From: Campylobacteraceae bacterium
Lineage (GTDB): Bacteria > Campylobacterota > Campylobacteria > Campylobacterales > Sulfurovaceae
Assembly (NCBI GenBank): GCA_027068975.1
Contig: JALXFN010000101.1
Span: 1 to 48,544, forward strand
DNA length: 48,544 nt
Direction of reading: 5' to 3'
Under the pieces are notes generated by a model, which did not search any database, was not told the origin of the DNA, and saw only the letters and a program-made list of their open reading frames with translations. Below, one piece after another: positions 1 through 48,544 of the stretch. The position numbers and the translations under genes were made by a program. Within the stretch, counting starts at the first letter, position 1; the number at the start of each line of letters is the position of its first letter.

Positions 1-307
1 CTAAATAGGGAATGGTATAGGTCTGTTTGCTAAAGCCTGAAAGGGTATTTATTTCAAGTATCTTCTCTTTTGGCGAATTTTTAGTGACGATAACAAGGTT
101 GTGTAAATCTCTTGGTACCCAGTTTGTTATCTCTAGGGTTGTCTCATTAACTCTTTTAAATGCAATAAGATGTTGCATGTTTAGTTTTAATTGTTCAACA
201 TCATATACAGTGGCATTATCTTCTAAAATAGAAGCTGTAGAAATGGCACTGTTTGTACCAAAAAGAAGTGTTAAGGAGGAAAGCCCTCCTATAATCAGTT
301 TTTTCAT
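1..307 (-). CDS. Exported protein of unknown function (5' part only)
   Basis: An open frame starts with ATG at 307 on the minus strand and runs off the left edge after about 102 codons. A good ribosome-binding site (AAAGGA) lies just upstream. The N-terminus, MKKLIIGGLSSLTLLFGTNS, is a typical signal peptide with a Lys-Lys start and a hydrophobic core, so the product is probably periplasmic or outer-membrane. The visible mature part includes TNWVPRDLHNLVIVTKN and has no motif I recognise. The open frame on the opposite strand over the same stretch has no ribosome-binding site and is a shadow. Function unknown; the rest of the gene lies outside the window. Confidence 0.7.
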   Translation of the reverse strand, partial: MKKLIIGGLSSLTLLFGTNSAISTASILEDNATVYDVEQLKLNMQHLIAFKRVNETTLEITNWVPRDLHNLVIVTKNSPKEKILEINTLSGFSKQTYTIPYL

Positions 308-352
308 CTCTTTATCCTTTAATTCTCTTCAATTGAATCATTATATCGAAGA

Positions 353-1906
353 TTAGTCTATCTTCTCCCACTCAAATTTGGATATGTTTTTATCTTCCTT
401 GGAAAATTCTATCCCTATAATAATTAATTCATCTGCTTTCTCTTGATATTTTTCATAGTATCTCTTCTCTTTTATCTGCTCTAATGCCTTTGCATTTTGA
501 CTCTTGTTATCTACAACTTTAAATTCAATAACATAAACTTGGCTCATATCAGGTGTAGCAATAGTTAAATCAATTCGCCCTAGACTGCTTACATCTTCAG
601 CTATAAATTGTATGCCCAAACCTGCTAAATAAGCATACATAACATTGGCATAATAACCCTCATAGTTTTGAATATCATTTTTTACATAGGAGTTATAAGG
701 AAGTGATGCAAAAAGTTGATAAATTTCTCTTTTGAACTTGTCCATATCTTTGTTTAATATAGCAGTTAATATTGGCATTTTAGGAAGAGAACTATCGGTC
801 AAAAGATACTTAAAAATATTCTCATTCAATGCTGTTCTAACTTCAAGATTAGGATAGGTTAACTTATAAATTCTCTGATTAAATATTGTTTCAACCTCTT
901 TTATCGTTAAATATCCTGTTTGAAAAAGAAGCGTCTCTATCTTTATATCATCTACATCAAAACTACCTAAGTCACTTTCACTAATGGCTATATCTTCTAA
1001 GTTTGGTAAAAAATAGTTTTTCTGTTTGAGAATTTCAATTAAAAAACTAGGATTACCTGTCTCAAACCAATAGTTACTATAGATTTTATTTCGAGAGAAA
1101 AAGAGCAATATATCAAAAGGGTTATAGACACCTTCCCCTAAAAAATTATAACCGTTATACCACTTTTTTAATTCATCTAAATCAACATCATCTAAGCGTT
1201 CAGCAAAACTCTCTTTTACATCTTTATGAGTATATCCACAAATAGTTGCATAGTTTGGATTTAGAGATATGTCTTCTAAGTTATTTAGTCCACTAAATAG
1301 ATTAACTTTTGAAAACTTACTTACCCCTGTTAAAAAGGCAAACTTGACATATTGGTCACTATCTTTTATCACAGAGTAGATATTTTTTAATCTGTCTCGT
1401 ATCTCTTTTGATAACTCTCTATCTGTTATGTTGTCAAGTATAGGTTTGTCGTACTCATCTATTAAAATGACTACTTTTTGATTGTATTTTTCATAAGCTT
1501 TTTTTATTAAATCTAAAAAACAATTTTTGACACTCTCTTTATATTGACACTCTAAGCCCAATCGTTCTTGATTTTCGTCTATACTATATAAGATAGTTTG
1601 GTCTAAATCATTAACAGACTCCGTAACACCTGCTCCAAAACTAATTTTAATCACAGGATAGGTAATATCCCAATCCCACTTATCATAAATATAAAGCCCA
1701 TCAAACAGCTCTTTTTTACCCTCAAATATATCTTTGAGTGTATCTAAAAAAAGAGACTTACCAAAACGACGTGGGCGTGAGAGGAAGTAGTACCCACTAC
1801 TGTTTATAAGGTTTAGAGCTAAGTCTGTTTTATCTATGTAGATGTAGTTTTCTTTTTTATCTCTTATTTTTGCGAATGTTTGGATTCCTATTGGTAGGTT
1901 TTTCAT
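353..1906 (-). CDS. AAA-ATPase-like / PD-(D/E)XK nuclease-domain protein
   Basis: A 517-residue protein of the family that joins an AAA-ATPase_like domain to a C-terminal PD-(D/E)XK nuclease-like domain (DUF1703 type). The N-terminus MKNLPIGIQTFAKIRDKKEN, the P-loop-like RPRRFGKS near residue 45 and the Walker-B-like ILIDEYDKPILD near 150 are the family hallmarks. Towards the C-terminus RIDLTI and then VIEFKV (near 460) give the D...E-x-K nuclease core. Such genes occur in many copies in Bacteroidota and Campylobacterota. Their role is uncertain, with links to mobile DNA or defence proposed. It stands alone, about 45 bp from its left neighbour and 280 bp from its right neighbour. Family assignment is confident, function is not. 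Confidence 0.85.
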   Translation of the reverse strand: MKNLPIGIQTFAKIRDKKENYIYIDKTDLALNLINSSGYYFLSRPRRFGKSLFLDTLKDIFEGKKELFDGLYIYDKWDWDITYPVIKISFGAGVTESVNDLDQTILYSIDENQERLGLECQYKESVKNCFLDLIKKAYEKYNQKVVILIDEYDKPILDNITDRELSKEIRDRLKNIYSVIKDSDQYVKFAFLTGVSKFSKVNLFSGLNNLEDISLNPNYATICGYTHKDVKESFAERLDDVDLDELKKWYNGYNFLGEGVYNPFDILLFFSRNKIYSNYWFETGNPSFLIEILKQKNYFLPNLEDIAISESDLGSFDVDDIKIETLLFQTGYLTIKEVETIFNQRIYKLTYPNLEVRTALNENIFKYLLTDSSLPKMPILTAILNKDMDKFKREIYQLFASLPYNSYVKNDIQNYEGYYANVMYAYLAGLGIQFIAEDVSSLGRIDLTIATPDMSQVYVIEFKVVDNKSQNAKALEQIKEKRYYEKYQEKADELIIIGIEFSKEDKNISKFEWEKID

Positions 1907-2189
1907 TGGGGTCTCTTATATATTTCATCTCTTGATGCAAGGTTAAAGCAATTAAAAAAATGTACTATTTTATCAAATAAATTAAGTCTAATGGTCATTT
2001 TTTAGCCTTTACTTGCTTTTGTTTTAAGTATATCAGAAAGTTGTTGAAAGTGTGGTGGGTGTGTAAATTTCAAAATGTTTTAGATTATTTTAAGCTTTGT
2101 TATATGAAATAGCTTTGAGTCCTATTTTTTATTAAGATTTTCTATGATACTATCAATTTATAATTGATTTTTTAATCAAAGGATAAAAA

Positions 2190-3455
2190 TTGAAAATATT
2201 ATTCTATAGCATTATACTCATTCTAATACTAAACAGTTGTGGAAATTCAAAGAAAGATGAAAAAAGTGATTCTGTTCCCATAGTAATTATGGGACCATCT
2301 ACTGTATATATTGCACATGAGTTAAATGAAGCAATGTATCAAGATGGAAGCGATTGTCGCCTTGAAGGCTGGGGTGAGAGACTTTGGGAGTATGCAAGTA
2401 GTAATAATATTGCATCGAAAATATATAATTTTGCACAACCTGGTTCAAATACACAAACTTTCCAAATCCCCCCTGAAGAGAGAGAAGGCAACGATAGATT
2501 ACAATATGGTCCCCAAAGAGACCACTACTGGGCAAAAGTTGTTGAGAAGATGAAAGAGTTAAAAAAAGGAATACTTCTTATACAATTTGGTGCAAATGGA
2601 GATACAAAAGAGCAATTTAAATCAAATATAAGAAATTTTATACAAAAAGCAAAAGCTCTTAACTTTACACCTATTTTACTAACTGAGATGGCGAAAAGAA
2701 TAAGAAAAAATGGTCATTATAATGCTGGTAGAGGAGAAGAAATAGAGTGGATGAGAGAAATTGCAGAAGAACAAGATGTAATGCTTTTAGACCTTTTTGA
2801 AAAGAGTAAGAGTGTCTATTCTCAATTAACAGAAAAAGAGTGGGACGAACAATTTGCTAACTGTTACTCTAAATGGTATCGAGGAGATACTGCGCCAAAG
2901 CAAGATACTCATTTTGAGCCAAAGGGTGCTAAAAAGGTCGCATCATGGATTAGAGAACTAGCATGTGAAGAGGATAAAAATAGTGTATTATGTCAGGAGT
3001 TAAATGGGACTCCAAAGAGACTACTCTTATCATCAACTAAAAATATTCCAGAGCATGACATACCACCAATGAGTTGGGAAAATATGCCTAAAGGCACTAA
3101 AAGTTTAGCTATTGTTATAGACGACCATAGTGCTAATCATTGGGTTCATTGGGCTGTAGCAAATATTGCCCCTAAAAGAACCTCAATAGTTGCAGAAAAA
3201 ACACCAAATGAAGCAAAAGTTTTAAAAAATCAAGAAGGTGCAGAACTTTATGTTGACCCTGCTTACCCTCATCAACATATTTATGAAATACATATTTATG
3301 CTTTAGATGTAGAAAAGTTATCCGATACTCATAGAATGCAAGGTACAAGAAAAATACCACTGTTTGATTCAGATAAAATCTATAATCATATAATGTTTGA
3401 AAAAAGATTTGGAAACTTTATTATAGGTAAAGCATCACATTTTTTTGAACCTTAG
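2190..3455 (+). CDS. Lipoprotein with SGNH/GDSL-hydrolase-like fold
   Basis: A 421-residue predicted lipoprotein. It starts at TTG with AAAGGA placed 8 nt upstream. The signal peptide ends in a lipobox (ILNSC, Cys17). The SGNH pattern is visible: block I reads IMGPSTVY, with Ser kept but the usual Asp of GDS replaced by Pro. A GANGD stretch stands where GxND is expected, and DTHFEPKGA provides the C-terminal Asp/His pair. GWGERL after block I recalls rhamnogalacturonan acetylesterase-type enzymes. It may therefore be an esterase acting on carbohydrate or envelope substrates, but the altered block I makes activity uncertain. A roughly 150-residue C-terminal extension is unassigned. It is monocistronic, with a toxin-antitoxin pair downstream. 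Confidence 0.7.
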   Translation: MKILFYSIILILILNSCGNSKKDEKSDSVPIVIMGPSTVYIAHELNEAMYQDGSDCRLEGWGERLWEYASSNNIASKIYNFAQPGSNTQTFQIPPEEREGNDRLQYGPQRDHYWAKVVEKMKELKKGILLIQFGANGDTKEQFKSNIRNFIQKAKALNFTPILLTEMAKRIRKNGHYNAGRGEEIEWMREIAEEQDVMLLDLFEKSKSVYSQLTEKEWDEQFANCYSKWYRGDTAPKQDTHFEPKGAKKVASWIRELACEEDKNSVLCQELNGTPKRLLLSSTKNIPEHDIPPMSWENMPKGTKSLAIVIDDHSANHWVHWAVANIAPKRTSIVAEKTPNEAKVLKNQEGAELYVDPAYPHQHIYEIHIYALDVEKLSDTHRMQGTRKIPLFDSDKIYNHIMFEKRFGNFIIGKASHFFEP

Positions 3456-3489
3456 TTAAAGTGTTTACCAAATATTAAAGAAATAACGA

Positions 3490-3510
3490 TATAATTATCC
3501 GTATAATTAT
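3490..3510 (+). promoter_or_regulatory. Probable promoter/operator of the toxin-antitoxin pair
   Basis: Two copies of TATAATTAT begin at 3490 and 3502, so they lie 12 bp apart, about 25 bp upstream of the antitoxin start. Each is almost its own reverse complement and each contains a perfect -10 box (TATAAT). Antitoxins of this type usually bind such repeated palindromes over their own promoter to autoregulate, so I infer an operator. The AT-rich setting weakens the case. Confidence 0.45.
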
Positions 3511-3532
3511 ATTCATAATTAAAAGGATAAAA

Positions 3533-3829
3533 ATGGTATCCTATACTCAAAGTGAACTTGTATCAGCCACAGAACTCTCTAAACAGTTTGGAGAGTATAT
3601 TTCAAAAGTTAAAAATGGTCTTTTAGATAAAATTGGTATTTTAAAAAACAATAAACTTAATGCTGTTATTTTATCAGTTAGTGAATATGAACGAATGGCT
3701 CTTGCAGAAGCTAGATTAGAAGAGCTTGAGACAGCTCAAATGCTTCAAGAACGACTTAAGAGACCTAAAGAGGAATATCTTAATGGAGATGATGTTTTAA
3801 AAAGATTAAACTTATCGTTGGATGACTAA
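3533..3829 (+). CDS. Type II antitoxin, Phd/YefM family
   Basis: A 98-residue protein with the Phd/YefM N-terminal fold: SATELSKQFGEYISKVKNG followed by NKLNAVILSVSEYERM. This is the DNA-binding half of such antitoxins. The Glu/Leu-rich C-terminal helix would wrap the toxin. AAAAGGATAA precedes the ATG. The RelE-like toxin gene starts 2 nt after its stop, so the two are surely co-transcribed. It should neutralise the toxin and repress the shared promoter through the upstream palindromes. Confidence 0.88.
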   Translation: MVSYTQSELVSATELSKQFGEYISKVKNGLLDKIGILKNNKLNAVILSVSEYERMALAEARLEELETAQMLQERLKRPKEEYLNGDDVLKRLNLSLDD

Positions 3830-3831
3830 CA

Positions 3832-4131
3832 GTGTATGATTATAAATTTCACCCTGAAGCCGAAAAAGAGTTAGCTAAACTCAACTGTTCTGTGCAACTT
3901 CTTTTTACTAAAACTTTAAAAAAAATATTAATAAATCCTGAACTTGGTATTGATTTGGGCAATAAAAATAACCTAAATCTCAATGGTTTGAAAAAAATGT
4001 ACTTTGACCATAAACAATATAGAATTGTATATCAAGTTTTAGAAGAGGAGATTATTGTCTATATTATTGCTGTAGGGAAAAGAGACAAGATGGAAGTTTA
4101 TGAGAAAGCTAGTGAAAGAGTTGAAGAGTAA
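3832..4131 (+). CDS. Type II toxin, RelE/ParE superfamily
   Basis: A 99-residue basic protein that opens MYDYKFHPEAEKELAKL and ends with YRIVYQVLEEEIIVYIIAVG, the first helix and last beta-strands of the RelE/ParE fold. The start is GTG, 2 nt after the antitoxin stop, which fits translational coupling. RelE-type members cut mRNA on the ribosome and ParE-type members poison gyrase. The sequence alone does not separate these, though KxxYRIVYxV is commoner in RelE-like proteins. Length is normal and there is no sign of decay, unlike the toxin remnant at 26523-26642. Confidence 0.88.
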   Translation: MYDYKFHPEAEKELAKLNCSVQLLFTKTLKKILINPELGIDLGNKNNLNLNGLKKMYFDHKQYRIVYQVLEEEIIVYIIAVGKRDKMEVYEKASERVEE

Positions 4132-4151
4132 AAACTCTTAACTCTTACTTT

Positions 4152-4167
4152 TTGATATGTATATCAA
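4152..4167. other. Short palindrome between convergent genes
   Basis: TTGATAT, a 2-nt centre and ATATCAA form a 7-bp perfect inverted repeat between the toxin gene (+) and copB (-). It could be a weak terminator stem for either gene. It is AT-only apart from one pair and lacks a clear U-tract, so the role is uncertain. Confidence 0.3.
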
Positions 4168-4178
4168 ATCAATACCCC

Positions 4179-4865
4179 CTAAAACCAAATCCGAACCCCA
4201 CCAACAGCATAAGTCTCATTAAGAGGAGAAATATCAGCAGTATTACCAAAGTTTTTACTCCACTCTACCCCAACATAAGGAGCAAATTCACGTCGTATCT
4301 CATAGCGTAAACGCATACCAGCTGTAAGGCTTGAAAGACCTTTTCTTAAACCCATGTTTAGGTTGTCTTTACTGTAGGCATCAAGTGCAATTGATGGTGT
4401 CAAAATAAGCTTTTGTGTAAACAGTGCTTCATACTCTGCTTCTAAACGTACTCCTAGATTTCCACTGTCACCAATGAGTAAGGCTCCACGTGTTTCAAAA
4501 AAGTAAGGGGCTAAACCTTGAATGGCAACTACACCCCATGTTTGAGAGTCAGCTTCTGTTTTGTCATAGCCAACACCAAACTGTATGTCCCAATAAGGAG
4601 CAATGGCTTTAGAATAAATCAATTGGTTTTCACTCTGGGTTGAGCCATCTTTTGGTTTTTCACCTTCGGTATAAAAGTAAATTTTATCCAAATCATAACC
4701 TATCCATAAATTCGTGTCCCAAGCAATGTTTTTTTCATCATTTCCTTGTTTTTCTAACTCATCAATGGTAAGTTTTGAAAGTAGTGGGTCATCACCCATT
4801 CCTGCATGGCTTAGTGTTCCAAGTACCATAAGTATGGCTGTTGTTTTTAATATTTTTTTCATCAT
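4179..4865 (-). CDS. copB: Copper resistance protein B family, outer-membrane
   Basis: A 228-residue protein with signal peptide (MMKKILKTTAILMVLGTLSHA) and the CopB/PcoB beta-barrel pattern: WIGYDLDKIYFYTEGE near the start and a terminal MRLRYEIRREFAPYVGVEW...GGVRIWF ending in Phe, the usual outer-membrane C-terminus. Classical CopB has a long Met/His-rich N-terminal part that is absent here, so this is a short form. The gene follows copA by 7 nt in the same direction and shares its transcript. Its likely role is copper sequestration or efflux across the outer membrane alongside the CopA oxidase. AAAGGATAA stands before the double ATG. Confidence 0.85.
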   Translation of the reverse strand: MMKKILKTTAILMVLGTLSHAGMGDDPLLSKLTIDELEKQGNDEKNIAWDTNLWIGYDLDKIYFYTEGEKPKDGSTQSENQLIYSKAIAPYWDIQFGVGYDKTEADSQTWGVVAIQGLAPYFFETRGALLIGDSGNLGVRLEAEYEALFTQKLILTPSIALDAYSKDNLNMGLRKGLSSLTAGMRLRYEIRREFAPYVGVEWSKNFGNTADISPLNETYAVGGVRIWF

Positions 4866-4872
4866 TTATCCT

Positions 4873-6594
4873 TTATGCTACTACTTTTCTAAACATACCA
4901 CTCATATGGTAAAGCAGGTGACAATGGTACGCCCATTCACCTTTGGCATCAACGGTAACCTGCATACTAATCTTAGAACCTGGTTGAACAATAACGGTAT
5001 GTTTTCGTACAAATTGGTTATCCCCTGTCTCTAGGTCACTCCACATTCCATGTAGGTGCATTGGGTGATTCATCATGGTATCGTTTATGTAGGTAATACG
5101 TAAACGTTCACCATAATGAAACTGTAGTGGTTTGGCATCGGTATATTTAATTCCATTTATTGACCACATGTAACGTTTCATATTTCCTGTAAGCCGTAAA
5201 ATTATCTCTCTATCAGGGTACGTTGTATCTACCACACCTTCTAAACTTTTTAAATCGGCATAGGTTAATACTTTTCGTCCATTATTTCTAAGCCCAACAC
5301 CTGGGTCACTCAAACGGTATTGAGGATCCATTGCTCTCATGGTCGTTTGTACACCACGTGCTTCTTCTAATGGGGTAATAGGAATTTTCTTTTTCATTGG
5401 CATTTTTTTAGACATCGTTTTATCTGATTTCATATCCATTGTCTCACCTTTATCCATCTTCATGCTTCCCATGTTCATTCCCATATCGGCATGACTCAAA
5501 ATAGGCAGTGCATCCATAGCAGGAGCAGTGGCTAAGTTTTGAGCATTGGTAGTTAACGCCCCCAAAGCATATCCTGAACGGTCAAGACTTTGTGCAAAAA
5601 TAGCATAGGCTTCACTTCCTTTTGGTTCGACTATTACATCATAGGTTTCGGCAACGCCGATTCTAAACTCATCTACGCTTACGGGTTCCACATTGTTTCC
5701 ATCGGCTGATACAATGGTCATTTTTAGATTGGGAATACGTACATCAAAAAATGTCATAGCCGAAGAGTTAATAAACCGTAGACGAATCTTCTCACCTCTA
5801 TTAAACAGAGCTTTAAATTGTGTGGCAGGATTGTTTCCATTCATTAAATAGGTATAGGTGTACCCTGTCACATCAGACAAATCTCGGTCGGTCATACGCA
5901 TCTCATTCCACATTTTTCTACTCTTAAAGGCATTTGAAAGTCCATTCTCTTTTACTTCAGAGAAAAAATCTCCAACTGTTCTTTGCTTAAAATTATAGTA
6001 ATCACCCATCACCTTTAGTTTTCGATAAATACTTTCAGGGTTCTCATCTGACCAATCAGAAAGAGAGACCACATAGTCACGGTCATACTCAAATGGCTCT
6101 TTCTCTTTAGGGTGAATAACAATTGCTCCATAAACTCCTGTCTGTTCTTGAAATCCTGAATGTGAATGGTACCAATAGGTTCCACTTTGTCGTAATGTTA
6201 TGGTGTAAGTAAAAGTCTCTTTAGGTTTAATTCCCTCAAAACTGATGCCTGGAACACCATCCATGGCAGGAGGTAAAATAAGTCCATGCCAGTGGATAGA
6301 ACTGTCTACTTCTAAGTCATTGTAAACTTTTATAGTGACAGTATCACCCTCTCTAAAGTGTAAAGTTGGTCCTGAGATTTGACCATTGACTGTGGTTGCA
6401 ATAGCAGGGCTACCCGTTAAATTTACAGCTGTTTTACCAATGACCAATGAAAACTCTGTACCATGTAAATCATGGCTACTGTCTATAGTTGGTTTTGGCT
6501 CTTTTGCATCCAAAGGTAGTGTTGCTAAAAGCGATGTTACTACAACACCTTTAACAAATGTTCGTCTATCTATTTTTGAATTATTTATTAACAT
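4873..6594 (-). CDS. copA: Multicopper oxidase CopA, Tat-exported
   Basis: A 573-residue periplasmic multicopper oxidase of the CopA/PcoA type, thought to oxidise Cu(I) and bind copper. A twin-arginine signal (DRRTFVKG) is followed by a hydrophobic stretch. All copper-ligand motifs are present: SIHWHG near 97, YWYHSHSG near 140, HPMHLHG near 512 and WAYHCHLLYHMSGM near 554, covering type 1, 2 and 3 sites. Between the second and third domains lies a Met/Lys-rich segment (MGMNMGSMKMDKGETMDM) as in other CopA proteins. GGAG lies 7 nt before the ATG. It is transcribed with copB. The OmpR-type system at 9973-11773 is a plausible but unproven regulator. Confidence 0.93.
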   Translation of the reverse strand: MLINNSKIDRRTFVKGVVVTSLLATLPLDAKEPKPTIDSSHDLHGTEFSLVIGKTAVNLTGSPAIATTVNGQISGPTLHFREGDTVTIKVYNDLEVDSSIHWHGLILPPAMDGVPGISFEGIKPKETFTYTITLRQSGTYWYHSHSGFQEQTGVYGAIVIHPKEKEPFEYDRDYVVSLSDWSDENPESIYRKLKVMGDYYNFKQRTVGDFFSEVKENGLSNAFKSRKMWNEMRMTDRDLSDVTGYTYTYLMNGNNPATQFKALFNRGEKIRLRFINSSAMTFFDVRIPNLKMTIVSADGNNVEPVSVDEFRIGVAETYDVIVEPKGSEAYAIFAQSLDRSGYALGALTTNAQNLATAPAMDALPILSHADMGMNMGSMKMDKGETMDMKSDKTMSKKMPMKKKIPITPLEEARGVQTTMRAMDPQYRLSDPGVGLRNNGRKVLTYADLKSLEGVVDTTYPDREIILRLTGNMKRYMWSINGIKYTDAKPLQFHYGERLRITYINDTMMNHPMHLHGMWSDLETGDNQFVRKHTVIVQPGSKISMQVTVDAKGEWAYHCHLLYHMSGMFRKVVA

Positions 6595-6707
6595 TTTATG
6601 CTCCTATATTTTATTATCTAAGAACAGTATAGTCCTATCTTTGTGCAAAGTCTGTGTAGCAAAAGCCAAAATAAGCTATGATAAGAAAAAATTTAAGGAG
6701 TCTCTCT

Positions 6708-7403
6708 ATGTTTTATAGAATAGTATCTCTTAGCCTACTCCTCATGGTCTATCTCCACGCTACCCCTTGTAAAAACCCTGCTGTAGCTGATGACAACTTA
6801 AGTAAAAAGTTTCGTTATGGCTGTTTTTGTGGTGAGAATTACCCAAATATTAAACACCCGTCAAAAATAAATTATCGTGAATTAAATAGTACTGCACGTC
6901 AAGAACTCATAGAGCAATACCAAAGTATAGATGCTTATGATAGTATTGATGAGGCATGTAAAGTTCATGACATCTGTTTTATAAAGCATGGTAAACAAGC
7001 CAAGGTTTGTAACGACAGTATAGTAAAGAGTTTAACAGATATTAAAGATAAATTTTCAAAAGAGGCAGATGACAACGTGACCAATGCCCAATGTCGAGAC
7101 CTCGCCTTTGATATTGCTTCAGTTTTTCATACCATCTTCTCACCTGCTGATGATGAAGATACCATTTTTGACTTTGGTATGCTAATGGTCAATGGAGCCA
7201 TTACAGCCACCAACAAGATAGGACAAGAAGCTGTTGATACATTGAGCGATAATGCACCTCGTTACCCAGCTAAAGGGGTAAAGTGTTTGCTGGAAAATTT
7301 AGGAAAAATAAAAAAACAAGAAAAAGCTCCTAAAAACTATAAAGATAAAACAAAAGTAGAACCCTCATTTACTTTAGATGTGAGTGATATCTCAATGCCA
7401 TAA
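6708..7403 (+). CDS. Secreted phospholipase A2-like protein with a tail antisense to the histidine kinase gene
   Basis: The start is placed at ATG 6708, with AAGGAG 7 nt upstream; a longer frame from 6678 lacks such a site. The product has 231 residues. A signal peptide (MFYRIVSLSLLLMVYLHA) is followed by YGCFCGENYP (Ca2+-loop-like) and then EACKVHDICF with His87-Asp88, the active-site pattern of secreted phospholipase A2. Ten or so Cys residues suggest disulfides. It may attack phospholipids in the envelope or in other cells. The last 20 codons lie in a 64-bp segment repeated at 9977-10040, where the opposite strand encodes the histidine kinase C-terminus. The tail is thus antisense kinase DNA. 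A convergent hairpin follows the stop. Confidence 0.75.
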   Translation: MFYRIVSLSLLLMVYLHATPCKNPAVADDNLSKKFRYGCFCGENYPNIKHPSKINYRELNSTARQELIEQYQSIDAYDSIDEACKVHDICFIKHGKQAKVCNDSIVKSLTDIKDKFSKEADDNVTNAQCRDLAFDIASVFHTIFSPADDEDTIFDFGMLMVNGAITATNKIGQEAVDTLSDNAPRYPAKGVKCLLENLGKIKKQEKAPKNYKDKTKVEPSFTLDVSDISMP

Positions 7404-7404
7404 G
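7341..7404. repeat. Direct repeat copy A (64 bp) flanking the repeat-lipoprotein gene
   Basis: This segment matches 9977-10040 at 59 of 64 positions in the same orientation. Here it encodes the last 20 residues and stop of the phospholipase-like gene on the plus strand. On the minus strand it still reads as a histidine-kinase C-terminus with only D to E and T to S changes. Together the copies bound a 2.6-kb block holding only the lipoprotein gene. Confidence 0.9.
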
Positions 7405-7414
7405 ATTTTTAAAG

Positions 7415-7448
7415 TGGTTATTCATGAAGAAACAATCACGAATAACCA
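7415..7448. terminator. Hairpin between convergent genes, likely bidirectional terminator
   Basis: TGGTTATTC at 7415 pairs with GAATAACCA ending at 7448. The stem can be extended by two more pairs after one mismatch, leaving a 10-nt loop. It lies between the phospholipase-like gene (+) and the lipoprotein gene (-), where a shared terminator is expected. No long T-run follows on either side, so strength is uncertain. Confidence 0.55.
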
Positions 7449-7459
7449 TATAAAGAAAA

Positions 7460-9847
7460 TTACTTTTCTCTTCTATTATTTTGGTCACTATCATTCTCTA
7501 AACGAGTAGAACTGTTTTGAGAATTTTGCTGTTCATCATTCATATTATTACGATAATCCACTGTACTATTTTGTTCAGTATTAAACTTTGAAGCATTAAT
7601 ATCATTTCCAAAATTTTGCTCTTCACCTTGCATATCTTCTCTATTATTTGAAGCTATATGGTTTTGAATACGTGTCATATTATTATCTTCAAGAAAACCA
7701 TGTTGTGTTTTCTGTCCATTATGACGAAGATGTTCACGTGTTTCATTTAAGTGTTCTTCTACTTTAGTCATAGAAATAACTGTACCATTAAAATCTTCTC
7801 TTTTAATTTTCAACTCAAAAAGAATGTCATGGAGTATTCCATCTTCTGTTGGTACTTTATTTATATTGTATTCTTTTTCTTTTAAAACTGAATGTGCTTC
7901 TTTAGGAATATCTATTCCATTACTTGCATTCCCATCTCTATCCATAGACTGTAACATACGTGCAACTTCTAAATTGTCTTCTAAAATTGTCATGTTTCTA
8001 TCTGAAAGTACTGAGGCATTTACCTCTCTTAATTTAACATCTCCTAAAGAAAAAATACAATCTTTATCCAACTCATAATCAAATGCTCCATCTGCTGTTG
8101 TATTACCTTCAAATGTACCACATTTATAATGTACTCCTGCAACTTCTGCATCTACATAGTATCCTGTTGACTTTTTAATATTAGTTGTGTTTTGTTCAGA
8201 ATTTATACCATTTTGGTTTTCATTAGCATTCTGAGTTTCCCTTTGGTTGTCTTCTTGACCTTGGTTCACTTCAGACTTTGTACCACTTTGCTCTTCATTA
8301 GCATTTTGGTTCTCATTTGCATTCTGAGTTTCACTTTGGTTGTCTTCTTGACCTTGATTCACTTCAGACTTTGTACCATTTTGCTCTTCATTAGCATTTT
8401 GGTTCTCATTTGCATTCTGAGTTTCACGTTGATTATTTTCTTCAGAATTAGTAGAAGGAAGTCCATGTTGTGTTCGTTGTCCATTAGCACTAAGTCTTTC
8501 ACGTGTTTCATTCAAATGTTCTACTACTTTTGCTTCAGAAATTACAGTACCATTAAAATCTTTTGCTTTACTATGCAATTTACTAATTAATTCACCTAAT
8601 ACAGCGTCATCTGTAGGAACTTTATCGATATTAGATTCACGTAAAATAGTATGAGCCTCTTTAGGAATATCTATTCCATTACTTGCATTTCCATCTCTAT
8701 CCATAGACTGTAACATACGTGCAACTTCTGGATTGTCTTCTAAAATTGTCATGTTTTTATCTGAAAGCATAGAAGCATTGATTTCTCTTAATTTAACATC
8801 TCCTAAAGAAAAAATACAATCTTTATCCAATTCATAATCAAATGCTCCATCTGCTGTTGTATTACCTTCAAATGTACCACACTTATAATGTACCCCTGCA
8901 ACTTCTGCATCTACATAGTATCCTGTTGACTTTTTAATATTAGTTGTGTTTTGTTCAGAACTCATACCATTTTGGTTTTCGTTGGCATTTTGAGTTTCGC
9001 TTTGGTTGTTTTCTTGACCTTGAGTCCCTTCATTAACATTTTGATGTGTATTTTGGTTATCCTCAGAATTCATGCCATTTTGGTTTTCGTTAGCATTCTG
9101 ATTTTCACTTTGGTTGTTTTCTTGACCTTGAGTCCCTTCATTAACATTTTGATGTGTATTTTGGTTATCCTCAGAATTCATACCATTTTGGTTTTCGTTA
9201 GCATTCTGATTTTCGCTTTGGTTGTTTTCTTGACCTTGGTTGTCTTCAGAATTAGTAGGAAGTCCATGTTGTGTTCTTTGCCCATTAGCACGAAGTCTTT
9301 CACGTGTTTCATTTAAATGTTCTTCGACTTTCACTGCAGATATTACAGTACCATTAAAATCTTTTGCTTTACTATGCAATTCACTAATTAAATCGCCCAA
9401 TACAGCATCATCTGTTGGAACTTCATCAATATTAGATTCACCTAAAATAGTATGGGCTTCTTTAGGAATATCTATTCCATTACTTGCATTTCCATCTCTA
9501 TCCATAGACTGTAACATACGTGCAACTTCTGGATTGTCTTCTAAAATTGTCATGTTTCTATCTGAAAGCATCGAAGCATTTACTTCTCTTAATTTAACAT
9601 CTCCTAAAGAGAAAGTACAATCTTTAGCCAATTCATAATCAAATGCTCCATCTTTTGTTGTATTACCTTCAAATGAGCCACATTTATAATGTACTCCTGC
9701 AACTTCTGCATCTACATAGTATCCTGTTGATTTTTTAGCGTTTGTTATTTCTGGAGTATTATTTGTTGAAGTTGTCGCTTCACTACCACAACCAACCATT
9801 AAAAATGCAGCTACAACTGCAGATGAACTCATTGTTATTTTTCTCAC
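7460..9847 (-). CDS. Lipoprotein with three near-identical domains joined by Asn/Gln-rich linkers
   Basis: A 795-residue predicted lipoprotein (lipobox MVGC, Cys20). Three copies of a 160-residue domain lie at about 38-197, 305-464 and 558-718. Each begins KKSTGYYVDAEVAGVHYKCG and carries SMDRDGNASNGIDIP, which resembles an Asp/Asn-rich Ca2+-binding loop, and each ends near NGQ(R/K)TQHG. Linkers of about 107 and 93 residues are almost only N, Q, E, S and T. Linker 1 contains a tandem 36-residue unit starting QGQENNQSE. Domain 3 is the most diverged and is followed by a 77-residue polar tail. Similar GYYVDxxVxGVxYxC modules occur in marine bacterial surface proteins, so I infer a surface or adhesion role. 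The function is not known. The gene lies exactly between the 64-bp direct repeats, suggesting later insertion. Confidence 0.8.
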   Translation of the reverse strand: MRKITMSSSAVVAAFLMVGCGSEATTSTNNTPEITNAKKSTGYYVDAEVAGVHYKCGSFEGNTTKDGAFDYELAKDCTFSLGDVKLREVNASMLSDRNMTILEDNPEVARMLQSMDRDGNASNGIDIPKEAHTILGESNIDEVPTDDAVLGDLISELHSKAKDFNGTVISAVKVEEHLNETRERLRANGQRTQHGLPTNSEDNQGQENNQSENQNANENQNGMNSEDNQNTHQNVNEGTQGQENNQSENQNANENQNGMNSEDNQNTHQNVNEGTQGQENNQSETQNANENQNGMSSEQNTTNIKKSTGYYVDAEVAGVHYKCGTFEGNTTADGAFDYELDKDCIFSLGDVKLREINASMLSDKNMTILEDNPEVARMLQSMDRDGNASNGIDIPKEAHTILRESNIDKVPTDDAVLGELISKLHSKAKDFNGTVISEAKVVEHLNETRERLSANGQRTQHGLPSTNSEENNQRETQNANENQNANEEQNGTKSEVNQGQEDNQSETQNANENQNANEEQSGTKSEVNQGQEDNQRETQNANENQNGINSEQNTTNIKKSTGYYVDAEVAGVHYKCGTFEGNTTADGAFDYELDKDCIFSLGDVKLREVNASVLSDRNMTILEDNLEVARMLQSMDRDGNASNGIDIPKEAHSVLKEKEYNINKVPTEDGILHDILFELKIKREDFNGTVISMTKVEEHLNETREHLRHNGQKTQHGFLEDNNMTRIQNHIASNNREDMQGEEQNFGNDINASKFNTEQNSTVDYRNNMNDEQQNSQNSSTRLENDSDQNNRREK

Positions 9848-9972
9848 ATTATTTCCTTAATCTTAATTTATATTTAAAACTATATATTAATTTTATTAGA
9901 AAAGTATTAGTTTTTTAATTTTTTAGGAAATTAAATTATGATTTTGAGTATTCTCTATAGTTATTAGCTCAA

Positions 9973-11130
9973 CTACAAAGTCAAAACAAAAGTTGAACCT
10001 TCATTTACTTTAGATGTGAGTGATATATCAATGCCATAAGCTTCACATACCTTATGAACAATGTTCAGCCCCAAACCAAAACCACCTACTTGGTTGGTGG
10101 CTCGGTAAAAACGCTCATAAATCTCTTTTTGATGCTCTTTTGCTATTCCTATACCTGTGTCTTTTATGGTGATGCTGTTTTTTTCTAAAGTTATATCTAT
10201 AGAGCCACCAACGGTGTTATATTTTATCGCATTAGAGATAAGGTTATGAATAAGCCTTACAAAACTCTCTTTGTCTATTTTAAAATAGATATCATCTTTA
10301 TACTCAACACTTAAGTTAATCTTTTTCTTCTCTGCCAAAAGGCTTAAGTAGATTAACTCCTCTTTTATAATATCATTTAAAAAAAGCTTCTCTTCTACCT
10401 TTGGTTTAACAGTTTCTGCATCGAGCATTAGGTAGGATAAATCTTTATGAATAGCTGACAAACGAGCAGCAGAGAGGCAAATACGCTCTAGGTTTTTAGG
10501 GCTTTCAACTTTAGGAGCATTAACAGAGAGCATTAGTGCTGTTATTGGGGTATTGAGTTCATGGGTGCTATCCTTTATAAAGTTGTCCAGCTGAATCCGT
10601 TTTTGCTGTATGGGTTTAATAAAAAGTTTGGCTAAAAAGTAACCTATAATTGCAAGAAAGATATAGATAAAAAAGAGTGCCAAGAGTATCTTAAACTGTA
10701 GATTTTTAACAAAAGTAGCCACACCATCTTTCTCTATAACTATGCTTGTTACCCCCAAATGTCCAAAGCTACTTTTGTCCACTAAAATCAGTCTATTTCC
10801 CTTTTGATAAAGCTGTTTGGAAAAATCTATTTTCTCTTTAATATTAGAGCTAATCGCTTGATTTTTATCATCATAAAATCCTATTTTATCTGAAAAGTGC
10901 TTGACCACCCAATCTAAAGAGAACTTACTTTTAGTCATGTGGGCGTGGATAATTTTAGAAGAGAGTCTACTTGCCTCTATCTGCATCTGTGTGCGACTCT
11001 GCTCATAAAAGTATTGTGACTCTTTCTCATAAAAAAGATAGGCGATAATAGCAAAGAGAATAAAAGAGGAGGAGAGATAGAGAGCAAGAAACTGATAGAG
11101 TGTTCGCTTCTCCTCTTTAATTAAATACAT
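9973..11130 (-). CDS. Sensor histidine kinase (OmpR-partner type)
   Basis: A 385-residue membrane kinase. Transmembrane segment 1 is near 15-33, a short periplasmic sensor domain lies between, and segment 2 (ILLALFFIYIFLAIIGYFLA) is near 145-168. The H-box is STHELNTPI, the N-box LIHNLISNAIKYN, G1 DTGIGIAKE and G2 GGFGLGLNIV, so all catalytic elements are intact. The gene overlaps the regulator gene by 14 nt, showing coupling. The small sensor domain resembles Campylobacterota ArsS/CusS-like kinases. With copA/copB nearby, a metal or envelope-stress signal is a fair guess only. The 3' end of the gene is duplicated as the tail of the phospholipase-like gene. Confidence 0.92.
   Translation of the reverse strand: MYLIKEEKRTLYQFLALYLSSSFILFAIIAYLFYEKESQYFYEQSRTQMQIEASRLSSKIIHAHMTKSKFSLDWVVKHFSDKIGFYDDKNQAISSNIKEKIDFSKQLYQKGNRLILVDKSSFGHLGVTSIVIEKDGVATFVKNLQFKILLALFFIYIFLAIIGYFLAKLFIKPIQQKRIQLDNFIKDSTHELNTPITALMLSVNAPKVESPKNLERICLSAARLSAIHKDLSYLMLDAETVKPKVEEKLFLNDIIKEELIYLSLLAEKKKINLSVEYKDDIYFKIDKESFVRLIHNLISNAIKYNTVGGSIDITLEKNSITIKDTGIGIAKEHQKEIYERFYRATNQVGGFGLGLNIVHKVCEAYGIDISLTSKVNEGSTFVLTL
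9977..10040. repeat. Direct repeat copy B (64 bp), 3' end of the histidine kinase gene
   Basis: Partner of 7341-7404 (59/64 identical). On the minus strand it encodes the kinase C-terminus up to the last codon, which matches the normal end of such kinases, so this is probably the original copy. Read on the plus strand it still contains the phospholipase tail frame, including the stop. Confidence 0.9.
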
Positions 11131-11773
11131 ACCCTACCCCTCTTATGGTTGTTATCATCTCCTCACCCAAAAGCCTACGTAGGTTTTTAATATAAGTTCT
11201 AATGGTTGCCGAGGTAGGAGCTGTGTCGTAAGACCACACATTTACCATTAGCTCATCGGTAGAGATAACCTTGGTACGATTATGTAAAAAGTAGGCTAAA
11301 AAGTCACCCTCTTTTTTAGAAAGTGTCTCCTCTTTCCCATCAAAAGAGAGAACATAACGAGCAAAATCATAGGATATATTTTCATTTATTTGGAAAATCA
11401 TCTCATCATTTATTTTAAAATGTCTTTTTATATTGTCTATACGAGCCTTTAACTCGACCATCTCAAACGGTTTTTTAAGATAGTCATTTGCCCCTAGTTC
11501 AAAACCCTCTAGCACATCTTTAGAGCTGTTCATAGAGGTTATAAAAATAGCAGGAGTCTCATTACCAGATTCTCTTAAATCTTTTAGAAGCTCAAAACCA
11601 TTAAGCAAGGGGACATTCACATCTAAAAGAAGCAGGTCAAACTTCTCTTCAAATAGTAGGTTTTCTGCTTCTATTCCATTGTATATAGGGGTTACATTGT
11701 AGTTGTAGTATTCAAGGTGTTCTACAATAACTTCGGAGAGTATTAGGTCATCTTCTAGGAGTAGTATTTTCAT
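11117..11773 (-). CDS. Response regulator, OmpR/PhoB family
   Basis: A 218-residue two-domain regulator. The receiver domain has the acidic pair ED (Glu7-Asp8-Asp9), phospho-acceptor Asp51 in LLLLDVNVPLLNG and the conserved Lys in LKKPFE. The C-terminal winged helix ends with ATIRTYIKNLRRLLG and ITTIRGVGYVF, the classic OmpR recognition helix and wing. It is the first gene of the two-gene operon with the kinase. The 80-bp gap to the divergent TAXI gene must hold both promoters. Targets are unknown; copA/copB are candidates by proximity. Confidence 0.93.
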   Translation of the reverse strand: MKILLLEDDLILSEVIVEHLEYYNYNVTPIYNGIEAENLLFEEKFDLLLLDVNVPLLNGFELLKDLRESGNETPAIFITSMNSSKDVLEGFELGANDYLKKPFEMVELKARIDNIKRHFKINDEMIFQINENISYDFARYVLSFDGKEETLSKKEGDFLAYFLHNRTKVISTDELMVNVWSYDTAPTSATIRTYIKNLRRLLGEEMITTIRGVGYVFN

Positions 11774-11840
11774 AAGCTAATAATAGGCATTTTAAACAAT
11801 AAAGTCAAGTAACTGAGTTAGGACTTAATTGGAGTTCTGA

Positions 11841-11846
11841 TATAAT
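11841..11846 (+). promoter_or_regulatory. -10 box very close to the TAXI gene start
   Basis: A perfect TATAAT begins 13 bp before the ATG at 11854. A transcript starting 6-8 bp downstream of it would begin at or next to the start codon, so the mRNA may be leaderless. No ribosome-binding site is found at normal spacing; the GGAG at 11831-11834 is too far away. Confidence 0.45.
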
Positions 11847-11853
11847 TATTTTC

Positions 11854-13155
11854 ATGAAAATATTCAAAATTCTCTTAGTTTTTATTATATTATTACTTTT
11901 ACCAATACTCTATATCGCTTTAGATAGCAACAACCATAAAAAGGTCATAACTATTGGTGTGGGTTCTAAAGTAGAAGCATACAGTACCTATGCAGCCTCT
12001 TATGCCAAAGAGTTGAAAAAGTATGGTATTGCACTAAAAGCAGTAAAGACTAAAGGTTCTATAGATGCCCAAAATCAACTTTTAGAAGGTAAACTTGACT
12101 TTGCATTTGTTCAAGGAGGAACAGAAAATAGTAAAGTTCTAGCCTTAGCCAATATTATGCTAGAACCCATTTGGATATTTTATAAAGGTGATACGCTTAA
12201 CCATCTACAAGATTTAAAAGGGAAACGAATTGCTATCTGTGAAAAAGGTAGTGGTATTTTACCTGTTACATTAGAGCTTCTAAATCTGGTAGGTATTCAT
12301 GGATTTAACAGTAAGTTTTACCATCTTCCTAGTCAAAAAGCATATGAGTATATACGCGACAACAAAATTGACGCTATGTTTTATATCTCTTCAGCCGATT
12401 CACCACTACTTTCAGACCTTATCGCTACAAAAGATATTAAACTGATGAATTTTTCTGACTCCAGTGCTTATAGACAATTTTTCATACATAGAGATAAATA
12501 TTTTGAAATTGTCCATATCTATAAACATGCTTATGATATAAAAAAACAGATACCTCAAAAAGATTATAAACTGTTGGCTAAAAATACTCTGTTAGCCACA
12601 AACAATAATACCTCTGATAAAATGGTACGACTTATGATGAAAGTAGCCTATAAAATTCATCATAAAGCTGGAGTTTTTCATAATGAAAATGATTTTCCCA
12701 ATGCATCTATGTTAAAAATGAAACAACATCAAGCTTCAAAATTCTATTTTTCAAACCCTAGTAACTACTATGAAGAAAACTTTAATTTCTGGATAGCTCA
12801 AAGTTTAACAAAACTTCAAAACTATATATATAAATTTATTATTCCTCTTATTGTGATTTTTGCTTTTTTTATAGAAGTAATTATTCCTACTTTTCATCTC
12901 TATAGTAAGCGAAAAATAAATAGATGGTATAAAATGGTGAACAAGATAGATACACAAATTATTACATTAGACTTATTTGAAGCAAAACAAAAACGGGAAA
13001 CTTTAAAAAAGATATTAACAGAGATACGAGCTACAGACGATATACCATCAGCACATATGGCTGATTTCTATAGCCTACAAAATCAAATAGTCAATATTAT
13101 GAATGCACTTGATAAACAGATTAAAACTTTGCATAAGAGTCATACCAATTTTTAA
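11854..13155 (+). CDS. TAXI-family TRAP-type solute-binding protein, membrane-anchored
   Basis: A 433-residue protein. After an N-terminal membrane segment (about 5-24) comes the TAXI binding-protein core: VITIGVGSKVEAYSTYAASYA, LLEGKLDFAFVQGG, and LKGKRIAICEKGSGILPVTL. Members bind small organic acids or glutamate-like ligands for TRAP importers. This one lacks an adjacent DctQ/DctM permease and carries a second membrane segment near 329-350 (FIIPLIVIFAFFIEVIIP) plus a helical cytoplasmic tail. It is therefore anchored at both ends. TAXI proteins of this layout may sense rather than transport; that is my inference. The gene is divergent from the two-component system. Confidence 0.8.
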   Translation: MKIFKILLVFIILLLLPILYIALDSNNHKKVITIGVGSKVEAYSTYAASYAKELKKYGIALKAVKTKGSIDAQNQLLEGKLDFAFVQGGTENSKVLALANIMLEPIWIFYKGDTLNHLQDLKGKRIAICEKGSGILPVTLELLNLVGIHGFNSKFYHLPSQKAYEYIRDNKIDAMFYISSADSPLLSDLIATKDIKLMNFSDSSAYRQFFIHRDKYFEIVHIYKHAYDIKKQIPQKDYKLLAKNTLLATNNNTSDKMVRLMMKVAYKIHHKAGVFHNENDFPNASMLKMKQHQASKFYFSNPSNYYEENFNFWIAQSLTKLQNYIYKFIIPLIVIFAFFIEVIIPTFHLYSKRKINRWYKMVNKIDTQIITLDLFEAKQKRETLKKILTEIRATDDIPSAHMADFYSLQNQIVNIMNALDKQIKTLHKSHTNF

Positions 13156-13196
13156 TTAGACCTCGATAAGGTTCATATTATTAAAAGTAAATATGT

Positions 13197-13202
13197 TATA
13201 AT
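13197..13202 (+). promoter_or_regulatory. -10 box for the small membrane protein gene
   Basis: TATAAT lies 29 bp upstream of the ATG at 13232, in an AT-rich stretch that follows the TAXI gene. A ribosome-binding site (AAAAAGG) lies between. Confidence 0.5.
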
Positions 13203-13231
13203 TTAGTAAATTTTATTTAAAAAGGTTTACG

Positions 13232-13444
13232 ATGGCAAAAGACAGTTATACAGGTGACCATGTTGTAGATGAAATTATAGAGCATGTTGCACTAGAAAAA
13301 GCAGGAGTATTACATGAGCATATTACAGCCCCTAAAGCAAAACCTAAGAAAAAAAGTAGTGGTTTTTTCTTTAATCTTTTTATGTATATGGTTGTAGGGG
13401 TAGAGCTTTGGTTAATTTATATTGAGATTATGAAACGGTTGTAA
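13232..13444 (+). CDS. Small single-pass membrane protein, unknown
   Basis: A 70-residue protein with a soluble N-terminus (MAKDSYTGDHVVDEIIEHVA), a basic KPKKKSS hinge and one C-terminal membrane segment (FNLFMYMVVGVELWLIYIEI). The Lys-rich hinge places the N-terminus in the cytoplasm. It has its own -10 box and AAAAAGG site and is followed by a hairpin. I do not recognise a family; similar short proteins in this phylum are uncharacterised. Confidence 0.7.
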   Translation: MAKDSYTGDHVVDEIIEHVALEKAGVLHEHITAPKAKPKKKSSGFFFNLFMYMVVGVELWLIYIEIMKRL

Positions 13445-13452
13445 ATGTTAGC

Positions 13453-13475
13453 ATTCCCAATTTGAAACTGGGAAT
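13453..13475. terminator. Hairpin between convergent genes
   Basis: ATTCCCA and TGGGAAT form a 7-bp stem around a 9-nt loop, between the small membrane protein gene (+) and fabD (-). It contains three G-C pairs and is placed as a shared terminator. The following T-run is weak. Confidence 0.55.
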
Positions 13476-13489
13476 AAAATCATTAAATA

Positions 13490-14428
13490 CTAAAGAGCCT
13501 TAATAGCTTCAATAGTCGCTTCAAGCGAAGCCATATCACTTACATTAAAGTGTGGTTTTTTTGTCGCTTTTTTATTTAGACCTTTGAGTACATTTCCATG
13601 ACCAAACTCTATGTAGCAGTCTACTTTGTCGTCTACATTTGCCATAGAGTGTTTGTACTTAACAGGAAGAACAAGTTGTTGAGGTAATAACTCTAATGCT
13701 TCTGCTTTGGTCTCATAAGGCTCTGCTGTTACATTGGAGACAACAGGGGCTATGAACTCATCTTTTATCATCTCATTTAGTTTTGCTGAGAGTGGCTCAA
13801 CGGCACTCTCTAGTAGTGGACAGTGAGAAGCTACTGACATATCTAAAAGCATCGCTCTTTTTGCTTTTGCCTCTTTTAAGATAGGAGCTAAAACTTCTAA
13901 ATCTTTTTTAATACCTGCTATAACTATTTGACCATCAGCGTTGTAGTTAACAGCCCACACTTTTAGACCTGCTGTTCTTTGCTCTTCACAGATGCTTTCT
14001 ACAACCTCATCTGAAAGACCCAAAGAGACCATCATCCCAACTTCTTGGTTAGCACAGGCTTCAGCCATAAGTTTACCACGAAGATTTACTAGCTCAACCG
14101 CGTCTGTAGCATCCAAAGCACCCGATGCTACCAAAGCAGAAAACTCACCCAAAGAGTGACCCATGGTAAGTGTCGGTTTAATATCTGTAGCATCGGTAAA
14201 AAGTTTATGAGCAATGGTTGCTACAAGTAAAATCGCTGGTTGAGTAAACTCTGTTTCTCCTAAGTTATCGTTCTCTTCAAAAAGAAGATTTTCAAAATTA
14301 ATCCCTGTACGCTCTGAAGCATCTGCTATCATCTGTTTTGCAACATCTGAGTTTTCAAAAAAATCTTTCCCCATTCCTATTTTTTGAGAACCTTGACCTG
14401 CAAATAAAAATGCACATTTAACTGACAT
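13490..14428 (-). CDS. fabD: Malonyl-CoA:ACP transacylase
   Basis: A 312-residue enzyme moving malonyl from CoA to acyl carrier protein for fatty-acid synthesis in the cytoplasm. FLFAGQGSQKIGMG opens the protein, the nucleophile elbow is GHSLGE (Ser92), and ASHCPLLE near 202 holds the catalytic His. Arg in LVNLRGKLM binds the malonyl carboxylate. Length is standard. It lies downstream of a 121-residue gene of unknown function on the same strand, 62 nt away. Confidence 0.96.
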   Translation of the reverse strand: MSVKCAFLFAGQGSQKIGMGKDFFENSDVAKQMIADASERTGINFENLLFEENDNLGETEFTQPAILLVATIAHKLFTDATDIKPTLTMGHSLGEFSALVASGALDATDAVELVNLRGKLMAEACANQEVGMMVSLGLSDEVVESICEEQRTAGLKVWAVNYNADGQIVIAGIKKDLEVLAPILKEAKAKRAMLLDMSVASHCPLLESAVEPLSAKLNEMIKDEFIAPVVSNVTAEPYETKAEALELLPQQLVLPVKYKHSMANVDDKVDCYIEFGHGNVLKGLNKKATKKPHFNVSDMASLEATIEAIKAL

Positions 14429-14490
14429 CGTAAAACCTTTGTTTTTTAATTTCTTGTTTTTATTTTTTGTGTATTTTACCCAAAGAGTGG

Positions 14491-14856
14491 TTATGCCATA
14501 ATGAATAGTGCATATTTGGCATCGGCAGCATTAAAGCCAAAGCCTACCAACTCTTGGGGAGTATGCTCTTCACTTACTGCCAACTTTACTTCATACATCA
14601 TCATATCCATGTCCATAATAAGTAGATGTTTTACCAATTCACCCACAGAGAGTGGTTCTTTATCTTTTTCTACAGTTAAAATAAGCTCTTTAGATATTTT
14701 ATCTACATAAAAAGAGCCAACTGATGCTTCACCTGCATAGAGTAGATTCTTTTTATCATTAGCATCCTCTTTTAGAAGCATAGCTGTTATACTATACGTT
14801 TCGTTGTTATTAATGCTCTCTCTTATGTCTTCTATTAAGTCAATGATTACTTTCAT
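14491..14856 (-). CDS. Conserved-looking protein of unknown function
   Basis: A 121-residue acidic cytoplasmic protein with no signal peptide, starting MKVIIDLIEDIRESINNNE and ending DAKYALFIMA. It has no motif I recognise. The Met-rich LLIMDMDMMMYEVKLAV lies in the second half. It sits between the L,D-transpeptidase and fabD genes on the same strand, 24 nt after the former's stop, so it may be in one transcript. Lack of frame damage and its in-operon position argue that it is real. Confidence 0.65.
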   Translation of the reverse strand: MKVIIDLIEDIRESINNNETYSITAMLLKEDANDKKNLLYAGEASVGSFYVDKISKELILTVEKDKEPLSVGELVKHLLIMDMDMMMYEVKLAVSEEHTPQELVGFGFNAADAKYALFIMA

Positions 14857-14880
14857 AGTTTTCCTGATGTATGTTTCAAA

Positions 14881-15516
14881 TTATCTACCCGTATAACTAT
14901 AAAGTAGTGCTGTTTTTAATCGTTTAAATACTTTCCATTGATCACTTGGACAAATAGCAAAACATCCATGACTACGCCCTCCACTATTGACATACTTTGC
15001 TGGATGTATAATGACATCACGTCCACCTTTTCTTGCAGGTTTACCTACTTTTCGGTTACTCCATTGTAGACCTTTAACAGAGAGATAACGATAATGTTTC
15101 TTCTTTGTTTTACCCACACTTGAACCAACCTTAAAAAATCCGTATGGAGTCATGTATGAGTTACGTTTATTGCTAGACCTTTTTACTCTACCACCAATAA
15201 CACCAGAACGCTTCCCATGAGCAATCTTATGTCTAAATACATATCCATTATTTAAGTTTATGATAAATAGACGTTTCGTTTTTGCAGGCTTAGTATAATC
15301 TGCGATAGCAAGATAGTTTTTTGAAAGTGCTTTCTTCTTATAGTTCTTTTTGTAATAAGTAAATGCTTTTCTTAACGCTTTTTTACTTATATTTGTTTTT
15401 TTAGATACCTGTTTATAAATCTTCTCAAGATGTACATTTCTTTTAGACCATGTGGTTTTTGCAACCAATTCTCCTGAAAAGAAGACAAGCATTAGTAGTA
15501 ACAATGTTTTTTTCAA
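14881..15516 (-). CDS. Murein L,D-transpeptidase-type catalytic protein
   Basis: A 211-residue exported protein (signal MKKTLLLLMLVFFSGELVA). The catalytic motif is GGRSHGCFAICPSD, with His and Cys of the SHGC-type L,D-transpeptidase family. DVIIHPAKY and YRYLSVKGLQWSNRK are typical of the murein L,D-transpeptidase catalytic domain subgroup. It would form or trim 3-3 peptide cross-links or modify peptidoglycan tails in the periplasm. It is a neighbour of PBP2 on the same strand, which fits a wall-synthesis cluster. Very basic overall. Confidence 0.87.
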   Translation of the reverse strand: MKKTLLLLMLVFFSGELVAKTTWSKRNVHLEKIYKQVSKKTNISKKALRKAFTYYKKNYKKKALSKNYLAIADYTKPAKTKRLFIINLNNGYVFRHKIAHGKRSGVIGGRVKRSSNKRNSYMTPYGFFKVGSSVGKTKKKHYRYLSVKGLQWSNRKVGKPARKGGRDVIIHPAKYVNSGGRSHGCFAICPSDQWKVFKRLKTALLYSYTGR

Positions 15517-15605
15517 TTTTTTCCCTTATTTTAAAAAATTTTGGAATTATATAGAAAAAATCATTAATTACATATAAAAGAATATATAAGGATAATTTTT
15601 AACAA

Positions 15606-16019
15606 TTATACATTATCACAAGAGATTCCACTTCCATCTAAACAGAAGTTCTCTTTACACTCAGCATTCTCATAATCACCACAACATTTACAAACCTCTT
15701 CCTCCACAAGTTTTTCATCTTTTTCTATGAGAGGAGCCAGTTTCTCTTTTACTTTATCAAAAACATAGGCAGAGAAACTTTTAGCATCATTGTCACTCTT
15801 CTCATACATACCCTCAAGAGAATTTAAGTGAGGTTTAATTTTTTCATTAATCTCACTACGAATTTCATCACGTAGAGAGCTCTCTTCCTCAATATCTTCC
15901 TCTTCTTCAACAACTGATGGATTTGAACCTCCAAAGATATTAGTCAATATTTTAAAAATATTGACTAGAAGTATCAAACCAATTAACGCAAATACTACCA
16001 ACATTATATTATTAGCCAT
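15606..16019 (-). CDS. Membrane-anchored protein with C-terminal Cys cluster
   Basis: A 137-residue protein. An N-terminal membrane segment (NIMLVVFALIGLILLVNIF) is followed by a very acidic stretch and a helical region. The C-terminus holds seven Cys (pattern CKCCGDY, AECKENFCLD, ISC), suggesting a metal site or disulfides. The gene overlaps the end of the PBP2 gene by 8 nt, so it is co-translated. Function unknown; the position suggests an envelope role. Confidence 0.72.
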   Translation of the reverse strand: MANNIMLVVFALIGLILLVNIFKILTNIFGGSNPSVVEEEEDIEEESSLRDEIRSEINEKIKPHLNSLEGMYEKSDNDAKSFSAYVFDKVKEKLAPLIEKDEKLVEEEVCKCCGDYENAECKENFCLDGSGISCDNV

Positions 16020-18111
16020 TAACTTTTTCCTTTTTTATTTTATTGCTCTTTTTTGCTTTTATCTCTTCTTTGGGTTTTTTAATTTTTTTCATTTTAATCT
16101 TTCCTTTAAACTTTTCACCAAAGTAGCCCTCATTCGCCATCCATTTATATATCTCTGCTGCTATAGGACCTGATGCACTACCACCATGTCCACCATGTTC
16201 CACTAAAACTGTCACAATATATTTAGGGTTTTTAAAAGGAGCATAGGTTGTTAACCAAGCATGAGAACGACTATAATATTCCATCTCAGACTCTTTCATT
16301 CTTCGTTTCTCTCCCCTTGGAATAGAGATAACTTGAGAAGTACCCGTTTTTCCAGCCACAACTATAGGAAGCCCTGACATGGTTCGTCTAGCTGTTCCAT
16401 GTGGAGAGTTACAAACATCATACATACCTAGACGAATCGTTTTTAAATTTTTTTGATTAACATCAATAACTTTATACTCTTTTTCTACCTCCTTACCTGC
16501 TACCGTTTTAGCAAAATGGGGTGTTGGTAAAGAGCCTGTAGCTAAAAATGCTGTATATCTAGCCACTTGTAAAGGGGTTACCAAATCATACCCCTGACCA
16601 ATTGCGGCAATAACTGTTTCACCCATATACCAAGGCTGCTTATATCGTCTCATCTTCCAAGATTTACTTGGAATTATTCCAGCTTTCTCTCCTGGTAAAT
16701 CCACACCTGTTTTTACACCTAAGCCGATTTGGTGTAAAGTCTTAGACATGGCATTAATACCTGTTTGTAAACTTTTATTATAAAAATAGACATCACAACT
16801 CTCACGAATGGCTTTACGTAAACCAACCTTACCATGACCATATCTTGACCAACATCTAAACTTATGTTTATTTTTTCCCATGGTAATAAAGCCTCTACAA
16901 TGTTCTGTTTTCTTTAAAGAGACACCTGCTTTAGAGAATGATAGAGCCATACCCATTTTAATAGCAGAACCAGGAGGATACGTACCAGCGACTATTTTAT
17001 TGGTGAAGGGATGATTAAAATCATCAGTCAAGGCTTTCCAATCTTTGCTAGAGATACCCCCAACAAAAAGATTTGGGTCATAAGATGGGTAGGAGACAGC
17101 ACCTATAATATCACCATTTACATCCATAACAATCGCTACACCAGCCTGACCAATAAAAAGTTCATTTATCTTTTTCTGTAGTCCCAAGTCAAGATTTAAA
17201 ACAAGGTTTTGATCTTCAAGAGGCTCTTTTCTCTCTATCTCTGCTACCTCTCTGTTCGTAGCAGTAACTCTGACCATTCTATAGCCTAGCTCACCTTGTA
17301 AAACTTTGTTGTATTGTCGTTCTAAACCAGTTTTTCCAACCACACCAACTGTCTCAACAACACCTACAAGTTCTCCATTATCTTTGGTTTCAATCGCATT
17401 TTTTTCTCTATCATACTTGTTCTGTTTTTTATTTGAACGCCCTACATAACCTACAACATGCGTTGCCATACTTCCAGCAGGATAGGAACGTTTTGTCTCT
17501 GATTCAATTTGTAAAAGTTTGTTAATTGTCAATTTAGGGTAAGAGCCTATCATATCATCATAACTTATAAAATCTATTATTGGAATAAACCTATGATTAT
17601 AGGAAGAGTTTTTACTTATATATTTTAAGAGCAACTCCTCTCTGTTTAAATTAGGAAACTCATGAATAATAGTATCTATAGTTTTTTCTAAATTCTTTTT
17701 AACATATCTTTTTAGTAGTTTTGTTTGATTCAAATCAGGCATTTTTTTAGAAAGACGCAACAGTCTTTTTCCTAATTCACTGTTGTAAATTAGAATTTTT
17801 CTCAACTTAGTTTTATTAATATCTGGGAACTCTTTGATAATATACTCTTCAGTTGTAGAGAGTTTTTCATTGGTATGTTTAGACATATGAGGTGCCAATT
17901 TAATTGAAAAACCAATATTATTTACAGCTAAAAGCTTTCCATTTCTATCTAAGATTTCACCTCGAACAGGTTTCATAAAGTACTTTCTTCGTACATTTAT
18001 CTCTGCTAGTTTTTCATAATAAGAGTTTGATTTAATACTTATTTGATAAATTTGAAAAACCAGTGTCATCCAAAATAGAACAAAAATTGTAATTATTATG
18101 ACAAATCTCAT
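16012..18111 (-). CDS. mrdA: Penicillin-binding protein 2
   Basis: A 699-residue transpeptidase that cross-links peptidoglycan for cell elongation. One N-terminal membrane segment (2-22) is followed by the dimerisation domain (GEILDRNGKLLAVNN near 51). The transpeptidase domain has Ser382-x-x-Lys385 (PPGSAIKM), SCD at 438-440 and KTG at 588-590. A basic Lys-rich tail of about 40 residues follows the domain and is unusual. The gene overlaps the upstream membrane-protein gene by 4 nt (ATGA). The order PBP2, small membrane protein, EngB, LptA recalls Helicobacter. Confidence 0.95.
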   Translation of the reverse strand: MRFVIIITIFVLFWMTLVFQIYQISIKSNSYYEKLAEINVRRKYFMKPVRGEILDRNGKLLAVNNIGFSIKLAPHMSKHTNEKLSTTEEYIIKEFPDINKTKLRKILIYNSELGKRLLRLSKKMPDLNQTKLLKRYVKKNLEKTIDTIIHEFPNLNREELLLKYISKNSSYNHRFIPIIDFISYDDMIGSYPKLTINKLLQIESETKRSYPAGSMATHVVGYVGRSNKKQNKYDREKNAIETKDNGELVGVVETVGVVGKTGLERQYNKVLQGELGYRMVRVTATNREVAEIERKEPLEDQNLVLNLDLGLQKKINELFIGQAGVAIVMDVNGDIIGAVSYPSYDPNLFVGGISSKDWKALTDDFNHPFTNKIVAGTYPPGSAIKMGMALSFSKAGVSLKKTEHCRGFITMGKNKHKFRCWSRYGHGKVGLRKAIRESCDVYFYNKSLQTGINAMSKTLHQIGLGVKTGVDLPGEKAGIIPSKSWKMRRYKQPWYMGETVIAAIGQGYDLVTPLQVARYTAFLATGSLPTPHFAKTVAGKEVEKEYKVIDVNQKNLKTIRLGMYDVCNSPHGTARRTMSGLPIVVAGKTGTSQVISIPRGEKRRMKESEMEYYSRSHAWLTTYAPFKNPKYIVTVLVEHGGHGGSASGPIAAEIYKWMANEGYFGEKFKGKIKMKKIKKPKEEIKAKKSNKIKKEKVNG

Positions 18112-18572
18112 AATAAAACTCCTATAAAAATATCTACTATAATATAATAAATCAACATCATATCGCCAACAACCGTTGTGGTCTGAAACATTGCATCATA
18201 AAGAAAAAGTGTTACATAATATAAAAAATCAACTAAAACTATCATCGTAAAAAGCAAACAAATCTGGCAACGTATTAAAAGTTTTAATGGTGAGTAGAGA
18301 AAAATGTAGGTCATAACAACTACAAATATCGAAAGGAGTATAGGTAGTGTTAAATTTAATTCTAAATTTATTAAATAGAGCATTCCACTTAAAGCATAGA
18401 GTCTATTTTTATCTACATTTACAATAACAATATAACCAACCAAACCTATTAATGGTGGTAACATAGAGTAAATTGAAACTAAAAAAGGATACCCTATAAC
18501 CACCAAAAAGAGTCCAAGTTTTTCTAAAAAGTTTAACTTGTCACCACTAAAATCATTTCTATATCTATACAT
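18108..18572 (-). CDS. Small polytopic membrane protein in the PBP2 operon (MreD-like position)
   Basis: A 154-residue protein with about five hydrophobic segments, starting in a short soluble lead (MYRYRNDFSGDKLNFLEKLG). It overlaps the PBP2 start by 4 nt. The size, topology and place directly before mrdA are what one expects of MreD. No sequence motif proves that, so the name is withheld. An elongation-complex role is inferred from context. Confidence 0.7.
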   Translation of the reverse strand: MYRYRNDFSGDKLNFLEKLGLFLVVIGYPFLVSIYSMLPPLIGLVGYIVIVNVDKNRLYALSGMLYLINLELNLTLPILLSIFVVVMTYIFLYSPLKLLIRCQICLLFTMIVLVDFLYYVTLFLYDAMFQTTTVVGDMMLIYYIIVDIFIGVLL

Positions 18573-18579
18573 CTATACC

Positions 18580-19047
18580 CTAACTTGCCAATTTATAAAC
18601 CAAAGAGATTTCATTACATACAGGAAAATGAATACACTTAATACAGTCAGCCCAAATTTTATGTTCAGGAATACTCTCTTTAGGAATCTCTACAAAATTC
18701 ATTTTTTGAAAAAATGAGGGAAGATAAGTAAGCACTAAAACTTCACCACTCACCTCTAATTTTTTTGCTTCTTCTAAACAGAACTCAACTATCTTTTTAC
18801 CAATATGCTTACCTCTATGTTCAGAGGAGACAATAAGACTGCGAATCTCTGCTAAACGTAATGAGTGTATATGTAAAGCTGCATACCCCACTATCTTTTC
18901 ACTCTCTTTAGCCAATACATAAGAACGGATATTGGTAGAGACTTCATCTTCATTTCTCTCCAAAATGATTCCATCTTTGACTTCAGAAACAACCAAACTC
19001 TGCATTTCTGGAATATCAGAAAGCTTAGCTTTAACTAGTTTGACCAT
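18580..19047 (-). CDS. GNAT N-acetyltransferase, short ArgA-type
   Basis: A 155-residue acetyltransferase. The acetyl-CoA loop SSEHRGKHIGKKIVEFCLEEA and the preceding LAEIRSLIV are clear. The end, IWADCIKCIHFPVCNE, with three Cys in a Cys-x2-Cys-x4-Cys pattern, marks the short N-acetylglutamate-synthase-like group, which catalyses the first step of arginine synthesis. It could instead act on another amino acid. It overlaps engB by 13 nt and is followed 7 nt later by the membrane-protein gene. Confidence 0.82.
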   Translation of the reverse strand: MVKLVKAKLSDIPEMQSLVVSEVKDGIILERNEDEVSTNIRSYVLAKESEKIVGYAALHIHSLRLAEIRSLIVSSEHRGKHIGKKIVEFCLEEAKKLEVSGEVLVLTYLPSFFQKMNFVEIPKESIPEHKIWADCIKCIHFPVCNEISLVYKLAS

Positions 19048-19652
19048 TCTGTCACCCCAAAAATATGTTCAAATATTTTTTGATGTATTCTATCATAACC
19101 AATTCGCTTAGAATTAGAGATGGTTATACATCCTGGAAACGCTTTTTTTAATGCTGTCTTCTCTTTTTGATTTAACTTATCTATTTTGGTAAATACATCT
19201 AAGTAGAGTTGGTCTCCACGTATAAACTCTTTAACATACTTGTTAACATCATGGTCTATTTGTGCATTGGGGTGTCGTGCATCTCGAAGGTGAATAAAAA
19301 CACGAATAGAGACACGGTGCTTAATAAACTCTACCAAATTCTTCTGCCATGCACCCTTTAAATCTTTTGAAACTTTTGCATAACCAAAGCCTGGTAAATC
19401 TACAAAACGAATATTCCAATCTTTTTCATCATAAATATAACGTATATCAAAAAAGTTTATAAGTTGTGTCTTTCCAGGAGTAGCAGAACTTTTTGCCAAA
19501 TTTTTACGTGAGGTAAGACCATTAATAGTCGAACTTTTCCCCACATTTGAACGTCCTAAAAAAACCACTTCTGAAACAGTATCTTCTACTGAGTCTCCTA
19601 ATGCTTGTGCAGACTTCATAAACTCTGCATTAACAAGTCTTGGTGTTGCCAT
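19035..19652 (-). CDS. engB: Ribosome-biogenesis GTPase EngB/YsxC
   Basis: A 205-residue TRAFAC GTPase needed for large-subunit assembly. G1 is GRSNVGKSS, G2 lies in SATPGKTQ, G3 is DLPGFGYAKV, G4 TKIDK and G5 near ISNSK. Length is normal. Start ATG overlaps the lptA stop (TAATG), so translation is coupled. N-terminus MATPRLVNAEFMKSA is standard for the family. Confidence 0.95.
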   Translation of the reverse strand: MATPRLVNAEFMKSAQALGDSVEDTVSEVVFLGRSNVGKSSTINGLTSRKNLAKSSATPGKTQLINFFDIRYIYDEKDWNIRFVDLPGFGYAKVSKDLKGAWQKNLVEFIKHRVSIRVFIHLRDARHPNAQIDHDVNKYVKEFIRGDQLYLDVFTKIDKLNQKEKTALKKAFPGCITISNSKRIGYDRIHQKIFEHIFGVTEWSN

Positions 19653-20116
19653 TATTTTCTATCCTCTATTTCAAATCTAAAGTGTACAGGTCTCTTTTTT
19701 CCACCTTTTATATCTGCCAAACCTGTTTTCAAATCAAGTGAAACAGTTTGTGCTTTTATGGTTCTATTGTTGGTCAAGTCTTCGAGTACTACATTTCCAG
19801 AAAAATGATACTTTGAACTTCTAGGAGCATATACCACACTTCCAGCCTGACCTCTATAGTGAATGTTCTTTTCAATCAAGTCAAATTTAACCGAACCCGA
19901 CGCCTTATATTTGGTTGCTTTTCGCTTACTGTTAAAAAAAACTACTATTTTAGAAGCATTAAATTCGTTAGTACCCTGTTTAATTTGAGCATTACCTTCA
20001 AAATAAGCTTCATTACTTATATCACTGGCATAAAAATGGTCGGCTTTTATATCAACAATATCAGCAAAAATATTTATACTATAAAATATTATAAAATATA
20101 TAAAGAATTTTTTCAT
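19652..20116 (-). CDS. lptA: LPS transport periplasmic protein LptA
   Basis: A 154-residue protein with signal peptide (MKKFFIYFIIFYSINIFA) and the LptA/OstA beta-jellyroll pattern: VDIKADHFYASDISNEAYFEG, ASKIVVFFNSKRKATKYKAS, and a final SLDLKTGLADIKGGKKRPV. It would bridge inner- and outer-membrane LPS transport. It is the first gene of the leftward run to the L,D-transpeptidase. The family is short in this phylum, as here. The upstream ribosome-binding site is weak. Confidence 0.88.
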   Translation of the reverse strand: MKKFFIYFIIFYSINIFADIVDIKADHFYASDISNEAYFEGNAQIKQGTNEFNASKIVVFFNSKRKATKYKASGSVKFDLIEKNIHYRGQAGSVVYAPRSSKYHFSGNVVLEDLTNNRTIKAQTVSLDLKTGLADIKGGKKRPVHFRFEIEDRK

Positions 20117-20209
20117 AAGAGAACCTAGTTTTTAATCGCTATTATATCGTGTTTCAAACGAATGATAAAGCATTTAAAGTCAAAATGCATGACAATTTGT
20201 CATATTTTT

Positions 20210-20231
20210 ACAAATATTTTAAAATATTTGT
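20210..20231. promoter_or_regulatory. Perfect 22-bp palindrome upstream of the repressor-like gene
   Basis: ACAAATATTTT is followed directly by its exact reverse complement AAAATATTTGT. A second, odd-centred palindrome (GACAA-T-TTGTC) lies at 20191-20201. Both precede the CI-repressor-like gene at 20266, so they are likely autoregulatory operators. They also lie in the 150-bp divergent region shared with lptA. Confidence 0.55.
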
Positions 20232-20265
20232 TAAAATCATTAAAAAAGTAATAGGAGTATTAGAT

Positions 20266-20487
20266 ATGCTTGATTTTTCAGATATTATGAGCAGGATAAA
20301 AAAAATTTTACATAAGGAGAGTGGAGAGAGAATACTCGACAAAGACATTGCAATAGCTTTAGGCTTTGCCCCTTCATACTATGCTGTCATAAAAAAACGC
20401 CATAAAATCCCTTACAAAGCCATTGCTCTATTTGCTAATGAAAAAAATCTCTCTTTAAACTGGATTTTTTTCAATAAAACAATTTAG
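20266..20487 (+). CDS. Small CI-repressor-type helix-turn-helix protein
   Basis: The start ATG 20266 has TAGGAG 8 nt upstream; the frame open from 20149 lacks a site and covers the operator region. The 73-residue product is essentially one DNA-binding domain: MLDFSDIMSRIKKIL, then DKDIAIALGFAPSYYAVIKK (helix-turn-helix) and KRHKIPYKAIALFANEKNLS, ending LNWIFF. This matches the phage CI-repressor N-terminal domain. It has no partner domain for self-cleavage or multimerisation. Targets are unknown; its own promoter and lptA are candidates. Confidence 0.78.
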   Translation: MLDFSDIMSRIKKILHKESGERILDKDIAIALGFAPSYYAVIKKRHKIPYKAIALFANEKNLSLNWIFFNKTI

Positions 20488-20511
20488 TAAAAACGATATA
20501 ATGCAAAATGC

Positions 20512-20517
20512 TATAAT
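20512..20517 (+). promoter_or_regulatory. -10 box for the IscU-like gene
   Basis: TATAAT lies 25 bp upstream of the ATG at 20542 and follows a TGC triplet spaced like an extended -10. AAAGGGA serves as ribosome-binding site. Confidence 0.5.
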
Positions 20518-20541
20518 TATAAAAAAAGAAAAAGGGACAAC

Positions 20542-21000
20542 ATGACAGCAGATGCACATCTAATAGAGCATATGATGAATCCAAAAAACTATGGAAACAT
20601 GGAAAATCCAGATGCAACGGGTATGGGTAAAAACCCACAAAATGGTGAGAAAGTAGCCATTTATTTAAAAGTAGACAAACAAGATGACCCACTTATCACA
20701 GACATATCATTCCAAGCTATTGGGTGTACTACTACTATTGTATCAGGTTCCATAGTAACCTCAGAAGCTAGAGACATTCACTTTTCACGAGCAGAAGAGT
20801 TGGTCTCTGCCACTCTTGGTATACTAGAACACCAAAGCCCTGAAGATGCTGCCTGTACCGAAATGGTCGCACTGGCACTCAAAGCAGCCTTAGATACCTA
20901 TAAGGAGAAACAAAAAGACCCTGAGTTCTCTATGTACTCGTATCATATTACTACTGACTGTACACCCCAAGAAGAAGAGAAAAGCGAGGAAGAAAAATAA
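20542..21000 (+). CDS. IscU/NifU-N-like Fe-S scaffold lacking the first cysteine
   Basis: A 152-residue protein of the IscU/NifU N-terminal fold: HMMNPKNYGNMENPDATG near the start, FQAIGCTTTIVSGSIVTSEA with the second scaffold Cys, and ACTEMVALALKAALDTY with the third. Where canonical scaffolds have ACGD, this protein has NPQNGEK, so the first cluster Cys is absent. A short acidic tail holds one more Cys (TTDCTPQ). It may carry clusters differently or act as a non-scaffold relative. The next gene begins inside its stop codon (TAATG), so the two products are made together. Confidence 0.82.
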   Translation: MTADAHLIEHMMNPKNYGNMENPDATGMGKNPQNGEKVAIYLKVDKQDDPLITDISFQAIGCTTTIVSGSIVTSEARDIHFSRAEELVSATLGILEHQSPEDAACTEMVALALKAALDTYKEKQKDPEFSMYSYHITTDCTPQEEEKSEEEK

Positions 21001-21827
21001 TGAAACAACTATTTAAAGAAGTTCACGAAGCATGGTTAGCCACACAGTTTACAGGATTTATGTCTCAAACACAAAGTAGACAAGAGCTGTATGAGTTTTC
21101 AAATATTTTGTTTAAACATTTAACATGGCTTGAAAATGACTTTATAAAAAACAACATTACTTACACTTACGACATTCCTCAAGTACCCATTAAAGTTACC
21201 CATCTTTCACATATGCTTCACAATATCATAAAAAGAATTGAGTCTATAGAGTCACAACTAAACAGCTGTAAAGATGAACATATTACCTTTAGAATGGCAA
21301 GTGATTTAAACTACATTAAATCAGCTCTACAAAAACTACCTGAAGAGAATGTAGAAAAATGTTTCTTAGCAGAGAAAAAATATCCCAACGTAGAACTAAC
21401 AGATGAAGCTAGAGATGCACTTACTATATTTTTATTTGAAGAGAGCTACAAAGAGTATGAGCTTATTATGGTCTATAACTACTCAAAAGCAAACTCCAAT
21501 GATGCCTTTTTAAACCGTATTTTCCAAATTCTTATAGATGAATCTTTCTTCCACTTGCGAAGCTTCGGTCAGATGATGGCAGAGATGGGAATATTAGGTG
21601 TACCAAGAAGCCTAATGGAAGAGATTTATAAGTTTGACGACTTAGAACAGTTCTTAAAAGATGGAATCCAAGAAGAGATAGGAGCTAAGGAGGAGTGTAA
21701 AAAACTAGCAGCAGCCGTTAGTGAAAGTTCAGAGCATTTCGCTGCTTTCTTTACTTTTATTAACAACCAAGAAAATTACCACATTGCTTTAATGGAAGAG
21801 GCTTTAGAACATATAAATAAGAAATAG
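21000..21827 (+). CDS. All-helical protein, possibly ferritin-like, coupled to the IscU-like gene
   Basis: A 275-residue soluble, mostly helical protein. Repeated Glu/His pairs in helices (FLFEESYKEYEL, ILIDESFFHLRSFG, NNQENYHIALMEEALEH) recall diiron ferritin-like proteins, but spacing is not canonical in all of them and I cannot assign a family. It starts within the stop codon of the IscU-like gene, which suggests a shared job in iron or Fe-S handling. A Crp/Fnr-type regulator gene follows on the same strand after 70 nt. Confidence 0.6.
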   Translation: MKQLFKEVHEAWLATQFTGFMSQTQSRQELYEFSNILFKHLTWLENDFIKNNITYTYDIPQVPIKVTHLSHMLHNIIKRIESIESQLNSCKDEHITFRMASDLNYIKSALQKLPEENVEKCFLAEKKYPNVELTDEARDALTIFLFEESYKEYELIMVYNYSKANSNDAFLNRIFQILIDESFFHLRSFGQMMAEMGILGVPRSLMEEIYKFDDLEQFLKDGIQEEIGAKEECKKLAAAVSESSEHFAAFFTFINNQENYHIALMEEALEHINKK

Positions 21828-21897
21828 TACATTATATTTAAAATCAATTTTTAATTCATTTTGTTGTAAGCTTCATTTATTAAAAAGAGGGTTTTTA

Positions 21898-22590
21898 ATG
21901 TTAAAAATTGAAGAGATACCAATGTTTTCAAATCTCGATAAAAAGTTTCATAAAGATTTGTATGATGCTATTCATATTCGACACTTTAACAAACATAGTA
22001 TTCTCTTTTATGAAGGTGACTCTAGTGATTATCTTCATATCTTATTAGATGGACAGGTACGCCTCTATAAAACCTCTCCTAAAGATACTATGGTACAGCT
22101 ACATAGACTTAATCCCCCTGCAATAATCGGTGAATATGCTTGTTTAGAGCAAGTGGCTTTTCCTGCTACTTGTGAATTTATTTCAGACAAAGGTACCGTG
22201 GGACTACTCCATTTTAAGAAAGTAATGGAGTATTTAAAAGACCCCGTTTTCTCTTTGGGTTTGCTAAAATCTATGACCAATAAAGTAATGATGCTCTCTT
22301 CTTTGGTTCATAAAGAGACCATATTGTCATCAGAAGCCAAAGTTGCAGACCTTCTTCTCAATGAAAAAGAGGTATTTAATAAAGTAAAAAATAATGAAAT
22401 TGCTTCCATTCTAAACATTACTCCTGAAACTCTATCGAGAATTTTAAGTAAACTAAAAAAGAATCATATTATCACCAGAGAAAATAACCTCATAAAAATA
22501 TGCGATATAGAAGCCCTTCATGTTATAGTTGAAAAAAACACACTAAAATCTTGCACAAATTGTCTCTCAAAAGAGAAAGTCCCCTTATAA
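21898..22590 (+). CDS. Crp/Fnr-family transcriptional regulator
   Basis: A 230-residue regulator. The cyclic-nucleotide-binding-like domain (HSILFYEGDSSDYLHILLDG, then PPAIIGEYACLE) covers about 1-120. A long dimer helix follows, and the winged helix KNNEIASILNITPETLSRIL near 165-185 binds DNA. There is no N-terminal Fe-S Cys set as in FNR. Two Cys sit at the very end (CTNC), which may be a redox or metal site. It is likely to answer respiratory or nitrosative signals, as is usual for such proteins in this phylum. AAGAGG precedes the ATG. Confidence 0.88.
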   Translation: MLKIEEIPMFSNLDKKFHKDLYDAIHIRHFNKHSILFYEGDSSDYLHILLDGQVRLYKTSPKDTMVQLHRLNPPAIIGEYACLEQVAFPATCEFISDKGTVGLLHFKKVMEYLKDPVFSLGLLKSMTNKVMMLSSLVHKETILSSEAKVADLLLNEKEVFNKVKNNEIASILNITPETLSRILSKLKKNHIITRENNLIKICDIEALHVIVEKNTLKSCTNCLSKEKVPL

Positions 22591-22607
22591 TATTTTGCTT
22601 AAAATGC

Positions 22608-22613
22608 TATAAT
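22608..22613 (+). promoter_or_regulatory. -10 box for the psd-HAD-DUF445 operon
   Basis: TATAAT preceded by TGC (extended -10) lies 29 bp before the psd start at 22643. AAAAAAGGA is the ribosome-binding site. Confidence 0.55.
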
Positions 22614-22642
22614 ACGCCCAATAAAAAAAGGACTTTTACTCT

Positions 22643-23458
22643 ATGAAAAAACACTACTCTTCTCTCATCTCTTCTGCTTTTGGAAGATTTGCCTCAAAAG
22701 TTTTCCCAACCCCTGTACAAAAAGTAGTAAACCATGGTTATGTAAAGATTATGGGACTAGACATGACAGAGTTTCAAGACCCAAGTAGCTACCCTACCCT
22801 TAATCAACTTTTTATCCGTGCTTTCACTGAACCCAAAAATATAATTGATGATGAATCGGTTATGATTTCACCTGTTGATGCATTGGTTACAGACTTTGGT
22901 TCTATAGTAGATGGAAAAGCATACCAAATCAAAGGAATGGAGTATAACCTAACTGAACTCTTTGGTGAACATCATCAAGACGCTGTTAAAGCAGTTGAAG
23001 GGGGTGAGTTTGTCAACCTATACCTCTCTCCAAAAGATTATCACCGTTATCATGCACCAGAGAGATTAACCATTAAGTCGTTAACACATATTCCTGGAAA
23101 ATTATACCCTGTAAATTTTCCACTTTTACGAAATAAAAAAGACCTTTTCATAGAAAATGAACGTGTTATTATAGAGTGCAGAGACAACAAAGAGCGTACT
23201 TTTGTTATGGTGCTTGTGGGTGCTTTAAATGTAGGAAAAATGATAGTAACCTTTGAAAAAAACATCAAAACAAACTCAGATATAAGAGAGCCTCAACACT
23301 ACAGTTACAAAAATGTAACCTTAGAAAAGGGTGAGCTTTTTGGTTGGTTTGAGATGGGTTCAACCATTTTACTCTTTAGCCAAAAAGATAGCTTTAGACC
23401 AACTATAGAAATTAACCAAAAAGTTAAATTTTCTGAACCTATAGGAACCATACTTTAA
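22643..23458 (+). CDS. psd: Phosphatidylserine decarboxylase
   Basis: A 271-residue enzyme that makes phosphatidylethanolamine from phosphatidylserine at the inner membrane. The self-cleavage motif is MGST in WFEMGSTILLF near 235, where Ser becomes the pyruvoyl group. LYLSPKDYHRYHAP carries the conserved His residues, and ISPVDALVTDFG the Asp. Length is typical of bacterial Psd. It shares TAATG with the next gene, so translation is coupled. Confidence 0.95.
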   Translation: MKKHYSSLISSAFGRFASKVFPTPVQKVVNHGYVKIMGLDMTEFQDPSSYPTLNQLFIRAFTEPKNIIDDESVMISPVDALVTDFGSIVDGKAYQIKGMEYNLTELFGEHHQDAVKAVEGGEFVNLYLSPKDYHRYHAPERLTIKSLTHIPGKLYPVNFPLLRNKKDLFIENERVIIECRDNKERTFVMVLVGALNVGKMIVTFEKNIKTNSDIREPQHYSYKNVTLEKGELFGWFEMGSTILLFSQKDSFRPTIEINQKVKFSEPIGTIL

Positions 23459-24078
23459 TGAAAAAAGCCATTATTTTCGATATGGATGGAACGCTTGTAG
23501 ACAGTTCTGTCACCATTGTAAATGCCATAAATCATGTAAGAGCCAAGCTCAACTTAGATGCTATGAAAAAAGAGCTCATTTTAGAAAAGGTCAACGACCC
23601 TCACCTCAACCCTGCTGAATTTTTTTATGAAGTTCCAGCTTTTTCAGAAGAGCATGAGAAGTGGTTCTCTGACTACTATACCCAAAACCATGAAAAAGAG
23701 TTACAGCTTTATGATGGCATAGAGGAGCTTCTTAAAAATTTAAAAGGGAGAGGCTATCTTTTAGCCGTTGCTACCAATGCCTATCGTGGTTCAACCTTAG
23801 AGTCTCTTTCTCACTTAAAAGTATTAGAACATTTTGATAGTATCGCCTGTTATGATGATGTAGGTAGAGGTAAACCAAGCCCTGATATGTTAGAGAAAAA
23901 TTTAAAAGATTTAAATGTCTCAGTAGAAGAGTCTCTTTTTATTGGAGACAGTGAACGTGACCTTTTAGCTGCAGAAGCTCTAAATATGGACTATATTATG
24001 GTCAATTGGGGCTTTTCTACCTATGAAGATGCCATCCACTCTGTAGAAAAATTAGAAAAAACTATATTGGATTTTTAA
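23458..24078 (+). CDS. HAD-family phosphatase (phosphoglycolate phosphatase-like)
   Basis: A 206-residue HAD hydrolase. Motif I is FDMDGTLVDSS (Asp8 nucleophile, Asp10), motif II AVATNA, the Lys motif GRGKPSPDML and motif III IGDSERDLLAA. A helical cap lies between motifs I and II, as in Gph-type phosphatases. The substrate cannot be told from sequence. It is coupled by 1 nt overlap to psd and is followed 1 nt later by the DUF445 gene. Confidence 0.88.
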   Translation: MKKAIIFDMDGTLVDSSVTIVNAINHVRAKLNLDAMKKELILEKVNDPHLNPAEFFYEVPAFSEEHEKWFSDYYTQNHEKELQLYDGIEELLKNLKGRGYLLAVATNAYRGSTLESLSHLKVLEHFDSIACYDDVGRGKPSPDMLEKNLKDLNVSVEESLFIGDSERDLLAAEALNMDYIMVNWGFSTYEDAIHSVEKLEKTILDF

Positions 24079-24079
24079 T

Positions 24080-24790
24080 ATGAATATTTCAAAATCAACA
24101 CTCACTGATGCAACCTCTGTTGCTTTAATAGGTATTGGTTCTAGTCTACCTGCCCCATACTCTACTCCTGTACTTTTTACGGGACTTTTTGCCTTTTCTG
24201 GTGCTGTGACCAACCAAGTAGCCATACACATGCTCTTTAACAAAGTTCCCCTACTCTATGGCTCTGGAGTCATAGAGAAAAACTTTGAATCTTTTAAAGG
24301 TTCTATTAAAAACATGATAATGACACAGTTTTTTAACCAAGCACAGTTAAGTGCTTTTTTTCAAAATGAAGAGCAAAAAATAGACCTAGCTCCCTTGGTA
24401 GAGTCAGCCGACTTTTCCCCTGCATTTATTGCATTAAAGCAAAGTGTAATGGAGTCAAAACTGGGAGATGCTCTAAATTTTTTTGGTGGAGAAAAAGCAT
24501 TAGATAGCCTACAAGAACCATTTGCTAGAAAACTAAAGTCTGCTGTAGTAGGCATAGTAAGCTCAAAGACCTTCAAAGCTCAAATGAACCATCACCTAGA
24601 ACACTCTTCACTAAACGATGACTTAAGAGAGTCTGTTGAAAAACTTATAACAGATAGATTAAATGACCTAACACCCAAAATGGTAAACGACTTGGTACAT
24701 GAACTCATCCATACCCATTTAGGTTGGTTGGTAGTTTGGGGTGGAGTATTTGGTGGGCTTATAGGGTTGGTTTCTTCGTTTTTTATATAA
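24080..24790 (+). CDS. DUF445 family membrane protein
   Basis: A 236-residue protein. The N-terminus is hydrophobic (LIGIGSSLPAPYSTPVLFTG, then GAVTNQVAIHMLFNK, the DUF445 signature), the middle is helical, and a membrane segment ends it (LVVWGGVFGGLIGLVSSFFI). Function of the family is unknown. It is the last gene of the psd operon and marks the left border of the REP/DGR island; the first REP unit begins 39 nt after its stop. Confidence 0.82.
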   Translation: MNISKSTLTDATSVALIGIGSSLPAPYSTPVLFTGLFAFSGAVTNQVAIHMLFNKVPLLYGSGVIEKNFESFKGSIKNMIMTQFFNQAQLSAFFQNEEQKIDLAPLVESADFSPAFIALKQSVMESKLGDALNFFGGEKALDSLQEPFARKLKSAVVGIVSSKTFKAQMNHHLEHSSLNDDLRESVEKLITDRLNDLTPKMVNDLVHELIHTHLGWLVVWGGVFGGLIGLVSSFFI

Positions 24791-24828
24791 AAACATCTGA
24801 ATTAATTTTTGAATCATAGGTTCCCAAA

Positions 24829-24950
24829 GGGGCATGGACTTCAGTCCATGTAATATATATTTTTCCTCTCGTGGACTAAAGTCCACGTCCCTAGGAACAG
24901 TGACTTTAGTCGCTGAAATGTTTTTTTCATGGACTAAAGTCCATGCTCCC
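24829..24950. repeat. REP-like palindrome cluster 1
   Basis: Four 18-bp imperfect palindromes: CATGGACTTCAGTCCATG at 24833, CGTGGACTAAAGTCCACG, a CAGTGACTTTAGTCGCTG type, and CATGGACTAAAGTCCATG ending near 24945. GGGG stands before the first and a C-run after the last, so the outer units form an inverted pair (REPIN-like). The last one ends on the stop codon of the RAYT gene, the usual close tie between REP units and RAYT. Confidence 0.85.
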
Positions 24951-25474
24951 TAGTAAATTCCATAAACTCTATCTCTACTATCTTTTAAATTGGCTTTCAA
25001 AGGATTATTTTGAATATAATCATAAACTATTGAAAAATGATTCTCATTTCTTATTGCCCTATCATAATAATTAACTTCCCAAAACTTACCTTTTCTCTTT
25101 AACAATCTATTAATCCCTATAGAACTACTCCCCTTCAATACCTGCATCGTCTTACTTAAACTATTCTGTTGCTTAAAAAGTATATGCACATGATTTGGCA
25201 TAATAGCAAAAGAGACCAAATCATATATCTCTTTATCTTTTTCTATAAAAAAATTTCTAAGATAGTCCAACACATCACCATTTAAGTATGCTCCATGAGA
25301 AGAGTTATCAATGTATTCATCTATTTTATACTCTTTTTCTCTTGCTGAAATATTCTCATCTCCATATATTCGCTTTAGAAAATCATCTACACTATCATGC
25401 GTTCTAAAAGTCACAAATTGATAATATCCTTCTAAATCCGTATGTGGTAAATATGTTCTTTTACTATTTTGCAT
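24950..25474 (-). CDS. REP-associated tyrosine transposase (RAYT, Y1/IS200-like)
   Basis: A 174-residue HUH enzyme of the single-copy RAYT type. The metal-binding HUH motif is MPNHVHILF (His95, His97), and the catalytic Tyr is in YDYIQNNPLKA (Tyr153 by alignment with YIxNNP). FWEVNYYDRAIRNENHF is family-typical. RAYTs cut and copy REP palindromes as single strands. REP clusters flank the gene on both sides; its stop codon lies in cluster 1 and its ribosome-binding site (AAGGA) borders cluster 2. It is complete and probably active, and likely spread the palindromes seen through the island. Confidence 0.92.
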   Translation of the reverse strand: MQNSKRTYLPHTDLEGYYQFVTFRTHDSVDDFLKRIYGDENISAREKEYKIDEYIDNSSHGAYLNGDVLDYLRNFFIEKDKEIYDLVSFAIMPNHVHILFKQQNSLSKTMQVLKGSSSIGINRLLKRKGKFWEVNYYDRAIRNENHFSIVYDYIQNNPLKANLKDSRDRVYGIY

Positions 25475-25486
25475 TTCTTATCCTTA

Positions 25487-25711
25487 GGAGCATGGACTTC
25501 AGTCCATGTAATATATATTTTATAGGGGCATGGACTTTAGTCCATGTAACACATATTTTCATAGGAGCATGGACTTTAGTCCATGTTTATATATTCTTTT
25601 TCCGTGGACTAAAGTCCACGCCCCTAAGAGCAATAACTTCAGTCGCTGTTTCAGGGGCAGTGACTTCAGTCGCTGTAATATTTTTTTTCATGGACTAAAG
25701 TCCATGCCCCC
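25487..25711. repeat. REP-like palindrome cluster 2 (seven units)
   Basis: Units begin at about 25491, 25529, 25568 (CATGGACTTTAGTCCATG type), 25603 (CGTGGACTAAAGTCCACG), 25631 and 25658 (CAGTGACTTCAGTCGCTG type) and 25689 (CATGGACTAAAGTCCATG). From about 25520 on it is nearly identical to cluster 6 at 34409-34599. The last unit lies 77 bp downstream of the stop codon of the first DGR target gene. Confidence 0.88.
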
Positions 25712-25783
25712 AAATGTCGCGTCCCTACGGGGTCTTTTCAAAAGAAAAAAGTAAAAACCCCAAAGGTTAAAAACACCCAAAAT

Positions 25784-26521
25784 CTAAGGTAAAGTTCTGA
25801 GGAGACGAAAACCCACACTACTGCCTCGACTAGTAGGAAAGAACCCGTTCCGAAAAGCCGAACGAGCATTGTTAGCAACACTGACCCACGAACCACCACG
25901 AAGAACTTTATGTTTTTCTTCTTCATCATACCAATCTTCACACCACTCCCATACATTTCCATGCATGTCACAAAGCCCCCAAAGGTTAGGCTCCTTTTCT
26001 CCTACGATATGGGCTTGTCCATTTGAATTTTCACTATACCAAGCATATTTACTTAACTCTTCTTCATCATCTCCAAAACTCCATTTAGTTTTAGTTCCTG
26101 CTCTACAAGCATACTCCCACTCTTTTTCTGTAGATAGTCTGTAGTTTTGACCACTCTTTTTACTTAACCACTCACAAAAAGCTACTGCGTCGTGCCAACT
26201 AATCCCTACTATAGGTGCTTTTTTGTCTTGATTTATATTTTTATAATGGTCATCAGTTCCTGTTTCTAAATTATATTTACTATCTTCCTCTAACCACTCA
26301 GGAAAATGCGTCTTTGTATCTTCTACAAAGGTCATGTACTCCTCTATGGTCACAGGAAACTTCCCTATCTCAAATTCATAATCAATTGTCACTTCTCTAG
26401 CACTACTACCCTCACCAAACATAAACTTACCTTTTGGTAGATGTACCATGCTTATGGTCATAGATTTTTCAGGTTTTTGGTGGATGATGTTTACCATTTC
26501 GGGTTCTATAAACTCTGCCAT
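25784..26521 (-). CDS. DGR target 1: free-standing FGE-fold (C-type-lectin-like) variable protein
   Basis: A 245-residue protein starting at ATG 26521, one base after the stop of the toxin remnant; an upstream TTG (26575) lies inside that remnant and is rejected. It consists of one formylglycine-generating-enzyme-like domain: MVHLPKGKFMFGE, FPVTIEEYMTF, SWHDAVAFCEWLSKKSGQNY, RLSTEKEWEYACRAGT, LCDMHGNVWEWCEDWY and RGGSW. The end, from W to VGFRLLRTLP, is variable repeat 1. The enzyme Cys pair of true FGE maps to the variable stretch and is missing, so it should bind ligands and not oxidise sulfatases. There is no signal peptide, so the protein is cytoplasmic. Its 3' flank matches that of target 2, showing duplication. 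Confidence 0.88.
   Translation of the reverse strand: MAEFIEPEMVNIIHQKPEKSMTISMVHLPKGKFMFGEGSSAREVTIDYEFEIGKFPVTIEEYMTFVEDTKTHFPEWLEEDSKYNLETGTDDHYKNINQDKKAPIVGISWHDAVAFCEWLSKKSGQNYRLSTEKEWEYACRAGTKTKWSFGDDEEELSKYAWYSENSNGQAHIVGEKEPNLWGLCDMHGNVWEWCEDWYDEEEKHKVLRGGSWVSVANNARSAFRNGFFPTSRGSSVGFRLLRTLP
25799..25902 (-). repeat. DGR variable repeat 1 (VR1)
   Basis: Aligned without gaps to the template repeat at 27095-27198, VR1 differs at 19 of 104 positions. All 19 are T in the template on the plus strand, i.e. A on the coding strand. Changes fall mainly on first and second codon positions of Asn codons (for example W-V-S-V for W-N-N-N). It codes for the end of target 1 up to GFRLL. Confidence 0.96.
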
Positions 26522-26522
26522 T

Positions 26523-26642
26523 TTAACACTCAAAAAAAGGTTTTCTATGTTGGTGAGCAACAGAGACAATGACAATTCTGTTATCTAATACTCTTGCATC
26601 TTCAAGCTCGGTTTGAGCCAATTCTGAAAACTCTAATTTCAT
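26523..26642 (-). pseudogene. ParE/RelE-type toxin remnant with large internal deletion
   Basis: A 39-codon frame starts at ATG 26642, overlapping the antitoxin stop (TCATGA) as in intact pairs. It reads MKLEFSELAQTELEDA, the first helix of ParE-like toxins, then joins directly to VLDNRIVIVSVAHQHRKPFF, their last strands. About 50 residues, including the core, are missing in frame. It ends one base before target 1. It cannot be an active toxin, although its frame is still open and might couple translation from the antitoxin to target 1. Confidence 0.8.
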
Positions 26643-26842
26643 GAAGTAAATACATCCTCATACGATACTGTTTTTAACGTACCATCTTTTATAGCCTGAA
26701 CTCTTTTTGTTGACTCTTCAACCCAAAGTTTGTCTATTTCAGAATTTGGTTGGTTCAAACTTTGTACCAAATTTTCAATAATCTTATAACGCTCTTGAGG
26801 TTTTAACGTAAGTGCTTCATTGATAATCTCATTTATGCTCAT
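26639..26842 (-). CDS. Orphaned antitoxin of a ParE-type pair
   Basis: A 67-residue addiction-module antitoxin: MSINEIINEALTLKPQERYK, then LVQSLNQPNSEIDKLWVEES and TVSYEDVFTS. This is the family usually paired with ParE/RelE-like toxins. AAAGGATAA precedes its ATG. Its partner is broken by an internal deletion, so it is an orphan that may persist for its promoter or as an anti-addiction factor. It lies between the DGR template repeat and target 1 on the same strand. Confidence 0.85.
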   Translation of the reverse strand: MSINEIINEALTLKPQERYKIIENLVQSLNQPNSEIDKLWVEESTKRVQAIKDGTLKTVSYEDVFTS

Positions 26843-26976
26843 GATTTATCCTTTATCGCTTTTAAAATATTATAACATAATTCGAATGGTGTTGATATAA
26901 AAACCAACACCACCATCTTTGTTTACGGCATAGCCGAGGAGGTAGTGAACTTAAAAAAGGCACACTCTAAAGTACA

Positions 26977-27065
26977 GGGGCAGTGACTTTAGTCACTGTA
27001 ATTTCAGGGAAAGTAACTTTAGTCGCTGTAATTATTATAAAACATAGACTAAAGTCTATGCCCCT
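26977..27065. repeat. REP-like palindrome cluster 3, next to the DGR template
   Basis: Three units: CAGTGACTTTAGTCACTG at 26981, a degenerate AAGTAACTTTAGTCGCTG at 27011, and CATAGACTAAAGTCTATG at 27043 followed by CCCC. The last lies 34 bp from the 3' end of the template repeat, in the same relative place as the units behind both variable repeats. Confidence 0.85.
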
Positions 27066-27094
27066 AGTAATTAGACTCTGGCACAGTAAGTTTT

Positions 27095-27198
27095 GAGGAG
27101 ACGAAAACCCACATTATTGTTTCGATTAGTAGGATTGTTCCTGTTCCGATTAGCCGAACGTGTATTGTTAGCATTATTGTTCCACGAACCACCACGAA
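27095..27198 (-). repeat. DGR template repeat (TR)
   Basis: The unmutated source sequence. On the minus strand it would read [30 protein letters not shown], with 13 AAY codons, the classic DGR template design that allows A-to-N change of Asn codons. It is not part of a gene: no FGE frame precedes it. Just past its 3' end the sequence diverges from the variable repeats (TTTT for TTCT plus a 1-nt shift), as expected for the IMH/IMH* boundary. It lies downstream of the RT gene. The 31 template adenines are confined to positions 20-87. Confidence 0.96.
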
Positions 27199-27233
27199 CA
27201 AAAAGGCACTACCTCCACAAACAATTTATGTAT

Positions 27234-27343
27234 CGTAGGTGTGACCATGTCACACGTCAAAACCAAACATCTCATAAATAAAAATCATAAACATCCATTT
27301 AAATTTAAACCGAGATTTAACGTGTGACATGGTCACACCTACG
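27234..27343. mobile_element. 110-bp MITE/REPIN-like element at the end of the RT gene
   Basis: Exact 24-bp inverted repeats at 27234-27257 and 27320-27343 (outer ends CGTAGG/CCTACG) flank 62 bp of AT-rich DNA. Each arm is itself almost palindromic (GTGTGAC-CAT-GTCACAC). This is the layout of a non-autonomous element or REPIN of a family other than the CATGGACT palindromes. The right arm encodes the last residues of the reverse transcriptase (RRCDHVTR). No clear target duplication is visible. Confidence 0.75.
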
Positions 27344-28420
27344 TAATGTTGTTTGGGCAAGTAGTTCATCTACAATCTTACTGTTGCTTCCCATTTTAAA
27401 GAAACCTATTGTTCCAAATATCTTGTTTTTTGCCTCTACAATATTTATTTTACCATAAGCATAAGCATATCTCACTTTTTTTAATTTTTTTCTTCCTCTT
27501 CTTATGGCTTTTGAGGTCAAACGAAAATGTGTTTTAAAAACTTTATGTCCTAAAAAGACAAAACCTGTTTGCGTTTTTAAAAGTTTTATTTTCAACGGAT
27601 GAATTTTCAACCTATAGTCAACTAAAAAAGATTCTACCTCTTTTACAATTTTTTCTAACTCTTCATACGAGTTAGAAAAGTAAAGAGTATCGTCTACATA
27701 ACGGATATAACCTTTTACTTTTAGTTCTTCTTTTACAAAATGGTCAAAAGAGTTCAAGTACAAGTTTCCAAAAAACTGAGAAGTTAAATTACCCAAAGGA
27801 ATACCTTTTCTCTGTTCATAAGGGCTAAACAGAGTATCATTTTTAAAGTAAAAAAAAGCATCATCTTGTTTGTTTGAATTTTCTATAAGCTGTGCAATAA
27901 GCTTTATAGTATCTTTACACTCTATCTTTTTTCGTAAGAGTTTCAATAGTATTTCATGGTCAATAGAAGGAAAAAACTTTTTAATGTCAAGTTGTAGAAC
28001 ATAGTCATATTTATTTGCATAATATTTTGCTCGTTTTAGTGCATTGTGTGTACCTTTGCCCTTTCTGTTAGCATAAGAGTCATAAATAAAACTTTTTTCA
28101 AAAAGTGGCTCTATATTTTGCATAATAGCATGATGCAACACCCTGTCACGAAAGGGTGCAACTGAAATGCGTCTCTCTACGCCTTGGTCATTGAGTATAA
28201 ACGAACTATAGCCACCCCAAACATAAGAGTTAGTTTTTAACTCTTCATGCATTCGTAAAAGTTCTTTGTCTTCATGTAGCCAAAACTTAGCAGGAGAGTG
28301 TTTTGACTTTTTGTTTTTTAGAGCATTATGTGAAGCTCTGTAGAGGTTTTCTAAATTATAAATATTTTCATACATATTGGGGGGGGCAATGACTTTAGTC
28401 GTTGTAATACTTTTTCTCAT
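27317..28420 (-). CDS. DGR reverse transcriptase
   Basis: A 367-residue reverse transcriptase of the diversity-generating retroelement clade. Motifs: LQLDIKKFFPSID (Asp145), the DGR-specific IPLGNLTSQ (207-215) in place of the group II intron QG motif, and the catalytic YVDD (241-244). There is no maturase or endonuclease domain. It copies the template RNA with errors at adenines. The first about 15 residues (MRKSITTTKVIAPPN) are encoded by inserted REP units; a family-like start (MYENIYNLENLYRAS) is at 28375 but has no ribosome-binding site, whereas 28420 follows the avd stop by 3 nt. The last 8 residues come from the inverted-repeat element. Confidence 0.95.
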   Translation of the reverse strand: MRKSITTTKVIAPPNMYENIYNLENLYRASHNALKNKKSKHSPAKFWLHEDKELLRMHEELKTNSYVWGGYSSFILNDQGVERRISVAPFRDRVLHHAIMQNIEPLFEKSFIYDSYANRKGKGTHNALKRAKYYANKYDYVLQLDIKKFFPSIDHEILLKLLRKKIECKDTIKLIAQLIENSNKQDDAFFYFKNDTLFSPYEQRKGIPLGNLTSQFFGNLYLNSFDHFVKEELKVKGYIRYVDDTLYFSNSYEELEKIVKEVESFLVDYRLKIHPLKIKLLKTQTGFVFLGHKVFKTHFRLTSKAIRRGRKKLKKVRYAYAYGKINIVEAKNKIFGTIGFFKMGSNSKIVDELLAQTTLRRCDHVTR

Positions 28421-28439
28421 GGACTAAAGTCCATCCCCC
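28385..28439. repeat. REP-like cluster 4 inserted at the avd/RT junction
   Basis: Two units, CAATGACTTTAGTCGTTG at 28387 and CATGGACTAAAGTCCAT at 28418, with an 8-nt G-run outside the first and a C-run outside the second. The second unit holds the avd stop codon and the RT start codon. It encodes the last few Avd residues and the first RT residues. Confidence 0.85.
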
Positions 28440-28765
28440 ACACCCATCCAACCACCAAGCATTTTACCTATCTCATCTATGGACGATGAAACAAACCTAT
28501 AACTATCATGAGGTAAAAGATTTAAATCTTTCATGAGACGACTTAAAATCCTAAGCTTTTCTAACTCTCTGTTGGCTTCTTGCAAAATAGGCTTTTTATT
28601 TTTAGAATAGATGGCATCGCTTAAAAGCATGAGTAAATTTAAAAGAGAATTTTGAATTTTCTCTCCTAACGTAAATCTATGATTTCTTGGTAATTTAGAG
28701 AGCTTTTCTATGTACCATTTTGTAAGGTTATAGGTTTTAACAATAATCGGATAATTTTCATTCAT
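28424..28765 (-). CDS. avd: DGR accessory variability determinant (Avd)
   Basis: A 113-residue four-helix-bundle protein, the usual partner of DGR reverse transcriptases; five copies form a barrel that binds RT and template RNA. NYPIIVKTYNLTKWYIEKLS, KLPRNHRFTLGEKIQNSLL and ELEKLRILSRLMKDLNLLP are typical. The fold is shared with 23S rRNA intervening-sequence proteins, but the position directly before the RT gene decides for Avd. The C-terminal GDGL is read through the inserted REP unit. Confidence 0.92.
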   Translation of the reverse strand: MNENYPIIVKTYNLTKWYIEKLSKLPRNHRFTLGEKIQNSLLNLLMLLSDAIYSKNKKPILQEANRELEKLRILSRLMKDLNLLPHDSYRFVSSSIDEIGKMLGGWMGVGDGL

Positions 28766-28821
28766 AACAAATTATAACAAATTTTGATAGAATGAACTTT
28801 AAGTTTATATAATCTTTTCTT

Positions 28822-28933
28822 TTCGTGGACTAAAGTCCACGCCCCTAAGAGCAGTGATTTCAATCGCTGTTTCAGGGGCAGTGACTTTAGTCGCTGTAAT
28901 ACCTTTTTTCATGGACTAAAGTCCATGCTCCTA
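28822..28933. repeat. REP-like palindrome cluster 5, behind DGR target 2
   Basis: Four units at 28824 (CGTGGACTAAAGTCCACG), 28852, 28879 (CAGTGACTTTAGTCGCTG type) and 28910 (CATGGACTAAAGTCCATG). The last lies 56 bp downstream of the target 2 stop codon. The order of unit types repeats that of clusters 2 and 6. Confidence 0.87.
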
Positions 28934-28983
28934 AGGAGAAAAAGAAAAAAGTAAAAACCCCAAAGCTAAAAACGACCAAAAAT

Positions 28984-31194
28984 CTAAGGTAAAGTTCTGA
29001 GGAGACGAAAACCCACATTATTGCCTCGATAAGTAGGATTGTTCCTGTCCCGATTAGCCGAACGTGAATCGCTAGCATTATCGATCCACGAACCACCACG
29101 AAGGCTTTTTTTATCTTCTTTTTGAGAATGATTTGCACTACCATCTATTGGGGTTTCATTATAATTTTCTGACCAATCATCTAAACACCACTCCCATACA
29201 TTTCCATGCATATCGTATAGTCCCCATTGATTTGGCTCTTTTGTTCCTACTCGTTTTGTACTATCTCCATCATTTCTACCATACCAAGCATACTTATCTA
29301 ACTCTTTTTCATCATCCCCAAAGCTCCACTTAGTAGTTGTTCCTGCCCTACAAGCATACTCCCACTCTGCTTCTGTGGGTAGTCTGTATCTATATTTACT
29401 CTCTTCATCTATTTTTAACTTTTTATTTAACCATTTACAGTAGTTATTAGCATCTTCCCAAGTCACATTTATCACAGGTCGTTTTCCTCTTCCCCAACCC
29501 TCATCAGATGGCTTTTTGGCTCCTGTATCTTCACAATAAAGATCATACTCTTCAAAGGTTACAGGAGTTTTAGCTATGGCGAAGTTGTAGTCAAAGGTTA
29601 TTGTATGAACTGGATGTTCATTGCTGTATTCGTTTGAACCCATTTGGTAGGTGTTGGTTTCTAAGTAAACCACATCTTCCCTCACCCTAGCACCACTCAA
29701 CCCTCGAAGCCTATCAATATCCTTTTCATAAAATCTCCCTTTTTCAGCCAAAATATCCATAAGTAATTTGGCTAACAGTTGCTCTTTTTCATCTAAAGGC
29801 TCACCACTTTGTACTTCATGCAAAAGCTCTATCAAACCAAACCTAACACCTAAACTTTGTGCTGTTATCTCTGCTAACATCTCCCAAAGCTCTTTAGCAA
29901 CCTCTATGGATATATGCTGTAGAAGCTCTTTTTGCACACCCTCATAAAACTCGTATGTACCTAGTTTTGTCTTTAGGGTTTTATCTAAAAGACCACCAAA
30001 ATAGAACTCTGCAAATGCATCTATGTTACCTAAGCCTTTAAGCTTTATTAGCTCTTTTATAATCTTTTTATTTAAGGGCAATACAGAGCAGTAGATAGCC
30101 AACTCTTTGGCTTGGGGTTGAGCAGAGTTAAAAAATCGCTTAACGCGTGTTTTAGCATCTAACTCAGTCTCAACTTCATCTAATGCTATGCGTTCTAAAT
30201 CTTCAAAAACTCGCGTCTCTATGAGGCTACCTTTGGTTGCTAAAAGAACCTTAGAGAGGTATTCAAAGGCAGAATCATCAAAAGGTATAATAGGAATTTT
30301 GATATTTTTTTTAGAAAAGCCCTCTTCTATAAAAGCGTATTCAGCCTTTAATGCTCTGTTGTTTGGAGGGAACTTGCTGTTTTTCATAAACCGACGCTCA
30401 CCCTCTCTTAGTGAGGTTCTTTGCCACATCTGTTTGGGCAACATAGAGACAATAGCTGTAAAAGAGCCTTTAGAGAACGCATCTAACAGTAAAAACATCT
30501 GATTGTTTCGCCAAGCTTTACCTACAGTATCGGCAAAAACAAGATTTAACGTTTTGCTTTGCCCAAGTTTAGCTCTTCTGTTTTTAAGCTCTACTTGCTC
30601 TTTGGCACTGTTGAACTCTATATAGGTTACCTCTGTAAAATCGTATGAATGCTTTAACTCTTTTATAAAATACTCTATAGACTCTTCCCACAAAAACATT
30701 GACTCGTTAGTATCAATCAGAACATTCAAAGCAAAATAGGGTCTATAAAACTTCTCTAGTTTAAAGATAGGATTAAAAATTCCTGTATTAGCAATATACT
30801 CAGCACTCTTTACCTCATCTATCTCTTTGTTACTGACTCTTTTCTGTTTGACTCTAAGCAAAGAGAACTGCTCTTTTATGGGGGAAAATATCGGTTTAGA
30901 GTCCAAATTGACTCCATAAGAAGAGTTACTGTTTTTATTTCTGATAGGTGTATAGTTTTTTGTAGATTTTACATCTTTCTCTAACGATTTACTACCTTTA
31001 GAGATTATGATGGTATGCGTAACATCTTTTGGTAAACGCTCAATAACGTCTTTTGGTTCTGCATTCTCTTTAAAAGCGTTCTCTTTTTTCTCTTTACCTT
31101 TAGGTAAAAACTTTGAGAGCCATAGTACCTCTGCTATCTGTGTTGCATCTGCATCTTTATATTGCTGTACTACAAACTCTATATCTTCTCTCAT
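28984..31194 (-). CDS. DGR target 2: vWA-like/FGE-fold sensor of the MoxR-caspase module
   Basis: A 736-residue protein. The N-terminal part (to about 150) is low in motifs. A vWA-like domain starts at ALNVLIDTNESMFLWEESIE, where the MIDAS DxSxS is degenerate (D161-T-N-E-S), as in SAV_2336-type proteins. A helical region spans about 330-500. The FGE-like C-type-lectin domain covers 507-736 (YLETNTYQMGSNEYSNEHPV, RLPTEAEWEYACRAGT, LYDMHGNVWEWC, SLRGGSW) and ends in variable repeat 2. It lies 9 nt after the MoxR gene, so it belongs to that operon. I infer that its diversified end senses a target and that MoxR passes the signal to the caspase. Confidence 0.9.
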   Translation of the reverse strand: MREDIEFVVQQYKDADATQIAEVLWLSKFLPKGKEKKENAFKENAEPKDVIERLPKDVTHTIIISKGSKSLEKDVKSTKNYTPIRNKNSNSSYGVNLDSKPIFSPIKEQFSLLRVKQKRVSNKEIDEVKSAEYIANTGIFNPIFKLEKFYRPYFALNVLIDTNESMFLWEESIEYFIKELKHSYDFTEVTYIEFNSAKEQVELKNRRAKLGQSKTLNLVFADTVGKAWRNNQMFLLLDAFSKGSFTAIVSMLPKQMWQRTSLREGERRFMKNSKFPPNNRALKAEYAFIEEGFSKKNIKIPIIPFDDSAFEYLSKVLLATKGSLIETRVFEDLERIALDEVETELDAKTRVKRFFNSAQPQAKELAIYCSVLPLNKKIIKELIKLKGLGNIDAFAEFYFGGLLDKTLKTKLGTYEFYEGVQKELLQHISIEVAKELWEMLAEITAQSLGVRFGLIELLHEVQSGEPLDEKEQLLAKLLMDILAEKGRFYEKDIDRLRGLSGARVREDVVYLETNTYQMGSNEYSNEHPVHTITFDYNFAIAKTPVTFEEYDLYCEDTGAKKPSDEGWGRGKRPVINVTWEDANNYCKWLNKKLKIDEESKYRYRLPTEAEWEYACRAGTTTKWSFGDDEKELDKYAWYGRNDGDSTKRVGTKEPNQWGLYDMHGNVWEWCLDDWSENYNETPIDGSANHSQKEDKKSLRGGSWIDNASDSRSANRDRNNPTYRGNNVGFRLLRTLP
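28999..29102 (-). repeat. DGR variable repeat 2 (VR2)
   Basis: Aligned without gaps to the template, it differs at 9 of 104 positions. All are template adenines on the coding strand (W-I-D-N-A-S-D-S for W-N-N-N-A-N-N-T). Only the two changes making Asn to Gly near the 3' end are shared with VR1; the rest show independent diversification. Confidence 0.96.
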
Positions 31195-31203
31195 AACTCA
31201 ACT

Positions 31204-32181
31204 CTATTCAATTGGACTTAAAACCGAATCTTTAACCTCATCATAGGTTGCTTTAGATTTGAGCAGAAGATGAACGGCATTTAGTAGTTGGTCGTTTGAG
31301 CGTGTTGCTTCACTATTTAAGCCTACAAACTTTTTAATAACATCTACTACAGTATCATCACCTTTTGCCTCTGGAAAGTGTGCCTCTACCATCTCTTGAA
31401 GTACCTCTATCTGCTCTTTTGGATTTTTAGGCATACTAAGCTCTACACAAACACAACGCCGTAAAAAAGCAGGAGGAAACTCTTTTTCATCATTGGAGGT
31501 CATAATCACAATAGGAAAATCTTTTTGGACTTTAACCATACCTTTTGTTAACTCATGTGGGTTATCTTCCATATCTTTAATCATTTTTGGCTCGGTTGTA
31601 TCAAGTCGTTTAAGCTCTTCTATTTCAAAATACTGCTCTTCAAATATATGTAACAAATCGTTAGGTAAGTCTCTATCACTTTTGTCTATCTCATCTATGA
31701 GTACTACTCGTCGCTCATCAGAGAGAAAAGCTGTCCCAAGAGCCTTTAGTTTTAGATAGTTCTCTATGCTTGTATCTATCTCTTCGCTACCCTTTGCATC
31801 ATCTTTTTTTATCTGAATATTTTGAAGTCTTGCCAAAGCATCATACGAGTAAAGCCCATCTTCCAAAACAGTTTTACTGGTTATGTGCCAAGAGAGAACC
31901 TTTCCTAACCCTAGATTTTCAGCTACTGCTTTAGCCAAGGTTGACTTACCAATTCCCGGTTTTCCTGTAACCAAAAGAGGACGACGCAGATAGATAGAAG
32001 CATTTACAGCTTCGATTACCTCTCTGTTGGCTATAAACTTTTGAGCATTATGATTTGCTTTTGTAACATCTCGCCAGTGAGGTTTCTCTAGTGAGTCTAG
32101 TCTCTTTTTTCGGTCTGAAGCCTTTTCATCTTTGCCCTCATATACCCACCAATCTTCTCGTTTTAATGTTTTGTTTGACAT
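31204..32181 (-). CDS. MoxR-type AAA+ ATPase
   Basis: A 325-residue AAA+ ATPase of the MoxR group, which works as a chaperone with vWA proteins. Walker A is TGKPGIGKST (73-81), Walker B VVLIDEIDKSD (Asp163-Glu164), sensor 1 IVIMTSNDEKE, and the Arg finger region AFLRRCVCVEL. It stands between the caspase gene (13 nt upstream) and the vWA-FGE gene (9 nt downstream), all on one strand. This triad is the core of the MoxR-vWA conflict systems. AAGGATAAAAG precedes the ATG. Confidence 0.93.
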   Translation of the reverse strand: MSNKTLKREDWWVYEGKDEKASDRKKRLDSLEKPHWRDVTKANHNAQKFIANREVIEAVNASIYLRRPLLVTGKPGIGKSTLAKAVAENLGLGKVLSWHITSKTVLEDGLYSYDALARLQNIQIKKDDAKGSEEIDTSIENYLKLKALGTAFLSDERRVVLIDEIDKSDRDLPNDLLHIFEEQYFEIEELKRLDTTEPKMIKDMEDNPHELTKGMVKVQKDFPIVIMTSNDEKEFPPAFLRRCVCVELSMPKNPKEQIEVLQEMVEAHFPEAKGDDTVVDVIKKFVGLNSEATRSNDQLLNAVHLLLKSKATYDEVKDSVLSPIE

Positions 32182-32194
32182 CTTTTATCCTTTT

Positions 32195-33892
32195 TTATCG
32201 TATCTTCTCTTCTCTATCTTGAATTAAAGTTTTAAATTTAATCATATCATGATAACTATCATAAATAAATTGTATATTTTTCTCTCCATCTTTTTTATGA
32301 TTAACCACTTGATTATAATGTTTTTTTAAAGCCATACAACCTTTTAACCTCAAATCTTTCAACTTTTTATCTTTCCAACTAAAATCAACCTCTGTAGGCA
32401 CATCAGAGGTAGGTGTAAAAACAAATGGTAATCCAAAATTTTTAATCATCTCTATATAACGCGTTGACAAAAGATTATGTTTTGAATCAATAACTATTTT
32501 ATCATCTTCAAAACAGCTATCAATCATTGATTTTTCATACTCTTCCTCAATCTCATAAATATAATCTCCTATCTTTTTTGAGCTATTGTTTAGAAAAAAA
32601 TCTGAGTTTTCTTCCCAAACACTCTCTGCCTTACTGTTCCGATTTAAAAACTGTATAGTAGTCCGAAAACCATATTTCTCACAACTTAGTGGATAAAAAT
32701 CATACGTCATTAATCCATCGTCAAGTATCAAATCTAACGCTAAAGGGTTTTTAGCTAACTTTCTACCCTCTAATGGCTCTTTAATATATTTAGAAAGAGA
32801 CAAGATATAATCAGATGTAAAATCTATCTCTTCAACTCCAAGTGCTTCTGTGGTATCTATGTTGGTTAAGAACCACCCCTCTACCATACACTTCTTTAAG
32901 CCCCCTGAGGTATCTTGTGAGATACGCAATATTACTTTTTGAACTTCACGATTATGTTTAGCTCTCTCTTTTAGTTCTTGGCAACCCTCTTTAGAAAACT
33001 TCTCTAAATAACTATTCTTAATACCTAACTCTTGAAAAATACACGAAAGAGAGGATTTTTTATGTTTAAGTGCAAGTGTTAAAAGTTCGTTAAAATCTTT
33101 ACTTTTTAATATCTCTTTGAAACCTAAATCGTCTCTGTCTATATATTCAAGTAGTTTAGATTTGAACTCTCTTGTAGAAAATTTCTCTTGTATCGTAGTT
33201 CTAATCTCCCAAACCTCTTTATTATAAGCCATAGCAAGATGAGACAACTCACCAATATCTATAGATTTTGATACAATATCTTGTCCCTGTTTTTTTAAAG
33301 GCTTTCGTATATCTTCTGCAATATCACCTAAAGTAATTTTACCTGTTTCATCCGTACCACAAGCACTCTCTATAGCTCGACAAAAAAAGTGAGTAAACAA
33401 ACCACCCTCAACACCCCAACTCTCATAAGATGGCTGTATATAATTTGAAGAGGTCAATATTTGTATGTTGTTATTGTTACCTGTTTCAATCTCTGCTTGA
33501 CCACTATAACAAGTATCTAAAATAATAGTAAGCGTTGTAGGTTGAAGCTTATCGTTTAAATAGGCAACCAACTCTTTTGTTGTAATATTTTGAGTCTCAT
33601 CATCAGAGAGCTTTAGCGTATATTCATCAAGTATATTGTCTTCATGGTCTATTCCATGACCTGTAAAATAGAATAGAACATCTTTAACTTTATCATCTTT
33701 ATAGCTATGTAAGTTATTAAAAAAGCTTCGTTTTAATTTTTTTTCATCTTTCTCAACAATCGTCCAATTATGCTCTAAAGCTTTTCTCATTTTTTGAACA
33801 TCATCTGACAAATACTCTAAAGGAGTCTTATCATTAGGTGAACTTTTTGCCTCCCCATGAAAAATAAAAGCAATTTTTGAGCTATTTGGCAT
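32195..33892 (-). CDS. Caspase-fold protease with a VMAP-C-like region
   Basis: A 565-residue protein. Residues 1-210 are a caspase/C14-type peptidase: IAFIFHGEAKS, catalytic His79 in YFTGHGIDHED and Cys128 in ILDTCYSGQAE. A helical link (about 225-330) could be an effector-associated domain. The C-terminal part from about 335 (VILRISQDTSGG, then LALDLILDDGLMTYDFYPL and EKYGFRTTIQFLNRNSK) follows the VMAP-C pattern of MoxR-vWA-associated proteins; this part is my judgement. The likely action is cleavage of cell proteins after activation, leading to dormancy or death. Both catalytic residues are present. A gap of 3 nt separates it from the gene upstream. Confidence 0.87.
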   Translation of the reverse strand: MPNSSKIAFIFHGEAKSSPNDKTPLEYLSDDVQKMRKALEHNWTIVEKDEKKLKRSFFNNLHSYKDDKVKDVLFYFTGHGIDHEDNILDEYTLKLSDDETQNITTKELVAYLNDKLQPTTLTIILDTCYSGQAEIETGNNNNIQILTSSNYIQPSYESWGVEGGLFTHFFCRAIESACGTDETGKITLGDIAEDIRKPLKKQGQDIVSKSIDIGELSHLAMAYNKEVWEIRTTIQEKFSTREFKSKLLEYIDRDDLGFKEILKSKDFNELLTLALKHKKSSLSCIFQELGIKNSYLEKFSKEGCQELKERAKHNREVQKVILRISQDTSGGLKKCMVEGWFLTNIDTTEALGVEEIDFTSDYILSLSKYIKEPLEGRKLAKNPLALDLILDDGLMTYDFYPLSCEKYGFRTTIQFLNRNSKAESVWEENSDFFLNNSSKKIGDYIYEIEEEYEKSMIDSCFEDDKIVIDSKHNLLSTRYIEMIKNFGLPFVFTPTSDVPTEVDFSWKDKKLKDLRLKGCMALKKHYNQVVNHKKDGEKNIQFIYDSYHDMIKFKTLIQDREEKIR

Positions 33893-33895
33893 TTA

Positions 33896-34267
33896 TTAAT
33901 CCTTAAAGAGGTACTCTATCTCATTCTCATCATACTTCTCAAAAAGCTCTTTAAGTTTATCATCTCGTTCTTGACGAGTTAGTCGCTCTTCTTTTCTTTC
34001 TCTGCCATTTACTTTATAGTGTAACTTATACTCATTTTCTGCTATTCTCGTTGCTCTTCGCTTCTCTACATAGTTTAACACATCTAAAAACTTACCTATC
34101 GCTTCAAGTGTGAGTTTACTAACAACCACCCAAGCAATTGCTTCAGGACCACTTTTTGCACCTGTTTTTTCACTTTGTATGGTCTCTACCTCTGTAGTTA
34201 TATGTTGTGCTTTGAGTTGCTTGTTTAGCTCTTTTAAAAATTCTGAATTATCTGATACTATTTTCAT
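33896..34267 (-). CDS. Small EACC1-like component of the conflict module
   Basis: The start is set at ATG 34267, which has GGGGA at good spacing; a start 21 nt upstream has none. The 123-residue protein has a short beta-alpha lead (MKIVSDNSEFLKELNKQLKA), a Gly/Ser turn (GAKSGPEAI), a hydrophobic helix pair (AWVVVSKLTLEAIGKFLDVL) and a charged tail. This resembles effector-associated constant components (EACC1) found with caspase or trypsin effectors in similar operons, but similarity is by pattern only. It is the first gene of the operon and is 3 nt from the caspase gene. It may hold the effector inactive or link it to the sensor. Confidence 0.65.
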   Translation of the reverse strand: MKIVSDNSEFLKELNKQLKAQHITTEVETIQSEKTGAKSGPEAIAWVVVSKLTLEAIGKFLDVLNYVEKRRATRIAENEYKLHYKVNGRERKEERLTRQERDDKLKELFEKYDENEIEYLFKD

Positions 34268-34380
34268 TCTATTTCCCCAATTCATCAATATTCTAAAGTA
34301 TATCTAAATATTTAAAAATAATCAAAAAAAACAAGAAGACTAAAACTCCTTTAAGCCAAAAGCCCAACAAAGAAACAAAT

Positions 34381-34615
34381 ACTACTTATACGCATTAGAA
34401 ATTATTACTTTAGGGGCATGGACTTCAGTCCATGTAATACCCATTTTCATAGGGGCATGGACTTTAGTCCATGTTTATATATTCTTTTTCCGTGGACTAA
34501 AGTCCACGCCCCTAAGAGCAATAAATTCAGTCGCTGTTTCAGGGGCAGTGACTTCAGTCGCTGTAATACTTTTTTTCATGGACTAAAGTCCATGCCCCGA
34601 CACACTACTTATACG
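34381..34615. repeat. 12-bp direct repeat around REP cluster 6
   Basis: ACTACTTATACG occurs at 34381-34392 and again at 34604-34615, where it forms the rlpA stop codon and last codons. The 211 bp between hold REP cluster 6. It looks like a target-site duplication or a copied gene end. Confidence 0.6.
34413..34599. repeat. REP-like palindrome cluster 6, right border of the island
   Basis: Six units at 34417, 34456, 34491, 34519, 34546 and 34577 with the same order of types as cluster 2. The two clusters are nearly identical over about 185 bp in direct orientation. No gene lies between 34289 and 34604; the left part is plain AT-rich DNA that should hold the promoter of the conflict operon. Confidence 0.88.
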
Positions 34616-35390
34616 ACCAAAACAACCCATACCCATGAATAAGCCCGAGCTTCTTTAACTTCTTTAGTTTCTTTATGGCTTTTTCTTTGTTTGCTGGTAG
34701 GTATGATTTGATTTTATAGAACTTGTCATATTTTAATATGTATGAAAAAGCAAGATGTTTTTTGAGCTTTTTTTCATATTTTTTAGCATTGGAAAGTTTA
34801 GAAAACCTTCCAAACTCTACAGGCACATTTGTCTCATCGGGGCTTATGTAGGCATAGTTGTTTATGACTATTCTATCTAATGATAGGGCAGAGAGTTCTC
34901 TTACTTTAGGTGCTTTATGTTCTACAGGTTCTGCTGATAGCCCTACTTTAGGGACAGAGACAACCTCTATATGCACAGGAGCAACCCCTTGCTCTTTTGT
35001 CCCTAAGTAAGTCGCTGCACCTTTTGAGAGGTCTAGCTCTCTGTTATTCCAAAAAGGTCCACGGTCATCTATGCGTACCTCTAGTGACTTACCATTGGCA
35101 GGATTTGTAACTCTTATGACGGTACCCAAAGGGTAAGTTTTATGAGCTGCAGAGTAACCATTCATATCATAGATATTTCCTAAAGCTGTTTGCCGTCCAT
35201 GAAAGTACTCACCATACCAACTTGCCATGATGTCTTTAGACTCCCCTATGGCTACTTTATGTGGATAATAGGTGATATTTTTAACCGTATAGGGATGAAG
35301 TGAAGCTTTTATTCTTGCTGCTTCTCTACTCTTCCCATAAAGAGAAGAGGAGAGAGAAAAAGTGAGTAGAAAAAGTAATAATATCTTCAA
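34605..35390 (-). CDS. rlpA: RlpA-like septal ring protein (DPBB and SPOR domains)
   Basis: A 261-residue exported protein (signal MKILLLFLLTFSLSSSLYG). The double-psi beta-barrel domain shows ASWYGEYFHGRQTALGNIYD, AAHKTYPLGTVIRVTN and EVRIDDRGPF, the RlpA lytic-transglycosylase core with its Asp. The C-terminal about 75 residues (VEFGRFSKLSNAKKYEKKLK) form a SPOR domain that binds stripped glycan at the septum. There is no lipobox Cys. It is 2 nt from envC upstream in the operon. Its last codons are repeated at 34381. Confidence 0.9.
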   Translation of the reverse strand: MKILLLFLLTFSLSSSLYGKSREAARIKASLHPYTVKNITYYPHKVAIGESKDIMASWYGEYFHGRQTALGNIYDMNGYSAAHKTYPLGTVIRVTNPANGKSLEVRIDDRGPFWNNRELDLSKGAATYLGTKEQGVAPVHIEVVSVPKVGLSAEPVEHKAPKVRELSALSLDRIVINNYAYISPDETNVPVEFGRFSKLSNAKKYEKKLKKHLAFSYILKYDKFYKIKSYLPANKEKAIKKLKKLKKLGLIHGYGLFWSYK

Positions 35391-35392
35391 AA

Positions 35393-36646
35393 TTATAGAC
35401 GAATTAGATTTAATGGATTCATGTGTTTGTTGTCTTTGGTAACTTCAAACATTAAAGATTTGTCTACTTTCCCTATAATCGCACCTTTTGAAAGTTTTTT
35501 TCCTACAGATATACCAGGTGCCAAGCGAGAGAGTTTTGCATAGATGGTATGTATACCACCTGAATGTTCGACAATAACAACTTTACCCAACATACCACCA
35601 CTGTTTTCAGAAAATACAATCTTGCCCTTTAAAACAGCTCTAACTTTTGAACCACTGTGAGGTGCCTTTAAGGTTATGGATTTATTAAAAATTTTAAACT
35701 TATAGATAGGGTCGGTATAGGTACCAAACTTTTTGATAAGCCTTGCACCTTTTAGAGGTGAAATGGTTTTCGCATCAGTATATTTAATAATTTTAGAGGA
35801 TGATACGCTTGGAACATTTGCATATTCTACTGAAGTATCTGCTGAAGTATATTCCTCTCTCTTTTCTACTTTTGCATTTAATGCTTGTTCTCTTGCTGCT
35901 TTTTTTCTATTTAGCTCTCGTTGCCTTGCTTCTTTTTGGGCATCTAATTTAATAATTTTCAAACTTGCTAATTTTCTTTCTAGTTTTTTACGACTTGCTT
36001 TTATTCGGTTAAAACGTTTTTTATAAATTGCTTTGTTTCTTATTAACTCTTGAACAATCTTATCTTGTTCTCTCTTTTTCTCTTCATACTCTTTACGTTC
36101 ATTTATATACGCTTGAATATTTTTTTTAATACTAAGTTCCTGAGAGCTTAAACTCGTTCTTTTATGCTCTAAATCTATTAGCTCTTTTTTAAGAGATTCA
36201 AGTTCTTCATTATTTCTCTTGCTATAAACTCTATAAACTTCCTTTGTCATCACCGACTCACTGGTAGGAGTATGAAGCTCTTCAAGTGCCAGTGCCATAG
36301 AGAAATTTTTAGAAATCAACTCAACAAACTGAAGTTGTTTTTCATCTATACTCTTTGTAAGTGTCTCTAATTTTTCTTTTAATTCTGTACTTTTCTTTGT
36401 CAATTCAGTATAAATTTGCTCATCATCTTTAATCTTTTTTTCCAAACTTTCTAATTTAGAATTTAATTCTTCACTATTGGCTTTGGCTGATAGTATTTGT
36501 TTAGCTATTTTTGAAAGTTCTTTATTCATTTTATTATATTCAATATTCTTAGCACTTAACTGTTTTTTGCTTTTTTTTATTTTACTATCCACAGAGGTTG
36601 CAGACAGTAAAGAGATAAATAAAAAAAGAGAAAGTAAAATTTTCAT
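35393..36646 (-). CDS. envC: Murein hydrolase activator EnvC (coiled coil plus LytM)
   Basis: A 417-residue exported protein. The signal peptide is at 1-18, a long coiled coil spans about 20-245, a linker follows, and a LytM/M23 domain covers about 300-417 (LKAPHSGSKVRAVLKGKIVF, KVVIVEHSGGIHTIYAKLS). The metal-binding HxxxD set is incomplete, as in EnvC proteins that activate amidases and do not cut glycans themselves. ftsX and ftsE precede it in the operon, matching the FtsEX-EnvC division complex. Confidence 0.9.
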   Translation of the reverse strand: MKILLSLFLFISLLSATSVDSKIKKSKKQLSAKNIEYNKMNKELSKIAKQILSAKANSEELNSKLESLEKKIKDDEQIYTELTKKSTELKEKLETLTKSIDEKQLQFVELISKNFSMALALEELHTPTSESVMTKEVYRVYSKRNNEELESLKKELIDLEHKRTSLSSQELSIKKNIQAYINERKEYEEKKREQDKIVQELIRNKAIYKKRFNRIKASRKKLERKLASLKIIKLDAQKEARQRELNRKKAAREQALNAKVEKREEYTSADTSVEYANVPSVSSSKIIKYTDAKTISPLKGARLIKKFGTYTDPIYKFKIFNKSITLKAPHSGSKVRAVLKGKIVFSENSGGMLGKVVIVEHSGGIHTIYAKLSRLAPGISVGKKLSKGAIIGKVDKSLMFEVTKDNKHMNPLNLIRL

Positions 36647-37459
36647 CTACTCTTCTTCTTTCACATTAATAACAACAAGAAATACAGCCACAAGCACTAT
36701 TGAAATTGAAGCAAAAAGTAAGATAAAAAAGTCAGAAAGATAAAAAACAGACTCTACATTTTCTTTTAAAATACTCATATGTGTGTCTCGTATCCACATA
36801 TTTTGTATAACGAAAAAAACTCCACTTGTAATAATGGCTGAAAGAATAGCATCAACAACAGATAAGTTAATAAGTACTTTAGACCTTAAAAAGAGTGAAG
36901 CACCAAATATCTCCATAACTTTCATGCGTTGTGCATGTAAAAAATTCCAAACTTCCATCTGTTTTAAAATAAGAAAGAAACCAATAATAGTCATAAAAAC
37001 AATAAATGTATTAAAAGAGAATTTAATAAAAGAGAAAAGTTCATATTGTGACTGATAGACGGAATTGAACGTCTCTATACGTGTAATATCTTCACTCTTT
37101 TTTAAATTAGATTTTACCTCTGCTAACTCTGATATGCTTAAATATTTATTTAATTTAATAGAATAAAAATTTGGTAAAGAATGTTCTAAATTCTCTCCTT
37201 TATCTTTTTCCAAATCAATATTGACACTGTTTAAAATCTTTGATTTCTTAATCTCTTCAACTTTTAAAACATGTTTATCCCATGACCGAAAATCATCTAT
37301 ACTCATCTCATTTTTAGCTACAACCATCATAGTATATCCATTTTTAAGACTTTTTTCAAAACTTTCGGTTGTACGGTCAAATACAATAAAAAATTCTAAG
37401 CCAAGTAAAATAGCCATTAATGGGAAAATAAGAGAGAGGTGTGTCTTAATGAACTTCAC
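36647..37459 (-). CDS. ftsX: Cell division protein FtsX
   Basis: A membrane protein with four segments, an extracytoplasmic loop between the first and second, and the terminal pair ISIVLVAVFLVVINV near the end. AGGAGG lies 8 nt before GTG 37459, which gives 270 residues and a 14-nt overlap with ftsE; an ATG at 37477 begins upstream of that site and is less likely. With FtsE it forms an ABC-type complex that drives EnvC at the septum. The stop adjoins the envC start with no gap. Confidence 0.88.
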   Translation of the reverse strand: MKFIKTHLSLIFPLMAILLGLEFFIVFDRTTESFEKSLKNGYTMMVVAKNEMSIDDFRSWDKHVLKVEEIKKSKILNSVNIDLEKDKGENLEHSLPNFYSIKLNKYLSISELAEVKSNLKKSEDITRIETFNSVYQSQYELFSFIKFSFNTFIVFMTIIGFFLILKQMEVWNFLHAQRMKVMEIFGASLFLRSKVLINLSVVDAILSAIITSGVFFVIQNMWIRDTHMSILKENVESVFYLSDFFILLFASISIVLVAVFLVVINVKEEE

Positions 37460-38123
37460 GAATGTTTCCTCCTGCATCTATGCTAAAGTGTCTATATGGA
37501 ATGTTAAACATCATTGGTATTCTATGTGTTACAACCACGATAGTAGTATCTAATTGCTGACAAGCATTTTCCATTAAGTCCCAAATAACATTTGAAGAGT
37601 ACTCATCAAGGTTACCTGTAGGTTCATCTGCCAAGATTAAAAATGGATTTTTTGCCATAGCCCGTGCTACACCTACTCTCTGTTGTTCCCCCCCTGAAAG
37701 CTCCAAAGGATATTTCTCTTCTTTACCTGTTAATTTAACATGATGAAGCAGACGCTTTGCTTGACTACTTTGAACCTCTGCTGAATAACCAGCTATCCAT
37801 AATGGTAAAACCACATTTTTTTCAACTGTCCATTCATTAATGAGTTTATAATCTTGGAAAACTATACCCAAATGGGTTCTAAGCTCTTGCAACTTATGTT
37901 TAATAATATTCGTCATATCAAGTCCACCAATATTAAGTTGACCATCTTGTGGTTTCAAATTTCCATAAAAAGCCTTTAGCAGTGTTGACTTACCACTACC
38001 ACTAGGACCTGTTATAAAAACAAAGTCCCCTTTTTTTATTTCAAAGGTAGCATTATTAATAATTTTTTCTGTACTATCGTAAGCCAGAGTTAAATTTTTT
38101 GCTGTTATTACATTTTCAGACAT
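37446..38123 (-). CDS. ftsE: Cell division ATP-binding protein FtsE
   Basis: A 225-residue ABC ATPase: Walker [13 protein letters not shown]-loop FQDYKLI, signature [12 protein letters not shown], Walker [14 protein letters not shown] and switch His in VVTHR. It powers FtsX for septal wall hydrolysis. The ATG overlaps the trmB stop by 8 nt, and the 3' end overlaps ftsX. Confidence 0.94.
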
Positions 38124-39291
38124 GTAAATACTCCATAATTTTTAAATGCGTTTTAAAGTTTGTAACTGTTTTCACAGGATTAGAATGATAATAATAGGTC
38201 TCTTTTCTACTCATATAGATAAATTTATGTTCTGGTCTATCAAAACTTCCAAATGCCAGTTTTATTAAAATAGCATCATCTTCAATTTTAAATACCCTCT
38301 CAAAATGGATAAAAGCCTCTTCAAAAACTATAGGTTTAAAGCTTATTTTATCTAAAGTTTCATTTTTATAAGATAATTCTTTAAAAGAAAAATTAAAGTC
38401 TAATACCCTCTCTTCTGACACTTCAGCACAAGTAACATAGACATCATAGATGTCTTTCTCTTGCTTTAACCATCTTGCTTCATATTTACTTGTCACAGCT
38501 AAAGCTTCATTTTTACGGATTTCTACAGATGTTTTAAGAACCTTTTCACCCAAAAATGTTTCTAATGAGTACCAAAAGTACTTATGACTATCGGTTCTTA
38601 ACTCTAATCTACCACCTTTTTCGAGAACACGCATGGACTCTTTTAGAAATGAAGAAGATATCACTCGTCTTTGTGGTTTTTTATCCCAAGGTACAGGGAA
38701 ATGAACAAATATTTGATGACATAAGTTAGAAGGTATCATCTCTAAAAGAAGCCGTGCATCATAGTTGACTACCCATACATTTGTCAAACCCAAAAGTTCT
38801 ATCTGCTTAAGTACTTGTGCAGCAGAAGGTGTATGAATCTCTATACCTATAAAAAGTCTATCTGGATTGTTCTGAGCCTGATACAGAAGATGCTTTCCTG
38901 AACCAAACCCCACCTCTATGGCAACACTTTCAAAAGGGTAGACGATATTGTCAAAGTCCTCTATACTTTTCTCATAAGCGTTAGCAAGTAAAGGTTTATT
39001 TTTATGAATGGTAATATTTGACTGAAGAACCTCTAGTTTTAAGCCATTAGATATATCAGCAATGGCTTGTTTTACTAAATTTACATTCAAGGGTCTGGTT
39101 ACTTTGTCATATTTTAAAAGCCAATTTTCAGGACTCTTTTTGATATGTAAAAGAAAAGACTCATCTTCAAGATGAACACCAATAAGTTCATCTTCACTAT
39201 AATTGTCTTGTGCAATAAAAAGAACTTTTGTATTGTGATACTCCTCTTGAATAAGAGAAGTATCAAAAGGTTTAACTGTTATATGTGGCAT
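38116..39291 (-). CDS. trmB: tRNA (guanine-N7-)-methyltransferase, long form
   Basis: A 391-residue protein that methylates G46 of tRNA. The SAM-binding core is IEVGFGSGKHLLYQAQNNPD, with FIGIEIHTPSAAQVLKQIEL and the TrmB signature FVHFPVPWDKKPQRR. About 120 residues at the N-terminus and 120 at the C-terminus surround it; long forms like this are usual in Campylobacterota. The gene is 8 nt after the FN3 lipoprotein gene and overlaps ftsE. Confidence 0.93.
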   Translation of the reverse strand: MPHITVKPFDTSLIQEEYHNTKVLFIAQDNYSEDELIGVHLEDESFLLHIKKSPENWLLKYDKVTRPLNVNLVKQAIADISNGLKLEVLQSNITIHKNKPLLANAYEKSIEDFDNIVYPFESVAIEVGFGSGKHLLYQAQNNPDRLFIGIEIHTPSAAQVLKQIELLGLTNVWVVNYDARLLLEMIPSNLCHQIFVHFPVPWDKKPQRRVISSSFLKESMRVLEKGGRLELRTDSHKYFWYSLETFLGEKVLKTSVEIRKNEALAVTSKYEARWLKQEKDIYDVYVTCAEVSEERVLDFNFSFKELSYKNETLDKISFKPIVFEEAFIHFERVFKIEDDAILIKLAFGSFDRPEHKFIYMSRKETYYYHSNPVKTVTNFKTHLKIMEYLHV

Positions 39292-39299
39292 TAAATCCC

Positions 39300-39980
39300 T
39301 TACCTAGTTTGAATAGTAATAACTTTACTAGGCTTAGAGAGACTATCATCATATCCAACAGCTATAACTCTATACGTATAGTTAAATCCTGGAGCTACAT
39401 AGGTGTCTATATACTCTGACATCATACGGTTTTTAACACTTGCTATCCACTTCCATTTCTCACCATTAATACTTTTTTCAACTTTATACATCTTAACCAG
39501 TTTGTTAGGGTGTGGACGCCATATTAACTTAATAGCATTACTTGCTTTTTGAAAACCCTGAAAAAATGTAATGGCTTCAAATGGTGGTTTGGTTTTAACT
39601 GCAATTACTTGTCCATGTGGTGACTCAAACCCACCTTTTATAGTAGTAAAAGTGTATGTATATGCTGAGTTCTGAGCCAAGCCTGTGTCGACATAATGTG
39701 AAGCAAAAGGACTATTTACAGTTGCAACTTTTATCAGCTCTTTTTGAGGACTGTTTACATAAGTATTTTTTACTGTTCTGTATATATTGATACCATCCAA
39801 ATGTTTTGTAGCCACAGGTTGCCACTCAAAAGCTACAGAAGTGCTACTTGTTACAGCTTTTACATTATTCAGCTTTGGTAAATTTGGGTCAAGCTGATGA
39901 TTCATCATCACTGCTGGATTACAACCGTTCAGTAATAGTAGGGAAATAGCTGTCAATGATATGAGGGTTAATTTTTTCAT
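39300..39980 (-). CDS. Lipoprotein with two fibronectin type III-like domains
   Basis: A 226-residue lipoprotein (lipobox LLNGC, Cys20). Two FN3-like domains follow: SSTSVAFEWQPV ... YTYTFTTIKGG and ASNAIKLIWRPHPNK ... YTYRVIAVGYDDS. Such domains bind proteins or glycans at the outer membrane or cell wall. AAGGAG precedes the ATG, which lies 62 nt inside the rluD gene in another frame. Specific function unknown. Confidence 0.83.
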   Translation of the reverse strand: MKKLTLISLTAISLLLLNGCNPAVMMNHQLDPNLPKLNNVKAVTSSTSVAFEWQPVATKHLDGINIYRTVKNTYVNSPQKELIKVATVNSPFASHYVDTGLAQNSAYTYTFTTIKGGFESPHGQVIAVKTKPPFEAITFFQGFQKASNAIKLIWRPHPNKLVKMYKVEKSINGEKWKWIASVKNRMMSEYIDTYVAPGFNYTYRVIAVGYDDSLSKPSKVITIQTR

Positions 39981-40899
39981 TAATCTCTCCTTGGTTAAAT
40001 TTATTAAAAATAAAATCTTGCATATCAGAAAAAAGTGGAGCTACAAACTCCATCTTCTCTCCTGTTGTAGGATGTAACATATATAGTTTATATGCGTGTA
40101 AAAATACTCTGTTAATTATAGCTTTTTTGCTCTTAAAACCATATAAATCATCCCCCAAAATATGTCTACCCAAACTCTCTAAATGCACCCTAATTTGGTG
40201 GGTTCTACCTGTGAAAAGTTTAACGGCTATTAATTCAAATTTCTTATCTCCCTTATCACTTTGAGCTAATTTATAAAAAACAGACTTTGCCTCTTTTCCA
40301 TTTTCTCGTACATCCATTTTTAGGCGATTGTTTGGGTTACGGCCTATTGGTTTTTCGACTATTCCATTATCTTTTAAGGGGTAGTCTATAAGAGCTAGAT
40401 AATAACGTCCCATGCTCTTATCTTGTAACTGTTCACTTAGTCTTTGATGGGCTTCATTGGTCTTGGCTATCACCAAAGCACCTGTTGTATTTTTATCTAT
40501 TCTATGTACTATTCCATGACGCTCTTCACCAGAGATAGTAGAGAGAGAAATACCTTTTTTTATAAGCCAATCCACCAAAGTAGCCTCTTTAACCGATGGA
40601 GCAGGATGCACCACCAAACCAGCTGGTTTGTTGACGACTAGCATAACATCATCTTCATAGAGTATCTCAACATCAAAGTCTACTACCACAGGCTCTTTAG
40701 GAATAACCTCTTTAAAACTATAAGAGATGGTATCTCCTACTAAAAGTTTTTTACCAGTTTTTAGCACGGTTTTCCCATTAACCTCTACCAACCCCTCTTT
40801 GATGAGTTGTTCGACCTGATTTCGGCTCTTCTGTAGCTCTGTTGTTAATATTTTGTCCAATCGTCCAGCCTCTTGAACTTCAAATGATTCTAAATCCAT
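39919..40899 (-). CDS. rluD: Ribosomal large-subunit pseudouridine synthase, RluD family
   Basis: A 326-residue RluA-family enzyme. An N-terminal S4 RNA-binding domain (RLDKILTTELQKSRNQVEQL) is followed by the catalytic motif HGIVHRIDKNTTGALVIAK (catalytic Asp) and FTGRTHQIRVHL. It makes pseudouridines in 23S rRNA. RluD fits the S4 plus catalytic layout best, but RluC-type specificity is not excluded. The last 62 nt overlap the start of the lipoprotein gene. Confidence 0.9.
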   Translation of the reverse strand: MDLESFEVQEAGRLDKILTTELQKSRNQVEQLIKEGLVEVNGKTVLKTGKKLLVGDTISYSFKEVIPKEPVVVDFDVEILYEDDVMLVVNKPAGLVVHPAPSVKEATLVDWLIKKGISLSTISGEERHGIVHRIDKNTTGALVIAKTNEAHQRLSEQLQDKSMGRYYLALIDYPLKDNGIVEKPIGRNPNNRLKMDVRENGKEAKSVFYKLAQSDKGDKKFELIAVKLFTGRTHQIRVHLESLGRHILGDDLYGFKSKKAIINRVFLHAYKLYMLHPTTGEKMEFVAPLFSDMQDFIFNKFNQGEINEKINPHIIDSYFPTITERL

Positions 40900-40963
40900 T
40901 TTTCTCTTTTTATACTATATTTTATAAAATTATATCCAAATCAATAATTGTTTAAAAACTTAA

Positions 40964-40995
40964 TTTAGATATAATATATAAAATTAATATCTAAA
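40964..40995. promoter_or_regulatory. 9-bp inverted repeat over the promoter of the exported protein at 41016
   Basis: TTTAGATAT at 40964-40972 and ATATCTAAA at 40987-40995 are exact reverse complements, 14 nt apart. GATATAAT inside the left arm serves as a -10 box. This may be an operator for an unknown regulator, or a chance feature of AT-rich DNA. It lies in the divergent gap to rluD. Confidence 0.4.
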
Positions 40996-41015
40996 ACTAC
41001 TATAAAGGACTTTTT

Positions 41016-41459
41016 ATGCACAAAAAACTACTTATTTTACCTTTTTTATTGAGTTCACTATCGACTGCAAAAACTGTTGAAACTAAAGATATGAGAGCCA
41101 AAGACTATACAAAAAATTATGATACCAGCTCAAATGTAGAATCAACAGAAGACAAAGTCATCTCATCTACAGCTGAAGCTTCAGCACAAATCACCGTTAC
41201 GGTTACACTTCAAGCCACTTCAGAAATGACTTCAGGTAGAGATACCAGAACAACTGCAACCATGAGCTTTTTAGATAATAACCGTTTAGAGATTACCGAA
41301 GAGATAGCCCAAGGTAAAGGAGAACATCTTGAAACACTGCTAAGCATGATGAACCTAAAAACAAATCAAACAACTTTAAGCAATATTCAAACGCACTTCA
41401 ATGACCTTATATATTTAAGTCACCATGATTTTTTAGAAAAATTAAAAACTTTAGCCTAA
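41016..41459 (+). CDS. Exported protein of unknown function
   Basis: A 147-residue protein with signal peptide MHKKLLILPFLLSSLSTA and a Thr/Ser-rich middle (ASAQITVTVTLQATSEMTSG) that looks like beta strands. The end is helical (FNDLIYLSHHDFLEKLKTLA). AAAGGA precedes the ATG. Its stop overlaps the end of the convergent neighbour by 4 nt. No family recognised; a periplasmic location is inferred. Confidence 0.7.
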   Translation: MHKKLLILPFLLSSLSTAKTVETKDMRAKDYTKNYDTSSNVESTEDKVISSTAEASAQITVTVTLQATSEMTSGRDTRTTATMSFLDNNRLEITEEIAQGKGEHLETLLSMMNLKTNQTTLSNIQTHFNDLIYLSHHDFLEKLKTLA

Positions 41460-42379
41460 TCGTTCTTAAAAATAACTCCTAAGTTCATCATGTATCTATA
41501 TGAGGTTTGAAAGGCATTACTCTCTCTCCAAAGTATAGAGGGAGCTACTTGATAGTACATCCAATCTTTATAAAAAATATGATGAAAAAGCATATGAAAA
41601 TGAATATAGTCACTGTTTGGATTTTTAAAGTTTTTTAAATCACTAACAATCCCAAGCCCTGCTCCTACTTGCTCTGTTTCATTCAAGGTTTTTATCCATG
41701 AAACATCATTTATAAGCGTTTGAAACTCCTCTTTATTGCTATAACTCAATTGATTTCTCCAAAAAAAATCAAGTGAATCATTGACATTATACTCGGTGTT
41801 AAACTCAAAATTATTTATTATTTCACCATCAGTGTAGTAACGAAAACGATTATATAATATACTGTTTATTTTTTCTTCATCATATAAATTATAGTGTGAA
41901 CGTATATTTAAGTAAGGAACTAAGTGTGCATCACGTATTCTCACTCCACCTGCAAATGCCATGTTTAAACTTTTTTTGACATACTTAAAATACTCTAAAC
42001 GCAGATAGTAGTTTTTCTCTTCTATGTGTTCATTAGTTAATTTTGTACTGTCATATAGGGTATTATCATTGGTTTCATCTTCAAAAATTAAGTGAAGATT
42101 TTTCTGAATTTTGGGTAAACTAAGACGTAAACGTAGGCGTAAATCTTTTTCAAAGCTTTGACCATTTTCTATGGCAAAAGAGTTAATGACCTCTGCCCAA
42201 GTACTACTAGAGACTTCAGTAGAATTGCTTTCAACAAAATAGTCATCTATACTGTTACTTGTATCGACCAATATTTGACATAGGTTGTCGTGATACTCAT
42301 CAAGTAGCGTTATGTTATTATCAGCCTGTAGTAAGGATAAAAAAAACAAAAATGCTAAAGTTATAAGCCTATTGACCAT
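41456..42379 (-). CDS. Exported, probably outer-membrane-associated protein, unknown
   Basis: A 307-residue protein with signal peptide (MVNRLITLAFLFFLSLLQA). Most of the rest alternates hydrophobic and aromatic residues as in beta-barrels (KNYYLRLEYFKYVKKSLNMA, RFRYYTDGEIINNFEFNTEY, WMYYQVAPSILWRESNAF). It ends YRYMMNLGVIFKND, so the last residue is not Phe, but an aromatic F lies near the end. I do not know the family. It is convergent with the gene at 41016. Confidence 0.68.
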   Translation of the reverse strand: MVNRLITLAFLFFLSLLQADNNITLLDEYHDNLCQILVDTSNSIDDYFVESNSTEVSSSTWAEVINSFAIENGQSFEKDLRLRLRLSLPKIQKNLHLIFEDETNDNTLYDSTKLTNEHIEEKNYYLRLEYFKYVKKSLNMAFAGGVRIRDAHLVPYLNIRSHYNLYDEEKINSILYNRFRYYTDGEIINNFEFNTEYNVNDSLDFFWRNQLSYSNKEEFQTLINDVSWIKTLNETEQVGAGLGIVSDLKNFKNPNSDYIHFHMLFHHIFYKDWMYYQVAPSILWRESNAFQTSYRYMMNLGVIFKND

Positions 42380-42522
42380 ATTACCCTCCTATATATTATA
42401 TAATTTTAATTTTATAATATTAGTTAAAACAAAACAGCCTCTAAACAGCTTATTTAATATTTTACAATGAGTAACTATAAGATAAAGATATAAATGAGTT
42501 TTGGATTTTGAAGAAAAAGTGA

Positions 42523-42613
42523 TGGCGGACAGTGAGGGATTCGAACCCTCGGTACCCTTACGAGTACGCATCCTTAGCAGGGATGTGGTTTCAGCCAACT
42601 CACCCAACTGTCC
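42523..42613 (-). tRNA. tRNA-Ser (anticodon GCT)
   Basis: Read on the minus strand from 42613: GGACAGT acceptor strand, anticodon stem-loop CATCC-CTGCTAA-GGATG with GCT, a long variable arm (GTACTCGTAAGGGTAC) as in serine tRNAs, T-loop GGTTCGAATCC, and an encoded CCA at 42525-42523. It decodes AGC/AGU. The open frame drawn over it on the same strand is not a gene. Confidence 0.97.
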
Positions 42614-42715
42614 TTGTTTAGTTATATATTTTGTGGAGTGAGATTATAGGAAAATAAAGCTTAAATAAGTATAAAATATCCTATAATTTTTTCTTTTCTA
42701 TTTTAAAGGTTATTT

Positions 42716-43516
42716 ATGAATTTAAAAGAATCCATCATCGAAATACGAGAAGCAAAATGGTTCTCAAATTTAACCACAGCTATTATCATTATCTACTCTT
42801 CTATACTAGGTTTAAAAACTGTAGTTGTTCTTGACAATAGCTATGTATTTTTCTTTTATGTTTTAGACTACTTTATTACTATCTATTTTCTTATTGAAAT
42901 TCTCATAAAGATGTCAGCAGAAAAGAACCTAAAAGATTTTTTTAAAGATAGATGGAATATTTTTGACTTTGTCATAGTGGTCGTTACACTTATTCCATTA
43001 GAAAACACTACCATGGCTGCTGTAGCAAGACTTTTTAGAATCTTTAGAATTCTCAGACTTATCACCTCTCGTCCTGAACTTAAACGTATTATCGACATGC
43101 TTATTGGGGCAATTCCTTCTATTATTGACATTGTTTTACTGATGTTTATTATCTTCTATATTTATGCTATTTTAGGTAATTTTCTCTTTGCCACTGCTCC
43201 CAGTGGTCTATGGAAAGACTTTTTGGTTGCTATGCTCACTCTTTTCCAGATTCTTACCTTTGAGGGCTGGACAGATATCATGTATGAAGCTATGAAAATT
43301 CACCCTTGGGCTTGGGTATACTTTGTTAGTTTTGTCATTATTGCTGGGTTTGTTTTTTTTAACCTTTTTATTGCTGTTATTATTGGTGAAATGGAAAACT
43401 TAAGAGATGATGAAAAGAAAAAAGATAAAGATAAAAAGTTAGACCTTATTTTAAAAGAGTTAACAGAACTAAGGGCTGAGGTTAAAGAACTTAAAGGAGA
43501 GAAGAATCAAGGTTAA
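42716..43516 (+). CDS. Single-domain voltage-gated cation channel, Cav-like filter
   Basis: A 266-residue six-helix channel of the NaChBac/NavAb type, acting as a tetramer in the inner membrane. S1-S3 cover about 15-95. S4 carries Arg105, 108, 111 and 114 every third residue (ARLFRIFRILRLI). The pore helix and filter read LFQILTFEGWTDIM, with Glu183-Gly184-Trp185. Bacterial sodium channels usually have LESW; EGWTD resembles animal calcium channel domain I. S6 is near 200-224, and a charged coiled coil ends the protein (KLDLILKELTELRAEVKELK), as in other tetrameric channels. The CRISPR array begins 12 nt after its stop. Confidence 0.92.
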   Translation: MNLKESIIEIREAKWFSNLTTAIIIIYSSILGLKTVVVLDNSYVFFFYVLDYFITIYFLIEILIKMSAEKNLKDFFKDRWNIFDFVIVVVTLIPLENTTMAAVARLFRIFRILRLITSRPELKRIIDMLIGAIPSIIDIVLLMFIIFYIYAILGNFLFATAPSGLWKDFLVAMLTLFQILTFEGWTDIMYEAMKIHPWAWVYFVSFVIIAGFVFFNLFIAVIIGEMENLRDDEKKKDKDKKLDLILKELTELRAEVKELKGEKNQG

Positions 43517-43528
43517 TTGTACTTTTTG

Positions 43529-46500
43529 TATTAAATACAACCCATGTATCGGTTCAATAACAGAAGTTGTCGGTAGAAGTGTAGGTGATACGCCATTTAA
43601 ATACAACCCATGTATCGGTTCAATTTTTCCTCTATTTTCTCAATAAGCTCATCTGATTTATCATTTAAATACAACCCATGTATCGGTTCAATTAAAAAAA
43701 AATTAACTAGAGCCAATTCATTAAAAAAATTTAAATACAACCCATGTATCGGTTCAATATTTACTTCTTGGATAGACATAAAGAAATTCCTTAAATTTAA
43801 ATACAACCCATGTATCGGTTCAATTATGGATTTGCCAACTATGGATTTGAAACACTCTTATTTAAATACAACCCATGTATCGGTTCAATGAGAAAGCAGA
43901 GCAGGAACAGCATAATGATAATTGAATTTAAATACAACCCATGTATCGGTTCAATACCTGTCTTTTTGTCAACTGGGAAGATGTACGCCTCATTTAAATA
44001 CAACCCATGTATCGGTTCAATCGTTGCAGAGTCCATGTACATAGTAAAGGCTTTTTTCATTTAAATACAACCCATGTATCGGTTCAATACTTCTCGTTAA
44101 ACTAAGCCCTTATTTGTCTAAAGAATTTAAATACAACCCATGTATCGGTTCAATTGTTAAAATGCACTTGTTCACATGTGAAAAAGATGATTTAAATACA
44201 ACCCATGTATCGGTTCAATCGTTATATTTTTGTTGCTGGTTAATATTTTTTGTGTATTTAAATACAACCCATGTATCGGTTCAATTATTTAAAATTAGTC
44301 CAGTAGATTTGGTTTTCCCTTATTTAAATACAACCCATGTATCGGTTCAATGTAATCACCATCTACACCTATACGCCCTTGTGTTGTATTTAAATACAAC
44401 CCATGTATCGGTTCAATGGGTGTAGAGCTTTATACCTTTACAGAGTGGTACCAATTTAAATACAACCCATGTATCGGTTCAATATTACCTCTTTGAATGC
44501 CAATAAATTAAAGTTAAAAGAATTTAAATACAACCCATGTATCGGTTCAATGTATAGACATTGTCAGATTCTTGGCACAAGCATACCAATTTAAATACAA
44601 CCCATGTATCGGTTCAATTATTTTTTTATTATTTATTTGGCAATCGTTGGGGTATTTAAATACAACCCATGTATCGGTTCAATAGATATGGCTGAAGTTA
44701 TAGAGCTTGGTGGTAGTCGATTTAAATACAACCCATGTATCGGTTCAATGGTATACGAATCTTAGGCACTTTAATATCGTTAATCTATTTAAATACAACC
44801 CATGTATCGGTTCAATCCTGAAAGAGAAATAAGACCATCTGTATTAGTACCTATTTAAATACAACCCATGTATCGGTTCAATGAATAGTGAATGTTGAGG
44901 TTAGCTTCTCTATATTCTATTTAAATACAACCCATGTATCGGTTCAATCTCTTTTTTATTAAAAAGTCAACTTTTTTATAAATGTATTTAAATACAACCC
45001 ATGTATCGGTTCAATAACGGTAGTGATGTAGAAATAACTAATGTAAAAGTATTTAAATACAACCCATGTATCGGTTCAATTTGCTGGTAAGACAGGAGCT
45101 GTTACGCTAATAAAAGAATTTAAATACAACCCATGTATCGGTTCAATAATTTGAGATAGCAATTAAAATTTTAACTATTGGTAATTTAAATACAACCCAT
45201 GTATCGGTTCAATTATTTTCGGTGGAAATGGCGTTTCTGTCGTATACGAATTTAAATACAACCCATGTATCGGTTCAATAAATGACAAGGGTGAAATAAT
45301 CTATGATGAAAATGGATTTAAATACAACCCATGTATCGGTTCAATCTATGAAAGAGCTGATAAGATAGAAGCAGCCCTAAGATTTAAATACAACCCATGT
45401 ATCGGTTCAATACTTATAATGATATAGAGATTGTATTTGGGATAAATCTATTTAAATACAACCCATGTATCGGTTCAATAAAACTAGGACACTAAGTCCA
45501 CCTACTGTTAATGTTATTTAAATACAACCCATGTATCGGTTCAATGTTGCGTAAGAAAGAGAATGTAGATACTTATGTGTAATTTAAATACAACCCATGT
45601 ATCGGTTCAATTTAACCTCTTTAGAGTGCTTTAAGTTGCTTACATAGATTTAAATACAACCCATGTATCGGTTCAATTTAGAGATGCTACAAAAGGAAAA
45701 AATCACTTCATACCATTTAAATACAACCCATGTATCGGTTCAATAACAATTAAAACTTTTAAATGTGTAGACTGTGGTTTATTTAAATACAACCCATGTA
45801 TCGGTTCAATTAGGAAAGCCTTTGCTCCTTAAATCTAACTTTTGTAATTTAAATACAACCCATGTATCGGTTCAATCGATGCTGGAGGAAATAGAATCTT
45901 TCATGGGGGACGAATTTAAATACAACCCATGTATCGGTTCAATTTCAGTTGGAAAGAGAATTAATGAAGAGAGACCAGGATTTAAATACAACCCATGTAT
46001 CGGTTCAATCTCTACAAGAGTTTCTTCTATTTTTCTGGACTCTTCATTTAAATACAACCCATGTATCGGTTCAATAATGAAAACGTCTAGCCCCGAAGTT
46101 GAGAAAAAACTATTTAAATACAACCCATGTATCGGTTCAATATACATTAAAGATATATATAACTATATGTCAGCACCATTTAAATACAACCCATGTATCG
46201 GTTCAATAGTGGGCATTTTGACAAACAAATGCTCTTTGTCCAATTTAAATACAACCCATGTATCGGTTCAATTAATAAATAAGTAAAATATTGTCCACCA
46301 CGCTCACATTTAAATACAACCCATGTATCGGTTCAATATGCCATTATCAAGATGGGTTAAAGGCTCTAAAATTATTTAAATACAACCCATGTATCGGTTC
46401 AATTTATCTTCATCCCGACTTTAACACGCTTTGCCATTATTTAAATACAACCCATGTATCGGTTCAATTGTAGTCAACCATAGAGCTGGGGCTAAAGTTC

Positions 46501-46795
46501 AAAATTTAAATACAACCCATGTATCGGTTCAATGTTGCAGAAGAACAGCAGTTCATCGAGGGAGAGTTATTTAAATACAACCCATGTATCGGTTCAATAT
46601 TTTTTCTATTTCTTGACCTTTTCGGGTCTACGGAATTTAAATACAACCCATGTATCGGTTCAATTAATTTTGTTAAAGCTAGAAGAGTAAAAGAGCCAGA
46701 TTTAAATACAACCCATGTATCGGTTCAATCTCTAACATTCTGTGATAGACTATCCAGGGAGTCTGATTTAAATACAACCCATGTATCGGTTCAAT
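43529..46795 (-). CRISPR. CRISPR array, 50 repeats and 49 spacers
   Basis: The 30-nt repeat begins ATTTAAATACAACCC and ends ATGTATCGGTTCAAT on the plus strand, and I count 50 copies. Spacers are about 35-38 nt. The leftmost repeat (43529-43558) alone is altered at its 5' end (TA for AT), which marks the distal, oldest end. Transcription is therefore leftward, with the repeat read as ATTGAACC...GTATTTAAAT. That form, 30 nt and ending ATTTAAAT, resembles clostridial and fusobacterial subtype I-B repeats. Leader and cas2/cas1 lie on the right. Interior repeats look identical, so the array is probably active or recently so. Frames open through the array are artefacts. Confidence 0.98.
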
Positions 46796-46971
46796 CCAGA
46801 AAATATGGGCATTTGAAAATAGCTCTAAGTAGCTACAATCCCATAATATCTATGTTTTGTAAAGTTTTTTCCAATCGTATTGGTTCTTAACAATGAAATG
46901 TTAGAGAACTTTACGAACACGCTATTTTACCGTGGTTTACATTAGATTTTTGTTAAAAGGAGGTTGGAAAA
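46796..46971 (-). promoter_or_regulatory. CRISPR leader region
   Basis: 176 bp without a credible gene between the first (rightmost) repeat and the GNAT toxin gene, AT-rich with several T/A-runs. It contains an inverted repeat CCAAT-CGT-ATTGG (46871-46883) and an adjoining larger imperfect hairpin (GTTCTTAACA with TGTTAGAGAAC) at about 46882-46908. These may be anchoring sites for spacer uptake or parts of the array promoter. Assignment rests on position at the cas side and on the degenerate far end of the array. Confidence 0.7.
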
Positions 46972-47499
46972 CTATTTTAAAAGCTTATGAATAGTCTTCA
47001 TAGAAAGATACATCAAAATTTGAGCAGGTTTAACTTCTAACTCTCCGTCTATAACTGGAGCTACTACAAAAGCATATTTTTCATAAAATGGCACAGCACT
47101 ATCTTTTGCATCAACAAAAATACCAACACAACCTACCAATGCTTCTATCTCTAAAGCCAAATAAAGAATTTTTTGCACAAGTTTTTTTCCTATTCCTTTT
47201 GCTTGAAAATGCTCATCAACTCCTAGTCTAGCAATTCTTACTATAGGTAACGGATAATTAGGAAGCTTTTTCAACTCCTCTATTTCTAAACTATCAATAT
47301 TCATTGAAGAGACAGAAACCGTAACATACCCCACAATCGTTTGAGTTTCCACATCTACAGCCACATAAGTCTTCCCTATCTTATGTTTAAACTGGTTTTG
47401 TCCAGCAAATTTAATAAAAAATCTATCTATCTCAATCTCACCACTTCTAAAATCTTTTCGATTGTCTCGTTTTTCAAGCTTTCTAATCTCTATCTTCAT
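46972..47499 (-). CDS. GNAT-type toxin (TacT-like) between CRISPR leader and cas2
   Basis: A 175-residue acetyltransferase: IDRFFIKFAGQNQFKHKIGK and TYVAVDVETQTIVGYVTVS lead into the acetyl-CoA loop RLGVDEHFQAKGIGKKLVQK and end with DSAVPFYEKYAF. This is the layout of GNAT toxins that block translation by acetylating aminoacyl-tRNA. It overlaps by 17 nt the gene for a ribbon-helix-helix-like partner, the standard TA order. All motifs are intact. An unrelated GNAT enzyme is unlikely given the paired gene. Its place in the cas locus suggests it may guard the CRISPR system. Confidence 0.83.
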   Translation of the reverse strand: MKIEIRKLEKRDNRKDFRSGEIEIDRFFIKFAGQNQFKHKIGKTYVAVDVETQTIVGYVTVSVSSMNIDSLEIEELKKLPNYPLPIVRIARLGVDEHFQAKGIGKKLVQKILYLALEIEALVGCVGIFVDAKDSAVPFYEKYAFVVAPVIDGELEVKPAQILMYLSMKTIHKLLK

Positions 47500-47743
47500 T
47501 CATTAAATCCCTCAAAGCTTGGGTAGGTTCTTGCTCTGCCATAATCACTGTTTCAAAAACCTCTTTAGAGACCGTTATAGAAGGAGGAATAATAATATCA
47601 GCAGGTAACTCTTGATGAGCATTTATGTAATGCAAAAGAGCCTGTTCTAAAATAAACCCTTTTTTTTGACCAGATTTACTAGAAAAATTTTCAAATAATA
47701 TTTTTGTCTCATTAGAAATATAAGCAGAAACTTGTGTTGTCAT
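47483..47743 (-). CDS. Antitoxin, DUF1778/ribbon-helix-helix-like, partner of the GNAT toxin
   Basis: An 86-residue protein. The start, MTTQVSAYISNETKILFENF, and KKGFILEQALLHYINAH look like a ribbon-helix-helix DNA-binding domain. The tail, EVFETVIMAEQEPTQALRDL, is the usual toxin-binding helix of GNAT-pair antitoxins. It overlaps the toxin start by 17 nt. AAAAGGATA precedes the ATG. It should repress its own promoter, located in the 66-bp gap to cas2. Confidence 0.82.
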   Translation of the reverse strand: MTTQVSAYISNETKILFENFSSKSGQKKGFILEQALLHYINAHQELPADIIIPPSITVSKEVFETVIMAEQEPTQALRDLMNEDRD

Positions 47744-47809
47744 GGTCTATCCTTTTAAAACTATTTTTTTCTACAAAAATGTAGATTTTATAAAGTATAG
47801 CATAAAAAT

Positions 47810-48118
<309 letters not shown>

Positions 48119-48131
48119 TTAAATCCTCAAC

Positions 48132-48159
48132 TTTTCACTATTCACTATTCACTTTTCAC
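48132..48159. repeat. Four tandem 7-bp repeats between cas1 and cas2
   Basis: TTTTCAC, TATTCAC, TATTCAC and TTTTCAC follow one another without gaps (consensus TWTTCAC) in the short cas1-cas2 gap. The origin is likely slippage; an effect on cas2 translation is possible since it lies just upstream of the cas2 ribosome-binding region. Confidence 0.6.
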
Positions 48160-48163
48160 TAAA

Positions 48164-48544
48164 CTAACACTTATCTTTTAGGCTAAATGGCACAAACGGT
48201 TTGTTTTCCACCAAAAACTTTACCAACTTATACCCATCATACTTTATAGCACTCTTATAGGTAGTCTTACGCTTAAGCGTTGGGTGTGTAAATGGCTCAT
48301 TAAGCCGTGCTTCAAACGCCTCTATAAATATCATCTTCCCCTGCTCATTTAGTAAAGCATAGTTCAGGCTCTTGTCAAAATGTTTGCTCACCTGTAGCTT
48401 CTTTTTGTTGACCAAATCAAAAATAGTCTTAAAGACAACAACAGGCTTAAAGACCTCACTCAAATCCAAACTTAAAGAGAACCTACCATCTCTTGGAGAG
48501 TGCAAAAAGCTTATCGACTGATTTAAATGCGTATGGTAAATAGC
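48164..48544 (-). CDS. cas1: CRISPR-associated integrase Cas1 (C-terminal part)
   Basis: The frame is open to the right edge, so the gene is cut by the window; about 126 codons are seen. The first visible residues, AIYHTHLNQSISFLHSPRDG, hold the conserved His region of the Cas1 active site. RFSLSLDLSEVFKPVVVFKT follows, typical of subtype I-B Cas1, and the protein ends PFSLKDKC. A TTG inside this stretch (48505) is not a start. Cas1 with Cas2 adds spacers to the array. The interference genes are expected beyond the right edge. Confidence 0.93.
   Translation of the reverse strand, partial: AIYHTHLNQSISFLHSPRDGRFSLSLDLSEVFKPVVVFKTIFDLVNKKKLQVSKHFDKSLNYALLNEQGKMIFIEAFEARLNEPFTHPTLKRKTTYKSAIKYDGYKLVKFLVENKPFVPFSLKDKC

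Follow-up and report, generated by a model that had tools for sequence, protein, structure and literature searches.

Convergent gene overlaps have been accounted for by a stop codon mutation model, in which a stop codon is lost and the gene is read through (PMC2174442). Gene 3' ends are also occupied by integrative elements, SGI1 at the 3' end of trmE being one example (PMC8409611), and homology-facilitated illegitimate recombination (PMC3240628) has been invoked for the growth of gene arrays (PMC5361080). The locus described here resembles each of these in part. Read-through overlaps, 3'-end elements and one-sided recombination are all known already, and the locus is an evolutionary scar, not a new molecular system; a search of the open-access literature returned no report of an antisense overlap duplicated with both genes kept whole.

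The phospholipase-like gene and its kinase-derived tail

The window (the whole stretch of 48,544 nucleotides that was analyzed, from the genome designated G000) was compared with metagenome-assembled relatives from Sulfurovum and Campylobacteraceae. A gene for a small exported phospholipase-A2-like protein (PLA) occupies positions 6708 to 7403 of the plus strand (ORF start 6678 or 6708), as delimited by its ORF, a family alignment and motifs. The protein carries a calcium-loop-like YGCFCG and a CxxHDICF, whose motif residues are invariant in the 12 sequences of the family alignment and which agree with the YGCxCG loop and CxxHDxC active site of secreted phospholipases A2. The score against Pfam PF00068 (PLA2) was 18.2 bits, below the gathering score of 32.1, and a Foldseek search with the low-confidence PLA model gave no match at E<=0.001. 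In that AlphaFold model residues 201-231 had pLDDT<50, and the very low confidence over the last ~30 residues would fit a disordered tail, as expected.

The gene whose antisense strand matches the PLA tail encodes a sensor histidine kinase (HK; 9973 to 11130, minus strand), recognized by HATPase_c, with HisKA below its cut-off. Its operon partner, an OmpR-type response regulator identified from its ORF and domain profiles (RR; 11117 to 11773, minus strand), lies next to it. Since the HK and RR genes sit beside those for a CopA-type multicopper oxidase (4873 to 6594, minus strand; TIGR01480) and a CopB-type outer-membrane copper protein (4179 to 4865, minus strand; PF05275), this is likely a copper-response locus. 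The HATPase_c profile matches HK to its last residue, in keeping with the original prediction that the kinase end is conserved in its family, and for that reason we regard HK as the owner of the sequence shared with PLA and the PLA tail as the intruder.

The original prediction called for a relative in which the phospholipase-like and kinase genes overlap with no lipoprotein gene between them, and genome G033 (contig JALUMR010000158) is such a relative. Its gene order, CopA-PLA-HK-RR-NMT-FabD, is that of the window without the lipoprotein gene (LIPO), and its PLA and HK form a convergent pair overlapping by 67 bp (locus L049: PLA stop at 4481, HK stop at 4547), whereas the two genes of the window are 2.6 kb apart. 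As in the stop codon mutation model, PLA runs past the end of its family to a new stop inside the neighboring gene, and the TAA that stops it is read from the strand complementary to the Ala-Tyr codons of the kinase. The phase, with facing third positions, is (123:213), the rarest convergent phase in that study (18%). The window differs from the model in that the overlap is gone, each of the two genes having a copy of that sequence for itself.

All ten other PLA homologues that reach the C-terminus, from ten genomes, end at the native end and lack the 22-residue tail, which is present in G000 and G033 alone among the homologues compared. Because these ten lack it and the HK end is native, the C-terminal 22 residues of PLA are, as read from the alignments, antisense kinase sequence captured by read-through. 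A phospholipase relative with the same tail and no nearby kinase had been named as the observation that would count against this reading; among the homologues compared there was none with the tail away from the kinase. The two gene arrangements, the origin of the tail and its uniqueness are thus shown by the sequences. The PLA of the window also lacks ~14 residues that G033 has just before the captured tail (window 7300-7340).

The 70-bp repeat and the segment between its copies

The original prediction described copies at 7341-7404 and 9977-10040 matching at 59 of 64 positions, and the 5 differences in that core were recovered; the full match is a direct repeat of 70 bp (7335-7404 and 9971-10040) with 64 identical positions and 6 differences, and self-comparison of the DNA reported it as 73 bp at 90% (E = 1.3e-21). 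The assignment of the plus strand to the tail of the phospholipase-like protein and of the minus strand to the kinase C-terminus agreed with the ORF ends. Copy 1 (7335 to 7404, plus strand) holds the last 22 codons of PLA and its TAA stop, and copy 2 (9971 to 10040, minus strand) is the native coding end of the kinase including its stop. When copy 1 is read antisense it still gives a complete kinase C-terminus, YGIEISLTSKVNEGSTFVLSL followed by a stop, with the same amino acids as the kinase C-terminus of G033. The ends of the duplicate fall within 1-2 bases of both stop codons.

Most differences between the copies had been said to be synonymous in the kinase frame. The count is right (4 of the 6), and it holds equally in the PLA frame. 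Third codon positions of PLA and HK lie opposite each other, so that a change is apt to be silent for both proteins at once, and the synonymous differences of the kinase frame do not speak for the proposed history.

No third copy of the repeat was found elsewhere in the 146 contigs of the window's genome, and no other direct repeat joining the 3' ends of two convergent ORFs was found in 0.86 Mb (the window plus pieces of its genome). Repeats of other kinds occur in the window. A mostly intergenic family, with members of up to 188 nt at 96% identity, lies at 24825-24952, 25486-25710, 26980-27066, 28383-28443, 28803-28935 and 34411-34603; a piece of ~60 bp near 24892-24953 matches many G033 contigs, as a dispersed small repeat would; and self-comparison offsets revealed a long tandem array with a period of ~66 bp at 43531-46802.

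The two copies were predicted to flank a lipoprotein gene, and a single gene does lie between them: LIPO, the ORF at 7460 to 9847 of the minus strand, a lipoprotein gene with three repeated units of ~300 nt, nearly identical to its G032 counterpart (dS 0.028). A junction and hairpin (7405 to 7459; stem 7414-7449, fold z = -3.5) separate the convergent PLA and LIPO, and an intergenic spacer of 125 bp (9848 to 9972, minus strand), whose homology with G032 extends to the kinase stop, separates HK from LIPO. The PLA-LIPO join, CCATAAG|ATTTTT at 7404/7405, shows no homology.

Like elements of the SGI1 type, the insert in the window has a direct repeat on either side by which a gene end is restored, and the gene stays whole. 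Site-specific insertion of LIPO as a mobile cassette at gene 3' ends, regenerating them as an integrative element does, would account for such repeats, and yet the 2.6-kb insert has one cargo gene and no sign of mobility, ORFs and profile searches of it gave no match to an integrase, transposase or other recombinase, and the repeat, unlike those of SGI1-type elements, also ends a second, antiparallel gene. Comparable flanking repeats were absent from 16 other loci with LIPO relatives, the one long match among them (in G012) being an adjacent second LIPO-like gene copy, and the 0.86 Mb searched held no second case. We consider this explanation very improbable and dropped it on the strength of the 16 loci. 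A transposon with a target-site duplication fits no better: no terminal inverted repeats of the insert and no transposase were found, and the duplication is 70 bp.

That an assembly artefact united two strains is an even more remote prospect. In its favor, the relatives come from metagenome assemblies, the genome of the window is split into 146 contigs and LIPO is internally repetitive; against this, the PLA-LIPO join offers an assembler no sequence overlap, and the HK-LIPO join is independently seen in G032.

Divergence among relatives and the order of events

In genome G032 (contig JALVXD010000292) LIPO and HK are joined as in the window, at the same junction and across the same spacer, and the contig starts within LIPO. 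Neither CopA nor PLA was found in this genome, whose contigs break on both sides of exactly that stretch, the other flanking contig ending at the equivalent of window 4189. The order PLA-LIPO-HK with two repeat copies is thus seen only in the window genome, with G032 cut off inside LIPO. G032 also lacks the GDSL-lipase/PEBP lipoprotein gene 2190-3455 (window 2132-3390) apart from the final 65 bp of coding sequence, and the junction there is clean, with no duplication on its flanks.

Divergence from the window genome varied from gene to gene. Against G032, dS was 0.028 for LIPO, 0.16 for FabD, 0.18 for NMT, 0.29 for RR and 0.45 for HK, so that LIPO (~0.03) is out of step with its neighbors (0.16-0.45); against G033 it was 0.17 for CopA, 0.22 for PLA and 0.53 for HK. 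Across window 8479-9423 LIPO differs from its G032 counterpart at a single position in ~945 bp, with flanking genes at 91-96% identity, and by this measure LIPO itself was exchanged recently. The 3' ~900 bp of HK in the window is a divergent allele with respect to both G032 and G033; kinase and RR blocks at 9971-10870 and 11321-11620 diverge from these two genomes more than their surroundings do, and are probably imported alleles. In the 5' part of the kinase and RR, 24 informative sites group G000 with G032 against G033 and 2 and 1 support the alternatives, and informative-site counts in other segments of the genome group G032 with G033. The three genomes thus recombine extensively, and because they exchange DNA a simple tree cannot fix the order of events. 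Polarity from the species tree was dropped since the segments disagree, and so was polarity from the genes behind the kinase in more distant relatives, which are variable and unrelated (often a different lipoprotein gene followed by efflux-type genes) and hence uninformative.

The two repeat copies differ in affinity along their length. Over columns 0-34 copy 1 is exactly G033 and copy 2 shares two sites with G032, with which the LIPO-side flank of copy 2 also groups; over columns 35-69 copies 1 and 2 are alike (1 difference), as are G032 and G033. A mosaic ancestry of the copies is only suggested by these weakly significant patterns (p = 0.05 and 0.015).

We favor, at a probability of about 0.55, a history in which the overlap came first and LIPO was later placed between the genes by recombination, with the overlap duplicated. 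The PLA gene would originally have lain tail to tail with the kinase gene and then, once its own stop was lost, have run on into the antisense strand of the kinase as far as a chance TAA, giving the 67-bp convergent overlap. A segment consisting of the hairpin, the lipoprotein gene and the 125-bp spacer would later have been placed between PLA and HK, and the shared stretch would then have been twofold, copy 1 remaining the PLA tail and copy 2 the kinase end, with both proteins whole. The likeliest route, we infer, is one-sided recombination when related DNA was taken up, with a haplotype carrying LIPO and the kinase that had homology at the kinase end and none directly behind the PLA stop, because no integrase, transposase or terminal inverted repeat was found; homologues of the competence proteins DprA and ComEC are present in the genome. 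The likeness to homology-facilitated illegitimate recombination would lie in one junction within homologous kinase sequence and the other without homology, and in a gene added with a leftover fragment; the join at 7404/7405 lacks homology, and on the kinase side there may have been a crossover within copy 2, with a change of allele close to 10870.

The overlap-first order is preferred because it requires no unexplained kinase tail on PLA, because copy 1 still reads as an unused kinase end, as a fossil of the overlap would, and because G000 and G032, both with LIPO, form a local clade against G033. Since the two copies go together in columns 35-69, this order needs a further step, either a later conversion or an introgressed kinase end. 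Several observations count against it: a random insertion without trimming would not end 1-2 bases from both stops, segments elsewhere pair G032 with G033, the LIPO dS of 0.028 is mismatched, and PLA and CopA were not found in the gapped G032.

An alternative is an older LIPO-HK arrangement, with the overlap arising only in a G033-like lineage in which CopA-PLA displaced LIPO; the window would then be a composite, formed when a fragment with the PLA overlap became attached to a chromosome that had LIPO-HK. The junction is common to G000 and G032, the spacer by the kinase bears an old divergence (4 differences in ~46 nt), and G000-G033 dS for PLA and CopA (0.17-0.22) is lower than for the kinase (0.53); in addition, the search of G032 returned no PLA or CopA. 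The PLA and CopA values are, however, near that of NMT (0.25), so that transfer is unnecessary, the absence from G032 coincides with an assembly gap on both sides, and the unrelated genes behind the kinase in other relatives lend no support to an ancestral LIPO. We judge this order to be unlikely.

The arrangement in G033 might instead be secondary, homologous recombination between the 70-bp copies, or with incoming DNA, having deleted LIPO and re-created the overlap from an older window state. Direct repeats of this length can recombine, and the G033 overlap is copy-1-like on its left and G032-like on its right, the pattern expected from a crossover within the repeat. An earlier overlap would still be needed for PLA to have its kinase tail, which adds a step, and next to the locus G033 falls outside the G000-G032 clade; we think this quite unlikely. 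Insertion rather than loss in G033 is thus the preferred order, not a proven one: the three genomes recombine, LIPO was itself exchanged recently, the copies look mosaic, and the only other relative bearing LIPO, G032, ends inside it. The proposal that an insertion duplicated a former overlap is supported in part, for the overlap itself, which G033 retains, and for the tie of the tail to the kinase.

Undoing a gene overlap

A gene overlap is not easily undone, since cutting within the shared stretch harms one of the two genes. It is tempting, if distinctly doubtful at present, to speculate that bacteria repeatedly undo antisense overlaps by having an intervening gene duplicate them, in which only an insertion that copied the whole shared stretch would leave both genes whole, and in which reverse recombination would restore the overlap and make the state reversible. 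Close relatives here show the overlapped and the separated states together with a fossil copy of the former overlap, and so illustrate concretely one way in which an overlap can come to be resolved. They also carry a caution, that the tail of a gene may be antisense sequence borrowed from its neighbor.
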